Notes under the pieces: model-generated
The model's input: only the letters and a program-made list of their open reading frames with translations
What the model was told of the DNA's origin: nothing
Database searches by the model: none
Position numbers and translations under genes: made by a program
Shown here: piece by piece, positions 1-64,000 of the stretch
How the letters are laid out: each line of letters starts with the position of its first letter
Position numbering within the stretch: position 1 is the first letter of the stretch
DNA from: Mycobacterium sp.
GTDB taxonomy: Bacteria; Actinomycetota; Actinomycetes; Mycobacteriales; Mycobacteriaceae
DNA: 64,000 bases
Assembly (NCBI GenBank): GCA_020438845.1
Contig: JAGQTV010000019.1
Location: 1-64,000 of the forward strand
Reading direction: 5' to 3'

Positions 1-290
<290 letters not shown>

Positions 291-299
291 GCACCGCCA

Positions 300-329
300 A
301 ACCTACTGCCCTAACGCTGAAAAACTCAA
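300..329 (-). promoter_or_regulatory. Predicted sigma-A promoter of rnpB
   Basis: On the minus strand TTGAGT (324-329) and TAGGTT (300-305) are separated by 18 bp. This puts the start point near 293, matching the 5' end expected from the conserved RNase P sequence. Inferred from sequence only. Confidence 0.6.
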
Positions 330-353
330 CGGCACCCGCCCGGCGGGCTGCTG

Positions 354-1397
354 CTATGACGCTGCTAACACCGGCTTGAGAGCCTCGTCCAGCGCACCGG
401 TCAAATAGGTCGCATATGTTTGCGTCAGGTGGGATGGATCTTGGAACACAATCTGTTCGTCGATTACCGGTTCGCATTGCTCGGCGCAGATCCACGGGCT
501 AGTCGGGATGAAGAGACTGCCGACTATTTTGGCTGCCGCAGCCTCCTCGGCGGTCCGCTGCTCAGCATCGGCCAGTGGGGCGCTGCACCGTTGGACATTG
601 TCGACATGAGCTGCCAGACAACGTGAATCGGAGTCGGGCCAGAACGGCAACGCACCGATGATGGCTGTGCGGGTATCGGGTCCGGCAAACTTCTTCAAGG
701 TCGATACCCAACCATCCCGCAGTTGGTCGCCACGGGGAGGCTTACCATCGGCCAGGCGCCCTTGCACGCTGGTGGCGACTACCAAGTTCGGTCGAAGTTC
801 CTGGATGGTGGAATACGCCCCAGCGCGGAACTCCTGGCACTCCGGGTAGACGCCGCCGTCTTGCTTGGCGTAATCGAGGTCCGGTGCGGGGCAGCCCCCC
901 AGGCTGAACACCCGCAGTCGGTAGCCGTTCTTCGCGGCAACACCCTCCAGGGCAGCGGCCCACATCGTGGCGTGCGAGTCGCCGAAGATCACCATGAGTT
1001 TGGCGTTCGGGCTTTGATCGCCGTAGGCGCATGCCCCGAACCGCGTACTTGGTGGACTCTGCGGCTTGGGACGGCAATTGAATCCGTTTCGGGCGTCGGC
1101 GAATTCGGGCGACTTTTCCTTGGGACCGCTGTAGGCGGCGTTCTTCAGTGCTTGCATCGCGGCTGGGGGAAGCGTCTGTAAGTTGGTGGCCGCCTTCACA
1201 GCGGCGAGCACTTGCGCCGTTGTCGCGTAGGTCTTCAACGTCGGGGGCGAAGACTTCCCAGAGCTGAGCGGCGATGAGGTACCCCTCGACTCGCGCGGCT
1301 TCGACGGAGATTGCCCCTCGCCGCTATCCTTGGCCCCAGCGCACGCGGTCAACATCAATACCAAGACCGCGATCACGTGTGCGAGCTTCAAGGACAC
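354..1397 (-). CDS. SGNH-domain lipoprotein, likely partner of the upstream acyltransferase
   Basis: 347 aa. A signal peptide ends in the lipobox LTAC (Cys19), so this is probably a lipoprotein facing the cell wall. After a Ser/Pro-rich linker (about 25-55) comes a domain with FGDSH (nucleophile Ser141) and, near the C-terminus, DPSH (Asp320, His323), the block I and block V signatures of SGNH hydrolases of the type fused to acyltransferase-3 enzymes. It starts 6 bp after the acyltransferase gene ends, so the two are almost surely co-transcribed. In several mycobacterial relatives AT3 and SGNH parts form one chain; here the SGNH part has its own export signal. Predicted role: final transfer or removal of acyl groups on an envelope glycan or glycolipid. 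The substrate is unknown. Confidence 0.8.
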   Translation of the reverse strand: MSLKLAHVIAVLVLMLTACAGAKDSGEGQSPSKPRESRGTSSPLSSGKSSPPTLKTYATTAQVLAAVKAATNLQTLPPAAMQALKNAAYSGPKEKSPEFADARNGFNCRPKPQSPPSTRFGACAYGDQSPNAKLMVIFGDSHATMWAAALEGVAAKNGYRLRVFSLGGCPAPDLDYAKQDGGVYPECQEFRAGAYSTIQELRPNLVVATSVQGRLADGKPPRGDQLRDGWVSTLKKFAGPDTRTAIIGALPFWPDSDSRCLAAHVDNVQRCSAPLADAEQRTAEEAAAAKIVGSLFIPTSPWICAEQCEPVIDEQIVFQDPSHLTQTYATYLTGALDEALKPVLAAS

Positions 1398-1403
1398 CTC
1401 CAG

Positions 1404-2609
1404 CTACAGGTTGGCGAACAAATCCCAGGTGCCGTAGTGGGTGGCGATGCACCACTGGGCAACCATAACAGTGCCGCCGATGAGAATGATCCCGAAGCCC
1501 AGCGTCAGTCCGGTTCGCCCGGCGAGGAACCGAGACCTTCGGACTGGGTTCTCGATAAACCGGTACGTCAGGACCGTCGCCATCAGTGCCGCCCCCAGCA
1601 GTCCGCTGGCCTGTGGTGCGCTGAGGGGCTCGCCAAGATATTCGCCGGCGATCACCAGCGGCGGCCAATGCCACAGATACAGCGAATAGGAGCGCGCACC
1701 GATCCACTGCATCGGTCGTATCGCCAAGGCCCGACCCACCCGAGTTGCGGGGTTCCCGCAGCCGGCGAAGATCAGCAATCCTGAACTCACTACAGGCAGC
1801 GCCACCACATATCCCGGAAACTCCATGCTGGAATCCAGCATGAACATGCTGGTCACAATGCCGATGAGGCCCACAGCCGCCAGGGTCTGCCATAGCCAAT
1901 CGCTACCGATCCGGGTGATCACGGGGGCCCACACCGCCAGCAGTGCGCCAAGCGCAAGCTCCCATGCCCGGGTTAACGGGGAGAAGTATGCCCATGCCGC
2001 GTCGATCGGGGTCTGGACCATTGACCAGCCCAGCGAGGCGGCCACGACGATCCCGAGGATGACGCTCAGGGCGCCGCGATGCCGCGGCCCACGAGCGAGC
2101 AACACCATCGCCAGGAATAGGGCCGGCCACACGACGTAGAACTGCTCTTCGACACCGAGAGACCACATGTGCTGCAACGGCGACGGCGGTAGTTGCTGCC
2201 CGAAATAGTCGGTTTCGAGTAGGGCAAAGTGAATGTTCGCGACGAACGCGGCCGCCCACTTGCCGTCTTCGGCGACCTGATTGCCGGCGATGAATCCGAG
2301 CCAGTGATAGGAAGCGGCGACGGTCGCGAGGATGACCAGTGTCGCTGCGGGCAGGATGCGCCGGACGCGGCGCGCATAGAACCGTGGGATGGAAATCCGG
2401 CCGAGCTTCGACTTCTCACGCAGCAACACACCGGTGATGACGAACCCCGAGATGACGAAAAACACGTCAACGCCGACAAATCCCCCGGTGAAAGGCGCGC
2501 CGAAGGCATGGAAAACCAGCACGAGGACCACCGCGACCGCGCGCATGCCCTCGATATCGGGGCGGAATGTCGAGCGCTGCTGGTTGGCGTTCGACTCGCT
2601 AACGACCAC
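1404..2609 (-). CDS. Acyltransferase-3 (OafA/YrhL-like) membrane protein
   Basis: 401 aa polytopic membrane protein starting at GTG 2609 behind GAGAGGGG. The N-terminus has the AT3 hallmark RPDIEGMRAVAV followed by VFHAF (His34, the conserved catalytic histidine region). Then come FFVISGF, a basic loop FYARRVRRILPA and SLGVEEQFYVVWP, all typical of family AT3. AT3 proteins move acyl groups from acyl-CoA across the membrane for O-acylation of surface carbohydrates. The chain ends after the last helices without an SGNH domain, which is encoded separately just downstream. Family assignment is firm; the acyl group and acceptor cannot be read from sequence. Confidence 0.9.
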   Translation of the reverse strand: MVVSESNANQQRSTFRPDIEGMRAVAVVLVLVFHAFGAPFTGGFVGVDVFFVISGFVITGVLLREKSKLGRISIPRFYARRVRRILPAATLVILATVAASYHWLGFIAGNQVAEDGKWAAAFVANIHFALLETDYFGQQLPPSPLQHMWSLGVEEQFYVVWPALFLAMVLLARGPRHRGALSVILGIVVAASLGWSMVQTPIDAAWAYFSPLTRAWELALGALLAVWAPVITRIGSDWLWQTLAAVGLIGIVTSMFMLDSSMEFPGYVVALPVVSSGLLIFAGCGNPATRVGRALAIRPMQWIGARSYSLYLWHWPPLVIAGEYLGEPLSAPQASGLLGAALMATVLTYRFIENPVRRSRFLAGRTGLTLGFGIILIGGTVMVAQWCIATHYGTWDLFANL

Positions 2610-2674
2610 AGCCCCTCTCGCATCGCTGGCTTGTTTCCAACGGGGTCACGCGCCCGGCTATCTGCAGCGTGCGG

Positions 2675-3754
2675 TCACCAGCGCGCCGGGGAATCTTCGG
2701 AACTGCGTCGTTGGACGATCCAGCCACCCTTGCGATAGACGAGCCACCGCATCTCGATTGGACTCTGATCCCGGGGCATGTCGAAGACGTCCTGGCCGCT
2801 GACCCAGCCTTCGTACCAACTGGTGGGTGGCCAATTCTCGGGCGGCAGGTTGGCCTTCTCAAAGTCGTAGACCGACTCGTCGGAGACCAGGTCCAACGGC
2901 AGCAGCGCCGCGGCTTGAGCCACCTCCGGATAGGTGAAGATCGTCGTGTAGCACTGTTGGCCCAGTTCGCGGGCGGCGGCGTCGGGGATGTACCCGGTAC
3001 GGGGCAGGAACACGTTGAAGACCAATAGCCCGCCCGGAGCCAGGCACTGCGAGGCCAGTTCGAACAAGCTGCGCAACTGCTCGACGCCGCGAAAATCGGA
3101 CACGACTTCCGACAGCAGGATCATCTGGTAATCGCGGCGCAGGTCCTCTGGTCGGCTGGCGAACACGTCTCGTTGGATGACCCGGATGTTCAACGACTCG
3201 CGAGCCGCTTCGAGGCGAATGATCTCAGCGAACTTGTCGGTCATCTCGACCACATCCACCGGATGTCCGCGGCGCGCCAGCGGGAGAGCGTTGCGGCCGG
3301 TTCCACCGCCGATGTCGAGCACCGGAAAGGTGGCGGGATCCAGGGCCTGAGCCGCAAGCGCCCACACCCGCGCGTCCGGTTCGGTCCCGAACAGAGGTGG
3401 TTCGCGGGTCGCCACCCAGTTGTTGTAGGCGCCGTCGAGGGTTAGCCATTGGGCTTGGGCGTGGTAGTTCACCTGAAGTCCGTAGGGCGAGTCGTAGCTG
3501 ATCACGACATCCGATCGCGGGGATGCCTGGAACGCCTCTTGCAGCTGACCTAACAGAACCTCGCGGAGGTGCGCCAATTCCTCATCGCTGAACTTCGCCC
3601 CGAGCGCGGAGAAGGTCTCGTCGCAGAGCGCGACGAATTCGTCGACCATGCCCGGCACAGCGGGAACCCGCATTTCGCCCTTGGTCACCGTCCGGCGCAA
3701 CACCCGCCGGGTCATGGCCGTACGCACGGCCGGGTCAGTCGAACCTGCAACCAT
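2675..3754 (-). CDS. Class I SAM-dependent methyltransferase
   Basis: 359 aa from ATG 3754, chosen because GGAG sits 5 nt upstream; a GTG two codons earlier is possible. Motif I is VLDIGGGTGR (about residue 145), followed by an acidic VVEMT strand end and LLSEVVSDF as motif II/IV. Residues 1-130 are a helical extension with no assigned domain. This is a Rossmann-type methyltransferase of unassigned substrate. It lies between an envelope acyltransferase pair and a sulfatase on the same strand, but with a 65-bp gap downstream and a 121-bp gap upstream, so operon membership is uncertain. Confidence 0.75.
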   Translation of the reverse strand: MVAGSTDPAVRTAMTRRVLRRTVTKGEMRVPAVPGMVDEFVALCDETFSALGAKFSDEELAHLREVLLGQLQEAFQASPRSDVVISYDSPYGLQVNYHAQAQWLTLDGAYNNWVATREPPLFGTEPDARVWALAAQALDPATFPVLDIGGGTGRNALPLARRGHPVDVVEMTDKFAEIIRLEAARESLNIRVIQRDVFASRPEDLRRDYQMILLSEVVSDFRGVEQLRSLFELASQCLAPGGLLVFNVFLPRTGYIPDAAARELGQQCYTTIFTYPEVAQAAALLPLDLVSDESVYDFEKANLPPENWPPTSWYEGWVSGQDVFDMPRDQSPIEMRWLVYRKGGWIVQRRSSEDSPARW

Positions 3755-3875
3755 GTCCACTCCGCATATCTAGTCAGCACCGTCATCACCGGCGAGCTTG
3801 AGCGGAGTCTACGTGGCGGCCCGCTCCGGTCCGGTGCCCAGTACGCCGGGTATCGGCGAGAGCGCCCGCACGTAC

Positions 3876-6380
3876 TCAGTCGGTCGCGAACGCGGCCGCA
3901 GCGTCACGGTTGAGGTCCACGTAGGCCTCCTCGCTGACGTCGAAGGCCACACCCTGAATCGTTCCGCCGGTGAACCTGCCCGGGTTGCGATACTGCTCGG
4001 AGACGTTGTCACCGCTGTCATAGCCCACGCAGAGTCCGTCACCGGACAGCGTGAACTTCCCGATCTGCGCGCGCATCGGCCCGGTGGCCACCGCCTTGCC
4101 GTCGACGTAGAGAGTTGTCGTCCCGAGGGATTCGCCGTACTGGCCGGCCTTCTCGCGCACGAACTCCATGCCCAGAGAGTGCTTGCCGGGGGTCAGCGGC
4201 TCGGAGGCGAAATCCTGCTCAGGTTTGATACCGAGGAAGTTGTAGACATAGTGCAGCCGTCCGTCCTTGATGAACAGAGTGTGGCCGCCGAAGCGCGATC
4301 CGTGGGCGAAGATGACGCCCTGCGGGTCCTCTGCCAGTTCGACATTGGCGATGACCTTGTAAGACCTACCCCGGATGCTGACCGCGACGCCTTCGGGCAC
4401 CGGTGCGGTGTCGGGGTAGTAGATGTAGCGGGTCCGCGGCGGCTCGGCCTGGGGCCTCGGGCTGGTAAGTACTTCGGTGGCGGTCCGGTCATCGAGGGGC
4501 AGTACGAAATTGTTCTTGGCCTCCACGAACCAGGCATCGATGAGCTCTTTGAGCTTGTCGGGTTGCTGGTCGGCGAGGTTGGTCGACTCCGAACGGTCCT
4601 CCTCGACGTGGTAGAGCTCCCAGCGGTCCTGATCGAAGTGGCCCTTACCGCTGATCGGGGCGTGCAGCGCGGCGGCCTTCCAGCCGTCCTTCCAGATGCC
4701 CCGGGTGCCCAGCATCGCGTAGTACTGCTGTTCGCGCGTGGTGGGCGCCTTCGGGTCGTCGAAGCTGTACCGCATCGACACCCCGTTGAGCGGGTACTGC
4801 TTGACGCCGTTGTACTCCTTGGGCATTTCGAGCCCGGCGACGTCGAGGACGGTGGCCGCCACATCGGTGGCGTGGTGATACTGGCTGCGCACCTCGCCTT
4901 TGGCCTTGATCCCCTTGGGCCACGAAATGACCATGGGATCACACGTTCCCCCGGCGAACTGGCTGTACCGCTTGAACATCTGGAACGGGGTGGAGAAAGC
5001 CACCGCCCAGCCGGTCGGGTAGTGGTTGTAGGTGTCCGGGCTGCCCAGGGTGTTCAGGTACTTCATGTTCTCCGACAGCTCGTCGGGGTAGCCGTTGAAG
5101 AACTTGTTCTCGTTGACCGACCCGTTGGGCGAGCCCTCCCCGGAGGCGCCGTTGTCGGCGCAGTAGAACACGATGGTGTTCTCCAACTGGCCCGTTTTCT
5201 CCAGGTAGTCGATGATCCGGCCGACCTGGGCGTCGGTGTACTCCGAGAATCCGGCATACACCTCCGCCATCTTCGAGAACAGCTCCTTCTCCTCGGCGTT
5301 GAGCGTATTCCACGGCCGCACATCGTCATTGGCCACCGCAATGTCTTCGGGAAGCGGGTTGATCGGTGTCATCTTGGTGCCCTCGGGCAGCACGCCCTTT
5401 TCGATCATCCGCGGCAGCACCCACTCCCGGTAGGCCTCGTAGCCGTCATCGAACTTGCCCTTGTACTTGTCGATGTATTCCTGCGGAGCGTGGTGCGGGG
5501 CGTGATTGGCCCCTGGGCAGAACCACATGAACCACGGCTTGGACGGGTTCGAGGAGTTCTGGTCACGCAGCATCCGGATCGCGTTGTCGGCCAGATCCTT
5601 TGACAGGTGATAGCCCTCGTCAGGACCGTAGGGCTGCTCGATGAACCGGTTGTCCTCGACCAGATCGGGGAACCACTGGTTGGTCTCCCCGCCGAGGAAC
5701 CCGTAGAACCGGTCGAAGCCCATCTGCAGCGGCCACTCCGACTTGCTGCCGCCGCTGGAGACGTCCTCCTCGGGCACGTTGTGGTTCTTGCCTATCCAGA
5801 ACGTGCTGTAGCCGTTGTCCTGGAGCACCTGAGGGACCGGGGCGCACTGCGCCGGCAGCCGGGCCGCCGAACCCGGGAAACCGGTCGAGGCCTCGGTGAT
5901 GGCCGAGAATCGATTGACATGGTGGTTGCGTCCGGTCAGAAAACAGGACCGGGTCGGCGAACACAGCGCGGTGGTGTGCCACTGGGAGTACATGACCCCG
6001 TTGTCGGCCAGTTTCTGCATGACCGGCATTTCGATCCGCCCACCGTACGGCGACCACGCCGCCAGACCGGTGTCGTCGTACAGCACCACAAGGATGTTCG
6101 GCGCACCCTCGGGGGCCTTCTTCAATTCGAAGGGCTTCCAGTCCTCCTTCGAATCGCGGACGTCCAGCTCGATCTTGCCGTCGAAACCCTCGTTGATGCC
6201 TGTTCCGTATGCGGGCGGACCGTCTCCGCCGGCCTTGCTCTCCTCCTTGGACCCGCAACTCACCGCGAGAGCACCTGCCGCGGCAGCCCCCAACCCGGCT
6301 CCCAGCACGGTTCGGCGGGAGAAGCCCTGCTTGGCGTGAGGGTCGAGAACGTCGAGATCGTTGGCGTGAGGTTGGGGCAC
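3876..6380 (-). CDS. Arylsulfatase-type sulfatase with Tat lipoprotein signal
   Basis: 834 aa from GTG 6380, with AAAGGAA about 5 nt upstream. The N-terminus has the twin-arginine motif SRRTVL (about 21-26), then a hydrophobic stretch and lipobox AVSC (Cys42), so it should be exported folded by Tat and lipid-anchored. The sulfatase domain shows the metal pair Asp102-Asp103 and the modification motif CSPTR (Cys140), which formylglycine-generating enzyme would convert to formylglycine. LTGRNHH follows. The C-terminal ~170 residues look like a jelly-roll accessory domain (IFAHGSRFGGHTLFIKDG). The size is close to mycobacterial AtsA/AtsD, but I do not assign orthology. The role would be hydrolysis of sulfate esters outside the membrane; the substrate is unknown. 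Confidence 0.9.
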   Translation of the reverse strand: MPQPHANDLDVLDPHAKQGFSRRTVLGAGLGAAAAGALAVSCGSKEESKAGGDGPPAYGTGINEGFDGKIELDVRDSKEDWKPFELKKAPEGAPNILVVLYDDTGLAAWSPYGGRIEMPVMQKLADNGVMYSQWHTTALCSPTRSCFLTGRNHHVNRFSAITEASTGFPGSAARLPAQCAPVPQVLQDNGYSTFWIGKNHNVPEEDVSSGGSKSEWPLQMGFDRFYGFLGGETNQWFPDLVEDNRFIEQPYGPDEGYHLSKDLADNAIRMLRDQNSSNPSKPWFMWFCPGANHAPHHAPQEYIDKYKGKFDDGYEAYREWVLPRMIEKGVLPEGTKMTPINPLPEDIAVANDDVRPWNTLNAEEKELFSKMAEVYAGFSEYTDAQVGRIIDYLEKTGQLENTIVFYCADNGASGEGSPNGSVNENKFFNGYPDELSENMKYLNTLGSPDTYNHYPTGWAVAFSTPFQMFKRYSQFAGGTCDPMVISWPKGIKAKGEVRSQYHHATDVAATVLDVAGLEMPKEYNGVKQYPLNGVSMRYSFDDPKAPTTREQQYYAMLGTRGIWKDGWKAAALHAPISGKGHFDQDRWELYHVEEDRSESTNLADQQPDKLKELIDAWFVEAKNNFVLPLDDRTATEVLTSPRPQAEPPRTRYIYYPDTAPVPEGVAVSIRGRSYKVIANVELAEDPQGVIFAHGSRFGGHTLFIKDGRLHYVYNFLGIKPEQDFASEPLTPGKHSLGMEFVREKAGQYGESLGTTTLYVDGKAVATGPMRAQIGKFTLSGDGLCVGYDSGDNVSEQYRNPGRFTGGTIQGVAFDVSEEAYVDLNRDAAAAFATD

Positions 6381-6488
6381 GGGGTTCCTTTGCGGTCGGT
6401 GACGCGCTCTGACGCGGAGGTACTCGGCCTCAGTAAAGCAAAAGCCAAACGACCTCGTCGGCTGTTCGGGGGCTCCGCGGAAGAGTGA

Positions 6489-7589
6489 CTATCGAAGATA
6501 GGACGTGTCGTTGACGAGCCGAACCGACGCCCCGCCGTCGGGGTAGAACTCCGCGATGCTCAGCGACGCGAGATCCAGGTGCAGCCGGTGCAGGATGGAC
6601 GGCCCCGCCGCCAGCGCCAACCGCAGCAGCGACTTGATCGGAGTGACGTGGGACACCACCAACACGGTGGCTGCACCGTAGTCGGCGACTATGCGGTCGC
6701 GAGCCCGCCGCACCCGCACCGCGACCTCGTCGAAGCTCTCACCGCCAGGGGGTTGCAGGCTGGTGTCGCGCAGCCAGCGGCCATGAAGATCGGGGTGGCG
6801 GTCGGCGGCTTCCGGAAAAGTCAGGCCCTCCCACTCACCGAAGTCGGTCTCGATCAGGTCCTGGTCCACCGTCACCGGTAGGGCCAGCGCGTCGGCCGCG
6901 GCTTTCGCGGTGTCGTAGGCACGTTGTAACGGCGAACTAACCACCGCGGAGATGCCCCCCCGGCCGGCCAGGTAGCGAGCGGCGTCGGCCGCCTGCCGGC
7001 GGCCCGTTTCGGTGAGTTCGGGGTTGCCGCGGCCTGAGTAACGACGCTGGCGCGACAGCTCGGTCTGACCGTGTCGCAGCAGCAGCAAGCGGGTCGGGCC
7101 ACCCCGGTTGCCGGTCCAGACGGACGGCGGTGAGGCCACGGCATGCGCCGGAGGATCGGCCACCCGCTGCTCAGCCCAGTCCGGGTCGGAAGCACCGTCC
7201 ATCGCCTCGTTGGCCAACCGGTCGGCGTGTTTGTTCTTCTCCCGCGGAATCCAGCTGAAACTGATCGCATCGAAGGTCGACGCCAGCGCCCGCGCCTGCT
7301 GGTGCAATTCGGCCATGGCGGGGTGTTTGACCTTCCAGCGCCCGGCCATCTGCTCCACGACCAGCTTCGAATCCATCCGCACCGCCACCTCGTCGGCACC
7401 CAGTCGGCGGGCCTCCTCCAACCCGGCGATCAGCCCGCGGTACTCGGCGACGTTATTGGTGGTGTTCCCGATCTGCTGCTTGTGCTCGGCAAGCACGGTG
7501 GAGTGGTCGGCGGCCCACACGACGCACCCGAAACCAGCAGGTCCGGGATTGCCGCGTGAGCCGCCGTCGGCCTCGATGATGACTTTCAC
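6489..7589 (-). CDS. Bifunctional RNase HI / alpha-ribazole phosphatase
   Basis: 366 aa from GTG 7589. The longer upstream reading is rejected because the RNase H fold begins directly at this start and the upstream codons overlap the preceding gene. Residues 1-135 are RNase HI (DGGSRGNPGPAG, Asp8; AEYRGL, Glu49; MDSK, Asp73; KHADRLAN, Asp123). Residues ~167-366 are a histidine phosphatase domain with LRHGQTE (His173). This is the arrangement of M. tuberculosis Rv2228c, shown to degrade RNA in RNA/DNA hybrids and to act as a CobC-type phosphatase in cobalamin synthesis. It ends a tight minus-strand row with the zinc-ribbon, Nif3 and cobC genes. Confidence 0.92.
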   Translation of the reverse strand: MKVIIEADGGSRGNPGPAGFGCVVWAADHSTVLAEHKQQIGNTTNNVAEYRGLIAGLEEARRLGADEVAVRMDSKLVVEQMAGRWKVKHPAMAELHQQARALASTFDAISFSWIPREKNKHADRLANEAMDGASDPDWAEQRVADPPAHAVASPPSVWTGNRGGPTRLLLLRHGQTELSRQRRYSGRGNPELTETGRRQAADAARYLAGRGGISAVVSSPLQRAYDTAKAAADALALPVTVDQDLIETDFGEWEGLTFPEAADRHPDLHGRWLRDTSLQPPGGESFDEVAVRVRRARDRIVADYGAATVLVVSHVTPIKSLLRLALAAGPSILHRLHLDLASLSIAEFYPDGGASVRLVNDTSYLR

Positions 7590-7600
7590 CGGCAGCGCTT

Positions 7601-8335
7601 TCAGGACCCGGTGACGCGAACCAGGATCGCCTGGCACTCCGGGCATCGCAGCACTTCGTCCTCGGGTGCGGCAGCGATGCGCGCCAGTTCGCCGCGATCC
7701 AGTTCGATGCGGCATGCACCGCAGCGCCGGCCCTGCAGGCGGCCGGCTCCAAGCCCCGAACTGCCGCGCTGCCGTTCATAGAGCGCAACCAGATCCGCGG
7801 GCAGACTTGCGGCCAGGTCGGCACGGCGGGCAGCCTTTTCGGCACGAGCCTGTTCGATCTCGACCAAAGCCTCGTCCCGGGCCCGCCCGACGGCGGCAAG
7901 GTCGCTTTCCATACCGTCGATGGCCGCCTGCTCACCGGCACGCTCGGAGTCGAGTTGCTCCCGGCGTTCCATCACCTCGAGCAATGTGTCCTCGAGGCTC
8001 GATTGGCGACGCTCCAGCGTGCCCAACTCGTGTTGAAGTTCGGCAAGCTGCTTGGGATCGCTGATCGAGCCCGAGTTCAACAGGCCCCGGTCACGGTCCT
8101 CTCGCAGGCGGACGGCGTCGACCTCCGACTCGAGTTTGGCCACCTGCGCCTCGACGTCCTCGAGGGCTATGGCGATGACCGCGAGGCGGTCGGCGGTCGT
8201 ACGCTGCTGCGCCTGCACCTCGTCGTAGCGCTGCTGCTCGGCAAGGTGCGTTGCGCGGTGCGCGAGCCGGGCTAGCCCGGTGTCGAGCTCAGCCAATTCT
8301 AGCAGTGAATTCTGCTGTGCTGCTTCAGCTTTCAT
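7601..8335 (-). CDS. Coiled-coil protein with C-terminal zinc ribbon
   Basis: 244 aa. Residues ~10-175 are a long helical coiled coil rich in Glu, Arg and Leu. The C-terminus carries two Cys pairs, CGAC and CPEC, forming a C4 zinc ribbon. Homologue of Rv2229c, which keeps this position next to the RNase H gene. It is thought to bind nucleic acid, but no activity can be read from the sequence. It overlaps the end of the upstream Nif3 gene by 11 bp and is followed 11 bp later by the RNase H/phosphatase start, so translational coupling is likely. Confidence 0.8.
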
Positions 8336-9473
8336 CTTCTTCTCTCGTGCATTGGATGTTCCATGGATCCGTCCGGAGTGGGCAGACTACGACTGGTAGC
8401 GCGTCACGGAAATGCGACCGCAGCACCTCGGCGGCCTGGGCACACCATGGGTATTCGCTCGCCCAATGGGCGACATCGACAAGTGCGGTTTCGCTGCCGC
8501 GACGGTGTTCGTCGGCGGGATGGTGGCGCAGGTCGGCGGTGACGTAGGCCTGCACACCCGCGCGGGTCGCCGCGCCAAGATACGAATCCCCCGAACCCCC
8601 ACACACCGCCACGCGAGACACCCACGCATCCGGATCGCCGGCAGCCCGCACACCCCAACTCGTCTGCGGCAGAGCCGAGTTCACCCATCTCGCGAAGTCG
8701 GCGAAGCGTTGCGGTCGGGCAAGTCTGCCGATCCGGCCGATGCCGACGTCGACAGGCAGTGGGGCCAGGCTGATCACGTCGAACGCGGGTTCCTCATAGG
8801 GGTGGGCGGCACGCAGGGCCGCCAGAACGCGGGCCCGGATCCGGGCTGGAGCGATCACCTCGACACGGTCTTCGGTCACCCGTTCCACCGCGCCGACAGT
8901 TCCGACCGCCGGCAACGTTCCCGGCCGCGGCAGGAACTGGGCGGTGCCGGTCACGCTCCAACTCCAGTGCGAATAGTCCCCGATCTCTCCCGCACCGGCC
9001 TCGAACAGCGCCGTCCGCAAAGCTTCGGCATCGGAAACCGGAACGAAGACCACCCATTTGTCCAGCGCCGGGCCACGCGAGGCGGGGGCGAGCACTGCCT
9101 CCACGTCCAGTCCCAGCGTCTCGGCAAGGGCGTCGGACACACCGGGGGTGGCCGCGTCGGCGTTGGTGTGCGCGGTGAACAACGCCGCGCCGTTTCGGAT
9201 CAGACGATGGATCAGCGCGCCCTTGGGCGTGCTCGCGGCGACGGTATCCACACCTCGGAGCAGGAGTGGATGGTGGGCAAGCAAAAGCCCGCGGGGCGCG
9301 ACGGTGTCGACAACCGCGGCAGTGGCGTCCACGGCGACGGTCACCGACTCGACCGACTCGTCGGGGTCACCGCACACCAGGCCCACCGAATCCCAATCCT
9401 GCGCGAACGCCGGCGGGTAGGCAGTCTCCAGGGCCGCGATCACCTCGGACAGGCGCACCCCCCGTTCGCTCAC
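8325..9473 (-). CDS. Nif3-like dinuclear metal centre protein
   Basis: 382 aa from GTG 9473, chosen because it overlaps the cobC stop as GTGA and because the conserved fold starts right after it ([20 protein letters not shown]). HHPLLLRG (metal-binding histidines) and FTAHTNAD are the Nif3/YbgI (GTP cyclohydrolase-like) signatures. A PII-like insert lies in the middle, giving the ~380-residue length seen in Gram-positive members. The family forms hexamers with a two-metal site; the physiological role is unsettled. Same gene order as Rv2230c. Confidence 0.87.
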
Positions 9474-10522
9474 CGCAGCGCCTCGGCGATGGCCGCAACC
9501 AGCACCGACCAGTCCGGCCGAACCGCGGCCCGCAGGTAACCCTCGCCCATGCCGAGGAACGTATCGCACCGGCGAACGGCAATCCCGTTGGCGTACAAAT
9601 GCTTCCGCATCAGGTCAGCGTCCGGGACGGCGAAGAGTACAAACGGCGCTTCTCCCGGAACCACGTCGAGGCCCAAACCGGCCAGAGCGGCCGCCATCGC
9701 GGCCCTCGTGGTCAGCAACTCTTCGGCATCGGCCCGGGCCTGCGCCACCGCACGCGGGTGGCAGCACGCAGCGATCGCCTCCAGTTGCAATGTGCCCAGC
9801 GGCCAGTGCGGCCGTCCGGCCGACAGCCGGGCCAGTACACCCGGATCGCCCAGCGCGTAACCCACTCGCAGGCCGGGCAGCGCCCAGGTCTTGGTCAGGC
9901 TGCGCAACACCAGCACGTCCGGCAGACCCAGGTCAGCCACCGATTCCGGCTCGCCCGGCACGGCATCGGCGAATGCCTCGTCCACCACCACCAGACGCCC
10001 GGGCGCCCGCAGCGCGAGCACCGCCTCGCGGGGATGCAAGACACCGGTGGGGTTGGTCGGGTTTCCCACAACCACGAGGTCGGCGGAATCCGGGATCACT
10101 GCGCCGTCGTCCAGCCGGAACGGCGGCGGCAGAACCACGTGACACACCGCAACACCTGCAGTGGCCAGCACAGCTTCGGGTTCGGTGAAGGATGGGGCGA
10201 TCAGGGCGGCTAGCTGTGGCTGCAGCGCGGGCAGCAGCGCGAAGCCCTCCGAACCGCCGGCCAGCAGCAGCACATGGTCCGCCGGCAGGCCGTGCCGCCG
10301 TGCCACCGCAGCGACTGCGGCCCGGTGGTCTCCCGGCCCGGGATAGCGGCCCAGCTCCGGCAGGCGAGCCGCAAGTCGTGCCACCAACCAGTCCGGCGGC
10401 CCGGGGCGGCGGACGTTGACGGCGAAGTCCAGCATCCCCGGCCCGGCGTCTGCCGGGACGGCCTGGTCTCCGTGGTAGCGCGAACCCGGGCGCGGCGTCG
10501 GGGCGGCGGCCTGCTCAGTCAC
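9470..10522 (-). CDS. cobC: PLP-dependent threonine-phosphate decarboxylase-like enzyme (cobalamin pathway)
   Basis: About 350 aa from GTG 10522. An ATG at 10546 is in frame but overlaps the divergent ptkA start region. Fold type I aminotransferase with a glycine-rich [31 protein letters not shown] and the PLP lysine in [16 protein letters not shown]. It matches Rv2231c (CobC/CobD, histidinol-phosphate aminotransferase-like). In B12 synthesis the enzyme makes (R)-1-amino-2-propanol phosphate for the cobinamide side chain. Linked genes cobD (12.5 kb) and the RNase H/phosphatase act in the same late pathway. Confidence 0.85.
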
Positions 10523-10545
10523 CCGTAGAACAGTAGTGCGCGACA

Positions 10546-11226
10546 ATGTTCGACAATGGTCGAGTGACGTTCCCAGCCGATCATCCCCGGGCCCAGTTGG
10601 TGATCTTCGATCTCGACGGCACGATCACCGATTCCGCGCCGGGCGTTGTCGCCAGCTTCCGGCATGCTCTGAGCGCCGTCGGCGCCCAGGCGCCCGACGG
10701 CGATCTGGCCGCCCTCGCAGTCGGTCCGCCCATGCACAAGAGCCTGGCGGCGCTGGGTCTCGGTGAGCACACCGACGAGGCGATCGCGGCCTATCGTGCC
10801 GACTACACCAGCCGCGGGTGGGCCATGAACGCGCTGTTCGACGGAATCGCCGAACTGCTCGCCGACCTGCGCACCGCAGGCGTGCGACTGGCGGTGGCGA
10901 CCTCCAAGGCGGAGCCCATCGCCCGGCAGATCCTCGACCATTTCGGCGTTATCGAGCACTTCGAGGTGATCGCCGGGGCCAGCCTGGACGGCGCCCGGTC
11001 GGCCAAAACCGACGTGCTGGCCCACGCCCTGGCGCAACTGCACCCACTGCCGGAGACCGTCGTCATGGTGGGCGACCGCTCCCATGACGTCGAAGGCGCG
11101 GCCGAGCACGGCATCCCCACCCTGGTGGCCGGGTGGGGCTACGGCGCGACCGACGTCATCGACTACGACGCCACCGTCGCATACGTGGCGACGGTCGACG
11201 AACTCCGCGGGGTGCTCGGTGTCTGA
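10546..11226 (+). CDS. ptkA: HAD-superfamily protein, PtkA homologue
   Basis: 226 aa from ATG 10546; GTG 10564 is an alternative. HAD motif I is FDLDGTITDS (Asp22, Asp24), motif II is AVATSKAEP and motif IV is MVGDRSHDVEGA. Colinear with M. tuberculosis Rv2232 (PtkA), a HAD-fold protein reported to be a tyrosine kinase that phosphorylates PtpA. The M. tuberculosis protein has a long disordered N-terminal extension ahead of the HAD core; here the core starts at about residue 15, so the extension is absent. The stop codon lies inside ptpA (8-nt overlap), so the pair is translationally coupled. Confidence 0.82.
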   Translation: MFDNGRVTFPADHPRAQLVIFDLDGTITDSAPGVVASFRHALSAVGAQAPDGDLAALAVGPPMHKSLAALGLGEHTDEAIAAYRADYTSRGWAMNALFDGIAELLADLRTAGVRLAVATSKAEPIARQILDHFGVIEHFEVIAGASLDGARSAKTDVLAHALAQLHPLPETVVMVGDRSHDVEGAAEHGIPTLVAGWGYGATDVIDYDATVAYVATVDELRGVLGV

Positions 11227-11749
11227 CACTCGGCCGCCTGACACTCGGCCGCCTGACACTCGGCCGCCTGACACTGGGCCGCTGCACGTCACCTTCGTCT
11301 GCACCGGCAACATCTGCCGCTCGGCGATGGCCGAGAAGATGTTCGCCCACCAGATCGAGCAACGCGGCCTGTCCGAACTGATCCGGGTCACCAGCGCCGG
11401 AACCGCGGGCTGGCATGTCGGCTCCGGGGCCGACGAACGCGCGGTGCGGGTCCTGCGCGAGCGCGGTTACCCGGCCGGACACAGCGCCGCGGCTGTCGGG
11501 GCCGACCACCTCTCAGCCGACATGGTCGTGGCACTGGGCCGCAATCACTTCCGGATCCTCGAAGATCTGGGCGTGGATCGGGAGCGATTGCGAATGCTGC
11601 GGTCATTCGACCCGCGCTCCGCGGCCCATGCAGCCGACGTCGAAGATCCTTACTACGGCGGGCCGGCAGACTTCGTGGTCACCTTCGAGGTGATCGAAGC
11701 AGCCTTGCCCGGTCTTCATGCCTGGGTGGACGAGAGGCTGGCCCGCTGA
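11219..11749 (+). CDS. ptpA: Low-molecular-weight protein tyrosine phosphatase PtpA
   Basis: 176 aa from GTG 11219. The P-loop is CTGNICRS (Cys28, Arg34) and the general-acid loop is DPYY (Asp143, Tyr145, Tyr146), matching M. tuberculosis PtpA (Rv2234), which is secreted and acts on host trafficking proteins. In PtpA the two loop tyrosines are the reported PtkA targets. Odd feature: 17 extra residues between the start and PLHVTF, encoded by four copies of a 15-bp repeat (DTRPP units). The catalytic core is otherwise complete. Overlaps ptkA upstream and shares one base with the SURF1 start downstream (TGATG). Confidence 0.93.
   Translation: MSDTRPPDTRPPDTRPPDTGPLHVTFVCTGNICRSAMAEKMFAHQIEQRGLSELIRVTSAGTAGWHVGSGADERAVRVLRERGYPAGHSAAAVGADHLSADMVVALGRNHFRILEDLGVDRERLRMLRSFDPRSAAHAADVEDPYYGGPADFVVTFEVIEAALPGLHAWVDERLAR
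11223..11282 (+). repeat. 15-bp x 4 in-frame tandem repeat in the ptpA 5' end
   Basis: Unit CTGACACTCGGCCGC starts at 11223, 11238, 11253 and 11268; the fourth copy has one mismatch (C to G). It reads DTRPP in the ptpA frame. The first unit contains the ptkA stop codon TGA, so copy-number change would alter only the PtpA N-terminus and would stay in frame. Confidence 0.95.
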
Positions 11750-12579
11750 TGCGCCGCTGGGCGTTTCTGCTGCGACCGGGCTGGATCGCCCTGGCTCTGG
11801 TCGTCGCGGCGTTCGCTTACCTGGCCTTCACTGTGCTGGCGCCGTGGCAACTCGGCAAGAACGCCAGGACGTCCAAAGAGAACCAGCAGATCGAGGCGTC
11901 CCTGTCGGCCGCCCCTGTGCCAGTGACATCCTTTCTGCCGCAGCAGGATTCGTCAGCTCCTGAAGCGCAGTGGCGACAGGTGACCGCCACCGGCCGGTAT
12001 CTTCCGGCCGGCCAGGTGCTGGCTCGGCTGCGGGTGGTCGACGGCGCGCCCGCCTACGACGTGTTGACCCCTTTTGCTGTCCAGGGCGGGCCCACCGTGC
12101 TGGTCGACCGCGGCTACGTCCGTCCGGAGCAGGGCAACAAGGTGCCCCCCATCGCGAGCCCACCGGACGGGACGGTGACGATCACCGCGCGGCTGCGCGA
12201 TTCCGAAACCGCCCCCACCACCGACAGGAAGCCGTTCACCGAGAGCGGGTTCTTGCAGGTGTACGCCATTGACACAACCCAGGTGGCAGCGCTGACCCAT
12301 GTGCCGTTGACGGGTTCCTACCTCCAGTTGGTTGACGGCCAGCCCGGTGGACTGGGTGTTCTGGCGCTGCCTAATCTCGACGCCGGACCGTTCCTGTCCT
12401 ACGGAATCCAGTGGATCGCCTTCGGCATCCTGGCCCCAATAGGGTTGGGGTACTTCGTATTCGCCGAGATTCGGACACGCCGCCGGGAGGCGGCCACCGG
12501 GCGGCAGGTCGCCGAAAAGCCCGCCGAACAGCTCACCGTCGAAGAGAAACTCTCCGATCGGTACGGCCGGCGGCGCTGA
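11749..12579 (+). CDS. SURF1-family protein
   Basis: 276 aa membrane protein. One helix lies near the N-terminus (residues ~5-25, PGWIALALVVAAFAYLAF) and a second near 215-240 (GIQWIAFGILAPIGLGYFVF), with an extracytoplasmic domain between, which is the SURF1/Shy1 topology. APWQLGKNARTSKEN and LVDRGYVRP are conserved family positions. SURF1 assists cytochrome oxidase (aa3) assembly. It directly follows ptpA with a 1-nt overlap, as in Rv2234-Rv2235. The 3' end overlaps the convergent cobD by 47 bp. Confidence 0.88.
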   Translation: MRRWAFLLRPGWIALALVVAAFAYLAFTVLAPWQLGKNARTSKENQQIEASLSAAPVPVTSFLPQQDSSAPEAQWRQVTATGRYLPAGQVLARLRVVDGAPAYDVLTPFAVQGGPTVLVDRGYVRPEQGNKVPPIASPPDGTVTITARLRDSETAPTTDRKPFTESGFLQVYAIDTTQVAALTHVPLTGSYLQLVDGQPGGLGVLALPNLDAGPFLSYGIQWIAFGILAPIGLGYFVFAEIRTRRREAATGRQVAEKPAEQLTVEEKLSDRYGRRR

Positions 12580-13498
12580 TCGCCACCGCGGCCGTCAACG
12601 CACCAAGCTGTACCAGCCGAGACAACCGCACCGCCCGGCGCAGATCCGACACACCTGGGCGTACCCCGTCACCCAGTGTGGGACGATTCTCCAACTCATG
12701 CCGATACTGGGTCGGGCCGCCGAGGCGCACCCCGAGGGCGCCGGCGAACGCGGCCTCCACAACTCCGGCGTTCGGGCTGGGGTGGCGCCCCGCGTCGCGC
12801 CACCAGGCCCGCAGCGCACCGACCGGCGAGCCCCCTATCAACGGCGCACACACCACTGTGATGGCCGCCGTGGCACGGGCGGCCGCGAAGTTGACGAGGT
12901 CATCCAGTCGGGCTGCAGCCCAACCGAATCGGTGGTAACGCGGGGAACGATTGCCCACCATCGCATCGAGGGTGTTGATGCCCCGGTAGACCAGCACCCC
13001 CGGCACCCCTGCACAGGCAGCCCACAGCAGCGGTGCCACCTGCGCGTCGGAGGTGTTCTCTGCCACCGATTCGCAGGCGGCCCGGACCAGTCCGTCGCTG
13101 TCCAGCGCAGCCGGGTCACGCCCGCACAGCGATGGCAGCAGTTGCCTGGCACCCGCGATATCACCAGCCTCGAGCAGGTCAGCCATCCCTGCACCGGTGC
13201 GTGCCAGCGTCGTACCGCCGAGCGCCACCCAGGTGGCCGCCGCGGTCAGGGCCACCAATCCCGGCCCGCGCCCGGCGGCGCGCTGCCCCAGCACACCGAC
13301 GCCGGCCAGTCCACCGATGAGCACCGCAGTGTGCACTGTTCCCGCAGCGCGACCATCCCGGTAGATCAGCGCCTCGCCGACGGCCGCACACCTGCCGAAT
13401 CCGGCCACCGGGTGACCCCGCTGCGGGTCGCCGAAGAGAACGTCGGCCAGGTAACCGACGACGATCCCAGCCAGCCGCGACCACCTGAGGTCAGCCAT
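12533..13498 (-). CDS. cobD: Adenosylcobinamide-phosphate synthase CobD/CbiB
   Basis: 321 aa integral membrane protein. The N-terminus YLADVLFGDPQRGHPVAGFG is the family signature; SVAENTSDAQVAPLLWA and YRGINTLDAMVG are further conserved segments. It joins the aminopropanol phosphate arm to adenosylcobyric acid. Matches Rv2236c in size and position. Convergent with the SURF1 gene, overlapping at the 3' ends; divergent from the secreted GH114 protein with about 165 bp between them. Confidence 0.92.
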   Translation of the reverse strand: MADLRWSRLAGIVVGYLADVLFGDPQRGHPVAGFGRCAAVGEALIYRDGRAAGTVHTAVLIGGLAGVGVLGQRAAGRGPGLVALTAAATWVALGGTTLARTGAGMADLLEAGDIAGARQLLPSLCGRDPAALDSDGLVRAACESVAENTSDAQVAPLLWAACAGVPGVLVYRGINTLDAMVGNRSPRYHRFGWAAARLDDLVNFAAARATAAITVVCAPLIGGSPVGALRAWWRDAGRHPSPNAGVVEAAFAGALGVRLGGPTQYRHELENRPTLGDGVRPGVSDLRRAVRLSRLVQLGALTAAVAISAAGRTDRRVSLRR

Positions 13499-13664
13499 CC
13501 CGGCAGCGTCTCACGTCCGGGGACTTCCGAAACCGCGGGTACCACTTCTGGCACTCCGGGCGGGACTGGGGCTTATTCGCGACTGCCTTCGGTGGAAGGC
13601 CGGATCGTGAGACGATAGCGGGGATACCGCCAGTCGGAATCGGCATTTGCTGGGGGTGAGCGGG

Positions 13665-15605
13665 ATGAGCACACCGGCGCAGGTAGGTCGGCTCAGTGGT
13701 GTGGCGCTGGCCGTGGGGATCGGGGTTCTCTCCTGCGGTGGCACCGGGCTCGCGTGGGCCGATCCGGATCCATCGGTGTCGGCGGACGGGAGGGGACGGG
13801 TTGTCGCCACCAGGTCCGTTTCGCCTGCCACTGTCCCGCGTTCGTGGGCGGGACGAAACCCACGCTCCGCGGCCTCGGCCGGGGTCCCGGCACCGAAGAT
13901 TCCGGCCAAGTCAGCTTCCCGTCGGGCACCGGAGGTCGGAGCGGGCACATCCGCCGCCGGCGGCGCCCACGCCCGTGCGGCGGCCCGGAACTCCGGGTTC
14001 TTCGCAGGCCTGGCCGCGTTCTTCAACAACCAGACACCGAGGCTGAGCCCGAGCCAAGGTGCGCAAACCCCCGCAGGTGTGGTCACCGGCGCGCTCAACG
14101 CGGTCGATCCCGACAGTGACCAGCTGACCTTTGCGGTCACCTCACAGGCTGCACACGGCACAGCGACGGTCTCCGCCGACGGCTCCTGGACCTATGTCCC
14201 GGCTCCGAGCGTGGCCCTTACCGGGGTTACCGACTCGTTCGAGGTGACCGTCAGCGACGCAGCGAGCGGTTTCGCCCTCCACGGCCTGGCCGGGCTGGTC
14301 CACCTGCTCAGCTTCGGACTGATCGGACGCCGCGGAGACTCCAGCAGCGCCACCGTCGTCGTGGCGGTCGCACCGTTCGACGCCGTCAACACTCCCCCAA
14401 CCGGCAGGCCCACCATCGCCGGCATCGACCCGGTCACCGGGGTGGTCAGCGGTTCCGTCAACGGCAGCGACCCCGACGGTGACAGTCTCAGCTACGCCGT
14501 TACCGTCAGCCCGGCCAAAGGCGCCGTGATCCTTTCCGCGGTGGGCGCTTTCACCTACACGCCCACTCCGGAGGCCCGCACCGCCGCCGGGGCCCCGGAC
14601 GCCACGGCTGCCGATCGCAGCGACATCTTCACCGTCACCGTCACCGACGGCCGGGGCGGCAGCGCGGCTGTGGGAGTTCCAGTGAGCATCTCCCCCGTCG
14701 CGCAGTCACCGGATTCGGATTACCGGCAGGACATGCGCGCGTTCGTTATCGACATCGCCCGGCAGGCCCGTCTGGTCAACCCGGCCTTCATCGTCATTCC
14801 GCAGAACGGCCAGGAGTTGATCACCCAGAACGGCGAGGCGGACGGTCCCCTTGCCGTCGCATACGCCGCGGCCATCGACGGTCAGGGACGCGAAGACCTC
14901 TTCTACGGCTACACCTTCGACAACGTGGCCACACCCGCCGCGGAGCGCAACTACATGCTGGAGTTCCTCGACCGCGAGGAGGCCGCGGGTGTGCAGGTTC
15001 TGGTGACCGACTACGCGTCATCCGCGGCGAAAGTCGACAACTCCTACGCCCAGAACGCGGCGCACGGCTTCATTTCATTCGCCGCCAATCACCGTGACCT
15101 TGACACGATCCCGCCCCGGCCGGCCGAACCGGTCGGCGTCAATTCCGACGACATAGCGAACCTCGCGCAGGCGCGGAACTTCCTCTACGTGCTCGACCCC
15201 GGCCGGTTCCAATCCCAAGCCGGCTACCTCGACGCCTTGGCTTCGACCAACTACGACGTCCTGATCATCGATGCGTTCTATGACGACCAGGCACTTACCG
15301 CAGCGGAAGTGGCGGCGCTGCAGACGAAAGCCAACGGCGGCCGCCGATTGGTGATCGCCTACATGAGCATCGGAGAGGCTGAGGACTACCGCTACTACTG
15401 GCAGGCGGGCTGGCGGCCGGGTTCACCGTCCTGGCTCGATAGCGAGAATCCGGACTGGGCTGGAAACTACAAGGTTCGCTACTGGGAACAGGGGTGGCAG
15501 GACATCATCCTCAGCGGTCCTGATGCCTACCTCAATCGCATCACCGCTGCCGGATTCGACGGCGTCTACCTCGACCTCATCGATGCTTTCGAGTACTTCG
15601 AATAG
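13665..15605 (+). CDS. Secreted Ig-like/GH114 (polygalactosaminidase-type) protein with permuted barrel
   Basis: 646 aa from ATG 13665, with GGGGGTGAG upstream; TTG 13647 and GTG 13656 are alternatives. The signal peptide ends near GLAWA. Residues ~30-120 are low-complexity. Two cadherin/VCBS-like beta repeats follow (about 125-230 and 245-345, each with DPD-S/G-D-x-L). Residues ~353-646 match the GH114/TM1410 endo-alpha-1,4-polygalactosaminidase-like family: FIVIPQNGQEL (about 376-386), REDLFYGYTFDN, DVLIIDAFYDD (about 531), YMSIGEAEDYRYYW (about 565-580), NYKVRYWEQGWQ and GFDGVYLDLIDAF (Asp637, Asp640). In the canonical order the YLDxxDAF block precedes the IPQNG block; here it comes last and ends the protein. 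Predicted to act on an amino-sugar polymer outside the cell; unproven. Confidence 0.8.
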   Translation: MSTPAQVGRLSGVALAVGIGVLSCGGTGLAWADPDPSVSADGRGRVVATRSVSPATVPRSWAGRNPRSAASAGVPAPKIPAKSASRRAPEVGAGTSAAGGAHARAAARNSGFFAGLAAFFNNQTPRLSPSQGAQTPAGVVTGALNAVDPDSDQLTFAVTSQAAHGTATVSADGSWTYVPAPSVALTGVTDSFEVTVSDAASGFALHGLAGLVHLLSFGLIGRRGDSSSATVVVAVAPFDAVNTPPTGRPTIAGIDPVTGVVSGSVNGSDPDGDSLSYAVTVSPAKGAVILSAVGAFTYTPTPEARTAAGAPDATAADRSDIFTVTVTDGRGGSAAVGVPVSISPVAQSPDSDYRQDMRAFVIDIARQARLVNPAFIVIPQNGQELITQNGEADGPLAVAYAAAIDGQGREDLFYGYTFDNVATPAAERNYMLEFLDREEAAGVQVLVTDYASSAAKVDNSYAQNAAHGFISFAANHRDLDTIPPRPAEPVGVNSDDIANLAQARNFLYVLDPGRFQSQAGYLDALASTNYDVLIIDAFYDDQALTAAEVAALQTKANGGRRLVIAYMSIGEAEDYRYYWQAGWRPGSPSWLDSENPDWAGNYKVRYWEQGWQDIILSGPDAYLNRITAAGFDGVYLDLIDAFEYFE

Positions 15606-15701
15606 GTCACGTCCGCAGCGCTGGTCAAGGTGGGACGGAACGCGTCGTCAGCGAGTACCGTGTTGACGCTTGGTCATGTGATCGAAAGAGATGAGGCCTC
15701 G

Positions 15702-17186
15702 ATGAACAGTGTTGATGCCAGACCATTCCGGCGGCGCACCGCAGCGCTGGCAGCGGCGGCCGCGATCTCGCTGTGGCCCGTTTTCACTTCGATTCCGGTC
15801 AGTGGCGCAGAGCCGTACGGGGACGACGACGGTGGAAGCAGTTACAGCGACGACGGCGGCAGCTACGGCGGCGGCGAAGAAGGCACCGCCCCCGAGGACG
15901 CCGGCAGCTACGGCGGCGGCGAAGAAGGCGGCACTCCCGAGGACGGCGGCAGCTACGGCGGCGGCGAAGAAGGCACCGCCCCCGAGGACGCCGGCAGTTA
16001 CGGCGGCGGCGAGGAGGGCGGCACTCCCGAGGGCGGCGGCAGCTACGGCGGCGGCGAAGAAGGCACCGCCCCCGAGGACGCCGGCCAAGAACCTACCGGG
16101 GACACCGGCTACGGCGGGGGCACGGAGGGTACCGACCACGGCGGAGGCACGGAAGGTACCGAGCACGGCGGAGGCAACGAAGGCACCGAGCAGGGCGGCC
16201 AACCCAGCGGGGACACCGGCTACGGCGGGGGCAACGAAGGCAGCGGGCACGGTGGGCAACCGACTGGCGAGACCGGCTACGGCGTCGGCGATCATCTGGG
16301 TGAGAGCGGCATCATGCAGCCGACCGAGTTGGAGGCTCCGCAGTCGGATGTGACCGCAGTTGCCCGGTCACGTGCGGTTGAGGTCAGTTCCAGCGCGGCT
16401 TCCTCCGAGGAGATCACCAACTACCTGGAGTCGATCGAGTCGACGTCCACCCTCTTCACGGTGAGCAATGCAATGACGTTGAGCAGCCCGGTATCGCAGT
16501 GGAATTCCCGCTGGATCCGGTATGACCGCAACTACCGTCCGGTGTTCGTCAACCCGTATGCGAATCCGATGCAGGTGTTGTACCAGTACGGCGGGAAGAC
16601 TCAGAGCTTCACCGTGGCACCGCGGCAGAAAGCCGCGCTGAACGTGCCCGACCCGGGCGTCTACAGTTTCACCGCCTTCACCCGTCCTCCGTCGGGTCCG
16701 GTCTCCAACGTCTCGGTGGGCAGTTTCTCCGGTGGCGGATACCTGCCGCAACCAGGGCAGACACCACCCCAGAAACCATCGGCCTTACAAACCGTCACAA
16801 AGCCGATTGTCCAAGTGAAATTCGCCCAGGGCACTTCCGATCCGTTCCGGGTTAATTCGGTGGTTGATCTCGGCAAGGACGCTGCGGTCAACGGGGCCAC
16901 CAAGGTTCTCATCGACGGCGAGATCCCAGCATGGGGAGAATGGTCGAAGAGCAGCGCCGGCGAGGCGCAGTTCAACATCACTCAAACCCAGTTGCTGCCA
17001 GGCCTCAAGCCCCCAGGGCAAGATCCCTTGCCGGGATACAAGGTGAAGCTGGCCGCAGCATCGCACTCCACGTCCTGGTATGAGAGCAGCCGGGCCCACG
17101 TCATCGGAGCCTCTGTAGCAGCTGGCGTGTTGGCACTAGCGGCAGTGGCATTGTTCCTGATCAGACGCCGTCGGACTGAAGAGTAG
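15702..17186 (+). CDS. Repeat-rich surface protein with C-terminal anchor
   Basis: 494 aa from ATG 15702; an earlier in-frame start at 15630 would put 24 residues ahead of the signal peptide. N-terminal export signal (AALAAAAAISLWPVFTSIPVSGA). Five 15-residue repeats of the form GSYGGGEEGTAPEDA / GSYGGGEEGGTPEDG alternate, followed by related Gly/Glu/Thr repeats to about residue 205. The C-terminal ~290 residues have an unrecognised beta-rich domain ending in a membrane helix (VIGASVAAGVLALAAVALFLI) and RRRRTEE. This reads as a type I membrane protein with an acidic Gly-rich stalk exposed outside. I do not recognise a family. Confidence 0.8.
   Translation: MNSVDARPFRRRTAALAAAAAISLWPVFTSIPVSGAEPYGDDDGGSSYSDDGGSYGGGEEGTAPEDAGSYGGGEEGGTPEDGGSYGGGEEGTAPEDAGSYGGGEEGGTPEGGGSYGGGEEGTAPEDAGQEPTGDTGYGGGTEGTDHGGGTEGTEHGGGNEGTEQGGQPSGDTGYGGGNEGSGHGGQPTGETGYGVGDHLGESGIMQPTELEAPQSDVTAVARSRAVEVSSSAASSEEITNYLESIESTSTLFTVSNAMTLSSPVSQWNSRWIRYDRNYRPVFVNPYANPMQVLYQYGGKTQSFTVAPRQKAALNVPDPGVYSFTAFTRPPSGPVSNVSVGSFSGGGYLPQPGQTPPQKPSALQTVTKPIVQVKFAQGTSDPFRVNSVVDLGKDAAVNGATKVLIDGEIPAWGEWSKSSAGEAQFNITQTQLLPGLKPPGQDPLPGYKVKLAAASHSTSWYESSRAHVIGASVAAGVLALAAVALFLIRRRRTEE
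15858..16082 (+). repeat. 45-bp x 5 coding tandem repeat
   Basis: Units start at 15858, 15903, 15948, 15993 and 16038. Odd and even copies alternate between two variants (GTAPEDA and GGTPEDG), giving a 90-bp higher-order repeat, which suggests growth by two-unit duplication. Confidence 0.9.
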
Positions 17187-17196
17187 CCCCACGGGG

Positions 17197-18129
17197 TCAC
17201 TTGAGATAGGGGTCCAACAGCGTGCTCCACGCCTTGCGTAGTTTGGCGTATTCATCTGCGCAGCCGTCGGCACGGTCCTCGGGCAGCAGACCGTCGGTGA
17301 TAAGTCCTTCGCTGTGGGACGGGTCAGCACCGTAGGCCCAACACTCGAAGTTGTACATGCGCGCTTTGTCTGGGGAATGCACGTCGGCCAGGGCGCTGTC
17401 GTCAACCTGGTCGCCGTTTTCTGCGCTGGACTCCCGGTACCAGCGGGCGGTGTCGATGATGGCGTCGACATAGTCGCCGTCGATGGTGCCGTCAGCATTG
17501 GGCCGCAAAAGGAGAAAGGCAGAGACCTGGTCAGCGGCGTCTTCCTCGCGCCCCGTGGCGGGTAGATCGTAGACGTCGATCACCATGTGGCCGACCTCGT
17601 GATAGAAGGACTCCAACGCCGTATTGAAGGCACTCTTCCCGGGGTCTGCGTCACCGAGCTTGGAAAAGATATCCAGGCTGTTGGTCACATCCTCGTAGCA
17701 CAGGGTGATCGCTTTGTCGTCCGAGCTCCAGTAGTCGTTGGCCTCACCGCATTGGGTGCCTTTGATGGGGATGTCGTACGGGAGTTTTAGCGTGTCGTTG
17801 ATGTCGTCGGCAAGCTGAGGTAGGAGGTTGTCGTCCTCCATGGCCTGACGTCCCTTCACCGCCTCGGGGGTGGTGGCGTCCTCGTAGACCACCGTCATCT
17901 TGCCTGGCCAATCGCCGTCGGAGGGATCGCCGTCCGGCTTGCCGTTGCCATTGACATCGGCGGGTTGGGCGGGGTCGGCCTGCGATGCCGAGCTGACCTC
18001 AGCCGTCGTCGGACCCGACTGCCCTTGGGGTGGCTGGTTGTGCGCGCATCCGGTGACCAGCAGCGCTGCCGTTGCAGCGGCGCCGACCAAAGTTGTCATT
18101 GGGCTCATCGCCACGCTCGACCTCTTCAC
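17197..18129 (-). CDS. DUF4344 putative metallopeptidase lipoprotein
   Basis: 310 aa; GTG 18129 start, ATG 18108 also possible. The lipobox LVTGC marks a lipoprotein. A Thr/Ser/Asp-rich linker (about 30-75) is followed by a domain with HEVGH in FYHEVGHMVID, the HExxH zinc-metallopeptidase motif, and a downstream EEDAADQVSAF acidic helix that could give the third ligand. Paired cysteines (TQCGEAN/ITLCYE; NFECWA/DGCADE) fit an exported disulfide-bonded domain. It matches DUF4344, a family annotated as putative metallopeptidase without known substrate. It is tail-to-tail with the repeat-rich surface protein, 10 bp apart. Confidence 0.78.
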   Translation of the reverse strand: MKRSSVAMSPMTTLVGAAATAALLVTGCAHNQPPQGQSGPTTAEVSSASQADPAQPADVNGNGKPDGDPSDGDWPGKMTVVYEDATTPEAVKGRQAMEDDNLLPQLADDINDTLKLPYDIPIKGTQCGEANDYWSSDDKAITLCYEDVTNSLDIFSKLGDADPGKSAFNTALESFYHEVGHMVIDVYDLPATGREEDAADQVSAFLLLRPNADGTIDGDYVDAIIDTARWYRESSAENGDQVDDSALADVHSPDKARMYNFECWAYGADPSHSEGLITDGLLPEDRADGCADEYAKLRKAWSTLLDPYLK

Positions 18130-18204
18130 GACAGACCCGTACTTTCACCGGTGTTGGCCGAATCATAGAAGGCACACCCTCAACCCGCTGAACCACGGGA
18201 CTGG

Positions 18205-19125
18205 TCAGAAGACGACGGTCTGATTGCCGAACCGGACCACCCGGTCCTCACAGTGCCAGCGCACCGCGCGGGTCAGCACCGCGCGTTCGACGTCGGCGCC
18301 GAGACGAATCAGGTCCTCGACGTCGTGGCGGTGGTCCACCCGCACCACGTCCTGCTCGATGATGGGACCCTCATCGAGGTCTTCGGTGACGTAATGCGCT
18401 GTGGCACCGACGAGTTTGACTCCCCGCTGTTTGGCTCGCCGATACGGTGCGGCACCGATGAAGGCCGGCAGGAACGAATGATGGATGTTGATCAGCGGGC
18501 TACCAACCCCGTCGAGGAAGCGTGGGGTCAGGATCTGCATGTACCGGGCCAGGACCACCAGGTCGACGTTGCCCCGCAGTAGGTCGAGTTGGCGCTGCTC
18601 GGCCTGGTCCCGGATGTCCCGGGTGGCAGGAATGTGAATGAACGGCACGCCGAACGGGCGGACCTGGTCGGCTAGATCCGGGTGGTTGGCGATAACCATC
18701 ACCACCGACATGTCCAGTTCCCCGCGCCGATTTCGCCAGAGCAGGTCAAGCAGACAGTGATCCTCGGTGGATGCCATCAGGGCGACCCGCTTGGGTTTCG
18801 CTGCTTCGCTCAGCCGGTAGTCGATGGCGAACGGTTCAGCGACCTGCAGCCTGAAATCGCGCTCGAGGTCATCTCGCGCAGCAGCAAGCCCGGGAAGGTG
18901 GAAGATGGTGCGCTGCATGAAGGTTCCACCGGTCTGCCGAGTGGAATGCTGGTCCAGGGAGACGATGTTCGCCCCGGCCTGGGCCAGGAATGTCGTGATC
19001 GCGGCCACCAGCCCCGGGCGGTCGTCGCAGCGCAACAGTAGCCGGCCAATGTCCTTGACCGGCAGTGCAATTGGCCCCGGAGGATACTCGCCGCCAGCAG
19101 GGTTCGCCCCAGCAGACGTTGCCAT
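18205..19125 (-). CDS. purU: Formyltetrahydrofolate deformylase
   Basis: 306 aa from ATG 19125, with GGGAGAA 8 nt upstream; a longer in-frame reading to 19245 lacks support. An ACT domain spans about residues 26-100 (LLLRCDDRPGLVAAITTFL), then a formyltransferase-like hydrolase domain with INIHHSFLPAF (about 212-222) and GATAHYVTEDLDEGP (about 241-254) containing the catalytic Asn, His and Asp. It hydrolyses 10-formyl-THF to formate and THF, balancing one-carbon pools. The ACT domain is the usual Gly/Met sensor in this family. Confidence 0.94.
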   Translation of the reverse strand: MATSAGANPAGGEYPPGPIALPVKDIGRLLLRCDDRPGLVAAITTFLAQAGANIVSLDQHSTRQTGGTFMQRTIFHLPGLAAARDDLERDFRLQVAEPFAIDYRLSEAAKPKRVALMASTEDHCLLDLLWRNRRGELDMSVVMVIANHPDLADQVRPFGVPFIHIPATRDIRDQAEQRQLDLLRGNVDLVVLARYMQILTPRFLDGVGSPLINIHHSFLPAFIGAAPYRRAKQRGVKLVGATAHYVTEDLDEGPIIEQDVVRVDHRHDVEDLIRLGADVERAVLTRAVRWHCEDRVVRFGNQTVVF

Positions 19126-19275
19126 AGCCCATTCTCCCAACGTGACCCGCGGCATCCCGCCTGTCGGGCAAGTGGACGGTAGTTTACGTCCTTCCCGGCC
19201 TGATGCCCCCACTCCCCCGCGGATTCCCCCGGGTTGACGGTTCATTTCGGCACCCAGGCATGGAAAAATCTGTGC

Positions 19276-19482
19276 ATGACTATTGAGGTCAAATTCGCCG
19301 GCTCGCCCGTGGAATATCGCGAAGGCCAGGGCGACTGGTTCGAATTCCTACCGCAAGGAGTACTCGCACTCCACTTCGGCGACAGTGGAAAGGCGACAGA
19401 GTATTACTCGCCGGGCGTCTGGGAGTGGGTGTGCTCCAAGCAACCGCCCGGCCCAATTGCACCGACGTCCGAACTCTGCTGA
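19276..19482 (+). CDS. Small hypothetical protein, KTSC-like
   Basis: 68 aa from ATG 19276. The C-terminal half (GDSGKATEYYSPGVWEWVCSKQPP) resembles short beta-strand KTSC-type domains, but the match is weak. There is no clear ribosome binding site. It sits alone between purU (divergent) and the DoxX gene. Function unknown. Confidence 0.45.
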   Translation: MTIEVKFAGSPVEYREGQGDWFEFLPQGVLALHFGDSGKATEYYSPGVWEWVCSKQPPGPIAPTSELC

Positions 19483-19630
19483 CACCCCGGGGTGATCCAG
19501 ACCTCCCCTGGAGTTGTGCCACACTTGCGGTGGCAGTGACCTTCCGGGCATCTCCGAAGGTCTTGCGACCTCAGGTGAGAGCATTTTCCTCGTTCAGAAC
19601 CCCCACCGCGAAATCAGACTTAGGCCAGAG

Positions 19631-20065
19631 ATGACGATTGAAACCACCGGTAGCCCGGCCGCCGAAACTACCGCCCAGAAGATCGGCCGCATGGCGCTGG
19701 GCTTGTTCATGACCTTCGCAGGAATCGGTCACGTCACCTTCGCCCGCGAGGAGTTCCGGGCACAGGTACCAACCTGGGTGCCGGGATCCCCTGATGTCAC
19801 GGTTCTTGCATCGGGGGCCGTTGAGATCGCCCTGGGTGCCTCAATGATCGTGTTGACGAAACGGCGCGCGGTTGTCGGATTGCTGCTCGCGGCGTTCTTC
19901 GTTGCGGTCTTCCCGGGCAACATCGCCCAGTTCGTGAACCACCGTGACGCGTTCGGCCTCAACAGCGACCGCGCGCGGTTCGTAAGACTGCTCTTCCAAC
20001 CGGTATTGATCGCCTGGGCACTGTGGTCGACAGGAGCCTGGCGAGCCCTCCGTCGGGCATCCTGA
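19631..20065 (+). CDS. DoxX-family small membrane protein
   Basis: 144 aa from ATG 19631; upstream in-frame codons to 19514 are less likely coding. Four predicted helices (about 20-40, 60-80, 85-105, 120-140) and GLFMTFAGIGHVTF near the start are typical of DoxX/DoxD-like proteins. HVTFAREEFRAQVPTWVP and FVNHRDAFGLNSDRARFVRLLFQPVLIAWAL match actinobacterial DoxX members. Some DoxX proteins join thiol-redox membrane complexes in mycobacteria, but no partner is encoded nearby. Confidence 0.75.
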   Translation: MTIETTGSPAAETTAQKIGRMALGLFMTFAGIGHVTFAREEFRAQVPTWVPGSPDVTVLASGAVEIALGASMIVLTKRRAVVGLLLAAFFVAVFPGNIAQFVNHRDAFGLNSDRARFVRLLFQPVLIAWALWSTGAWRALRRAS

Positions 20066-20099
20066 ATCGCTGCGCACACGGCTGCTAAGGTCACCCCGG

Positions 20100-20768
20100 A
20101 TGAGTTCCCGCATGGCGCGAAAGACCACGTTCGTTGCGTCGCTGGCGATTGCAGCCGGGATGGTGTGCGAACTCCCGCCGAGCCAAGCCGCCGGGGACCC
20201 GTGCCCGGACGTCGAGGTCATCTTCGCTCGCGGTACCGGGGAACCCGCAGGTCTGGGCAGGGTGGGCCAGGCGTTCGTCGACGCGCTGGAACCTCGACTG
20301 GGCGGACGCACCGTCGCCGCCTATGCAGTGGACTACCCGGCCAGCTTCGATTTTCTGATGGCCGCGGAAGGTGCCGACAACGCAGCTGCCGAGATTGCGG
20401 CGATGGCCAGCAGGTGTCGGGACACCCGGCTTGTCCTGGGCGGCTATTCCCAAGGAGCGGCTTTGGTTGACATGCTCGCCGGCGTGCCACCACTGGGGGA
20501 CGTGGTCGGAGACATCGGCTCGGCTCCTTACCTTGCCACACCGTTCGCCGACAAGGTCACTGCCGCAGCGGTATTCGGCAATCCCTCCGCCCGCTTCGGC
20601 ACACCGCTGTCCACCACCGGGCTGTTCGAGGGCAGAGCGATCGACCTGTGCAACCCAGGAGATCCGATCTGCTCGCCGACGGGCGAGACCATGTCCGCCC
20701 ACGAGAACTACGAGTTCCCGCCTTACCTCGACGAAGCCGTCGGATTCGTTGCGCGACTTCTTGTTTAG
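20100..20768 (+). CDS. Secreted cutinase-family serine esterase
   Basis: 222 aa. Signal peptide cleaved near SQA/A (residue ~30). Cutinase fold with FARGTGEP, nucleophile elbow GYSQG (Ser117), Asp188 in NPGDPIC and His201 in SAHENYE, a complete triad. Cys pairs (Cys35/Cys106 and Cys184/Cys191) fit the conserved disulfides. Mycobacterial cutinase-like proteins hydrolyse lipid esters rather than cutin. A TAAGGT box lies 8 nt before the ATG, with no obvious Shine-Dalgarno sequence, so a very short or absent leader is possible. Confidence 0.93.
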   Translation: MSSRMARKTTFVASLAIAAGMVCELPPSQAAGDPCPDVEVIFARGTGEPAGLGRVGQAFVDALEPRLGGRTVAAYAVDYPASFDFLMAAEGADNAAAEIAAMASRCRDTRLVLGGYSQGAALVDMLAGVPPLGDVVGDIGSAPYLATPFADKVTAAAVFGNPSARFGTPLSTTGLFEGRAIDLCNPGDPICSPTGETMSAHENYEFPPYLDEAVGFVARLLV

Positions 20769-20857
20769 TCTGCCCAATTAGGCCCAACGGGCGGGAACCG
20801 GTAGGCATCTTCGCCCGATCGTGTATTCGCCGCGCCGCCTACCGTCCGGCCCAGTCC

Positions 20858-21499
20858 TCACCGGAGCATGGCGGTGGCGGCTTCGGTGATCGCACCTTCC
20901 AGCTGCGGCAAGGTGGCCGGGGTTCCCGCACGCACCTCACGGCCGACCAATTCGGTGATTCCTCCCACCAGAGCCAGATAATGCGCGTCTGGGCGTGCCC
21001 GCCCGCTCCCGTACCGGCAATCGATTTGCTTCATCAGCGCGGCGAAACCGTCGAGGTATTTGTCGCGCGCTTCAACCCCTCGCGGGCCCGCCGCCGCCAA
21101 CTCCAACACCCAGGCCCGGGTGTGGTCGGGCTCCTCTGCACACCGTTGCAGGTATGCCCGGCTGATAGCCCGCAAAACCGCTTCCAGCGAGGGCTCACCC
21201 ACCTCAGCCATGGCCACGGTGACGCATTCCATGATCAACTCACGACCCGCCTCAATCGCTGCCAGGAAGCAGTCCAGTTTGCCGTCGAACTCTCGGTACA
21301 TCACGGTGCGCGACACCCTGGCCCGCCCGACGATGTCGGTGATCGCTGTTGCCTGGTAGCCCTTTTCGGCGACCGCGGAGATCACCGCCCGAAGCAAGCG
21401 CTCGCGCTGGAGAGCGTTGACGTCGGATCGATCCAGGCTGGCCCGTCCGCGGGGAAGACCGGGAGCGGCCTTGGGGAACGCGCCCGACAGTGTGCTCAC
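20858..21499 (-). CDS. TetR-family regulator, divergent to P450 operon
   Basis: 213 aa from GTG 21499, preferred because an earlier start (21541) would place the palindromic operator inside or right at the start codon. The N-terminal HTH lies about residues 35-75 (RLLRAVISAVAEKGYQATAITDIVGRARVSRTVMYREF); the rest is a helical ligand domain. Divergent organisation and the dyad at 21543-21558 suggest it represses itself and the P450/ferredoxin genes. The effector is unknown. Confidence 0.85.
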   Translation of the reverse strand: MSTLSGAFPKAAPGLPRGRASLDRSDVNALQRERLLRAVISAVAEKGYQATAITDIVGRARVSRTVMYREFDGKLDCFLAAIEAGRELIMECVTVAMAEVGEPSLEAVLRAISRAYLQRCAEEPDHTRAWVLELAAAGPRGVEARDKYLDGFAALMKQIDCRYGSGRARPDAHYLALVGGITELVGREVRAGTPATLPQLEGAITEAATAMLR

Positions 21500-21542
21500 C
21501 CCCGGGACACTACGCCACCTCCGGACACGGCTTGATTTCAAA

Positions 21543-21558
21543 AGTACGTCATCGTACT
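21543..21558. promoter_or_regulatory. Palindromic operator between tetR and P450
   Basis: AGTACG-TCAT-CGTACT, perfect 6-bp arms around a 4-bp spacer, lies in the intergenic region about 45 bp from both start codons. This size and position fit a TetR-family operator. Binding is inferred. Confidence 0.65.
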
Positions 21559-21600
21559 ATTGATTCGGTCCCGCTAACCCGCCCTTATACAGGAGCCCCC

Positions 21601-22965
21601 GTGAGCACTGCTACTCCGACGACATGCCCAGTCACAACGCTCAGTTCCCTGCCCCGCCCGAGGAATGCCGCGACCGCCTGGGCCAGGCTGTTCCTCGCGC
21701 CCGAAGCGGCACGGCAGGCGTTGACCGGGCTGGGGCCGCGGTTCGTGCTCGATGTACCGCTCATGCCGACGATGTTGTGGACCTCCTGCCCCGACGATGT
21801 GCGAGCCGTGTTCCAGGACAAGACCCGGGCGTTGTCGTTCGGCACCGCGCTGCGCCGGCTGGCGCCACACGAGATCGTCTTCGGCGACCGGATCATGACG
21901 TGGTGGGCCAGCGATAACCACACCGAGGTTCGCCGGGCCGTCGCACCGGCGTTCATGGGCAAAGCACTGCAGGGGTACCAGCCGGCGATGGAGGAAGTGG
22001 CCCGGCGCATGACGCGCGAGTTGCCCACGGGCACACCCATCGAGTTTCACTCCTACGCGCGGACGATGGCGCGCGAAGTGATCATGTCAGTCGTCTTCGG
22101 GGTCACCGAACCGCAGCGCCGGGCTCAGTTGTCGGACTACATGGACAAACTCGACCGCCTGATCGGATCGAGGGGAATGGCGCTGCGCTATGCCGCGGCC
22201 ATGGTGTCCCGCGGACGTTGGCTGCCGTTTCCCACGCTCGATCGGGTGCTGCGCGGCCTCGATCGAGTCACCCACGACGAGATCGCCGCTCGCCGCGCGG
22301 GATCCGACACCGATCGCAGCGACTGCCTGGCGGTCTTCCTGAGGATTCAAGAGTCCCACGAGCGCAGCCTGATGGACGACGAGATGATCGCCGGGTTTCA
22401 GCGTCTGCTCTTGGTTGCCGGAAACGACACCACCGCCGCGACGCTGTCCTGGGTGATCGAGCGGTTGGCGCGCCACCCGCAGGTGCTGGCCCGACTCGAG
22501 GAAAGCGTGGCCGCCGGCGAGGACACGTACCTCGACGCAGTGATCACCGAAACCCTGCGACTGCGGCCAACAGTTCCGTTCACCGCGCGCATGGTCAACC
22601 GTGACGTCGTCCTCAACGACACCTACCTGCCCCGGGGCTCGATGGTGTGGCTGTACATCAACGCCATTCATCGCAGCCCGGATCTCTACGACGCGCCCGA
22701 GGAGTTCCGTCCCGAACGATTCCTCGGGACGACGCCAGATCCCTACCACTGGTTGCCCTTCGGCGGTGGCATCAATCGATGCCTGGGTGCGCACATGGCA
22801 CAGTTCGAGATGCGGGTGCTGCTTCGCACCATCCTGCAGGAGTTGACGGTGGTCCCCGAAACGTCGCCCGGCGAAAGCCAGCAGGCTCAGACCGTGCTAC
22901 TGCTGCCTAGGAAGCGTGCCACCGTGATGCTGGGCAAGCACACCGATCGGCCCGCACAATCATGA
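21601..22965 (+). CDS. Cytochrome P450
   Basis: 454 aa from GTG 21601 with AGGAG 5 nt upstream. I-helix GNDTTAATLSW, K-helix ETLRLRP (ExxR), PERF region FRPERFLG and haem loop FGGGINRCLG (Cys394) are all present, so it should be active. The N-terminus lacks a membrane anchor, as in soluble bacterial P450s. It overlaps a ferredoxin gene by 4 nt (ATGA). The CYP family cannot be assigned reliably by eye; it looks nearest to the CYP135/138 group of mycobacteria. Substrate unknown; no reductase gene is adjacent. Confidence 0.93.
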   Translation: MSTATPTTCPVTTLSSLPRPRNAATAWARLFLAPEAARQALTGLGPRFVLDVPLMPTMLWTSCPDDVRAVFQDKTRALSFGTALRRLAPHEIVFGDRIMTWWASDNHTEVRRAVAPAFMGKALQGYQPAMEEVARRMTRELPTGTPIEFHSYARTMAREVIMSVVFGVTEPQRRAQLSDYMDKLDRLIGSRGMALRYAAAMVSRGRWLPFPTLDRVLRGLDRVTHDEIAARRAGSDTDRSDCLAVFLRIQESHERSLMDDEMIAGFQRLLLVAGNDTTAATLSWVIERLARHPQVLARLEESVAAGEDTYLDAVITETLRLRPTVPFTARMVNRDVVLNDTYLPRGSMVWLYINAIHRSPDLYDAPEEFRPERFLGTTPDPYHWLPFGGGINRCLGAHMAQFEMRVLLRTILQELTVVPETSPGESQQAQTVLLLPRKRATVMLGKHTDRPAQS

Positions 22966-23171
22966 GCGCCAAGACCGTCCGGGTGGTGGTCGACCCTGAA
23001 CTCTGCATGGGATCGGGTACCTGCATCACCGTGGCCCCGGGCTTCTTCGACATCGGCGAAGACGGCTTCGCCGAGCCGCTCAGGCCGGTCAGCGAAGCCA
23101 ATGAACAACTCAGCAAGGCGGTGTCCCGATGCCCGATGGCCGCGATCAGCGTTACGGAGCAACCGGACTGA
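22962..23171 (+). CDS. 3Fe-4S ferredoxin, P450 redox partner
   Basis: 69 aa. CMGSGTC and a distal CP (SRCPMA) give the three-cysteine pattern of mycobacterial ferredoxins, whose middle position is variable (Ser here instead of Cys or His). Immediately downstream of and overlapping the P450 gene, so it is the probable electron donor. Confidence 0.92.
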   Translation: MSAKTVRVVVDPELCMGSGTCITVAPGFFDIGEDGFAEPLRPVSEANEQLSKAVSRCPMAAISVTEQPD

Positions 23172-23185
23172 GCTGGGTCGCAAAG

Positions 23186-23213
23186 CCAGGTCCACGCATG
23201 CGTTCTGACCTGG
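23186..23213 (+). terminator. Hairpin after ferredoxin, possible terminator
   Basis: CCAGGTC (23186-23192) pairs with GACCTGG (23207-23213) across a 14-nt loop, 14 nt after the ferredoxin stop. There is no U-tract, which is common for mycobacterial candidates. Its 3' arm abuts the tRNA-Val relic. Confidence 0.4.
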
Positions 23214-23247
23214 TGGGCGCGGAGGGTTTCGACCCCCGTGGTGTGTA
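23212..23247 (-). pseudogene. Decayed 3' half of tRNA-Val (attachment-site-like relic)
   Basis: 23212-23232 is identical to 24124-24144, the acceptor/T-arm end of the intact tRNA-Val. The match then continues imperfectly (one A lost in the T loop, five bases lost before TGGTGTGTAA) through to the anticodon-stem region. Both copies have the same orientation. The 5' half is absent, so it cannot make a tRNA. Confidence 0.8.
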
Positions 23248-23377
23248 ACGAGGCCGGGAAGTCGGTTTGGTGGTTCGCACGTTCGACCCGCCTGAGCCTC
23301 AACCCACCCACCGCTGATAAGCGGCGAGGCCGCTTCCGCTGCCCACTAACCCAACGAACTGACTAGCATTTCTCAGC

Positions 23378-23845
23378 ATGCCAAGGGCACATGTGATGGA
23401 GCAGTCGCGCGCAATACCTATCGACGTCGACACCGCCTTCGCACGGACATTGCCGATGTCCCCGGTGACCATTTTCCAGCGGTACGGCCCAATTAGAGGG
23501 ATAAAAGCCATTCGAGACCAAACCGGGGACTGGACCACGGTAGGGCGAACCCGCACAGTGGTCCTGAGTGTAGGCAGCACGCACGAGGAACTGACTGTTG
23601 TCGACGCTCCGAATGTTTTTCGGTATCGCCTCTCGAGGCTCACCGGTCCACTGGGGCCCCTGCTCGACCATGTGGACGGGGAATTCTTGTTCACTCCCAT
23701 CGGCACCGGCACCAACGTGACCTGGCGTTGGACCGTGCATCTGAAATCAACAGCCGCAGATCTGGCAATGCCTCCGTTCGCGACACTGTGGCGCGGATTC
23801 GCCCGACAGGGCTTAGAAAGACTCTCCGCCGAACTCCTCCGCTGA
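23378..23845 (+). CDS. SRPBCC (polyketide cyclase/START-like) protein
   Basis: 155 aa. A typical actinobacterial SRPBCC pattern: an N-terminal strand with Ser/Ala (VMEQSRAIPIDVDTAFA), the central RVVxxxVGSTHEEL-like beta segment, and TNVTWRWTVHLK near the end with a C-terminal helix. The fold forms a hydrophobic cavity; ligand unknown. It lies alone between the tRNA relic and the intact tRNA-Val and seems to have slightly lower GC than its neighbours. TAGCAT lies 8 nt before the start, with no Shine-Dalgarno sequence. Confidence 0.72.
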   Translation: MPRAHVMEQSRAIPIDVDTAFARTLPMSPVTIFQRYGPIRGIKAIRDQTGDWTTVGRTRTVVLSVGSTHEELTVVDAPNVFRYRLSRLTGPLGPLLDHVDGEFLFTPIGTGTNVTWRWTVHLKSTAADLAMPPFATLWRGFARQGLERLSAELLR

Positions 23846-24125
23846 CCGGCTGGTAGGCGACGGCGTCGAGCCGGTTTACTGAGTCAGTCGTGCTGTCGTC
23901 CGGCGACCGCTTGGTGGCCGCACACGAGGACGGCGCACCGCGGCCCTGCGGCGGCGCTGTCGATCCACTCCGAAGCCACGGCCGATGCACTACGCGAGGC
24001 GGGCGCGTCGCCGTTCGCCTGACACGACGGCGGCCGGAATCAACCTAGCAAGTTGGTGGCAACTTGGGCCTGTCCGCAGAGGCGTTCGCACTGCACGATA
24101 TGCCTTTGAACTGCAATAACTTCGG

Positions 24126-24197
24126 TGGGCGCGGAGGGTTTCGAACCCCCGACCGCTGGTGTGTAAAACCAGAGCTCTACCACTGAGCTACACGCCC
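24126..24197 (-). tRNA. tRNA-Val (anticodon UAC)
   Basis: 72-nt cloverleaf: acceptor GGGCGTG/CGCGCCC, D-arm GCTC/GAGC, anticodon stem CTGGT/ACCAG with loop TTTACAC (anticodon TAC), T-arm GGGGG/CCTCC-type with GTTCGAA, discriminator A. CCA is not encoded. Its 3' half is duplicated about 0.9 kb away. Confidence 0.96.
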
Positions 24198-24238
24198 GTG
24201 CCCGGGCAGGCTACCTGGCGGGCGTCCGGGTTGTGAAA

Positions 24239-24703
24239 TCAGGCCTTCAGCTGCGCCAGGGCGTCGATCCACACTTTCTGGTCGCGTGCCTCGCCGGGCT
24301 GCTTGCACTCGGCGAACCGGACGATCCCGTCCCGGTCGATGACGAAGGTTCCCCGGTTCGGAAAACCGGCGTCGGTGTTGAGCACCCCGTAGGTCTGGGC
24401 AACCGCCCCGTGCGGCCAGAAGTCGGACAACACCGGGAAAGTGAAACCGCTTTCGGTGGCCCAGATCTTGTGGGTCGGCGGCGCACCCACCGAGACAGCC
24501 AGCGTGGCCGTCTCGTCGTTGTCGTAATCGGGCAGGTGGTCCCGAACCTCGTCAAGCTCGCCCTGACAGATACCGGTGAACGCCAAGGGGAAGAACACCA
24601 ACAGCACGTTCTTGCGACCGCGAAAGTCGCTCAGGCTCACCAGCTGGCCGTTCTGGTCCTTGAGGGTGAAGTCGGGCGCCTCGCTACCGACGGCCAACGT
24701 CAT
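24239..24703 (-). CDS. ahpE: 1-Cys peroxiredoxin AhpE
   Basis: 154 aa peroxiredoxin with peroxidatic Cys46 in [11 protein letters not shown] and the conserved Thr and Arg of the active site (TGIC; NRGTFV). Near-identical layout to M. tuberculosis AhpE (Rv2238c), which reduces peroxides and peroxynitrite and recycles through mycoredoxin or mycothiol. No resolving cysteine is evident; Cys140 is not in the usual place. It overlaps the upstream DUF3052 gene by 4 nt. Confidence 0.96.
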
Positions 24704-25161
24704 GAATGCCTCCCCGCTGCCTTCGATTTCGGCTGCACCAGCCGACTACCACTCCAGGCACCGAGATTGGCAGACGAGGTCTGCATCAGCCCGGCCGTCG
24801 GGGCGGACTCAGCAATCTCCGCCGGCCGTACATGGCCCGGTTTGCCGGTCTTGGGTGTCAGCACCCAGATGATTCCGTCCTCGGCCAACGGAGCGATAGC
24901 ATCCATCAACCGATCCACCAGGTCACCGTCGTCGTTGCGCCACCACAGCAGCACGACGTCGACCACCTCGTCGGAGTCCTCGTCGAGCAGCTCGCTGCCG
25001 CACGCTTCCTCGACGTCGGCGCGGATGTCGTCGTCGGAGTCTTGGTCCCAGCCCAACTCCTGGACGATCTGATCCTGGTGGATGCCCAGCCTCTGGGCAT
25101 AGTTGCGACCGCTGTCATCCGCGGCGACCACCGTCGGGTTCTCCCTTCTCTTCCCTGACAT
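24700..25161 (-). CDS. DUF3052 family protein
   Basis: 153 aa; start could also be the Val-Val-Ala-Ala segment 10 residues later. Contains [20 protein letters not shown], an acidic [15 protein letters not shown] helix and [34 protein letters not shown], the conserved DUF3052 core. Matches Rv2239c in position, coupled to ahpE. Function not established. Confidence 0.82.
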
Positions 25162-25203
25162 GACTGTCCGGCTTGATCGTTTATCGTCGCACGATTCGCG
25201 CGT

Positions 25204-25797
25204 CTATTTGTAGGTCGCGTCACACAAACGCAAAGCCTTGGACCGGGCGTCGTTGAGCCGACCGATCACTTGATTGAATTGCCGTGGGGGCGCGTGGCTG
25301 GTGATCGCGTCTGCGGTCGTGTGGGCATTGTCCACCCAGGCTGCGAATGCGTCTTTGAGATCTTCCGGCACGATGTCTTCGACGCTGCTCTCCACCGCAT
25401 CGGCACTCTGTTCCAGTGCGTCGACCGCTGGACCCTCGGTAGTGGCGATGTCGCCGCCCTCCCGGTTGAAGGCGTTGACATAGGAATTGACCGCATCGAT
25501 CGCGTCAGAGCTTGTGGTCGCCAACGTCTCGCACGTGTTATGCACGGCCTGCGTGGTCAGAGAAGCCTGCCGCTCCGACTCACGCGCGCTGGAACTGGCC
25601 ACCGATTGGGACGACGACACCGAAATCGAGGTGCGGTAGGCCGGCGCGTCGGAGGCGTTGACGGTCGCATCACCCCCTGTGACGGAGGTGCAGCCGACGG
25701 CAGTCAGGGCCAGCGACGCCAGCAGAGCGCAGCCGCCGGCCAGCGGGCCACCGAACCCTCCGAACAAGCGAAGCCGGCGAGGACTTCTGATCAGCAC
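25204..25797 (-). CDS. Hypothetical lipoprotein
   Basis: 197 aa. N-terminal signal with lipobox LTAVGC, a Ser-rich linker (about 45-75) and a helical domain with two cysteines (NTCETL, RLCDAT) that could pair. Same place as Rv2240c, upstream and divergent from aceE. No known function. Confidence 0.72.
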   Translation of the reverse strand: MLIRSPRRLRLFGGFGGPLAGGCALLASLALTAVGCTSVTGGDATVNASDAPAYRTSISVSSSQSVASSSARESERQASLTTQAVHNTCETLATTSSDAIDAVNSYVNAFNREGGDIATTEGPAVDALEQSADAVESSVEDIVPEDLKDAFAAWVDNAHTTADAITSHAPPRQFNQVIGRLNDARSKALRLCDATYK

Positions 25798-25957
25798 ACC
25801 GGCAGACGTTACCGGGTCGAAGCCACCTTGACTGTTTCAGTCCCGGGCGAAGCGGCAATTTTCATCGGAGGCCTTGTGACGCACTCTGCGCCGCGAGGGA
25901 CGCGAGTGGGGCACGATAGGGCCACATGCTTTGACACGAGTCACCTAGGAGCGGAAG

Positions 25958-28765
25958 TTGACTACGGAGTTCGCGAGCGCCGACCGGCCACATCGCCCTG
26001 TGAGCCCGCAGAGCACCATGAGCCCGAACGAATCCGACCGAGTGCGGGTCATCCGCGAGGGCGTGGCCTCCTACCTGCCCGACATCGATCCCGAAGAGAC
26101 CAGCGAGTGGTTGGAGTCCTTCGACGACCTGTTGGAACGGTCCGGACCGGCTCGGGCCCGCTATCTCATGCTGCGCATGCTCGAACGGGCCGGCGAGCAG
26201 CGCGTGGCGATTCCCGCCTTGACTTCTACCGACTACGTCAACACCATTCCCACCGAACTGGAGCCCTGGTTCCCCGGCGACGAGGACGTTGAGCGCCGCT
26301 ACCGCCGCTGGATCCGATGGAACGCCGCAATCATGGTCCACCGCGCCCAACGTCCCGGAGTAGGCGTCGGCGGTCACATTTCCACCTACGCCTCGTCGGC
26401 CTCGCTCTACGAGGTCGGCTTCAACCACTTCTTTCGCGGCATGTCTCATCCCGGCGGTGGTGACCAGGTCTTCATTCAGGGCCACGCGTCGCCGGGAATC
26501 TATGCCAGGGCATTCCTGGAAGGACGCCTGTCCGCCGATCAGCTTGATGGCTTCCGCCAGGAGCACAGCCATCCCGGTGGTGGCCTGCCGTCCTATCCGC
26601 ATCCACGGCTGATGCCGGACTTCTGGCAGTTCCCGACGGTGTCGATGGGACTAGGTCCGATGAACGCGATCTTCCAGGCGAGGTTCAACCACTACCTGCA
26701 CGACCGCGGTATGAAAGACACCTCCCAACAGCACGTCTGGGCGTTTCTCGGCGACGGTGAGATGGACGAGCCGGAAAGCCGCGGACTGATCCAGGTGGCG
26801 GCCAACGAGGCCCTGGACAACCTGACCTTCGTCATCAACTGCAACCTGCAGCGGCTCGACGGCCCGGTGCGCGGGAACGGCAAGATCATCCAGGAACTCG
26901 AATCGTTCTTCCGTGGCGCCGGGTGGAACGTCATCAAGGTCGTGTGGGGCAGAGAGTGGGACGCCTTGCTGCAAGCCGACAAGGACGGAGCGTTGGTGAA
27001 CCTGATGAACACCACGCCGGACGGCGATTTCCAGACCTATCGGGCCAACGACGGCGCCTACGTGCGGGATCATTTCTTCGGCCGCGACCCACGCACCAAG
27101 GCGTTGGTGGCTCGCATCTCCGACAAGGACATCTGGAGCCTCAAGCGCGGCGGGCACGACTACCGGAAGATCTACTCCGCGTACCGGGCGGCCGTGGAGC
27201 ACAAGGGCCAGCCCACGGTGATCCTTGCCAAGACGATCAAGGGCTACACCCTCGGTGCGCACTTCCAAGGCCGGAACGCCACTCACCAGATGAAGAAGCT
27301 GACGCTGGAGGACCTCAAGGGCTTCCGCGACGCGATCCGGATTCCGATCAGCGACGCACAACTCGAGGAGAACCCCTACCTGCCGCCGTACTACCACCCG
27401 GGTCCCGAAGCCCCGGAAATCCGCTACCTGCTCGACCGGCGCACCGCTCTGGGCGGCTTCGTCCCGGCCCGCCGCACAAAGTCCCGCGCGTTGACGTTGC
27501 CGCCGAGCGATATCTACGCGCCGCTCAAACACGGCTCCGGGCACCAGGCGGTGGCGACCACGATGGCAACAGTCCGGGTATTCAAGGAGCTATTGCGCGA
27601 CAGCAACATCGGCAAGCGCATCGTGCCGATCATCCCGGATGAGGCCCGCACCTTCGGCATGGACTCATGGTTTCCGACGCTGAAGATCTACAACCGCAAC
27701 GGCCAGCTCTACACCGCCGTGGACGCACAGCTCATGCTGGCCTACAAGGAGAGCGAAACCGGCCAAATCCTGCACGAGGGCATCAACGAAGCGGGTTCCA
27801 CCGCCTCGTTCACCGCAGTCGGGACGTCGTATGCCACCCACAACGAACCGATGATCCCGATCTACATCTTCTATTCGATGTTCGGCTTCCAGCGCACCGG
27901 AGACGGCTTCTGGGCGGCCGCCGACCAGATGGCCAGGGGCTTCGTGCTGGGCGCGACTGCCGGGCGTACCACACTGACCGGTGAAGGCCTGCAGCACGCC
28001 GACGGACACTCGCTGCTGTTGGCGTCGACCAATCCGGCGGTGGTGACCTACGACCCGGCATTCGCCTACGAAATCGCCTACATCGTGGAGAGTGGTCTGC
28101 GCCGTATGTTCGGCGAGAACCCCGAGAACGTCTTCTTCTACGTCACCATCTACAACGAGCCCTATCCCCAGCCCGCCGAGCCCGCAGACGTCGACGTCGA
28201 CGGCCTGTTACGAGGGATGTACCGGTTCCGCGCGGCCACCGCGCAGCGCACCAACGTCGCCCAGATCCTGGCCTCGGGGGTGTCGATGCCCGAGGCCCTT
28301 CGCGCCGCCGACCTGTTGGCCGAGCGCTGGGACGTCGCCGCCGACGTGTGGTCGGTGACCAGCTGGGGCGAGTTGAACCGCGACGGACTCGCCGTGGAAA
28401 AGCAGCTGCTGCGGCACCCCGAACTGGAAGCACCGACGCCGTATGTCACCCAGGTGCTGAAAAAGACGGCCGGACCTGCGGTTGCGGTGTCGGACTGGAT
28501 GCGCGCGGTGCCGGAACAGATTCGGCCCTGGGTACCCAACACGTACGTGACCCTGGGCACCGACGGGTTCGGCTTCTCCGATACCCGGCCCGCGGCCAGG
28601 CGCTACTTCAACACCGATGCCGAGTCGGTGGTTGTGGCCGTGCTCGAGGCGCTGGCCCGTGACGGGGAGATCGACCCGGCGGTGCCTGTTGCGGCGGCCC
28701 GGGAGTACCAGATCGATGACGTTCTGGCGGCTCCGGAGCAGACTTCGGATCCCGGAGTCGCGTAG
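25958..28765 (+). CDS. aceE: Pyruvate dehydrogenase E1 component (homodimeric)
   Basis: 935 aa from TTG 25958 with TAGGAG 6-7 nt upstream. Full homodimeric E1: [37 protein letters not shown], the ThDP/Mg segment [12 protein letters not shown]...[15 protein letters not shown], and the pyrimidine domain ending in [20 protein letters not shown]. It decarboxylates pyruvate and passes the acetyl group to the E2 lipoyl subunit, feeding acetyl-CoA to the FAS systems downstream. Gene order aceE-mabR-FAS-II is as in Rv2241-Rv2247. The last codons and stop lie in a short duplication (see 28751-28967). Confidence 0.97.
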
Positions 28766-28967
28766 CCGACGACATCAGGCCCGGAGTCGCGTAGCCGAGT
28801 CGACGATGCCGCCGAGGGACGAGGCGGTTGAGGAGCGAGGCAATCGGGCGAGCCGAGTCGACGATGCCGCCGAGGGACGAGGCGGTTGAGGAGCGAGGCA
28901 ATCGGGCGAGCCGAGTCGACGATGCCGCCGAGGGACGAGGCGGTTGAGGAGCCAGGCAATTCGGCCA
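28751..28967. repeat. Tandem repeat at the aceE 3' end (58-bp x 3, VNTR-like)
   Basis: Units beginning GCCGAGTCGACGATGCCGCC start at 28794, 28852 and 28910 (period 58); the third copy degenerates at its end. Just before, a 19-bp segment covering the aceE stop (28751-28769) recurs at 28780-28798, a 29-bp shift (half the 58-bp period). No spacers, so not CRISPR. It fills most of the aceE-mabR gap and resembles MIRU-type intergenic minisatellites. Confidence 0.9.
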
Positions 28968-29006
28968 GCCGACGACCGATTTAGCATTTTCTGCCAAAGT
29001 GCGGCG

Positions 29007-29012
29007 TAGCTT
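29007..29012 (+). promoter_or_regulatory. -10 box of a predicted leaderless mabR promoter
   Basis: TAGCTT ends 6 nt before the GTG start of mabR, placing the start of transcription at or next to the start codon. No Shine-Dalgarno sequence with proper spacing is present. Inference from the mycobacterial TANNNT pattern. Confidence 0.55.
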
Positions 29013-29018
29013 TTAGAG

Positions 29019-30272
29019 GTGCCCGACAGTCCGCGCTTTGACTTGACGCACTCCCCGCTGGAGCTTCTCGAGAACGTCCCCGAGTCGACCCTGCGCAGAC
29101 TCAAGCAGTATTCCGGGCGCCTGGCCACCGAAGCTGTGCACGCCATGCAGGAGCGCCTGCCGTTCTTCAACGGTCTGGAGGCCTCGCAGCGGGCCAGCGT
29201 GCAGTTGGTCGTGCAAGCGGCGGTGGTGAACTTCGTCGAGTGGATGCGCGACCCGACCAGCCAGGTGGGCTACACGGCGCAGGCCTTTGAGCTGGTCCCA
29301 CAAGATCTGACTCGCAAGATCGCGCTGGCCCAGACCGTCGACATGGTTCGGGTGACCATGGAGTTCTTCGAGGAAGTAGTCCCGCTGGCCGCACGTAATG
29401 ACGAGCAGCTGACCGCCTTGCGGGTGGGAATCCTGCGGTACAGCCGGGATCTGGCCTTCTCAGCTGCCGCCGCCTATGCCGACGCCGCCGAGGCGCGCGG
29501 CTCGTGGGACAGCCGAATGGAAGCCAGCGTGGTGGACGCGGTGGTCCGCGGCGACACCGGACCGGAGCTGCTGTCCCGGGCAGCGGCCCTGAACTGGGAC
29601 ACCACCGCGCCGGCGACCGTGGTCGTGGGGACGCCCGCAGTCGGTCGGGAGGATCTGGCCGGCGAGCGGGTTCGGGAGCTGGCAGTGGAGCACAATCGCG
29701 CCGCTCTGGCCGACGTGCACGGCACCTGGCTCATCGTGATCATCTCTGGACCGCTGTCCCCTACCGACCGGTTCTTCAACGACCTGCTGTCGACGTTCTC
29801 GCCAGGGCCGGTGGTCATCGGCCCCAGCGCCCCGATGCTGACCGGCGCGCACCACAGCGCCGCCGAGGCCATCGCCGGGATGAACGCCGTGGTCGGCTGG
29901 ACAGGAGCCCCCAGACCCGTGCTGGCCCGGGAATTGCTGCCGGAACGCGCCCTGCTGGGCGACGCCTCAGCGGTCTCTGCTCTCTACAACGACGTCACCC
30001 GGCCACTGGCCGACGCCGGGCCGGCCCTGTCGGAGACCCTCGATGCCTTTCTCGACAGCGGCGGAGCTATCGAGGCGTGCGCCCGAAAACTGTTCGTTCA
30101 TCCAAATACGGTTCGCTACCGCCTCAAGCGGATCGCCGACTTCACGGGCCGCGACCCAACCGTGCCCCGAGACGCCTACGTACTGCGGGTTGCCACCACA
30201 GTGGGTAGGTTGGCATACCCGACCGTGTCGCCAATCACGTCGCCGCCTCAGTTCGCGGCGCGATATCCCTGA
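29019..30272 (+). CDS. mabR: PucR/CdaR-type regulator, MabR homologue
   Basis: 417 aa from GTG 29019. The N-terminal and central regions follow the PucR/CdaR architecture, including a degenerate GGDEF-like segment around residues 190-300. The C-terminal HTH (about 345-390) reads ARKLFVHPNTVRYRLKRI, characteristic of PucR HTH domains. It corresponds to Rv2242 (MabR), a transcriptional regulator of the fabD-acpM-kasA-kasB-accD6 operon directly downstream. A candidate binding dyad sits at 30292-30310 in the fabD leader. Confidence 0.9.
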   Translation: MPDSPRFDLTHSPLELLENVPESTLRRLKQYSGRLATEAVHAMQERLPFFNGLEASQRASVQLVVQAAVVNFVEWMRDPTSQVGYTAQAFELVPQDLTRKIALAQTVDMVRVTMEFFEEVVPLAARNDEQLTALRVGILRYSRDLAFSAAAAYADAAEARGSWDSRMEASVVDAVVRGDTGPELLSRAAALNWDTTAPATVVVGTPAVGREDLAGERVRELAVEHNRAALADVHGTWLIVIISGPLSPTDRFFNDLLSTFSPGPVVIGPSAPMLTGAHHSAAEAIAGMNAVVGWTGAPRPVLARELLPERALLGDASAVSALYNDVTRPLADAGPALSETLDAFLDSGGAIEACARKLFVHPNTVRYRLKRIADFTGRDPTVPRDAYVLRVATTVGRLAYPTVSPITSPPQFAARYP

Positions 30273-30291
30273 CGTGGCATTGCGTCGTCGA

Positions 30292-30310
30292 TTTGTAGGG
30301 GTTCCACAAA
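30292..30310. promoter_or_regulatory. Candidate MabR operator upstream of fabD
   Basis: Inverted repeat TTTGT-N9-ACAAA in an AT-rich stretch 68 bp before fabD. The region following it (TAAGGT at 30320-30325, TAATGT at 30329-30334) contains candidate -10 boxes. Position and the known dependence of this operon on MabR support the call; binding is inferred. Confidence 0.5.
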
Positions 30311-30377
30311 AACATAAGATAAGGTTCATAATGTCTTACACCTCGAAATTAAGCGTTCACAGTGTTCTCTTAGAGAT

Positions 30378-31292
30378 GTGATTGCCCTGCTAGCGCCCGG
30401 ACAAGGGGCGCAGACTCCCGGCATGCTCGCCGACTGGCTCGAGCTGCCCGGTGCCACTGAGCAGATCACCCGTTGGTCGGAGATCAGCGGGCTGGATCTG
30501 GCCCGGCTGGGCACGACTGCGACCGCCGAGGACATCACCGATACCGCCGTCACCCAGCCGCTGGTCGTGGCGACCACCCTGCTGGCCCACGCCGAACTGA
30601 CCAAGCGCGGACTGCCGGCTTTGGCCCCCGGGAAGACCGTCGTCGCGGGCCATTCAGTTGGCGAGATAGCCGCCTACGCGATCGCCGGAGTCATCTGCCC
30701 CGACGACGCAGTCAAACTGGCCGCTGTCCGCGGCTCCGAGATGGCCAAGGCCTGCGCCGTCGAGCCCACCGGAATGTCGGCGGTGCTCGGTGGGGACGAG
30801 GCCGAGGTGCTGGCCCGGCTGGAAGCCCTCGAACTGGTCCCCGCTAACCGCAACGCTGCAGGCCAGATCGTCGCAGCAGGCTCGGTGACAGCTTTGGAGA
30901 AGCTGGCCGAGGATCCGCCGGCCAAGGCCCGAGTACGCCAACTGGCCACCGCCGGCGCCTTCCACACCCACTACATGGCCTCGGCAATGGACGGCTATGC
31001 AACCGCCGCCGCGGAGATCGCCGTAAACGACCCGATCACCACGCTGCTGTCCAATGTCGACGGCCAGCCAGTGACCTCGGGCCAGGACGCGATGGACAAA
31101 CTCGTCGCGCAAATGACCCGTCCCGTGCGCTGGGATCTCTGCAACCAGACCATGGGGAAGCTGGGTATCACTGCGATCGTCGAGTTCCCGCCTGCGGGCA
31201 CTCTGACCGGGATCGCCAAACGAGAACTTCGGGGAGTCGCGACGCGTGCCGTCAAGACACCCGCAGATCTGGACGGGCTGGCTGAGTTTTAG
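30378..31292 (+). CDS. fabD: Malonyl-CoA:ACP transacylase
   Basis: 304 aa from GTG 30378. GQGAQ near the start, nucleophile motif GHSVGE, GAFHTHYM with the catalytic His, and PAGTLTG at the end. It loads malonyl groups onto AcpM for FAS-II elongation. First gene of the FAS-II operon, after the AT-rich regulatory leader (30273-30377). Confidence 0.96.
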   Translation: MIALLAPGQGAQTPGMLADWLELPGATEQITRWSEISGLDLARLGTTATAEDITDTAVTQPLVVATTLLAHAELTKRGLPALAPGKTVVAGHSVGEIAAYAIAGVICPDDAVKLAAVRGSEMAKACAVEPTGMSAVLGGDEAEVLARLEALELVPANRNAAGQIVAAGSVTALEKLAEDPPAKARVRQLATAGAFHTHYMASAMDGYATAAAEIAVNDPITTLLSNVDGQPVTSGQDAMDKLVAQMTRPVRWDLCNQTMGKLGITAIVEFPPAGTLTGIAKRELRGVATRAVKTPADLDGLAEF

Positions 31293-31379
31293 CCCGCCCG
31301 ACCAGCAGATAACCGCATAGACGCACGATTTATGCAGTGAATCGAAACGAAAACCGACACATTACGAAGGGAGCACAAC

Positions 31380-31679
31380 GTGCCCGCCAGTCAGGAAGAA
31401 ATCATCGCCGGTCTCGCTGAGATCATCGAAGAGGTCACCGGTATCGAGCCGTCCGAGGTCACCCCGGAGAAGTCCTTCGTCGACGACTTGGACATCGACT
31501 CGCTGTCGATGGTGGAGATCGCGGTTCAGACCGAGGACAAGTACGGCGTGAAGATCCCCGACGAGGACTTGGCCGGACTGCGCACCGTCGGTGACGTCGT
31601 GGCCTACATCCAGAAGCTCGAGGAAGAGAACCCCGAGGCTGCCGCAGCCCTGCGTGAGAAGTTCGGTTCGGACAAGTGA
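31380..31679 (+). CDS. acpM: Meromycolate-extension acyl carrier protein AcpM
   Basis: 99 aa from GTG 31380 behind GAAGGGAG. The phosphopantetheine serine lies in [11 protein letters not shown]. The acidic C-terminal tail beyond the ACP core ([19 protein letters not shown]) is a mycobacterial AcpM trait, shorter than in M. tuberculosis AcpM (115 aa). It carries growing meromycolate chains; overlaps kasA by 4 nt (GTGA). Confidence 0.97.
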
Positions 31680-32926
31680 CCAGACCTTCCACTGCTAACG
31701 GCGGTTTTCCGAACGTCGTGGTGACCGCCGTCGAGGCGACCACGGCCCTCGGCGCAGACATCGACAGCACGTGGAAGGCCCTACTGGCCGGCGAAAGCGG
31801 GATCCGGGTACTTGAGGACGAGTTCGTCACCAAGTGGGACCTTCCGGTGCGGATCGGCGGACACCTCGTCGACCCGGTCGACGACCACATGGGTCGGCTG
31901 GACATGCGACGGATGTCGTACGTCCAGCGCATGTCGAAGTACCTCGGCAGGCGCATGTGGGACTCCGCGGGTCAGCCGGAGGTCGACCCGGACCGCTTCG
32001 CCGTCGTGATCGGCACCGGTCTGGGCGGCGGCGAGAAGATCGTCGAAACCTACGACCTGATGAATGAAGGCGGTCCCCGCAAGGTGTCACCGCTGGCCGT
32101 TCAGATGATCATGCCCAACGGCGCGGCGGCGGTCGTCGGCCTGGATCTCGGGGCTCGCGCCGGGGTTATCACCCCGGTTTCAGCGTGCTCGTCGGGATCG
32201 GAGGCCATCGCCCACGCCTGGCGTCAGATCGTCATGGGTGACGCTGACATCGCCGTCTGCGGCGGCGTCGAGGGCATGATCGAGGCGCTGCCCATCGCGG
32301 CGTTCTCGATGATGCGCGCGATGTCCACCCGTAACGACGAGCCGGAGCGAGCATCGCGGCCGTTCGACAAGGACCGCGACGGGTTCGTGTTCGGCGAAGC
32401 CGGCGCGCTGATGATCATCGAGACCGAGGAGCACGCCAAGGCCCGCGGCGCCCAGCCGCTGGCTCGGCTGATGGGTGCCGGCATCACGTCGGACGCCTAC
32501 CACATGGTGGCTCCGGCGCCGGATGGCCTTCGGGCCGGGCAGGCTATGAAGCGCTCGCTGGAATTGGCCGGTCTATCCGCCAAGGACATCGATCACGTCA
32601 ACGCCCACGCAACGGCCACACCGATCGGCGACACCGCGGAGGCCAACGCCATCCGGGTCGCCGGCGTGGAGCACGCCCCGGTGTACGCGCCCAAGTCGGC
32701 GCTGGGTCACTCCATCGGCGCAGTCGGTGCACTGGAATCGATCCTCACCGTGCTCTCCCTGCGTGACGGGGTCATCCCCCCCACGCTGAACTACGAGACG
32801 CCGGATCCGGAGATCGACCTCGACGTCGTCGCTGGTGAACCTCGCTACGGCGACTACCAATACGCAATCAACAACTCGTTCGGCTTCGGCGGACACAACG
32901 TGGCGCTCGCCTTCGGGCGCTACTGA
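31676..32926 (+). CDS. kasA: Beta-ketoacyl-ACP synthase KasA
   Basis: 416 aa, the same length as M. tuberculosis KasA. Catalytic triad Cys171 (SACSSGSEA), His311 (NAHATATP) and His345 (KSALGHSIG) at exactly the KasA positions. Condenses malonyl-AcpM with acyl-AcpM in the first meromycolate elongation rounds. Translationally coupled to acpM. Confidence 0.97.
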
Positions 32927-32952
32927 GCTGGGAGAAGGGCCCGACTGCACCG

Positions 32953-34206
32953 ATGGCACAGCTGACAACAGGAAACGGTCTGCCGAACGTCGTCGTCACC
33001 GGCATCGCCATGACGACGGCGCTCGCGACCGACGCTGAGAACACCTGGAAGAAGCTCCTCGACGGACAATCCGGTATTCGGAAACTCGAGGATCCGTTCA
33101 TCGAGGAGTACGACCTGCCGGTCCGCATCGGCGGCCATCTTCTGGAGGAATTCGACAGCCAACTCGACAAGGTTGAGAACCGGCGGTTGTCTTACCTGCA
33201 GAAGATGGCGAAGGTCCTGGGCCGGCGGGTGTGGGCGGACGCCGGCTCCCCGGAGGTCGACACACGTCGGCTAGCGGTGTCGGTCGGCACCGGTCTGGGT
33301 TCGGCCGAGGAACTGGTCTTTGCCTACGACGGCATGCGCCAGCGTGGCCTTCGCGCGGTGTCGCCGCTCGTGGTGCAGATGTACATGCCCAACGGTGCGG
33401 CTGCCACCATCGGCTTGGAGCGCGGCGCCAAAGCCGGCGTGTGCACGGCCATTTCGGCGTGCGCGTCCGGATCGGAGGCCATCGCCAACGCCTGGCGCAA
33501 CATCGTCTACGGCGAGGCCGACATGGCGATCTGCGGCGGCGTGGAGACCAAGATCGAAGCAGTCCCGATCGCCGGGTTCGCCCAGATGCGCATCGTGCTG
33601 TCCAACACCAATGACGATCCGCCCGGTGCCTGCCGCCCGTTCGACCGGGATCGCAACGGCTTCGTCTTCGGCGAGGCGGGCGCACTGATGGTCATCGAGA
33701 CCGAGGAGCACGCCAAGGCCCGCGGCGCCAATATCCTGGCCCGCATCATGGGGGCGTCGGTCACCTCCGACGGCTTCCACATGGTGGCTCCCGATCCCAA
33801 CGGCGAGCAGGCCGGCCAGGCCATCACCCGGGCGGTGCAGCTGGCGGGGCTGAAGCCAACCGACATCGATCACATCAACGCCCACGCCACCGGAACTTCG
33901 GTCGGCGATGTCGCAGAGGGCAAAGCCATCAACAACGCGATGGGCGGCCATCGGCCGGCGGTCTACGCGCCGAAGTCGGCGCTGGGACACTCCGTGGGTG
34001 CGGTCGGCGCGGTGGAGTCGATCCTCACCGTCATGGCGTTGCGCGACGGAGTGATTCCGCCGACGCTCAACCTCAGGAATCTCGACCCCGAGATCGACCT
34101 CGACGTCGTGGCCGGCGAGCCTCGGCAGGGTGACTACCAGTTCGCGGTGAACAACTCGTTCGGGTTCGGCGGGCACAACGTCGCAATCGCATTTGGAAAG
34201 TACTGA
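32953..34206 (+). CDS. kasB: Beta-ketoacyl-ACP synthase KasB
   Basis: 417 aa paralogue of KasA, 26 bp downstream. Active-site Cys in SACASGSEA, histidines in NAHATGTS and KSALGHSVG. KasB extends meromycolates to full length. Its 3' end is followed by a palindrome (34210-34224) before accD6. Confidence 0.96.
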
Positions 34207-34209
34207 CAG

Positions 34210-34224
34210 GCGCCAATTTGGCGC
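34210..34224 (+). terminator. Short hairpin between kasB and accD6
   Basis: GCGCCAA-T-TTGGCGC, 7-bp arms, forms a compact hairpin directly after the kasB stop. No U-tract. It may stabilise the kasB 3' end or attenuate transcription into accD6. Confidence 0.4.
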
Positions 34225-34248
34225 TCGGCGCAGCATGAGGAGGTTTGG

Positions 34249-35670
34249 ATGACGATCATGGCCCCTGAGACAGTCGGCGAATCGCTCGACCCTCGCGACC
34301 CACTGCTGCGGTTGAGGACGTTCTTCGACGACGACAGCGTGGAGTTGCTCCACGAACGGGACCGCTCTGGGGTGCTCGCTGCGGTTGGCACCGTCAATGG
34401 TGTGCGCACCATCGCCTTCTGCACCGACGGCACCGTGATGGGCGGTGCGATGGGCGTGGAGGGCTGTCAGCACATCGTCAACGCCTACGACCTGGCCATC
34501 GAGGAGCACAGCCCGATCGTCGGCATCTGGCACTCCGGCGGGGCCCGACTGGCTGAGGGCGTGCGCGCCCTACATGCCGTAGGTCTGGTGTTCGAGGCAA
34601 TGATCCGTGCCTCCGGCCACATCCCGCAGATCTCGGTGGTGGTCGGGTTCGCCGCAGGCGGCGCGGCCTACGGGCCGGCACTGACCGACGTCGTCATCAT
34701 GGCGCCGGAGGGCCGGGTATTCGTCACGGGGCCTGACATCGTGCGCAGCGTGACCGGCGAGGACGTCGACATGGAGTCCCTCGGCGGTCCCGACACCCAC
34801 CATAAGAAGTCCGGTGTGTGTCACATCGTGGCCGACGACGAACTCGACGCCTACGCCCGCGGACGGCGGCTAGTCGGCTATTTCTGCCAGCAGGGCCATT
34901 TCGACCGCACCAAGGCCGAAGCCGGCGACGTCGACCTCCATGCCCTGCTGCCGGAATCCGCGCGGCGCGCCTACGACGTTCACCCACTGGTCGACGCTCT
35001 GCTGGACTCCGACTCCCCGTTCGAGGAGTTTCAGGCCAAGTGGGCCCCGTCGATGGTGGTGGGCCTGGGCCGCCTCTCCGGACGTACCGTCGGCGTGCTG
35101 GCCAACAACCCGCTGCGCCTGGGTGGCTGCCTGAACTCCGAAAGTGCCGAGAAGGCAGCGCGTTTCGTGCGTCTATGCAACGCCTTCGGCGTTCCGTTGG
35201 TGGTCATCGTCGACGTCCCCGGCTACCTGCCCGGCGTCGACCAGGAGTGGGGTGGCGTGGTTCGCCGGGGCGCCAAATTGCTGCACGCTTTCGGCGAGTC
35301 ATCGGTCCCCCGCGTCACACTGGTCACCCGGAAGATCTACGGCGGGGCCTACATCGCGATGAACTCCCGCTCGCTGGGCGCCACCAAGGTGTTCGCCTGG
35401 CCGGACGCCGAGGTCGCGGTGATGGGGGCCAAGGCCGCCGTCGGCATTCTGCACAAGAAGAAACTGGCCGCAGCGCCCGAGGCCGAACGTGAGGCCCTGC
35501 ACGAGGAGTTGGCGGCAGAACACGAGCGCATCGCGGGCGGCGTGGACAGCGCCATCGAAATCGGCGTGGTGGACGAGAAGATCGATCCCGCCCACACCCG
35601 CAGCAAGCTGACGCAGGCCTTGGCCGAAGCCCCACACCGCCGCGGTCGCCACAAGAACATCCCGCTGTAG
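34249..35670 (+). CDS. accD6: Acyl-CoA carboxylase beta subunit AccD6
   Basis: 473 aa, as in Rv2247, with a very strong Shine-Dalgarno GAGGAGG 5 nt before the ATG. Carboxyltransferase domains show GGARLAEGVRALHAVG, FAAGGAAYGPALTD and GAKLLHAFGE...KIYGGAYIAM. With an AccA biotin subunit encoded elsewhere it makes malonyl-CoA for FAS-I/FAS-II. Last gene of the operon; a hairpin follows. Confidence 0.96.
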   Translation: MTIMAPETVGESLDPRDPLLRLRTFFDDDSVELLHERDRSGVLAAVGTVNGVRTIAFCTDGTVMGGAMGVEGCQHIVNAYDLAIEEHSPIVGIWHSGGARLAEGVRALHAVGLVFEAMIRASGHIPQISVVVGFAAGGAAYGPALTDVVIMAPEGRVFVTGPDIVRSVTGEDVDMESLGGPDTHHKKSGVCHIVADDELDAYARGRRLVGYFCQQGHFDRTKAEAGDVDLHALLPESARRAYDVHPLVDALLDSDSPFEEFQAKWAPSMVVGLGRLSGRTVGVLANNPLRLGGCLNSESAEKAARFVRLCNAFGVPLVVIVDVPGYLPGVDQEWGGVVRRGAKLLHAFGESSVPRVTLVTRKIYGGAYIAMNSRSLGATKVFAWPDAEVAVMGAKAAVGILHKKKLAAAPEAEREALHEELAAEHERIAGGVDSAIEIGVVDEKIDPAHTRSKLTQALAEAPHRRGRHKNIPL

Positions 35671-35681
35671 CCCGCCCCCTG

Positions 35682-35707
35682 TGCGCCCAAACCAACAAAC
35701 GGGCGCA
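35682..35707 (+). terminator. Hairpin downstream of accD6
   Basis: TGCGCCC (35682-35688) pairs with GGGCGCA (35701-35707) over a 12-nt A/C-rich loop, 12 nt after the accD6 stop. Likely end of the FAS-II transcript, lacking a U-tract. Confidence 0.5.
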
Positions 35708-35732
35708 AAAGGCCGAGTAGATCAAGCCATTT

Positions 35733-35804
35733 CGTCGATCTCGCGTCAGAGAGTAGATGCGAGGAACTCCTCAGCGGCGACGGTCCCGGCGCCCGCGGTC
35801 CGCG
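35733..35804 (-). pseudogene. Decayed copy of the glpD 3' end
   Basis: The first 17 bases are identical to 37983-37999 and the rest (to about 35804) aligns with the glpD C-terminal codons at about 38000-38054 with roughly a fifth of positions changed; the stop codon position is kept. Same orientation as glpD. Only the last ~20 codons are present. Confidence 0.75.
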
Positions 35805-35919
35805 TGCCTTCTTGAAAAATGTCTATACAACAGAGGCGGCCGGGCTGATCGACGTACAGTGATTGTCCGCGTCCGCTTTTCCGATGGAACCTTTCCAGCG
35901 CCACCGCAAGGGAGCCCTC

Positions 35920-36369
35920 ATGATCAAGGAACTTCTCGGTGGCGCCGCCGTGGCGGGCGCGCTTCTGAGCGTCGCTGCGGGTCCTGCCTCGGCTGCCCCG
36001 CCAAACTGCGTCGGCGACGAACCCACTGACGGCAGGACAGGGGCCCCCTGTGGCGTCCAATTGGGCGATGCTCCTGACTCCGATGGTGTGGGGGTTGCTG
36101 GTGGCGGTGGCATATCGGACGTCGGCAACAACGACCCCGGCTACGGCAACGGCGGCAACGCCGGCTCAGGCAACAACGACCCCGGCTTCGGCAACGGCGG
36201 CAACGCCGGCTCAGGCAACAACAACCCCGGCTTCGGCAACGGCGGCAACGCCGGCTCAGGCAACAACAACCCCGGCTACGGCAACGGCGGCAACGCCGGC
36301 TCAGGCAACAACAACCCCGGCTCCAGCAGCGGCGGCAACGCCGGCTCCGGCAGCAACGGACCAGGGTAA
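35920..36369 (+). CDS. Small secreted Asn/Gly-repeat protein
   Basis: 149 aa from ATG 35920 with AAGGGAG 5 nt upstream. Signal peptide MIKELLGGAAVAGALLSVAAGPASA. Mature part: a short region with two Cys, then five 15-residue repeats of GNNDPGYGNGGNAGS type and a GSNGPG tail. The composition recalls Asn-Gly-rich PPE-MPTR sequences, but there is no PPE domain. Unrecognised family; it sits in the segment between the glpD relic and glpD. Confidence 0.72.
   Translation: MIKELLGGAAVAGALLSVAAGPASAAPPNCVGDEPTDGRTGAPCGVQLGDAPDSDGVGVAGGGGISDVGNNDPGYGNGGNAGSGNNDPGFGNGGNAGSGNNNPGFGNGGNAGSGNNNPGYGNGGNAGSGNNNPGSSSGGNAGSGSNGPG
36124..36348 (+). repeat. 45-bp x 5 coding tandem repeat
   Basis: Units start at 36124, 36169, 36214, 36259 and 36304, differing at few positions (Asp/Asn, Tyr/Phe); the last unit is more diverged. 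Confidence 0.9.
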
Positions 36370-36737
36370 GAGTCCGGTGGCTCGCAACTGCGGGGCCACA
36401 GAGCAGCCACACGGAACGAGCCAGAGGGCGCCGGACGGTGATCAGAACCTGTCAATGAGGTGCGGAGCGTAGCGCGGCAAGCAGCAGGATTTGGTTAGTA
36501 GCCGTCTTCAGACTGTGCCGTCATTCGAGATCGCGCCCAGGCCGAATCATCCAGAGCCCCATAGTGACCGGAAGTCGAGCGGTGGTCGTCATCGGGGAGG
36601 ACCCTCAACAGGGGGAACCGCATGTGCAATTTTGGAGCCGATCGGTCGATGGGCAAGTCTCAGTGCCGAAAATGTGCAGACGATCGAGCATGGTGTGGCT
36701 ACCAGCGCAGTCAGCGACCACGAAGGAGCGTCATCCG
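36370..36737. other. Intergenic, no gene seen
   Basis: 368 bp between the repeat protein and the methyltransferase. In-frame codons upstream of ATG 36738 are open to 36564 but lack a ribosome binding site and protein-like composition. No RNA gene or repeat recognised; presumably holds the promoter of the methyltransferase. Confidence 0.5.
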
Positions 36738-37949
36738 ATGAACGATGATCCCAGGAGCGACGTCATCAATCGTCAGTACGAGCGGTGGGTCTACCCGGAG
36801 CCAATTACCGACATCCCGGCGTGGTTGGACAACAACTGGCAGTGGTTTGACCCGTCGCACGCATCCCCCATCCTCTGGCCCGACCGAGGCCACAAGCCAG
36901 AAATGGACATCCTGATCGCCGGTTGTGGCACCAGTCAGGCTGCGGTGTTCGCCTTCACCAACCCGGACGCCAAGGTCGTCGGTGTCGACATCAGCCAGGC
37001 ATCGCTGGATCATCAACGATTCCTGAAGGACAAGTACGGCTTGGACAACCTGGAACTGCACCTGTTGCCAATAGAGGAATTGCCCAAGCTGGGGCGTCGA
37101 TTCGATCTGGTGGTGTCGACTGGAGTGCTGATGGTTACGGCCGATCCGCTGGCAGGCATGAAGGCGCTCGCCGAGTGCGTGCGCCAGGACGGGGCTGTCG
37201 CCATCATGGTGTATTCCAAGTACGGCCGATTCGGAGTGACGTTGCTGCAGTCGGTGTTTCGGGATCTTGGGCTGGGCCAGACCGAGGAATCGGTGGGCAT
37301 GGTGCGCCTGGCGACATCGCTACTGGGGGCTGATCATCCAGCACGGAGCTACATCAAGATCGCGCCTGACCTGACGTACGACGCCGGCTTGGTTGACACG
37401 TTCCTGATCGAGCGCGAACTCACCTACAGCGTGGACGAATGTCTGGAACTGATCGAGGGGGCCGGCCTCGTCTTCCAGACCTGGCTGCTGAATTCGCCAT
37501 ATTATGCGCACGAGTTGGTCGGCGGCCCCAACGAGTTCTACTCAGCCATCAACGCGTTACCCGAGGCCAAACAGTGGTCGGTCATGGATCGATTCCGGGC
37601 CACCAACGGTTGCCACTTCTTCGTCGCGTGTCGGCCGGACCGACCGAAGAAGAGCTACAGCATCGACTTCGCAAGCGCCGAGGCGTTGAATTACGTACCG
37701 CTCTTCCGGCATAACTGCGGGTTGGAGGGCAATCAAGCATTTCGCCCCGGTTATCGTTTGGCCCTCTCCCCCGATCAGGTAGAACTGATCGGCCATCTCG
37801 ACGGCTCGCGCAGCATTCGGCAGATCGCGGACAGGGCCGCGGGCCGAAACGGAGTGCTCACCCACGACTACGCCCGGCGGTTCTTCGAGGCGTTGTGGCG
37901 GCTTGATTTTGTGTCGGCGACCTTCGGTGGATCGTCTGGAGCGCAGTAG
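36738..37949 (+). CDS. SAM-dependent methyltransferase, class I
   Basis: 403 aa from ATG 36738 with GAAGGAG 9 nt upstream. The N-terminus VINRQYERWVYPEPI is followed by motif I ILIAGCGTSQAAVFAF and VVGVDIS, and LVVSTGVLMV. A C-terminal ~90 residues (QVELIGHLDGSRSIRQIADRA...DYARRFFEALWRLDFV) look like a small winged-helix-like domain. This arrangement occurs in bacterial protein- or metabolite-methyltransferases with an N-terminal Y-x-x-W-P motif. Substrate unknown. Encoded in the accessory segment. Confidence 0.8.
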   Translation: MNDDPRSDVINRQYERWVYPEPITDIPAWLDNNWQWFDPSHASPILWPDRGHKPEMDILIAGCGTSQAAVFAFTNPDAKVVGVDISQASLDHQRFLKDKYGLDNLELHLLPIEELPKLGRRFDLVVSTGVLMVTADPLAGMKALAECVRQDGAVAIMVYSKYGRFGVTLLQSVFRDLGLGQTEESVGMVRLATSLLGADHPARSYIKIAPDLTYDAGLVDTFLIERELTYSVDECLELIEGAGLVFQTWLLNSPYYAHELVGGPNEFYSAINALPEAKQWSVMDRFRATNGCHFFVACRPDRPKKSYSIDFASAEALNYVPLFRHNCGLEGNQAFRPGYRLALSPDQVELIGHLDGSRSIRQIADRAAGRNGVLTHDYARRFFEALWRLDFVSATFGGSSGAQ

Positions 37950-37995
37950 CCGTGGTGCGAGACTCGGAACTTCAGGCAGGCCCGTCGATCTCGCG

Positions 37996-39528
37996 TCAGC
38001 GGGTGGAGGCGAGCAACTCCTCGGCGGCCGCAAGGGCCCGCTGGCGGTCCGCGGCGACCAACCCAATCCGGGTACGACGGTCCAGAATGTCGCCGGCGTC
38101 CAGCGCACCCTCGTGAGTGACGGCGAACTCGAACTCGGCGCGAGTGACGTCGATGCCGTCGGCCACGGGGTCCGCCGGGCGCGCGCAGTGCGCTGAGCCG
38201 ACGACGCCGGGCGCCTCGGCACCGTAACGAGCCACCAGCGACGCGGGCAGCTCACCGGTGGCCGACGCCGTCACCCCGGGATTGCCCGGCGCCCCAACGA
38301 GCGGCAGGTCACGGGTGCGGCACGGCGTCCCACCGAGACCGCGGGCCGCCACCGCACGATCGAGGACATCCTCGGCCATGAGCCGGTACTCGGTGAGTTT
38401 GCCGCCGACGATGCTGAATAACCCGGAGTCGGACTCCAGCACGGCGTGCTCCCGCGAAAGATCCGAGGTCCTTCCCTCTCCCGCGTCGATCAGCGGCCTC
38501 AGACCGGCATACGCCCCTGCGACATCTGCTGGTGTCAGCGTCGTCTGCAATGCGGTGTTGACGGTGTCGAGCAGGAAGGTGATCTCCTCCGGGCTCGGCT
38601 CGGGAACGTCCGGAATGGGTCCTGGGGCCTCTTCGTCGGTGAGACCCAGGTATACCCGGCCCAACTGTTCGGGCATCGCGAACACGAAGCGGTTGGTCTC
38701 CCCCGGGATCGGAACAGTCAGTGCTGCAGTGGGATTGCCGAAGGCCGCCGAATCGAAGACCAAGTGGGTACCGCGGCTCGGACGCAACTTGATCGACGAA
38801 TCCACCTCGGCGGCCCAGACACCGGTCGCATTGATCACCGCCCGTGACCGCAGGTCTAACGACTCCCCCGTCAGCTCATCGGTCAGCCGCACCGAGGTCC
38901 CGGTCGCCGCCGATGCGCCGACTCGGGTCAGAATTCGAGCACCCTGCTGGGCGGCGGTTCGGGCCACCGCGACCACCAGTCGGGCGTCATCGATCAGCTG
39001 GCCGTCGTAGGCCAGCAGCCCTCCGTCGAGGCCGTCGCGTCGCACCGTCGGCGACATGGCCACGGCTTCCGCTGCGCTGATGCGCCGCGGTCGCGGCAGG
39101 ATCGAGGACTTGGTGCCGGCCATCGCGCGCAAACCGTCACCGGCCAGGAAGCCGACCCGCACCAGGCCACGCTGGAACCGGCTCATCGCGGGCAGCAGCG
39201 GAACCAGTTGGGCCATCGGCTTGACCAGGTGAGGTGCGTTGCGGGACATCAAGATTCCCCGCTCGACGGCACTGCGGCGGGCAATGCCGACGTTGCCGGT
39301 GGCGAGGTAGCGCAGGCCGCCGTGGACCAGTTTTGAACTCCACCGACTGGTGCCGAAAGCGAGGTCGTGCTTCTCCACCAGTGCGACGGACAACCCACGA
39401 CTGGCAGCGTCGAGGGCGATTCCGACGCCGGTGATCCCGCCGCCTATGACGACGACGTCCACCTCACCCCCCTCGGCGAGGGCGGCGAGGTCTGCGGTGC
39501 GCCGGCAGGCGCTGAGAACGGTGTTCAC
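37996..39528 (-). CDS. glpD: Glycerol-3-phosphate dehydrogenase (FAD, quinone-linked)
   Basis: 510 aa from GTG 39528, overlapping the upstream tetR stop (GTGA). FAD-binding VVVIGGGITGVGIALDAASRG, SSKLVHGGLRYL, and C-terminal DAO domain. Oxidises glycerol-3-phosphate to DHAP at the membrane. Corresponds to glpD1 (Rv2249c). A broken copy of its 3' end lies 2.2 kb away, beyond an inserted segment. Confidence 0.94.
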   Translation of the reverse strand: MNTVLSACRRTADLAALAEGGEVDVVVIGGGITGVGIALDAASRGLSVALVEKHDLAFGTSRWSSKLVHGGLRYLATGNVGIARRSAVERGILMSRNAPHLVKPMAQLVPLLPAMSRFQRGLVRVGFLAGDGLRAMAGTKSSILPRPRRISAAEAVAMSPTVRRDGLDGGLLAYDGQLIDDARLVVAVARTAAQQGARILTRVGASAATGTSVRLTDELTGESLDLRSRAVINATGVWAAEVDSSIKLRPSRGTHLVFDSAAFGNPTAALTVPIPGETNRFVFAMPEQLGRVYLGLTDEEAPGPIPDVPEPSPEEITFLLDTVNTALQTTLTPADVAGAYAGLRPLIDAGEGRTSDLSREHAVLESDSGLFSIVGGKLTEYRLMAEDVLDRAVAARGLGGTPCRTRDLPLVGAPGNPGVTASATGELPASLVARYGAEAPGVVGSAHCARPADPVADGIDVTRAEFEFAVTHEGALDAGDILDRRTRIGLVAADRQRALAAAEELLASTR

Positions 39529-40106
39529 GGTTGCAGGTATCCATTCAGTGCGTGGGCGAGTTCGACGTCGAGTGAGTCGGCGTCGAGGATGGTGTTGACG
39601 ATCTGGCCGGACTGGATCACCGACTGGGTGATCAGCAGGACCATGGCAGCAAGCCGGCGAGGGTCACCGGCACGAACGGTGTTGCCCTCCTGGGCTTTGC
39701 GAAGCTCTCCGGCAACGATGTCGATCAGGATCTGTTGACTGGTACCCAACCGATCGGCGATGTAGACCATGGCCAGTTCGGGATCGGAACGCAGCACGGT
39801 GAGGATCAGCGAGTCGCGGCGCAACCGCCGGGTGACCTCGACGATCCGCCGCACCAGCGCCTCCCGCCCGGCCCGGCCCGGCGGGACCTCTTGCCAGGCC
39901 CCGACGATCCGCTCGGTCAGCAGCGAAGCCAGGATCGAGCGGGTATCCGGCCAGCGCCGGTATATCGTCGGCCGACTCACCCCGGCTCGGCGGGCGATCT
40001 CAGCCAGGGTCACGCGTTCGATTCCGAAGTCGGTGACGCAGCTGGCGGCCGCCACCAGAATCCGGTCGGCGACGTCTACCGACTCGGCGTTACTGATTGA
40101 CAACAT
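39525..40106 (-). CDS. TetR-family regulator, glpD operon
   Basis: 193 aa from ATG 40106. N-terminal HTH GIERVTLAEIARRAGVSRPTIYRRW, then a helical ligand domain. Equivalent of Rv2250c. Translationally coupled to glpD and divergent from the AGPS-like flavoprotein with only 17 bp between start codons, so it probably regulates both units. Its -10 box lies on the same 7 bp as that of the divergent gene. Confidence 0.9.
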   Translation of the reverse strand: MLSISNAESVDVADRILVAAASCVTDFGIERVTLAEIARRAGVSRPTIYRRWPDTRSILASLLTERIVGAWQEVPPGRAGREALVRRIVEVTRRLRRDSLILTVLRSDPELAMVYIADRLGTSQQILIDIVAGELRKAQEGNTVRAGDPRRLAAMVLLITQSVIQSGQIVNTILDADSLDVELAHALNGYLQP

Positions 40107-40123
40107 CTGTAATACTGTAACCT
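40107..40123. promoter_or_regulatory. Overlapping divergent leaderless promoters
   Basis: TACTGTA (40113-40119) gives TACTGT on the plus strand 5 nt before ATG 40124 and TACAGT on the minus strand about 6-7 nt before ATG 40106. A single near-symmetric -10 element could therefore drive leaderless transcription in both directions. Neither gene has a Shine-Dalgarno sequence, since there is no room for one. Confidence 0.55.
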
Positions 40124-41740
40124 ATGGCTGACGTTCACTCTGGAGAAAACCTGCTACCCCCGATGGCTTGGGACGCCTGGGGCGACCCGGCACTGGCCAA
40201 GCCGCTGTCGGATGGCATCAAGTCACTACTGGAGCAGGCCCTCGGAGTCGCCGGCACTGACGTCGCCGCGCCAAGCATCGACGAGGTGCAACTGACGCCA
40301 TCGGCTCTCGACGCCAGGCACCGGGCGGGCCTCGCCGCGATCGTCGGCGAGCAGTACGTGCGCACCGACGATCAGGACAGGCTACTACACGCGGGCGGCA
40401 AGTCCACGCCTGATTTGTTGCGGCGCAAGCAGATTCACCAAGATGCTCCCGACGCCGTCATTCTTCCGGTCAGCGAGGACGAGGTAGCCGCAATCCTGGA
40501 CTACTGCTCGCAGAACGGTATCGCAGTAGTTCCGTTCGGCGGCGGCACAAGCGTGGTCGGCGGATTGGACCCGATCCGGGACGGCTTCGACGCGGTCGTC
40601 ACTCTGGATCTGCGGCGGTTCACCGAGTTGCACTGGCTCGACGAGGTTTCCGGCGAAGCCGAGTTGGGTGCCGGGCTCACCGGCCCCGACGCCGAACAGC
40701 TACTCGGTGAGCGGGGTTTCTCCATCGGCCACTTCCCGCAGAGCTTTCGCTTTGCCAGCATCGGCGGTTACGCCGCGACACGTTCCTCAGGGCAGGATTC
40801 CGCGGGTTACGGCCGCTTCAACGACATGGTCCGCGGGATGCGGGTGGTCACCCCGGCCGGAACGCTGGACCTGGGCCGCGCCCCCGCCTCGGCCGCCGGA
40901 CCCGACCTTCGCGAACTGTTCGCCGGGTCCGAAGGCGTGTTCGGGGTGATCACCCGGGTACGCCTGCGGGTTCACCCGGTGCCCGAAGCAAAGCGCTACG
41001 AGGCCTGGTCATTTCCGGACTTCGCCACCGGCGCCGCCGCCCTGCGGGCGATCACCCAGACCGGCACCGGAGCCACCGTGGTGCGCCTGTCCGACGAGGT
41101 CGAGACGGGCGTGAACCTGGCCACGACGCACAGCATCGGCGAACAGAGCAGTACCGGCGGCTGCCTTGGGGTCACCATGTTCGAGGGCACGCCCGAACAC
41201 GCCGAGAGCCGGCACGCTGAGACCCGCGCCGTGTTGCTGGCTCACGGCGGCACCTCGTTGGGCGAGGAAACCGCAAAGAACTGGGAAAAGGGCCGTTTCG
41301 ACGCCCCGTACCTGCGCGACTCCCTGCTGAAGGCGGGTGCGCTGTGCGAGACGCTGGAGACGGCCACGACCTGGTCGAACGTTCCGAAGCTCAAGGCGGC
41401 GGTGACCGAAGCCTTGACGACCGCGTTGACCGCAAGCGGCACACCGGCTTTGGTGATGTGTCACATATCCCACGTGTACCCCACCGGCGCTTCGCTGTAC
41501 TTCACCATCGTGGCAGGACAACGGGGTGATGTCACCACGCAGTGGCGCACCGCGAAGAAGTCGGCCTGCGATGCCATCATGGCCAACGGCGGCACCATCA
41601 CCCATCACCATGCGGTGGGCGCCGACCACCGGCCGTGGATGACCGACGAGATCGGCGAGCTGGGTGTGCAGATCCTGCGCGCAGTCAAGCAGACCCTCGA
41701 TCCGGCAGGAATTCTGAACCCCGGCAAGCTGATTCCGTGA
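40124..41740 (+). CDS. FAD-linked oxidase, alkyl-DHAP synthase-like
   Basis: 538 aa. FAD-binding type 4 domain with VVPFGGGTSVVGGLDP and FPQSFRFASIGGYAATRSSG, closely like alkyldihydroxyacetone-phosphate synthases (AGPS), and the triple histidine HHH (494-496) in GTITHHHAVG, which AGPS enzymes need. C-terminal LDPAGILNPGK is usual for this oxidase superfamily. Equivalent to Rv2251 in order. Whether it truly forms ether lipids or is another flavoprotein is open; the neighbours glpD (makes DHAP) and a lipid kinase fit glycerolipid metabolism. Confidence 0.85.
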   Translation: MADVHSGENLLPPMAWDAWGDPALAKPLSDGIKSLLEQALGVAGTDVAAPSIDEVQLTPSALDARHRAGLAAIVGEQYVRTDDQDRLLHAGGKSTPDLLRRKQIHQDAPDAVILPVSEDEVAAILDYCSQNGIAVVPFGGGTSVVGGLDPIRDGFDAVVTLDLRRFTELHWLDEVSGEAELGAGLTGPDAEQLLGERGFSIGHFPQSFRFASIGGYAATRSSGQDSAGYGRFNDMVRGMRVVTPAGTLDLGRAPASAAGPDLRELFAGSEGVFGVITRVRLRVHPVPEAKRYEAWSFPDFATGAAALRAITQTGTGATVVRLSDEVETGVNLATTHSIGEQSSTGGCLGVTMFEGTPEHAESRHAETRAVLLAHGGTSLGEETAKNWEKGRFDAPYLRDSLLKAGALCETLETATTWSNVPKLKAAVTEALTTALTASGTPALVMCHISHVYPTGASLYFTIVAGQRGDVTTQWRTAKKSACDAIMANGGTITHHHAVGADHRPWMTDEIGELGVQILRAVKQTLDPAGILNPGKLIP

Positions 41741-42636
41741 CCCTCTCGCAGATCACCCTGCTGACCAACCCGCAGGCCGGCCACGGAAACGCCCCGCACG
41801 CCGCCGAGCGGGCGGTGGCCCGCTTCCAGCAACTTGGCATCGACGTGGTGCAACTCGTCGGGCGCGACACCGCTCATGCTCGCGAGTTGGTCGAAGGGGC
41901 GTTGGAAGACGGCACCGATGCACTCGTCGTCGTCGGTGGCGACGGCGTCATTCGATTGGCTTTGCAGGCGTTGGCCCGCGGCACCGTTCCCCTGGGGATC
42001 GTCCCGGCCGGTACGGGCAACGACCATGCCCGCGAGTACCGCCTCCCCACCGCCGATCCGGAAGCGGCCGTCGACATCATCGCCGCCGGACACACCGAGA
42101 CCATCGACCTCGGCCTAATTTGCGGCCCCGACGGCAGCAGCACCTGGTTCGGCACCGTCGCCGCAACAGGTTTCGACTCCCTGGTGAGCGATCGGGTCAA
42201 TCGGATGAGCTGGCCGCACGGCCGGATGCGCTACAACCTCGCGATCCTGGCCGAGCTCTCGAAACTTCGCCCGCTGCCCTTCCGACTGGTCTTCGACGGC
42301 GAACGCGAGATCGTCACCGACCTCACCTTGGCGGCGTTCGGCAATACCCGAAGCTACGGCGGCGGAATGCTGATCTGTCCCAAGGCCGATCACTCCGACG
42401 GGCTGCTCGACGTCACCATGGTGCGTTCAGGTTCCCGCACCAAACTGATCCGCCTCTTCCCGACGGTGTTCAAGGGAACACATGTGGGGCTGCCGCAAGT
42501 GGTCACCGAGCGCGCTCGCACCATCACCGTGGAGTCGCCGGGCATCAACGCGTACGCCGACGGCGACTACGTCTGCCCGCTGCCGGTGGAAATCTCAGCG
42601 GTGCCAGGCGCTTTGAAGATCATCGTCAAACAGTAG
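41737..42636 (+). CDS. Diacylglycerol kinase-family lipid kinase
   Basis: 299 aa from GTG 41737, overlapping the flavoprotein stop as GTGA. DAGK catalytic domain with TNPQAGHG, VVGGDGVIRLALQAL (GGDGV where GGDGT is usual) and PAGTGNDHAREY. Matches Rv2252, reported to phosphorylate diacylglycerol and to be involved in phosphatidylinositol mannoside formation. Coupled to the AGPS-like gene. Confidence 0.9.
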   Translation: MTLSQITLLTNPQAGHGNAPHAAERAVARFQQLGIDVVQLVGRDTAHARELVEGALEDGTDALVVVGGDGVIRLALQALARGTVPLGIVPAGTGNDHAREYRLPTADPEAAVDIIAAGHTETIDLGLICGPDGSSTWFGTVAATGFDSLVSDRVNRMSWPHGRMRYNLAILAELSKLRPLPFRLVFDGEREIVTDLTLAAFGNTRSYGGGMLICPKADHSDGLLDVTMVRSGSRTKLIRLFPTVFKGTHVGLPQVVTERARTITVESPGINAYADGDYVCPLPVEISAVPGALKIIVKQ

Positions 42637-42641
42637 AACCG

Positions 42642-43346
42642 CTACGGCAGCCTGCTGACGAGTTCCTCGACGCCGACCCGCGGGCCGGTGAAGAACGGGA
42701 TCTCCTCGCGGACGTGGCGGCGCGCCTCGGTGGCACGCAGATCGCGCATCAGGTCGACGATCCGGTACAGCTCAGCAGCCTCGAAAGCCAGGATCCACTC
42801 GTAGTCGCCCAACGCGAAGGCCGGGACGGTGTTCGCGCGGACGTCCTTGTACCCCCTTGCGGCCATGCCGTGGTCGGCCAGCATCTTGCGGCGCTCTTCG
42901 TCGGGAAGCAGGTACCAGTCCAGTGAGCGGACGAACGGGTACACGCAGACGTAGTTGCCGGGCTCCTCACCGGCCAGGAATGCCGGGATGTGACTCTTAT
43001 TGAACTCCGCCGGCCGGTGCAGTGCGACGCTGCTCCACGTCGGGTTGCTGGCCCGGCCCAGTGCGGTGGTCCGACGGAAGTCGCTGTAGAGCCGCTGCAG
43101 AGATTCGACCTGCTCGGCGTGGGTCCAGATCATGAAATCGGCATCGGCCCGCATGCCCGCAACGTCGTAGATCCCACGCACCACCACCCCCGCCTCTTCC
43201 TGCTGTTTGAGGAAGGTAGCGGTCTCGTCGATCACGGCGGCGCGGGACTCCTCGTCGTAGCCGAGCACCCCGGGCCGCACGGCGAATGCCGAGAACATGA
43301 CGTAGCGGATGGTGGCGTTGAGCGCGTCGAAGTCCAGTTTCGCCAT
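42642..43346 (-). CDS. hemQ: Coproheme decarboxylase HemQ/ChdC
   Basis: 234 aa chlorite-dismutase-fold protein. [12 protein letters not shown] at the N-terminus and [20 protein letters not shown] containing the catalytic Tyr, plus [12 protein letters not shown] with the haem-ligand His. It converts coproheme III to haem b, the last step of the coproporphyrin-dependent route used by actinobacteria. Lies 29 bp after hemY in the hemE-hemY-hemQ row. Confidence 0.93.
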
Positions 43347-43375
43347 GGCCCCTATCGTGCCACGCAGCGCCGGAC

Positions 43376-44740
43376 CTAACGGCCGGTGGTTGCGACCACA
43401 GCGGCGGCGGCCGCGTCGGCGGCGGCCAGACAGGCCGGCACCCCGACTCCGTCGAGGTAGTTACCGGCGACGGCCAGGCCCGGCGGGAGCCCGGCCCGAA
43501 TGTCGGCGGCAATCGCGGCGTGGCCTGGGCCGTACTGCGGCAGGGCGTCGATCCAGCGATGCACCAGCACGTCGATCGGGTCGGCGTTGATCCCGAAAAC
43601 GGTGCCCAGATCCTCCAGCGCCCACTCGTGAAGGACGGCGTTGGAGACGCTGCGGGCCGGGTTTCTCTCGGCGTCGCTGAACCGGCCGAACGACAGCCGC
43701 AGCAGTTCAGCCTCCCCGCGGGCGCCCCATTTTCGGGTGGACAGCGTGATCGCCTTGGAGTGCAAGCGCTCTCCGCTCGCCACCAGCACGCCGGACTGCG
43801 GCGGCAGCGGGGTGCCAGCCGGAAGGGCCATCGCCAGCACGGCCGCCGAGGCGACCGGGATCCGGGCCGCTCCCGCGGCTGCGGTCGGCGCCACGTCCTC
43901 GAGCAGCGCCGCTGCCTGCGGCGCCGGAACGGCCACCACCACCGCGTCGGCCCGCCAGGTGGCGGCGGTGTCGTCGGTCAATGCCCAGCCGCTTCCGTCG
44001 GCGGCGATCCGACGTACCGCCGAATCGACCCAGCGCGGCCGGGCCCGACCCGCAAGTTCGTCCAGTAGCACCCGGTAGCCGCCCTCTATCGCACCGAAGA
44101 CAGGCCCACCAGCGGTGGATCCCGTCAGCACCCTCCGGACGGCCGCGGTGAGGCTCGGCGCTCCGGCATCGAGCGCGGCTGCGACGGCGGGCACCGCGGC
44201 GCGAATCCCGATCGTGGCGGCCGAGCCCGCATACACCCCGGAGAGCATCGGGTCCACCGAGCGAGTCACCACCTGCTCGCCCAGACGGTCGGCCACCACC
44301 GGGCCGACGGCCGGGTCCGACCCGGGCTGCCAGTCCAGTGGGCGGTCCGACTCCCCCGCAATGCGTGCTAGGCACGCCTGGTCGACCAGTCCGGTCATCG
44401 GCTCGGCGTGGCTCGGAATGCCGTTGACCGAGTCGGACGGCAGCGGGTGGAGCCGACCCTGGCTGTAGATGGTGGTGCGAACCCCGGTAGGGACGATCTG
44501 GCGCTCGGCCAGACCGAGTTCACGCAACAGCGCCGGCACCTCCGGCCGACGGGTGATGAAGGCCTCGGCTCCAATGTCCATGGCCTGACCGGCCACCTGT
44601 TCGGTGCGCAGCACTCCGCCAAGGCGGTCGGCCGGGTCGAAGATCACGATGTCGGCACCGTCGCCAACCGCGACGCGGATTCGGTAGGCCGCAACCAACC
44701 CCGAAATACCGCCGCCCACAATGCAATACGTGGTCCTCAC
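43376..44740 (-). CDS. hemY: Coproporphyrinogen III oxidase (HemY/CgoX type)
   Basis: 454 aa from GTG 44740; the upstream in-frame ATG lies inside hemE and is less likely. FAD motif [15 protein letters not shown] and a C-terminal FAD segment [19 protein letters not shown]. HemY in Gram-positive lineages oxidises coproporphyrinogen III to coproporphyrin III, feeding ferrochelatase and HemQ. The start lies 8 nt downstream of the hemE stop. Confidence 0.93.
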
Positions 44741-44747
44741 GCGGCGC

Positions 44748-45797
44748 TCACAGCGCATGCACCAAGGCAACCAAGTCGGTCAGCAGGTCGGGATCGGTCG
44801 CCGGTAACACACCGTGGCCGAGATTGAAGATGTGACCCGCTGCTCCGACTTCCAACGCAAGCCGTCCGTCCTCGACGACCGCCCGCGCCGCGTTCTCCAC
44901 TGCCGGCCATCCCGCCAGCAGCACTACCGGGTCCAGGTTGCCCTGCAACGCCTTCCCGGGCCCGACGCGCTCTGCCGCGTCGGCCAGCGTGGTCCGCCAG
45001 TCCACTCCGACCACCGTGGCGCCGGCTTGCCCCATGGCGCCCAGTAGCTCTGCGGTGCCGACACCGAAGTGCGTCATCGGCACTCCGTAGTCGGCCAGCG
45101 CAGCGAACACCCGCGAACTGTGCGGCAGGACCGAACTGCGGTAGTCCGGCAATGACAGCGTGCCGGCCCAGGAGTCGAACAACTGGATGGCGTCCACCCC
45201 GGCGTCGAGCTGAACCCGCAGAAAGTCGATGGTCAGGTCGGTCAGGACATCCATCAGCGCGTGCCAGGTCGCGGGCTCGGCCAGCATCATCGTCTTGGTG
45301 CGCTCGTGGAGCTTGCTGGGGCCGCCCTCGATCAAATACGACGCCAAGGTGAACGGCGCTCCGGCGAACCCGATCAGCGGTACCTCACCGAGCGCTGCCG
45401 TCAAAAGGCCGACAGCGTCGGACACCGCGCTGATCCGTTGTAGCTGAAGGCCCTTCATCGCCGAAACGTCATCCTGGGTGCGGACCGGATGGGCGATCAC
45501 CGGACCGACATCGGGCACGATGTCCAAGTCGATGCCCGCCGCGCGCAACGGCACAACGATGTCGGAGAACAGAATCGCGGCGTCGACTCGATGCCTGCGC
45601 ACCGGCTGCATGGTGATTTCGCAGATCATCTCCGGGTTGAAACAGGCCTCCATCATGGTGTGACCCGCACGCAGTTTCCGGTACTCGGGCAACGAACGCC
45701 CCGCTTGGCGCATGAACCACACCGGAGTCCGGCTGGGCCTGCGGCCGCTGGCGGCCGCAAGGTAGGGCGCCTCGGGCAGGTGGCGACGGGTACTCAT
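44748..45797 (-). CDS. hemE: Uroporphyrinogen decarboxylase
   Basis: 349 aa from ATG 45797; in-frame codons up to 46034 are Pro/Gly-rich and overlap the divergent gene, so are rejected. [15 protein letters not shown] with the two conserved arginines, [28 protein letters not shown] and [15 protein letters not shown] are family signatures. Removes four acetate carboxyls to yield coproporphyrinogen III. First gene of the haem row; no clear Shine-Dalgarno sequence. Confidence 0.95.
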
Positions 45798-45934
45798 CGC
45801 GACAATGTTGCCATCCCAGGCTGCCCTCCCGGACTGACCTCCTGGTTGCCGCCGTCCTGATTCCGGGCCGCCGGGACCCACCCAACCCGGCGCGCCTGGC
45901 TGCGCGCCCCGCCGGATGGGACTAACGTCAATGT

Positions 45935-46516
45935 GTGAGCAGTGCGGAGCCGGCGCAATTCCGCGAGGCCGTGGCGGCAATGAACGCGGCGCAGGTGCGC
46001 CGCGAGATCGAGTTGGGTCCGATTCGACCACCACAGCGTTTAGCCCCCTACAGCTACGCCCTGGGCGCGGAGGTAAAGCGCGACGAGGCCGAGATGCTGC
46101 CGGAGCGGTTCAACGGCGACGCATTCGGCAGGCTGATCCTGCTGCACAATCCCGAAGGCGCCGACGCCTGGGACGGGACGATGCGGCTGGTGGCCTATAT
46201 CCAGGCTGATCTGGACTCCCACGAGGCCGTCGACCCACTGCTGCCCGAAGTCGCCTGGAGTTGGCTGGTCGACGCGCTGGAGTCGCGGGCTGATGAGGTC
46301 ACGGCGTTGGGGGGTACCGTCACCGCCACCACGTCGGTACGTTACGGCGACATCTCCGGTCCGCCACGCGCCCACCAGTTGGAGGTGCGGGCCTCTTGGA
46401 CGGCAACAACGCTGGACCTGGCGACCCACGTTCAGGCGTTCTGCGAGGTCCTCGAACACGCCGCCGGATTACCCCCGGCCGGTGTCACCGAACTGAGTTC
46501 GCGCTCACGCGCCTGA
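45935..46516 (+). CDS. DUF3000 family protein
   Basis: 193 aa from GTG 45935. [39 protein letters not shown] and [10 protein letters not shown] are the conserved DUF3000 core found upstream of RNase D in actinobacteria (Rv2680). Unknown function. TAACGT (45923-45928) lies 6 nt before the start, a leaderless pattern, and the gene is divergent from hemE. Confidence 0.85.
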
Positions 46517-46517
46517 G

Positions 46518-46565
46518 ATGCCGGACTCGTGAGATGTCAGACTCCAGAGATGTCGGACACTGACG
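46518..46565 (+). repeat. 16-bp x 3 tandem repeat at the rnd start
   Basis: GAGATG-xCxGAC-type units place ATG codons at 46518, 46534 and 46550 with a 16-bp period. As 16 is not a multiple of three, each ATG opens a different frame; only 46550 is in frame with RNase D. Confidence 0.8.
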
Positions 46566-47806
46566 TCACGGACGCCACCCCCCTGCTGCAACCGGCCGAG
46601 GGGCTGCCGGATCTTTCCACCAGCGCCGACGAAATCGCCCGCGCTGCAGAGAAGCTGACCTCGGGCAGCGGCCCGTTCGCCATCGATGCCGAGCGCGCCT
46701 CGGGCTTCCGGTACTCCAACCGCGCCTACCTGATCCAGATCCGGCGCAGCGGAGCCGGAACGGTACTGATCGACCCGGTGAATCATGGCGGGAGCCCGAT
46801 CGACGTTCTTGCTCCTATTGCCGAGGTCCTAGCCGAGGACGAGTGGATTCTGCACGCGGCGGACCAGGATCTGCCGTGCCTGGCCGAGGTGGGGCTGCGT
46901 CCGCCCGCCTTGTACGACACCGAATTGGCCGGTCGCCTGGCCGGCTTCGAGCGGGTGAACCTCGCTGCCATGGTCCAGCGCTTACTCGGCCTGGGGTTGG
47001 CCAAGGGCCACGGCGCGGCCGACTGGTCCAAACGCCCCCTGCCTTCGGCCTGGCTCAACTATGCCGCACTCGATGTCGAGGTCTTGATCGAACTCAGGGC
47101 GGAAATCGCGCAGGTGCTGGAATCTCAAGGAAAAACCACGTGGGCCGCGGAGGAATTCGAGCACCTGCGTGGTGTTACGCCCAATCCCACCAGGAGAGAC
47201 CTGTGGCGGCGGACATCGGGCATCCACAAGGTCAAGACCAGGGCCGGATTGGTGGCAGTGCGCGAGATGTGGACGGTCCGTGATCAGATCGCCCGTCGCC
47301 GCGACATCTCCCCGGGCTGGATCCTGCCCGATGCCGCCATAGTCGCCGCCGCACAGGCCGACCCCACGACGATCGACGAGCTGACGGCCCTGCCGATCTT
47401 CGGCGGCAGCAAGCAGCGGCGCAACGCAGAGGTATGGCTGAATGCACTGGCAGCGGCGCGGATCAGCAACGAACCGATCGACATCGGAGAGCCCAACGAT
47501 GGTCCGCCGCCTCCGATGCGGTGGGCAAAGCGCAGGCCCGAGGCTGCCGCCCGCCTGGAAGCGGCCCGTTCAGCGCTCGCCGAGTTGTCACAGCGAATCG
47601 GCATTCCCACCGAAAACCTGGTGTCGCCGGAGTTGGTGCGTCGACTGTGCTGGGACTGGAAGGATGCAGGGGACCCCGATGGACGAGACATCGCCGCGGC
47701 GATCGAGGACATTCTGCGCGACGGCGGTGCCCGCGACTGGCAGCGCGCGCTGGTCGGGCCGGAACTAACGCGGGCACTCAGCCCCGGAATGGAGTTGAGC
47801 CAGTGA
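46550..47806 (+). CDS. rnd: Ribonuclease D
   Basis: 418 aa from ATG 46550. DEDD exonuclease domain: FAIDAERASGFRY (motif I), HAADQDLPCLAEVG (motif II), YAALDVEVLIEL (motif III). One HRDC domain about 225-300, then a C-terminal HRDC-like region. 3'-5' exoribonuclease for stable RNA. Corresponds to Rv2681. The start region is a 16-bp tandem repeat. Confidence 0.92.
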   Translation: MSDTDVTDATPLLQPAEGLPDLSTSADEIARAAEKLTSGSGPFAIDAERASGFRYSNRAYLIQIRRSGAGTVLIDPVNHGGSPIDVLAPIAEVLAEDEWILHAADQDLPCLAEVGLRPPALYDTELAGRLAGFERVNLAAMVQRLLGLGLAKGHGAADWSKRPLPSAWLNYAALDVEVLIELRAEIAQVLESQGKTTWAAEEFEHLRGVTPNPTRRDLWRRTSGIHKVKTRAGLVAVREMWTVRDQIARRRDISPGWILPDAAIVAAAQADPTTIDELTALPIFGGSKQRRNAEVWLNALAAARISNEPIDIGEPNDGPPPPMRWAKRRPEAAARLEAARSALAELSQRIGIPTENLVSPELVRRLCWDWKDAGDPDGRDIAAAIEDILRDGGARDWQRALVGPELTRALSPGMELSQ

Positions 47807-48582
47807 GTTCACCCACACCCCCGCCGGGCGATTTCCCGCCAGTACCCCCGCCAGGTGGTACGCCCCCGGTGCCTTCACCGGGCGGCATGCCCCAGGTTCC
47901 CCCACCTGGCGGCATGCCACCGGCGAGCGGTTTCGGGCCCCCACCGCAGTGGGGAGCCCAGCCGCAGCCCTGGCCGCCCGGCCCGCCGGTCGGGCAGGGT
48001 CCTCCCGGCCCGTATCCGTACGGCTACTACCCCGCGCCCGCGAAGCGACCCCCGAGGAAGTTCTGGTTCGGAATCGGTGCTGCCTTGCTCGCCATCGGCC
48101 TGGTACTGAGTCTGGGCTTGGGCATTGGCGGCTTCATCAGGATCAAGGACAAGCAGCCCCAGCCCGAGACGATCTTCAGCAGCGGCAGATCCACTTCCGT
48201 TCATCTGGACCCAGAAAATCGGAAGATCCTGTTCATCGCGGGTGCCGCGCAAGCGGGCGGGCATCCCGTCCACTGCATCGCCGCCGGCGCCGGCGGGGGG
48301 CGCGTCAGCCTCAAACGCTATGACGGCAACCTGACCCTCAATAAGTGGAACGCGCTGTTCACCCTCGACACCACCCAGGCCGGCCAGTACACGCTCAGCT
48401 GCGTGGGTGCCCCCTCGGACACCTTCGGTGTGGGTGAGTACGTCGGCCCGGGGGCATTCATCTTCAGCATCGTGTCCGTGATCGCGGGCGTGGTGGTCAT
48501 ATTGGCCGGAGCGGTCACCATGGTCGTCACGGCGGTGCTGCGCAGCCGTCGTAGCCAGCCGCCTGCACCACCGGTCTACTAG
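47803..48582 (+). CDS. Proline-rich membrane protein
   Basis: 259 aa from GTG 47803, overlapping the rnd stop (GTGA). Residues 1-85 are a cytoplasmic Pro/Gly-rich tract (PPPGGxPPVP repeats) ending in KRPPRK. Then helix ~88-112 (FWFGIGAALLAIGLVLSLGLGIGGFI), an extracytoplasmic domain with two Cys (VHCIAAG, LSCVGAP) and a second helix ~220-245. Such proteins are common in mycobacterial envelopes; function unknown. Confidence 0.75.
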   Translation: MSSPTPPPGDFPPVPPPGGTPPVPSPGGMPQVPPPGGMPPASGFGPPPQWGAQPQPWPPGPPVGQGPPGPYPYGYYPAPAKRPPRKFWFGIGAALLAIGLVLSLGLGIGGFIRIKDKQPQPETIFSSGRSTSVHLDPENRKILFIAGAAQAGGHPVHCIAAGAGGGRVSLKRYDGNLTLNKWNALFTLDTTQAGQYTLSCVGAPSDTFGVGEYVGPGAFIFSIVSVIAGVVVILAGAVTMVVTAVLRSRRSQPPAPPVY

Positions 48583-48611
48583 CTTGGCCGTCTGGGACGG
48601 CTGAACTGTAT

Positions 48612-48617
48612 TAGCTT
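48612..48617 (+). promoter_or_regulatory. -10 box of a predicted leaderless nitroreductase promoter
   Basis: TAGCTT ends 6 nt before GTG 48624, the same hexamer and spacing as at mabR. Confidence 0.5.
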
Positions 48618-48623
48618 GGCGCT

Positions 48624-49334
48624 GTGAGCGAATTCAGTAGCGGCCAGCCGGCACCGTTCGTCCCCCCGGACCCGGCCGAGGCGCTGGCCCGGCTGGGGAT
48701 GCCCATGGAAGAGGCGATGCGCACCCAGCGCGCGGTGCGTCGCCTGCACCTCGAACCGGTGTCGCACGACGTACTGCTGCCGCTGCTCGAGCTGTCCCTG
48801 AAAGCGCCCACCAGTTCCAACACCCAAGACTGGCACTACCTGGTGGTGGAGGATCCCGCCCAGAAAGCTCGCCTGGCCAAGCTGTACCGCAGGCTCTACC
48901 GGGTGTTCAACCCGATCGTCGAGCGCCAGGCGCGCGGCGACGAACAGGCCCAACGCGCCATGGCACCCGGGCAGTGGCAGGCCGAGAACTTCGAGAAGCT
49001 GCCGGTGTTCGTCATTCCCTGCTACCGGCGCGGCATCAAGCACCGGCCGGTCGGCCGCCCGCAGATCGCGGTGGCCTCGTTCTACGGGTCGGTCTTCCCG
49101 GCGGTCCAGAACCTGCTGCTTGCCTGCCGGGCGGTGGGCCTGGGGGCATCGCTGCAAACCCTGCCCATTTGGTGGGTGCCGTCGGTGCGGCGCATCCTCG
49201 GACTGCCCCGCGACGTCAACCCGGTGTGCATCATCCCCATCGGATGGGCGAAGGGCCGATACGGCCCCACCACTCGGCGCCCCATCGGCGAGGTGGTCCA
49301 TCTCGACCGCTTCGGCAATCAGCCGTTCCGCTGA
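48624..49334 (+). CDS. Nitroreductase-family FMN protein
   Basis: 236 aa. RTQRAVRRL and APTSSNTQDWHYLVVED are the FMN-binding signature of the nitroreductase fold; VFPAVQNLLLACRAVGLGA and NPVCIIPIGWAKGR are the distal conserved segments. NAD(P)H-dependent flavin enzyme of unknown substrate. Confidence 0.85.
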   Translation: MSEFSSGQPAPFVPPDPAEALARLGMPMEEAMRTQRAVRRLHLEPVSHDVLLPLLELSLKAPTSSNTQDWHYLVVEDPAQKARLAKLYRRLYRVFNPIVERQARGDEQAQRAMAPGQWQAENFEKLPVFVIPCYRRGIKHRPVGRPQIAVASFYGSVFPAVQNLLLACRAVGLGASLQTLPIWWVPSVRRILGLPRDVNPVCIIPIGWAKGRYGPTTRRPIGEVVHLDRFGNQPFR

Positions 49335-49383
49335 TCAGCGTTGCCGGGCCAACACCGCCCCTGCGCCAAGTCGGGCATGCCCA

Positions 49384-52173
49384 TCATTGACCTGGTCGCT
49401 CGCAGTTTTCGATCGCCTTGTCGGTATAGACGCGGTAGCCCAATTCGGGTTTGTAGCCGTGAACTTCCGGAGTGTCCAGTTCACGTAGGAAGGTCAGGAT
49501 CTGACGGCTGAACACCTGCCCGGGCACCAGCACCGGGAACCCAGGCGGATACGGCGTCACGAACGTCGCTGAGACCACATCAGTCCCGGCATCCAACTTC
49601 GCCTCGATCTCCTCGGCGCAGAGGTATTCGCAGTTGGCATCGTCGTAGGCGAGGTAGAACGCGCGGCGCACATCACCTTCGGGTGTTTCGACTGCTCCGG
49701 AAAAGTCACGGAACGCCGGGTGGAAGCCGCTGAAGTCCGGCAGCGGAGCCGAACTGGTGGTCAGGCGCCGCACTTTCTCCTCGAATCGTGCCCGCTCGCC
49801 GAGGCCCATCTCCGATGTGCGCTCGTCGAGATCGCTGGCGATCTTGACCAGGACCTCCACCAGCAGGGCCACCGAACTGCGGGTGGTGCCGATATTGGTC
49901 ATGAACAGCACCGTGTTGCGCGAGGTTTTGTTGATCTGCACGCCGTGTCGGTCCATCAACTGACTTCGCTTGAACTCGTCGCCGTTGTAACCGGTCCGGC
50001 CGATCGACAGGGTGATCCGCGAGGGATCCAGGGCGAACTCGTCGGATTCCCACGCCCGCATCATTTTTCGCAACCCGGACCGCAGCGGTTGTCCGATGTG
50101 GCTGGCACGGAAATCGTCGGGGATCAGGTCCGAGGTGCGCAGGCACGCCATGTACTTGCTCAGCAGCGGGTGATTGTCCACGGCGTCGCGCAGCTGCATG
50201 GCGTTCTCGATCTGCTGAGCCACCAACTCGACGCCCTCCAGCGCAACCTGACGGCGACCGAGATCCAGGGAGGCGAGGATCTGGTAGTTCGGCGACGTCG
50301 ACGTGTGAGCCATGTAGGCCTCATGGAACGGCTCGGACACCTTCTGGACGAAATCCTGGTCGAAGACATGGATCATCGAACCCTGTCGCAGCGATGTCAG
50401 CGTCTTGTGCGTCGACTGGGTCGCATAGACCCGGACTCGCGCTCGGGCCGGGTCCGGGTATAGCCGCCGGTCGAGCAGTTCGGCGTCGGTGGGCGGCTGC
50501 TCGGCGTCGCGGGCCAACTGCTCGGCGTATGCGCGGGCGCTTTCGGGGGCTTTCAGCCGTTCCCGGATCTTGTGGGCGGACTCCATTGCGGTGCGGGAGC
50601 GCAGCACCGGGTGAAAGCGCGCGAAGGCGAACCAGGCCTCGTCCCACAGGAAGACGAGATCCGGTTTGATGGCCAGGCATTCCTCCATGACTCGCTGGAC
50701 GTCATAGACGATTCCGTCGAACGTGCAGTTCGTCAGCGCAATCATCTTGACGCGGTCCAGCTTTCCGGCCCGCCGTAGCTCCAGCAGTTGCGCCTTGATC
50801 TCCCGCAATGGGACCGCGCCGTACATGGTGTAGTCGTTGAGCGGGTAGGCCTCCAGGTAGACGACCTGGGCGCCGCCCAGCATCATCCCGTAATGATGTG
50901 ACTGGTGGCAGTTTCGGTCGAGCAGCACGATGTCGCCGGGTGCCACCAGGGACTGGGTGACGATCTTGTTTGCCGTCGAGGTTCCGTTGGTGACGAAGTA
51001 GGTCTGCCGGGATCCGAAGGTCGAGGCGGCGAGTTCCTGAGCCTCACGCAGCGGTCCCGTCGGCTCCAGCAGCGAGTCCAGACCGCCGCAGGTGGCCGAC
51101 GTTTCGGCCATGAAGATGTCGAGTCCGTAGAAGTCGAGCATGTCTTTGATCCAGTGCGACTTGACGATCGACTTGCCCTGCGAGATGGGCAGCGCGTGAA
51201 AGACACCGGTGGGGCGCTGGCTGTATTGCTTGAGCGCGCTGAAGAACGGGGTGCGGTACCGGCTCGCGATGTCACGCAGCAGGCTCAGATGGAGCTCGAG
51301 CAGGCCTTCGCGCGCGTGGAACACGCGCCGGAAGTCCTTGCCGAACCGGCCCGCGACGTTTTCCACGTCGACCTCGGTCATCAGGTACAAGTCGAGTTCG
51401 GGCCTCAGGTCGTGTAGTGCCTCGGCGAGAAGGGCGGACCTCTCGTCGCGCGAGGCGTCCTCCCCGATTCGCTCGGCGACGACCGTGTCCGCGAAGTCCG
51501 CCAAATCGGAGAGGTCACGGGTGGCCTGAATCCCGAAGCGCCGGCCGAGCACGACGGCTTGAAGATTGGTGTTGAGCCGAGCGGCGATCAGCGCCTCCTC
51601 CGCGTTGGACACCACCACGATCTCGTAGATGAAGTCGTCGTCCGGGCGGCGCCACCCGTGCGCCTCCTTGCGCAGCTTGCGTTCCTGTTCTTCGGTCAGC
51701 GCTTCGACGGCCAACACCTCGAAGTACAACGGTGCGCGCTTTCCGGAGGGACGACCGTCGAGCGAGTGCACCTCGACGAAGAGATCGTCATCCTGGGCGG
51801 TGGAGGTCTCGGGGTCCGCCGATCGGTAGGACTCGTGGGTCAGCGCGTGGTTGATAGCCACTACCCCCTGCGCGAACTTGTCGTAGTCGCCGGCGGCAAA
51901 CATGCGGTTGAGCTTGGCGAAGCGCGTACCGCCCGGATATGCCCAGTACGGCTCGACCGGTGACAAGTCGTTCAGCACTTCCAGGCACACCGCTTGGATC
52001 GCTTCGGTGGGCCGACCGGCCGCGGCGAGCCGCGCTAGCTGGTCGGAGGCATCTTCCAGTCGGCACCAGGCATCTGCCCTGAGTTGCCCGACACTGTTGT
52101 AAACGTGTGCATTCGCAAGCAATGTGCGCCCCTTTGCGGCATCGGCTTTGTTCGCCAGCCTAACCGTTGCCAA
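49384..52173 (-). CDS. Orn/Lys/Arg decarboxylase-like PLP enzyme
   Basis: 929 aa from TTG 52173; the start is uncertain since several downstream codons could serve. Residues ~1-300 are a variable N-terminal region with a receiver-like fold. The aminotransferase-fold core has YFVTNGTSTANKIV, DIVLLDRNCHQSHHYG, FLWDEAWFAF and the PLP lysine in STHKTL (Lys590). Distantly like Rv2531c, a large basic amino acid decarboxylase homologue. Products would be polyamines such as cadaverine or agmatine, not proven. Its TTG lies 96 bp after the espJ-like gene on the same strand. Confidence 0.87.
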   Translation of the reverse strand: MATVRLANKADAAKGRTLLANAHVYNSVGQLRADAWCRLEDASDQLARLAAAGRPTEAIQAVCLEVLNDLSPVEPYWAYPGGTRFAKLNRMFAAGDYDKFAQGVVAINHALTHESYRSADPETSTAQDDDLFVEVHSLDGRPSGKRAPLYFEVLAVEALTEEQERKLRKEAHGWRRPDDDFIYEIVVVSNAEEALIAARLNTNLQAVVLGRRFGIQATRDLSDLADFADTVVAERIGEDASRDERSALLAEALHDLRPELDLYLMTEVDVENVAGRFGKDFRRVFHAREGLLELHLSLLRDIASRYRTPFFSALKQYSQRPTGVFHALPISQGKSIVKSHWIKDMLDFYGLDIFMAETSATCGGLDSLLEPTGPLREAQELAASTFGSRQTYFVTNGTSTANKIVTQSLVAPGDIVLLDRNCHQSHHYGMMLGGAQVVYLEAYPLNDYTMYGAVPLREIKAQLLELRRAGKLDRVKMIALTNCTFDGIVYDVQRVMEECLAIKPDLVFLWDEAWFAFARFHPVLRSRTAMESAHKIRERLKAPESARAYAEQLARDAEQPPTDAELLDRRLYPDPARARVRVYATQSTHKTLTSLRQGSMIHVFDQDFVQKVSEPFHEAYMAHTSTSPNYQILASLDLGRRQVALEGVELVAQQIENAMQLRDAVDNHPLLSKYMACLRTSDLIPDDFRASHIGQPLRSGLRKMMRAWESDEFALDPSRITLSIGRTGYNGDEFKRSQLMDRHGVQINKTSRNTVLFMTNIGTTRSSVALLVEVLVKIASDLDERTSEMGLGERARFEEKVRRLTTSSAPLPDFSGFHPAFRDFSGAVETPEGDVRRAFYLAYDDANCEYLCAEEIEAKLDAGTDVVSATFVTPYPPGFPVLVPGQVFSRQILTFLRELDTPEVHGYKPELGYRVYTDKAIENCERPGQ

Positions 52174-52269
52174 CTGCCGTCGAGGCCGCTCTGTTGCCTT
52201 GGTCTGCCCTCAACCATCACCAACGGCACCAGCACCAGCGGCCAAGGGTTGGCCAGTACGGGTTTCGCC

Positions 52270-52947
52270 TCAGCTCACCACGCCGGTGTCGGCCGGGCGT
52301 TCCCCTGGATCTTCCTCGCCTGGGATCAGCTCACGATCCGATACCGATTGCTCGCTTTGCGCACCATCGTCGGGAGTCTTTCCGAACTGTCCCGCCAGTT
52401 GAGCGACCTGCTGCACGGCCCCCTGAGTGCCCTGCATCATGCTCTGCGGTACAGATCCGGCCATCTGGGCTAGCTGCGCGGGAATCTGGCCGGCCTGCTG
52501 TGCCATTTGCATCGGCGTGCCCATCATCTGGCCCAGTCCGCCCATCTGGCCCACTCCGCCCATCTGGCCCAGTCCGCCCGCTTTGCCTGCCGCCCCAGGG
52601 GCACCTGAGGCCGAGGCGGCCGAACCTCCCCCGCCAATGCCCTGGGAGCCGCTATTGCCGAAGTCGTGCCGTGCTGCCTTGGCAGCCAAGGCCTCGTCGG
52701 TTGATGCGTACCTCTGTCCTGCCGCCCCGACGTTCTGCGCGGTGGTCAGCGCGTCGGTCTTGATAGCGGGCAAAGCCGCCATCGGTGCTTCGATCTCCAC
52801 AGAACCGTTGCCGATGGCCGTTGACAGCGGATCGGATCCGGACACCGACAAGGGTGGCGGAACAACGGGAATCTCCGCGGCAGCCGCCGCCAGAGATGCA
52901 CTGGCCGTACCCAGGAGATCCGTGTCGACGATCAATGGCTGTGTCAC
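52270..52947 (-). CDS. EspJ-like ESX-1-associated protein
   Basis: 225 aa. The N-terminus (PLIVDTDLLGTASASLAAAAAEI...VSGSDPLSTAI) aligns with EspJ (Rv3878) including the VSGxD block and a helical ~100-residue domain with RYASTDEAL (a YxxxD-type motif). The rest is Gly/Met/Gln-rich (GQMGGVGQMGG) and acidic at the C-terminus. Follows eccD by 10 bp, as espJ follows eccD1 in ESX-1. Role in secretion unknown. Confidence 0.75.
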   Translation of the reverse strand: MTQPLIVDTDLLGTASASLAAAAAEIPVVPPPLSVSGSDPLSTAIGNGSVEIEAPMAALPAIKTDALTTAQNVGAAGQRYASTDEALAAKAARHDFGNSGSQGIGGGGSAASASGAPGAAGKAGGLGQMGGVGQMGGLGQMMGTPMQMAQQAGQIPAQLAQMAGSVPQSMMQGTQGAVQQVAQLAGQFGKTPDDGAQSEQSVSDRELIPGEEDPGERPADTGVVS

Positions 52948-52957
52948 GAGAAATCCT

Positions 52958-54490
52958 CTAAAACCGGATGTTTCGCAACATGTCGTACACCCCGGCGATC
53001 CACAACAGCAGCGGGATCACGGCCGCAATCGCCACGCCGTCGACAAGTTCCAGAACCCGCCGCATCACCGGCGACACCCGGCGCACGCCTTCCGTGGCGC
53101 CGACCAGGACCAGAGCGGCGACGGCCGTCACAACGAATACGGCAACCGATAGCCACGCCCAATTCGGGAACCAGAGGCACAGTTTCGCCAGCACGCCGAT
53201 CGGCACTGCCACCGATGCGCCCAACAGCCACCACGCGCACCACCGTTCAGCGTAAAGCCGCGCCCGAAACGCACAGATTACCGTGACAAGCCCGGCCACG
53301 ACCAGGCTGTGCACCAGGAAGTGCCCTCGGACGACGACGGCGATCGCGCCAAGAGTCAGAATCGAGCAACCCGCCGCGACGAAGCCGATGAGCAGCCGCT
53401 TGGCCAAATCACTGCGTTCGGTGAGCCGTTCGGCAGATTCCGGGACGGAGGCGATGATGGCCCGCCAGGTCGAGGACTCCTCGTCCAGGGCCTGCGAGTC
53501 GGTCACCGGATCCAGCAGTTCCTCGTGAGTGACCGACTCACCGGGGGCAGGGATCGGGGGAAGTGCGATCCGGGCGACCGCGACCGTCAGCTTCGCCGCG
53601 TTGGTCACCACGATCAGACCAGCCGCGACCGCTGCAGCGGGAACCCAGTTCTGCCAGCCGTATCCATAGGCGATCGCCGCGGCGGTGATCACGGTCGCCA
53701 CGGTGGCCACATATGCCGCCCCCTCGGCCCGCCCGCGAGGACCTCCACGGGTGAAGATGGCAATCGCAGCCAGTACCGCTGCAGCAGCGGCCAATTGGGG
53801 CGCACCGGCCGAGGTGAACTCACGGGGAAGTGGCACGGCCGTGGCGGCCCCTGCGGCGAGCAAGGACGCGGCCGCGATCAGCAGACTCTCGGAGAAGCCG
53901 GCGTGGCGGTACCTGACCCAGGCCTGCCAACTTCCGGCCAAGGCGATGATTCCCAGGACCAACAGCCCGACCGCCCACCACCACCCCTGTCCACTGCTCA
54001 GCCAGCTGACAAAGGACACCACAGCGGCCGAGGTCGCAACCACCGGGATCGCGATGCCGAGGAAGAGGTTCAGCGCCGAACGGTCGAACTGGGGGGACTC
54101 GTCGAGCACCGCGATCGCGTCGATCACGTCCTCGACCAGGGGTCGGTAGCGTTCGGTACGACTGGTCGAAACCAGGGTCAGTAGCGAGCCGTCGACTATC
54201 CCGGCCTCATCCAACGAACGGTTCCGTTTCAGCGGCGGCGCACCCGGCCTGGCGAACGACCAGACGCCTTGAGCCTTGAAATCGAACCCCGCCAGTATCT
54301 CCGCCGGTGTGCCCTCCAGGAGTTCCTCCAGCACGCCGACCGTTTCGTCGATATAAGCCTCGACGGGTGCGGCGGCGGGCAGCACGAGATCGGTCATCCG
54401 GCGCCCGGTGAGGATCGTCACCCGGGTAGTGGCCGGGCGATCGGGCCGCGACGACTTTCCGGATGCAGGAGCCGACGCCGGGGCGCTCAC
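52958..54490 (-). CDS. Type VII secretion membrane channel component EccD (ESX-1 type)
   Basis: 510 aa, close to EccD1 (Rv3877, 511 aa). N-terminal cytoplasmic ubiquitin-like domain (RVTILTGRRMTDLVLPAAAPVEAYID...) to about residue 110, a linker, then about 11 helices from residue ~145 to the end. EccD dimers form the bulk of the ESX membrane channel. It overlaps espI by 4 nt. None of the usual partners (EccB, EccC, EccE) are in the cluster. Confidence 0.9.
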   Translation of the reverse strand: MSAPASAPASGKSSRPDRPATTRVTILTGRRMTDLVLPAAAPVEAYIDETVGVLEELLEGTPAEILAGFDFKAQGVWSFARPGAPPLKRNRSLDEAGIVDGSLLTLVSTSRTERYRPLVEDVIDAIAVLDESPQFDRSALNLFLGIAIPVVATSAAVVSFVSWLSSGQGWWWAVGLLVLGIIALAGSWQAWVRYRHAGFSESLLIAAASLLAAGAATAVPLPREFTSAGAPQLAAAAAVLAAIAIFTRGGPRGRAEGAAYVATVATVITAAAIAYGYGWQNWVPAAAVAAGLIVVTNAAKLTVAVARIALPPIPAPGESVTHEELLDPVTDSQALDEESSTWRAIIASVPESAERLTERSDLAKRLLIGFVAAGCSILTLGAIAVVVRGHFLVHSLVVAGLVTVICAFRARLYAERWCAWWLLGASVAVPIGVLAKLCLWFPNWAWLSVAVFVVTAVAALVLVGATEGVRRVSPVMRRVLELVDGVAIAAVIPLLLWIAGVYDMLRNIRF

Positions 54491-55962
54491 CGCCGCTCCA
54501 GCCTCTCGAAGTCATCCGAAAGCGCAGCCGCGAGCTCGGTGACTCTGCGCTGGTAGACCGGACCGAGCAGATCGAGGTCGATCGCAGTACCAGCAGCGAT
54601 GTGTTTGTCGTAGGGCAGGACGACCACCCGGCCGGGGCTGACATGACGCTGGAACTGCTGGACCAGATCGTCGACGTCGACATTGGGCTTGCCGGGAACG
54701 GTGTGGTTGATCACGACACAAGTCCGGCCGAGCAGATGCTGGTAGCCGTTCTGGCGCAGCCAGTCCATCGTGACCGCCGCCTGGCGCGCTCCGTCGATCG
54801 ATGCGCTGGCCACGATCACCAGACCGGAAACGGTACCCAGCACCGCGCGTGCCGCCGGGTGGAAAAGACCGGCGCCACAGTCGGCGAGCACCAGGTTGTA
54901 GTAACGGGAGACGATATTGGTGGCCGCTTCCCACTCCTCGGGCCCGAATGGGCGGCGCGCAACGCTGTACTCATCGGAGGCCAACACCTCCAGATTGGAC
55001 CGATTCATACTGGTGTAGGCGCGGATATCGTTGTAGCGAGCCAGGTTTCGATCGGCGAGTAGATCGGCGACGCTCGCTGCGGACTCCCGCCCGCAACGAT
55101 CAGCCAGGTTCCCGGCATCCGGATCTGCGTCCACTGCCAGAATCCGGTCGCCCCGCACTTTGCTCAGCGTTGATCCCAGCACCACTGTCAGCGCGGTCTT
55201 GCCGACTCCGCCTTTAAGCCCGAAAACCCCGATCTGGTACGAATCCCGCGCATTTCGCCGGATTCGGTTGTGCAGATCCATCTCGTAGATCTCGTCCGGC
55301 GACGGGCCCAGGTTGATCCGGGTCAGCCGATACAGAACATGGCGCCAGCCACGCTTGGACGGCATCTTCACCGAGGTCTTGACATCGACGTGCGACAACG
55401 CATCGATCGCACGGTGGTTTCCGATGGTCGACGCCGAGGTCTGCTCGGGCGCACTGACCATGGCTTCGGTCGCCGGCCAGACGTTGACGATCTCGGTTCG
55501 ACCGTCGGCGTGACGTTCGGCCGACGGCACCCGGACGGGCCGGTTCAGCACGTCGGATGCCGCGGCGGTGGGGACCACGGTCGTGGCCTCCGTGTCGCCC
55601 TCGGGTGCGCCCCACTCCTGGCTCGGCGCACCTGAGACGGCGGGACCGTGCGGTCGCGGAGTCGGACCCCCGGGCGGCGGCATTCCAGGCCATGACCGGG
55701 CCGGTGGACGCGCCGGCGGCGGGGGTCCGGGCGGAAGGCCCGTGTTCCGCTGCGGTTCGGGAGTCTCGGCTTGCCGTACCCGACTCGTCACCGGCATCGG
55801 TCCTGCTCCCCCGCCCGCGGCGGGTTCCCAGTCGCGCTGCGGGAAAGACCCCCTTGCCACCGGGGTGTCGGGCACATGCGCGGACCCCTCATCCTCGACT
55901 GGCGGCGAGTCGTCGTCGCCGCCGTCCGACGGTTTGAAAAGACTTTCGTAGTCGGCCGGCAC
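54487..55962 (-). CDS. EspI-like P-loop ATPase (ESX-1 type)
   Basis: 491 aa from GTG 55962, chosen because AGAGAGG precedes it with good spacing and VPADYESLF aligns with the M. tuberculosis EspI start; GTG 55968 is possible. Residues ~20-175 are Pro/Gly-rich and disordered, shorter than in EspI (666 aa). The C-terminal half is a MinD/ParA-like NTPase with Walker A GLKGGVGKTALT (about 248-258), DADPDAGNLADRCGR and VLADCGAGLFHPA. EspI is reported to damp ESX-1 secretion when ATP is low. Confidence 0.88.
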   Translation of the reverse strand: MPADYESLFKPSDGGDDDSPPVEDEGSAHVPDTPVARGSFPQRDWEPAAGGGAGPMPVTSRVRQAETPEPQRNTGLPPGPPPPARPPARSWPGMPPPGGPTPRPHGPAVSGAPSQEWGAPEGDTEATTVVPTAAASDVLNRPVRVPSAERHADGRTEIVNVWPATEAMVSAPEQTSASTIGNHRAIDALSHVDVKTSVKMPSKRGWRHVLYRLTRINLGPSPDEIYEMDLHNRIRRNARDSYQIGVFGLKGGVGKTALTVVLGSTLSKVRGDRILAVDADPDAGNLADRCGRESAASVADLLADRNLARYNDIRAYTSMNRSNLEVLASDEYSVARRPFGPEEWEAATNIVSRYYNLVLADCGAGLFHPAARAVLGTVSGLVIVASASIDGARQAAVTMDWLRQNGYQHLLGRTCVVINHTVPGKPNVDVDDLVQQFQRHVSPGRVVVLPYDKHIAAGTAIDLDLLGPVYQRRVTELAAALSDDFERLERR

Positions 55963-56104
55963 AAGCACCTCTCTCAGTCACTCATGGCTCAACGGGTCGA
56001 CCGAACGGTCTGATCCGCAACGTGAAGTTGGCGGGTCCGGCACAGGGTTCCTGCGACCAGGGTTCCTGCGAACGTTCCCGCCAACTTCGCCCAGGGCCAT
56101 TGAA

Positions 56105-56392
56105 TCAGCCGAACATTCCCGTCACGCCGGATTCAGTCTGCGCCATCGTCTGGCCGGCCTCGCTGATGGTCTGGGCCAGGTTCTGCAGAGCCGAGTTCAG
56201 TTCCGCGGAGGTGCTGTCCCAACGTTGCTGCACGGCCTGGTAGGCCTCCGAGCCCGAACCGCCCCACACCGAGGCCAGCGCCGCCAGCGAGGCCTTGCCC
56301 TCGTCGAGCAACCCGTGCGTGGTCGACACTGCACCGTGAATCTCCGAGGCGCCGCCCTCGATCCCGGCGAAATTCCACAGCTGTTCCGACAT
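56105..56392 (-). CDS. EsxA (ESAT-6)-like WXG100 protein
   Basis: 95 aa, equal in length to ESAT-6 and strongly similar along its whole length: [33 protein letters not shown] (WxG turn), [17 protein letters not shown] and VTGMFG at the C-terminus. Would pair with the EsxB homologue 70 bp upstream and be exported as a heterodimer. Confidence 0.95.
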
Positions 56393-56462
56393 TGTTAGTT
56401 CTCCTTTGATTTCCGTTGTCCGTGTTCGTATTTCAGTGTTCAGAAGTGGTAATGGAAGATGA

Positions 56463-56765
56463 TCAGATGTTCATTGCCGACTGCAGCGACGAGGTCTGGT
56501 CCTCGTCGGTGGAGGTGTACTGCACGCCGGCGTGGCTGATGTTGTTGGAGATGTCGTTGAGCTCCTGAACCTGACGGTTCGCGGCCTCTTGGAACCGGAG
56601 CAGCGCCGCCTGGGCAGCCTGGCCGGCCTGGCCGTGCCACTGGCCAGCCAATGAACCGGCGGTGCCCTCGACCTGAGCGATCACTGCCTTCAGCTCACCC
56701 GAGATCCTCTCGAAATTGCCGGCCTCCTTGGCGAGGACAGCAGCATCGGTATTCATCTGTGCCAT
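56463..56765 (-). CDS. EsxB (CFP-10)-like WXG100 protein
   Basis: 100 aa, the CFP-10 length. [16 protein letters not shown] turn, [17 protein letters not shown], and the C-terminal export signal YTSTD (YxxxD) followed by LQSAMNI, the position read by the EccC ATPase in CFP-10. A purine-rich leader precedes the ATG. Confidence 0.95.
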
Positions 56766-56874
56766 TGCTGTTTTCCTTTTTCTTTTCCTGTGTCCTCACC
56801 ATCGGTGTGGCGAGTCCCCCGGCCCGGTCGGGCGGGAAGTCCTTGTGCGCCAATACGGTCACCCCTGATCGCGG

Positions 56875-58248
56875 TCACCAGTCGTCGGCGTCTTCTTCTT
56901 CGGTGTCGTACTCCAGCGCATCGGGCCCACCGAGGCTCTGGCGTACCCCACCACTGGTGCCCCGGTGACCCAGACCACCCATCGGGCCGGCGCCCACCCC
57001 ACCTGCATTGTTCGCGGCCACCGGAGCCAAGCCCGTTGCCGTTGAACCGGCTGCCGCGCCAGCGGCCACCGATGCCGGGTTCAGACCCGATTCGCCGACT
57101 CCGAGCAGCCCGGCCAGCATCGGCGTGCGCGCACCAAGGCCGCCGGCACCCGGCAGCGAGGCCCCTCGCACCAGACCGGCACCAGCTGAAGGGCCACCGC
57201 CTCCGGCGAGCGGGTGGGTCGAGAAAGGACTGGCACCGAGCAAACCGACCTGCGCACCCCGGCCTGAGGCTCCTGCCAGCGACGTTCCGGCTTGGTCACC
57301 GTGGCCCATCTGGCTGAACAACGACGAGACTTGCTGCAACGGCTGGGTCAGCTGCTGCATGGGACTCTGCAACAGTTGGCCGGCCTGTTGCGGGACCTGT
57401 CCGATCTGCGAGGCCACCTGGCTCATCATCTGCATGCCCTGTTGCCCGAGTTGATCCTGGGGCTGCTGGGCGGTGCGGCTGTTCGCGGCGGTTTCGCCGG
57501 CCCGCTCCGCCTTGTTCTCGCCCAGGGCAGCAGCCTGGTTCGCAGTGGAGGCGACCCGGCCCACCTGCAGTGCGGTCGACTCCGCCGTCGCCTGGGCGGC
57601 AACGTGAGCGATGGCGGCCTCCCGTGCCGCGGCACCGGGGGCCATGGCGGCCGCCGCGGCCACCCCTGCTGCACCCACCGCCTCGGCGACCCCGGGAATG
57701 ACGATCGGCGGCAGCGGCGGCACCGGCTCGAACGTGGTGTTGAGCAGGGTCTCGGCATGATAGGCGTCCATAGCGGCAGCTGCTTGGTTCCACATCCGGA
57801 CGAAGTAGTCCTCTTCGTTCAGGCCGATCGGCACCGTGTTGATCCCGAGAAAATTGGTGGCCTCGAGGACAGCATGGGTGACGTGGTTCTCCTCGATCTC
57901 AGGAATCGGCGGAGTCTCGGCCAAGGCCGTGGCGTGGGCGGTGGCCTGAGCCGCGGCCTGCAGCGCACGCTTGTGCGCCTGAAGACTCGTCGTCCGCATC
58001 CACAGCACCGCCGGGGTGATCGCGGAGATCGCCCGTTCGCTGGCGGCGCCGGTCCACGTTGCTGCGAGCTGGGCCAGCGAGGCAGCCAACTCGTCGGCCT
58101 GGACCTCCAGTGACAGGGCGAAGGCCTCCCACGCCGATGCCGCCTGCAGCATCGGCGCCGACCCCGCCCCCAGCATCAGCCGCGAAGTGTTGATCTCCGG
58201 CGGCAGGGCATGCCAGGTCGGCATTACCGGTATCGGTAGGCCAGCCAT
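56875..58248 (-). CDS. PPE68-like PPE protein (ESX-1 type)
   Basis: 457 aa. The PPE domain includes the PPE motif in WHALPPEINTSRLMLGAG, WTG (WxG turn), NFLGINTVPIGLNEEDYFVRMWNQAA. A Gln/Ala-rich middle (about 245-320) leads to QQLTQPLQQVSSLFSQMGHGDQ and LLGASPFSTHPLAGG, all as in PPE68 (Rv3873), and an acidic EYDTEEEDADDW tail. About 90 residues longer than the M. tuberculosis protein, mainly an Ala-rich insert (about 180-260). Partner of the PE35-like protein upstream. Confidence 0.93.
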   Translation of the reverse strand: MAGLPIPVMPTWHALPPEINTSRLMLGAGSAPMLQAASAWEAFALSLEVQADELAASLAQLAATWTGAASERAISAITPAVLWMRTTSLQAHKRALQAAAQATAHATALAETPPIPEIEENHVTHAVLEATNFLGINTVPIGLNEEDYFVRMWNQAAAAMDAYHAETLLNTTFEPVPPLPPIVIPGVAEAVGAAGVAAAAAMAPGAAAREAAIAHVAAQATAESTALQVGRVASTANQAAALGENKAERAGETAANSRTAQQPQDQLGQQGMQMMSQVASQIGQVPQQAGQLLQSPMQQLTQPLQQVSSLFSQMGHGDQAGTSLAGASGRGAQVGLLGASPFSTHPLAGGGGPSAGAGLVRGASLPGAGGLGARTPMLAGLLGVGESGLNPASVAAGAAAGSTATGLAPVAANNAGGVGAGPMGGLGHRGTSGGVRQSLGGPDALEYDTEEEDADDW

Positions 58249-58308
58249 CTAGTGTTCACCCCCGTCCTGTCTGGTTCGGATTCTCGGTCGAGCAATGCTG
58301 AAGCGCGG

Positions 58309-58605
58309 TCAGCTCAGGATCGAGCCGTGGGCTTCGTCGACTTCGGCGTACGTGGCGGCTACCTCGATTACCGCTGCTCCGGCCCTGGTCACCTCTTCCT
58401 GGGCGGCTGCATTGACTGCGGTGACCTGAGCGCCTTCGGCGCCGAACGACAGGGCCGCCAGCGCTGAGACTTCGTCGACGCCCGCCGGCGCCAGTGCGGT
58501 GGTAGCGGCGCCGGCCGTCGTGCCGGCGGCGATGCCGCTGGCGCCGTTGGCGACCACCGCTGCCCCAATGCCCGCTGCAGCCGGATCGTGGCTCATGGGT
58601 TCCAT
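58309..58605 (-). CDS. PE35-like PE protein (ESX-1 type)
   Basis: 98 aa from ATG 58605 with AGAAAGG 8 nt upstream. MEPMSHDPAAAGIG and PAGVDEVSALAALSFGAEG match PE35 (Rv3872); the C-terminal YAEVD is the YxxxD export motif. PE35/PPE68 is the PE-PPE substrate pair of ESX-1. First gene of the minus-strand cluster. Confidence 0.9.
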   Translation of the reverse strand: MEPMSHDPAAAGIGAAVVANGASGIAAGTTAGAATTALAPAGVDEVSALAALSFGAEGAQVTAVNAAAQEEVTRAGAAVIEVAATYAEVDEAHGSILS

Positions 58606-58694
58606 GTCGCTTGCCTTTCTGGTCGGTATCCCGGATCGGTATAGCTGCGTGTTCGGTGCCGATTCTCGACGTATTCACATCGTTCGCACACTTT

Positions 58695-58727
58695 GCTATA
58701 CCGCATTCTTTAACTTTGCTGAAGTTA
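58695..58727 (-). promoter_or_regulatory. Promoter and dyad upstream of PE35-like gene
   Basis: Minus strand: TTCAGC-N17-TATAGC (-10 at 58696-58701 region) in a locally AT-rich stretch about 95 bp before the start codon. A 17-bp dyad TAACTT-N5-AAGTTA (58711-58727) covers the -35 region, suggesting a repressor or activator site. A second GGTATAGC (58638-58645) faces GCTATACC (58695-58702) as an 8-bp inverted repeat. Confidence 0.45.
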
Positions 58728-58813
58728 CGGCTATCAGTCTATCCGGCCCGTGGGAGTGCTCGAGACACTTGTTGGGCGGCGCTCAAGCGAGCAGCCCAGC
58801 GGTGCCAATCCGG

Positions 58814-59884
58814 CTAGTAGAGCCGCCCTCGCAACACCACCCGGTCCGGGCGGGACAGCACCTGCGGCCCGGAACGCGGGTCGGCGTCGAAACAGAGCAA
58901 GTCAGCCGATGCGCCGTCGGCCAGGGCAGGCCGGCCCAGCCAGCTCCGGGCATCCCAGCACGCAGCGCCCAGGGCCTGGCTCGGTGTCATTCCGATCCCC
59001 TTGAGCGCCTCAACTTCGTCGGCGATCCGGCCGTGGACCACGGCGCTGCCGGCGTCGCTGCCGGCGTAGATCGGCACCCCCGCTTCGCGGGCAGCCGCCA
59101 CCCGCTGGGAGCAACGCGCGTACAGATCCCGCATGTGTGCCGCGTAGAGCGGGAATTTGCTCGCGGCATCGGCGAATTCGGGGAAATTCTCGATGTTGAT
59201 CAGTGTGGGCACCAGTGCCGTACCGCCCTCGACCATCATCGCGACGGTATCGTCGGTCAGCCCGGTGCCGTGCTCGATGCAGTCGATGCCCGCCTTGATC
59301 AGACCGGGCAGGGCATCCTCGCCGAAGACGTGCGCGGTCACGCGAGCGCCTTGGGCATGGGCAGCCGCGACGGCCGCCACCAGGACGTCGTCGGACCACA
59401 GCGGAGTCAGGTCGCCGACTGATCGATCTATCCAGTCGCCGACGAGTTTGACCCAGCCGTCGCTGCGACGGGCTTGTTCGGCCACCGCATCAGGCAGCTG
59501 CCATTCGTCTTCCAACTCGACGGCGAAACCCCGCGAATAGCGTTTCGGCCGCGCCAAATGCCTCCCCGCTCTGATGATCCGGGGCAGATCGTGGCGGGCG
59601 TCGAGGCTGCGGGTGTCGATCGGCGACCCGCAATCGCGCAGCAGCAAGGCACCGACCTCGCGTTCGCGCTCCGCTTGCGCTATTGCCTCGTCGAGCTCGA
59701 CGCCGCCATGTGGCCCCAAACCCACGTGACAGTGGGCGTCGACAAGACCTGGAATGATCCAGCCGCCGTCAAAGATGGTCTCCGCACCGCTGACCGGTTC
59801 GCTGCGCAGGAGCCCGTCGGAGATCCACCACTCCACCTGCTCGCCGTCGGGCAATCCCCGCCCGCGAAGGTGGAACGTATTCAC
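58814..59884 (-). CDS. Amidohydrolase-superfamily protein
   Basis: 356 aa from GTG 59884. Metal-site motifs VDAHCHVG (HxH), VKLVGDW (candidate bridging Lys), VTAHVFGEDAL, IEHGTGL and YAGSDAG (terminal Asp) follow the amidohydrolase order. Matches Rv2915c, next to ffh. Hydrolase of unknown substrate; the 5-bp spacing to ffh implies co-transcription. Confidence 0.87.
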   Translation of the reverse strand: MNTFHLRGRGLPDGEQVEWWISDGLLRSEPVSGAETIFDGGWIIPGLVDAHCHVGLGPHGGVELDEAIAQAEREREVGALLLRDCGSPIDTRSLDARHDLPRIIRAGRHLARPKRYSRGFAVELEDEWQLPDAVAEQARRSDGWVKLVGDWIDRSVGDLTPLWSDDVLVAAVAAAHAQGARVTAHVFGEDALPGLIKAGIDCIEHGTGLTDDTVAMMVEGGTALVPTLINIENFPEFADAASKFPLYAAHMRDLYARCSQRVAAAREAGVPIYAGSDAGSAVVHGRIADEVEALKGIGMTPSQALGAACWDARSWLGRPALADGASADLLCFDADPRSGPQVLSRPDRVVLRGRLY

Positions 59885-59889
59885 CCGCT

Positions 59890-61455
59890 TTAGAACTTGC
59901 CTGGGAACTTCAGTTTCGACAGGTCGAAGTCCGCCAGGCCCGGGGGCAGTTCGTTGAGGCCCTCCGGCATCTGGGAAAGGTCAGGGAATCCAGCAGGCAT
60001 GCCCGGCATGCCGGCTCCCAACATCGGATTGCGCGCCTTCGGCGGCGTCGGACCGCGACCCCGTTTGCCTTTCTTGGCGTTCTTGGCGTTTCGTTTGGAT
60101 GACCGGCGCGCGAACGGCATGCCCATGGCGCCGGCCATCTGCGACATCATCTTTCGGGCCTCAAAGAAGCGGTCGACAAGCTGGTTGACGTCGGAGACGC
60201 TGACCCCGGAGCCATTGGCGATCCGCAGCCGCCGGGAGGCGTTGATGATCTTCGGATCGGCGCGCTCCTCAGGGGTCATGCCGCGGATGATGGCCTGGAT
60301 CCGGTCCAGATGGCTGTCGTCCACAGCGGCCAGGGCGTCCTTCATCTGCCCGGCACCCGGCAGCATGCCCAGCAGATTGCCGATCGGGCCCATCTTGCGA
60401 ATCGCCAGCATCTGCTCGAGGAAATCCTCCAGAGTGAGCTCTCCGGAGCCGATCTTGGCCGCGGCCTCCTCAGCCTTCTTCGCGTCGAAGACCTGCTCGG
60501 CCTGCTCGATCAGCGACAGCAGGTCACCCATGCCGAGGATGCGGCTAGCCATGCGGTCGGGGTGGAAGACGTCGAAGTCGTCCAGCTTTTCACCGGTTGA
60601 GGCGAACAGGATCGGTACGCCGGTGATTTCACGGACCGACAGCGCCGCGCCGCCCCGGGCGTCACCGTCGAGTTTGGTCAGTACGACGCCGGTGAAGCCG
60701 ACACCGGCACCGAACGCCTCGGCCGTGGCCACGGCGTCCTGGCCGATCATGGCGTCAAGGACGAACAGGGTCTCATCGGGCTGCACCGCATCACGGATCG
60801 CGGCGGCCTGCGCCATCAGTACGTCGTCGATGCCCAGACGGCCGGCGGTGTCGACGATCATGACGTCGAAGTGTTTTGCCTTTGCCTCGGCCAGGCCCGC
60901 GGCGGCGACGGCGACCGGATCGCCGGGCCCGTAGCCGGCGGTGTCCGGGGAGTCGGCGGCGGTGCCCGGATGCGGGGCGAAGACGCTGACGCCCGCCCGC
61001 TCGCCGACGATCTTGAGTTGGTTGACCGCGCCCGGGCGCTGAAGATCGCAGGCCACCAACAGCGGGGTGTGCCCCTGGTCGCGCAGCCACTTGGCCAGCT
61101 TGCCGGCCAGCGTGGTCTTACCGGCGCCCTGCAGGCCGGCCAGCATGATCACCGTCGGCGGATTCTTGGCGAAGACCAACTGCCGCGTCTGGCCGCCCAG
61201 GATCCCGATGAGTTCCTCGTTGACGATCTTGATGACCTGCTGGGCCGGGTTGAGCGCCCCGGAGACCTCGGCCCCCTTTGCCCGTTCCTTGATCTTGGTG
61301 ATGAAGGCGCGGACGACGGGCAGCGAAACGTCGGCTTCCAGCAGCGCCAGGCGAATCTCGCGGGCGGTGGCGTCGATGTCGGCGGGGGTCAGCCGGCCCT
61401 TGCCGCGCAGGCCGGCCAGTGCCCCGGTGAGCCGATCGGAGAGGGATTCAAACAC
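59890..61455 (-). CDS. ffh: Signal recognition particle protein Ffh
   Basis: 521 aa from GTG 61455. N domain, then G domain with AGLQGAGKTTLAGKLA (G1, about 105-120), VDTAGRLGIDD (G3), TKLDGDARGG (G4), and Met-rich M domain with FLEQMLAIRKMGPIGNLLGMLPG. C-terminal basic Lys/Arg-rich plus Pro/Gly tail ending DLSKLKFPGKF as in mycobacterial Ffh. Delivers nascent membrane proteins with 4.5S RNA and FtsY. Confidence 0.97.
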   Translation of the reverse strand: MFESLSDRLTGALAGLRGKGRLTPADIDATAREIRLALLEADVSLPVVRAFITKIKERAKGAEVSGALNPAQQVIKIVNEELIGILGGQTRQLVFAKNPPTVIMLAGLQGAGKTTLAGKLAKWLRDQGHTPLLVACDLQRPGAVNQLKIVGERAGVSVFAPHPGTAADSPDTAGYGPGDPVAVAAAGLAEAKAKHFDVMIVDTAGRLGIDDVLMAQAAAIRDAVQPDETLFVLDAMIGQDAVATAEAFGAGVGFTGVVLTKLDGDARGGAALSVREITGVPILFASTGEKLDDFDVFHPDRMASRILGMGDLLSLIEQAEQVFDAKKAEEAAAKIGSGELTLEDFLEQMLAIRKMGPIGNLLGMLPGAGQMKDALAAVDDSHLDRIQAIIRGMTPEERADPKIINASRRLRIANGSGVSVSDVNQLVDRFFEARKMMSQMAGAMGMPFARRSSKRNAKNAKKGKRGRGPTPPKARNPMLGAGMPGMPAGFPDLSQMPEGLNELPPGLADFDLSKLKFPGKF

Positions 61456-61848
61456 GCAGCCAGCCTAGCCGCATCCACCTCGTGGACCGCCGATAGCCGA
61501 CAGCTGGATACGAACAGGACGGAGCAGGCCGCAGGGCAGTTTGCCTCACCGGCATCGGTCAACAGACAGCAGCACAGGGCCATCGACTGCTGATACCGAA
61601 GCATCGAAATCATTCGTTCGACTTGGAGGCACCGCCCCTTGCCGTAAAGGAGCACCGGTTCTGCAGGACCCACCGCTGCGACCATGACTGGGCGTAGTGG
61701 TTCTCGATGCCTCCCCGCTGGCGAGATCAACCACGCGACATGGTCGACCAATCAGGACCGTGTCGCGATTTTCGTCATGCCGATGTAGCGTAATGCGGGT
61801 TAGGAAGAAGCTGAACGAACCCAAAGCGGATATTCAGGAGTGCCTGAG
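61456..61848. other. Intergenic, no gene seen
   Basis: 393 bp between ffh (leftward) and the PE-PPE-like gene (rightward). Open frames here have no ribosome binding site or recognisable protein features. It presumably holds both promoters; I see no RNA gene or repeat. Confidence 0.5.
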
Positions 61849-63498
61849 ATGAAGACACACGAGTTGCACGAGAAGACGATTGGGCATCACCCGAGGATGC
61901 GGGGGCATGCAGCGGGTTTGTGTGGTGCCGCGGCCGTGACAGCCGTTTCAATGGCGTTGGGTGCAGGCGTGGCACCGAATGCGAATGCCTACACGCTGGA
62001 TGCGACCACGACGGGGCCGCTGTTTTGGCTGAATGACAAGTTGGGTCTCGTCCCCAGCATTACAGCCTCCGGTGTCCCGCTGATCGGGGACGTCACGATC
62101 AACTTCAACTTCTCTGAGGCGAATCCCGTTGGGCTCTATGACGCGATCGACGCATTCGCCTTCAGCGGGGTTCCTGCGAACTCCCGGCCCAACCCTAATT
62201 TCTTGTCCGACGTCCCGACTGGGCCGCTGGTGCTCGCTTACGGGCGAGACGGCGTCTCGAGCAGCGTTCAGGCCTATCAAGCGATGCTGGCCAGCGCTAA
62301 CGGACAGACACCGGAAGGCTATACGCCGCTCAGCGAAGGCCTACCCCTACAGCCGAATACGACAAACCTGCCGCTGGCTTTGATCAACAACCCAGGAACA
62401 CCCAACGGCGGTCTCTACACCCGTTTCCAGCGGCTTTCCGGCTTGTTCGGGAAATTCTTCGTCAGCCCCGAGGCTGAATCGGGGCAGAACGGCACCGACC
62501 TGCTTGCCACCATCAAGATGAACACCGCAATCATCAACGTCGCGCTGGGCTACAGCATGCTGGCCGACTTCCCGGTGACGGCCAACCCGTTCGCGTTGGC
62601 GAACTCCATCATGGCGTCGGCGCTGCCCACCTACCTCCTGGGTGGCGGCGAGTTGCAGGGCGATGACACCGACACGATCGTTGGCAACTTCGCAAATCTG
62701 TTGTTCTCACAGGGCTCCAGCACCAGCTACAGCACGTTTGTCCCCAACGATCTACCCGAGTTGGAGTTGATGCGGCTTCCCGCGCGCCTGGTCAACTTGC
62801 TCTTCGAGCAAATCGGTGTGGATTTCCGAGTGGGCACCCCCTTCGCCAATGCGCTTCAGCCAGCCGCCGAGATTCTGGCGAACATCGGATACACCGACGT
62901 GTTGACACCGGACAAACTCGACCAGTGTGCCACCGATTGTGACAATCCCGACGAAGCCAAGACCTGGGCCGAACTGGGTTACAAAGCCTATGACCGCACG
63001 TACATGCAGTCTGCCGCCGGCACGGGCGACCTCGACTACACGCCGTGGTTGTCAGTCCAGCCGTTGACACGTCAGGAAAAGCTTGCGGTCCCGGGGGCCG
63101 TCGTCCAGGCGCTGATCGAGGGCACCAAAGCCGCGTTCTTCCCGAACAGTTCCACGGATACGCCGCAACCAGCGCCCACTGCGGCGAATGCCGTCACCGC
63201 GGTGGCTGAAACGGCTTCGCCGTCTGGCGTCTCGCCGGCTGTCGTGTCGGCCAACGCGCCCCGGGCAGTCACCGACGGCACGCGTCCCAGCGATGGGCCA
63301 ATGGCTGACAGTGCCTCCGACTTTGCCGGATCGACTCCCGCGCACGATGCACAGTCGACCCGGAAGGCGTTCGCCGGCCGTGGAAGGTCGGGCAACGCCT
63401 CCCCCGAGGCCCGTTCAGTTGCAAGAGGGTCGTCAGCCCCCAAAGGATCAGCGCGCAACGACAGGAGCAGCAGAGCCGGCACCGGACGCACGAACTGA
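61849..63498 (+). CDS. Secreted PE-PPE-domain-like protein without PE/PPE N-terminus
   Basis: 549 aa from ATG 61849, AGGAG 10 nt upstream; GTG 61840 is an alternative. Signal peptide ends near PNANA. Residues ~45-420 follow the C-terminal PE-PPE alpha/beta-hydrolase-like domain: NPGTPNGGLYTRF, NVALGYSMLADFPVTANPFALANSIMA, NDLPELELMRLPARLVN and ADLLQPA-like FANALQPAAEILANIGY. The usual GxSxG nucleophile is not evident (AYGRDGVSSSV in its place), so catalysis is doubtful. C-terminal ~130 residues are disordered, Ser/Ala/Arg-rich. It occupies the ffh-glnD interval. Confidence 0.72.
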   Translation: MKTHELHEKTIGHHPRMRGHAAGLCGAAAVTAVSMALGAGVAPNANAYTLDATTTGPLFWLNDKLGLVPSITASGVPLIGDVTINFNFSEANPVGLYDAIDAFAFSGVPANSRPNPNFLSDVPTGPLVLAYGRDGVSSSVQAYQAMLASANGQTPEGYTPLSEGLPLQPNTTNLPLALINNPGTPNGGLYTRFQRLSGLFGKFFVSPEAESGQNGTDLLATIKMNTAIINVALGYSMLADFPVTANPFALANSIMASALPTYLLGGGELQGDDTDTIVGNFANLLFSQGSSTSYSTFVPNDLPELELMRLPARLVNLLFEQIGVDFRVGTPFANALQPAAEILANIGYTDVLTPDKLDQCATDCDNPDEAKTWAELGYKAYDRTYMQSAAGTGDLDYTPWLSVQPLTRQEKLAVPGAVVQALIEGTKAAFFPNSSTDTPQPAPTAANAVTAVAETASPSGVSPAVVSANAPRAVTDGTRPSDGPMADSASDFAGSTPAHDAQSTRKAFAGRGRSGNASPEARSVARGSSAPKGSARNDRSSRAGTGRTN

Positions 63499-63604
63499 CG
63501 GCTGCACCACCACACCCGATCGCTCGTGGATGAGCGGTGTTTGAGCTGGGGTCGGTTTCCGTACCAGTGACCGACAGGACACGCTCGACGCCTGAGGTAG
63601 CCGG

Positions 63605-64000
63605 CTAATCAGCCTTCGCCGGCGCCGGCGCCGGGAGCACCGCATACAAGTCACGTTCCAGCGCGTCGCAGGCGACGGCCGACGCCGGCGTCGAAATGGC
63701 GAAGACGTCGATCACCGAGGACCCGAGGGTGGTGATCTTCGCCCAGTCGATGTCGACACCGGCACGCTCGAACACCGCCGTGAGCATGGCCAGCAGTCCG
63801 GCGCGGTCACCGGCGCGGACCTCCACCACCTGGCGGCCGGGTTGGCTGCTGGGGTGCCACAGGATCCGTGGCGGGGCCGGTACAGCACCGGGTACTGCAA
63901 GGGCAGGCTCGCCGGCCCGGCCGACGCCGTGCCGCGCGGCTTCCCGATCACGCTTTTCCAGCGAGCCCAGCACGTCCAGTCTCCCCTTGAGGGCGAGGAT
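63605..64000 (-). CDS. glnD: PII uridylyltransferase GlnD, C-terminal part
   Basis: Last ~130 codons only; the gene runs past the window edge. Contains an ACT domain (VVEVRAGDRAGLLAMLTAVFERAGVDIDWAKITTLG) with VIDVFAIS, the C-terminal glutamine-sensing part of GlnD. Position near ffh as in Rv2918c supports the call. Confidence 0.85.
   Translation of the reverse strand: MLALKGRLDVLGSLEKRDREAARHGVGRAGEPALAVPGAVPAPPRILWHPSSQPGRQVVEVRAGDRAGLLAMLTAVFERAGVDIDWAKITTLGSSVIDVFAISTPASAVACDALERDLYAVLPAPAPAKAD

Follow-up and report, generated by a model that had tools for sequence, protein, structure and literature searches.

The closest described relatives of the enzyme considered here belong to glycoside hydrolase family GH191, represented by TM1410 of Thermotoga maritima (PDB 2aam, 9eux and 9euz) and by Env-GH191 (PDB 9ep5). 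The polymer associated with this family, Pel, consists of alpha-1,4-linked GalN and GalNAc according to PMC9135694, and Env-GH191 cuts Pel (PMC12054363). Hydrolysis of Pel or of GalN-rich oligomers is reported for Env-GH191 only, and TmGH191 is described as showing neither activity on nor binding of the galactosaminogalactan tested (PMC12054363). A second related family, the GH114 endo-alpha-1,4-polygalactosaminidases (Ega3; PF03537), is presented in that article as having the same fold and catalytic pair. Pel-cutting enzymes matter for biofilm dispersal.

Natural circular permutation has a precedent among barrel glycosidases in the GH70 glucansucrases as compared with GH13, and to our knowledge such permutations are rare in enzyme barrels and mainly limited to narrow groups. 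MalS of GH13_19 is described as a further natural permutation in a barrel glycosidase (PMC10223318). Both cases concern families unrelated to GH191, and further domains are permuted there too. Among exopolysaccharide systems, the PgaB deacetylase, a CE4 enzyme, is likewise circularly permuted and has an amino-sugar polymer of biofilms as its substrate (work cited in PMC10485009), a combination that the proteins described here would share; PgaB, however, is an esterase of an unrelated family. We found no description of a permuted GH191-type branch in the open-licence PMC papers searched.

Domain architecture and order of the half-barrels

The DNA analysed here (the window) is a stretch of 64,000 nucleotides from a Mycobacterium sp., contig JAGQTV010000019.1. 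On its forward strand, positions 13665-15605 form an intact open reading frame of 646 residues counted from the ATG, with an in-frame TTG 18 bases upstream. Residues 1-33, approximately (13665-13763, +), are a predicted export signal, which looks by eye to be of signal peptidase I type; the stretch up to Cys24 would pass as a loose lipobox too. An exported module of two Ig/cadherin-like repeats (Big_9, Cadherin_4/5; 13764-14699, +) follows; the repeats lie within the first ~340 residues and the enzyme domain takes up the last 300. The original prediction had placed two cadherin-like repeats ahead of the enzyme, and the Pfam match to Big_9 (E 1.7e-20) agrees.

The same prediction held that the two halves of the barrel are reversed, and the profile matches bear this out. 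Fragment 14700-15120 matches positions 186-307 of the NCBIfam profile TIGR01370 (E 1.8e-15) and fragment 15120-15602 matches positions 47-175 (E 8e-42); the 190.2 bits of the whole protein, against a cut-off of 181.25, are the sum of these two crossed pieces. By these matches and the strands of the model described below, the first half of the enzyme (14700-15110, +) is the canonical second half, beta5-beta8, with the predicted acid/base Glu410, and the second half (15180-15602, +) is the canonical first half, beta1-beta4, with the loop-tip Trp598 and the predicted nucleophile Asp637. A new linker (15111-15179, +; fragment residues 138-160, between strands 125-129 and 161-164) connects what were the C-terminal and N-terminal sides of the canonical chain. 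A phmmer search of the PDB returned TM1410 as a crossed pair, query 170-300 on chain 39-164 and query 11-110 on chain 178-267, and a profile of 67 permuted sequences matches both TM1410 and Env-GH191 in crossed order too. The canonical members have the opposite order throughout: TM1410, Env-GH191 and 22 canonical open reading frames place the first half ahead of the second. In these 22, only 3-17 residues separate the end of the first half from the start of the second, which places the cut of the permuted chain in the beta4-alpha4 loop and agrees with the earlier observation that the protein stops where the next canonical segment would start. In a TIM barrel this loop lies on the catalytic face; Asp637 stands nine residues ahead of the C-terminus.

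With a phmmer E of 1e-30 against TM1410, the domain belongs with the GH191/TM1410 family by similarity. The beta1 to beta8 chain order of GH191, with Asp before Glu, is not what we found, as Glu410 precedes Asp637, and we file the window domain as a permuted sister branch of GH191 rather than as a plain member, distinguished by its opposite half order and its new termini in the beta4-alpha4 loop. The initial assignment to a GH114/TM1410 family thus holds for the TM1410 type and needs correcting in that the nearest named family is GH191, not GH114 proper. GH114 itself has the canonical order and is marginally similar in sequence (6oj1, E 0.15). Its profile PF03537 matches the C-terminal half of the window protein, the best stretch covering profile positions 14-119 of 231; a second stretch also passed in the 301-residue fragment, and a full-length match in profile order was not obtained.

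Predicted fold and catalytic residues

AlphaFold2, given the window domain together with 66 of 80 kept relatives, closes both halves into one barrel (pLDDT 93.7, pTM 0.92). The model contains eleven strands of at least 3 residues, eight of which we assign to the barrel and three to an insertion. In fragment numbering, to which 345 is added for the protein residue, the barrel strands are 31-35, 61-65, 99-105 and 125-129 in the first half, by homology beta5-beta8, and 161-164, 187-190, 217-223 and 288-292 in the second, by homology beta1-beta4. Strands 226-228, 246-249 and 256-259 agree with a three-stranded insertion that follows beta3 in GH191 according to PMC12054363. A Foldseek search of the PDB gave 11 matches at E <= 0.001, all of them GH191 entries at 28-33% identity, with alignments spanning 148-150 columns of targets 272-287 long, that is, about half; longer alignments were to unrelated barrels at ~6-14% identity. 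A full barrel that its relatives match one half at a time is what a permutation is expected to give. The structural check suggested at the outset therefore comes out in favour of one closed barrel, which GH191 entries match over about half.

The roles of Asp156, Glu225 and Trp121 in TmGH191 are given in PMC12054363, and counting along the phmmer alignment places their equivalents in the window protein at Asp637, Glu410 and Trp598, respectively. None of the three varies in any of the 81 rows (the window domain and the best 80 of 200 relatives). By analogy with TmGH191 and Ega3, Glu410 is the predicted acid/base and Asp637 the predicted nucleophile. The open reading frame is intact, the modelled barrel closes and both predicted catalytic residues are present; the original prediction had taken this for a viable permuted barrel and not a broken gene. 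At residue 451 (15015-15017) the window protein has Ala; 78 of the 81 rows of the permuted branch have Cys there.

Distribution and origin of the permuted branch

The swapped order is not peculiar to the window gene; it marks a widespread GH191-type branch. A scan of GTDB genome contigs gave 200 confirmed relatives, of which the best 80 were kept; each of these aligns in one contiguous stretch at 51-62% identity, and half-domain profiles class all 80 as B-A, that is, with the canonical second half first. Record titles among these best 80 of 200 name Bacteroidota, Chlorobiota, Hydrogenedentota, Cloacimonadota, WOR-3, Poribacteria, Latescibacterota, Planctomycetota, Chloroflexota (Dehalococcoidia), Spirochaetales, Aquificota, a deltaproteobacterium, a Methylococcales bacterium and a Thermoplasmatales archaeon, among others; many of the records are MAGs, and single phylum labels may be binning errors. 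Copies from Fusobacteriota are more distant (34-35% identity) and likewise swapped. The swapped pair of TIGR01370 matches was present in all 31 searched genomes behind the kept loci and in 20 of 296 Bacteroidota genomes. TIGR01370 also matches in 32 of 396 Actinomycetota genomes, where the swapped pair occurs only in the window's own; nine weak matches there span the first half only and are thus silent on order. A survey of mycobacterial homologues, as first proposed, yielded none sharing the order: among 396 genomes of the genus, the window's own is the one that has the domain. Outside the genus, 1 of 24 genomes of the same taxonomic order has the domain (G058), in canonical form. Over 183 overlapping loci, the open reading frames comprised 120 B-A, 22 A-B, 22 with the A half only and 1 with the B half only. 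A further difference from GH191 is a lipobox-like Cys ahead of the domain, found in 73 of 81 permuted-branch rows (the window and the best 80 of 200 relatives) at 10-29 residues before the first invariant Met. The branch is easily overlooked, because family profiles score permuted members as two pieces.

Could the order instead be an artefact, arising from a mis-assembled contig or from part of an A-B-A-B protein made by tandem duplication? With its 118 contigs the window genome is a draft, and the domain is missing from the other 395 same-genus genomes sampled, which would fit such an error. The chance of this is virtually negligible, however, given that the same order recurs in 80 of 80 other loci (best 80 of 200), that the reading frame extends 0-13 residues past the match in 79 of these 80 (the last runs off its contig), and that half-domain profiles found no open reading frame with three or more halves, and hence no three-half intermediate, in the 183 loci. 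A real permutation might still have arisen more than once. Free searches of quick single-half trees require 3 and 2 changes of order, on trees with long branches, and a quick both-halves tree that retains one very long canonical row (L130) requires two. Against this, a careful tree on both halves that leaves out L130 separates 39 permuted from 15 canonical rows by one branch (98/95), a split present in 97% of 200 bootstrap trees, and for each half a tree with one permuted clade is not rejected and has the higher likelihood both times (p-AU 0.84 and 0.64). In a second careful tree, built on other rows, 6 canonical rows again stand apart (99/83). We consider several origins very unlikely; the position of all 39 permuted rows on one side of the 98/95 branch makes a single old permutation likely on the tree evidence. 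As GH191, GH114, GH135 and GH166 have Asp before Glu (PMC12054363), the canonical order is taken as ancestral. One swap seems to have founded a branch across many bacterial phyla and one archaeal MAG.

Pel association and proposed function

Two permuted genes adjoin genes of Pel type. In Cetobacterium the gene row runs permuted GH, GAF protein, DUF2194, an unnamed gene, PelF and PelG, and in the Bacteroidota genome G580 the permuted gene stands directly before PelF-like, PelG-like, canonical GH114, membrane and DUF2194 genes, all on one strand. Among 12 permuted-gene stretches of Bacteroidota, G580 is the one with a Pel-like operon; 10 of the 12 share other genes, housekeeping as judged by eye, away from the Pel-like operon. 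The stretches around 12 canonical GH114 paralogues, by contrast, all contain PelF-like and PelG-like genes, and 11 of the 12 a large DUF2194-type gene, the twelfth (G693) having DUF2194 just beyond the stretch; the gene families were checked in one of these twelve. In these Bacteroidota stretches, canonical GH114 thus belongs to the Pel-like operon, from which the permuted gene is mostly separate. A Cereibacter plasmid has a pelF-pelG cluster flanked by a canonical TM1410-type gene and a polygalactosaminidase gene.

Across genomes, a strong DUF2194 match (at least 190 bits; 22 of 296 Bacteroidota genomes) accompanies 18 of the 20 genomes with the permuted pair and 4 of the 276 without (Fisher p 5e-23, kinship ignored). 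With all 36 DUF2194 matches at E <= 0.001 the counts are 18/20 against 18/276, and a canonical paralogue by TIGR01370 occurs in 17/20 against 7/276, kinship being ignored here too; the canonical paralogue of G580 was also found, in its Pel-like gene row. Thermotoga maritima, the source of TM1410, matches PelG and DUF2194 in our controls. No match to DUF2194 was seen in any genome of the window's own 16-row clade (100/99). PelG exceeded its cut-off in 3 of 31 genomes searched and DUF2194 was found in 2 of 32, the window's own genome being negative for both and many of those searched being MAGs. The 20 kb fetched around the permuted copy of Fusobacterium vincentii held no Pel genes. The Pel link accordingly rests on other branches than the window's own.

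Several operons of Bacteroidota (L161, 1038-14719, with L162-L170 alike) have a Pel-like make-up of two PelF-like glycosyltransferases, an HD-domain protein, a canonical GH114, membrane proteins and a 1300-aa DUF2194 protein. The PelG-like protein of the L161-type operon is reached by no Pfam family, PelG included. On a Deinococcus aquaticus plasmid (L150, 1997-3807), two overlapping genes are annotated as polygalactosaminidase and as MJ1477/TM1410 family.

We consider it probable that the window domain is a permuted GH191-type barrel that stems from a single ancestral swap, cuts a Pel-type polymer and was transferred onto the host's Ig-like module. One ancestral event would have set beta5-beta8 ahead of beta1-beta4, presumably by duplication followed by trimming; the short linker would bridge the old termini, and opening of the chain within the beta4-alpha4 loop would have put the new ones beside the nucleophile, on the catalytic face. 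The active site would then be put together from both halves, the first supplying Glu410 and the second Asp637. The most likely activity is extracellular cutting of alpha-1,4-linked galactosamine polymers by a retaining endo mechanism. The host would have acquired the domain from a member of another phylum and attached it to an exported repeat module of its own.

The substrate is the part of this proposal most exposed to alternatives. We know of no activity for any permuted member, and there is a lesser but real chance that the permuted barrel acts on another substrate, or binds sugar without cutting, and is not a galactosaminidase. TmGH191, which lacks measured activity or binding on the substrates tried (PMC12054363), is a better sequence match to the permuted domain than Env-GH191, and the genomes of the window clade lack Pel-operon markers. 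Set against these points are the conservation of the catalytic pair and the loop Trp in every one of the 81 rows, the cutting of Pel by Env-GH191 and the two permuted genes beside Pel-type genes, and alpha-1,4-galactosamine polymers of Pel type remain the substrate that we infer, as is likely for GH191. It is quite unlikely that the enzyme serves the host's own envelope. Wall arabinogalactan carries galactosamine, and the repeat module is found on several other proteins of the same genome; that galactosamine is a single substituent, however, and not a polymer, and with one occurrence in 396 genomes of the genus the domain does not count among the core wall enzymes. Since neither PelG nor DUF2194 was found in its own genome, the host most likely uses the enzyme on the matrix of other organisms, that is, on a polymer made by others.

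Why the permutation was kept is a separate matter. One idea, unlikely though conceivable, is that it turns the enzyme over: with a lipid anchor at the N-terminus, only 10-29 residues ahead of the first invariant Met, the catalytic face would be turned to the membrane, whereas the anchor of a canonical lipoprotein leaves from the opposite face. If so, the branch would be a cell-proximal trimmer of Pel-like polymer beside canonical GH114, as in the single operon of G580, and the window form would have exchanged the lipid for a stalk of Ig-like repeats at the same point. Apart from this idea, the presence of both chain orders in the Pel-type operon of G580 offers a natural comparison of folding, anchoring and activity.

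The host gene and its neighbourhood

The window gene is a chimera of the host's own exported Ig-like module and the enzyme domain. The same genome holds 16 further matches to the module, with 50-53% identity for the best of them, and of 41 genomes searched 13 had a match, this one included. Paralogues in the same genome (L184-L190) carry it on a PhoX-like domain, on beta-propellers and on parts without a Pfam name, in the manner of a modular export set. We infer that the domain was gained by the host from another phylum, this being the direction of transfer suggested. The nearest tree row is a Hydrogenedentota MAG at 64% identity, which does not thereby name the donor. The GC3 of the domain (0.817, neighbours 0.76-0.81) is like that of the host, so that composition gives no sign of transfer; an acquisition would have to be of some age, or to come from a donor of similar composition.

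To the left, the gene is preceded by cobD (CobD/CbiB by Pfam; 12536-13498, -), the end of a conserved HAD-LMWPTP-SURF1-cobD block that all nine 14-kb stretches fetched from genomes of the genus share. The enzyme gene and the tested genes to its right occur in none of these nine. Six of 12 other genomes of the genus contain relatives of a DUF4344 gene on the right side; together with the conserved left block this indicates that the contig belongs to the host and that gene order is broken at the site of the enzyme gene. The next gene (15630-17186, +) is an open reading frame of 518 aa with a tandem Gly-rich repeat (SYGGGEEG...PED) and no Pfam match; its product ends in a hydrophobic stretch followed by Arg residues. 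Elsewhere the window holds a class A RNase P RNA cut by its edge (1-287, -) and a tRNA (24126-24197, -).
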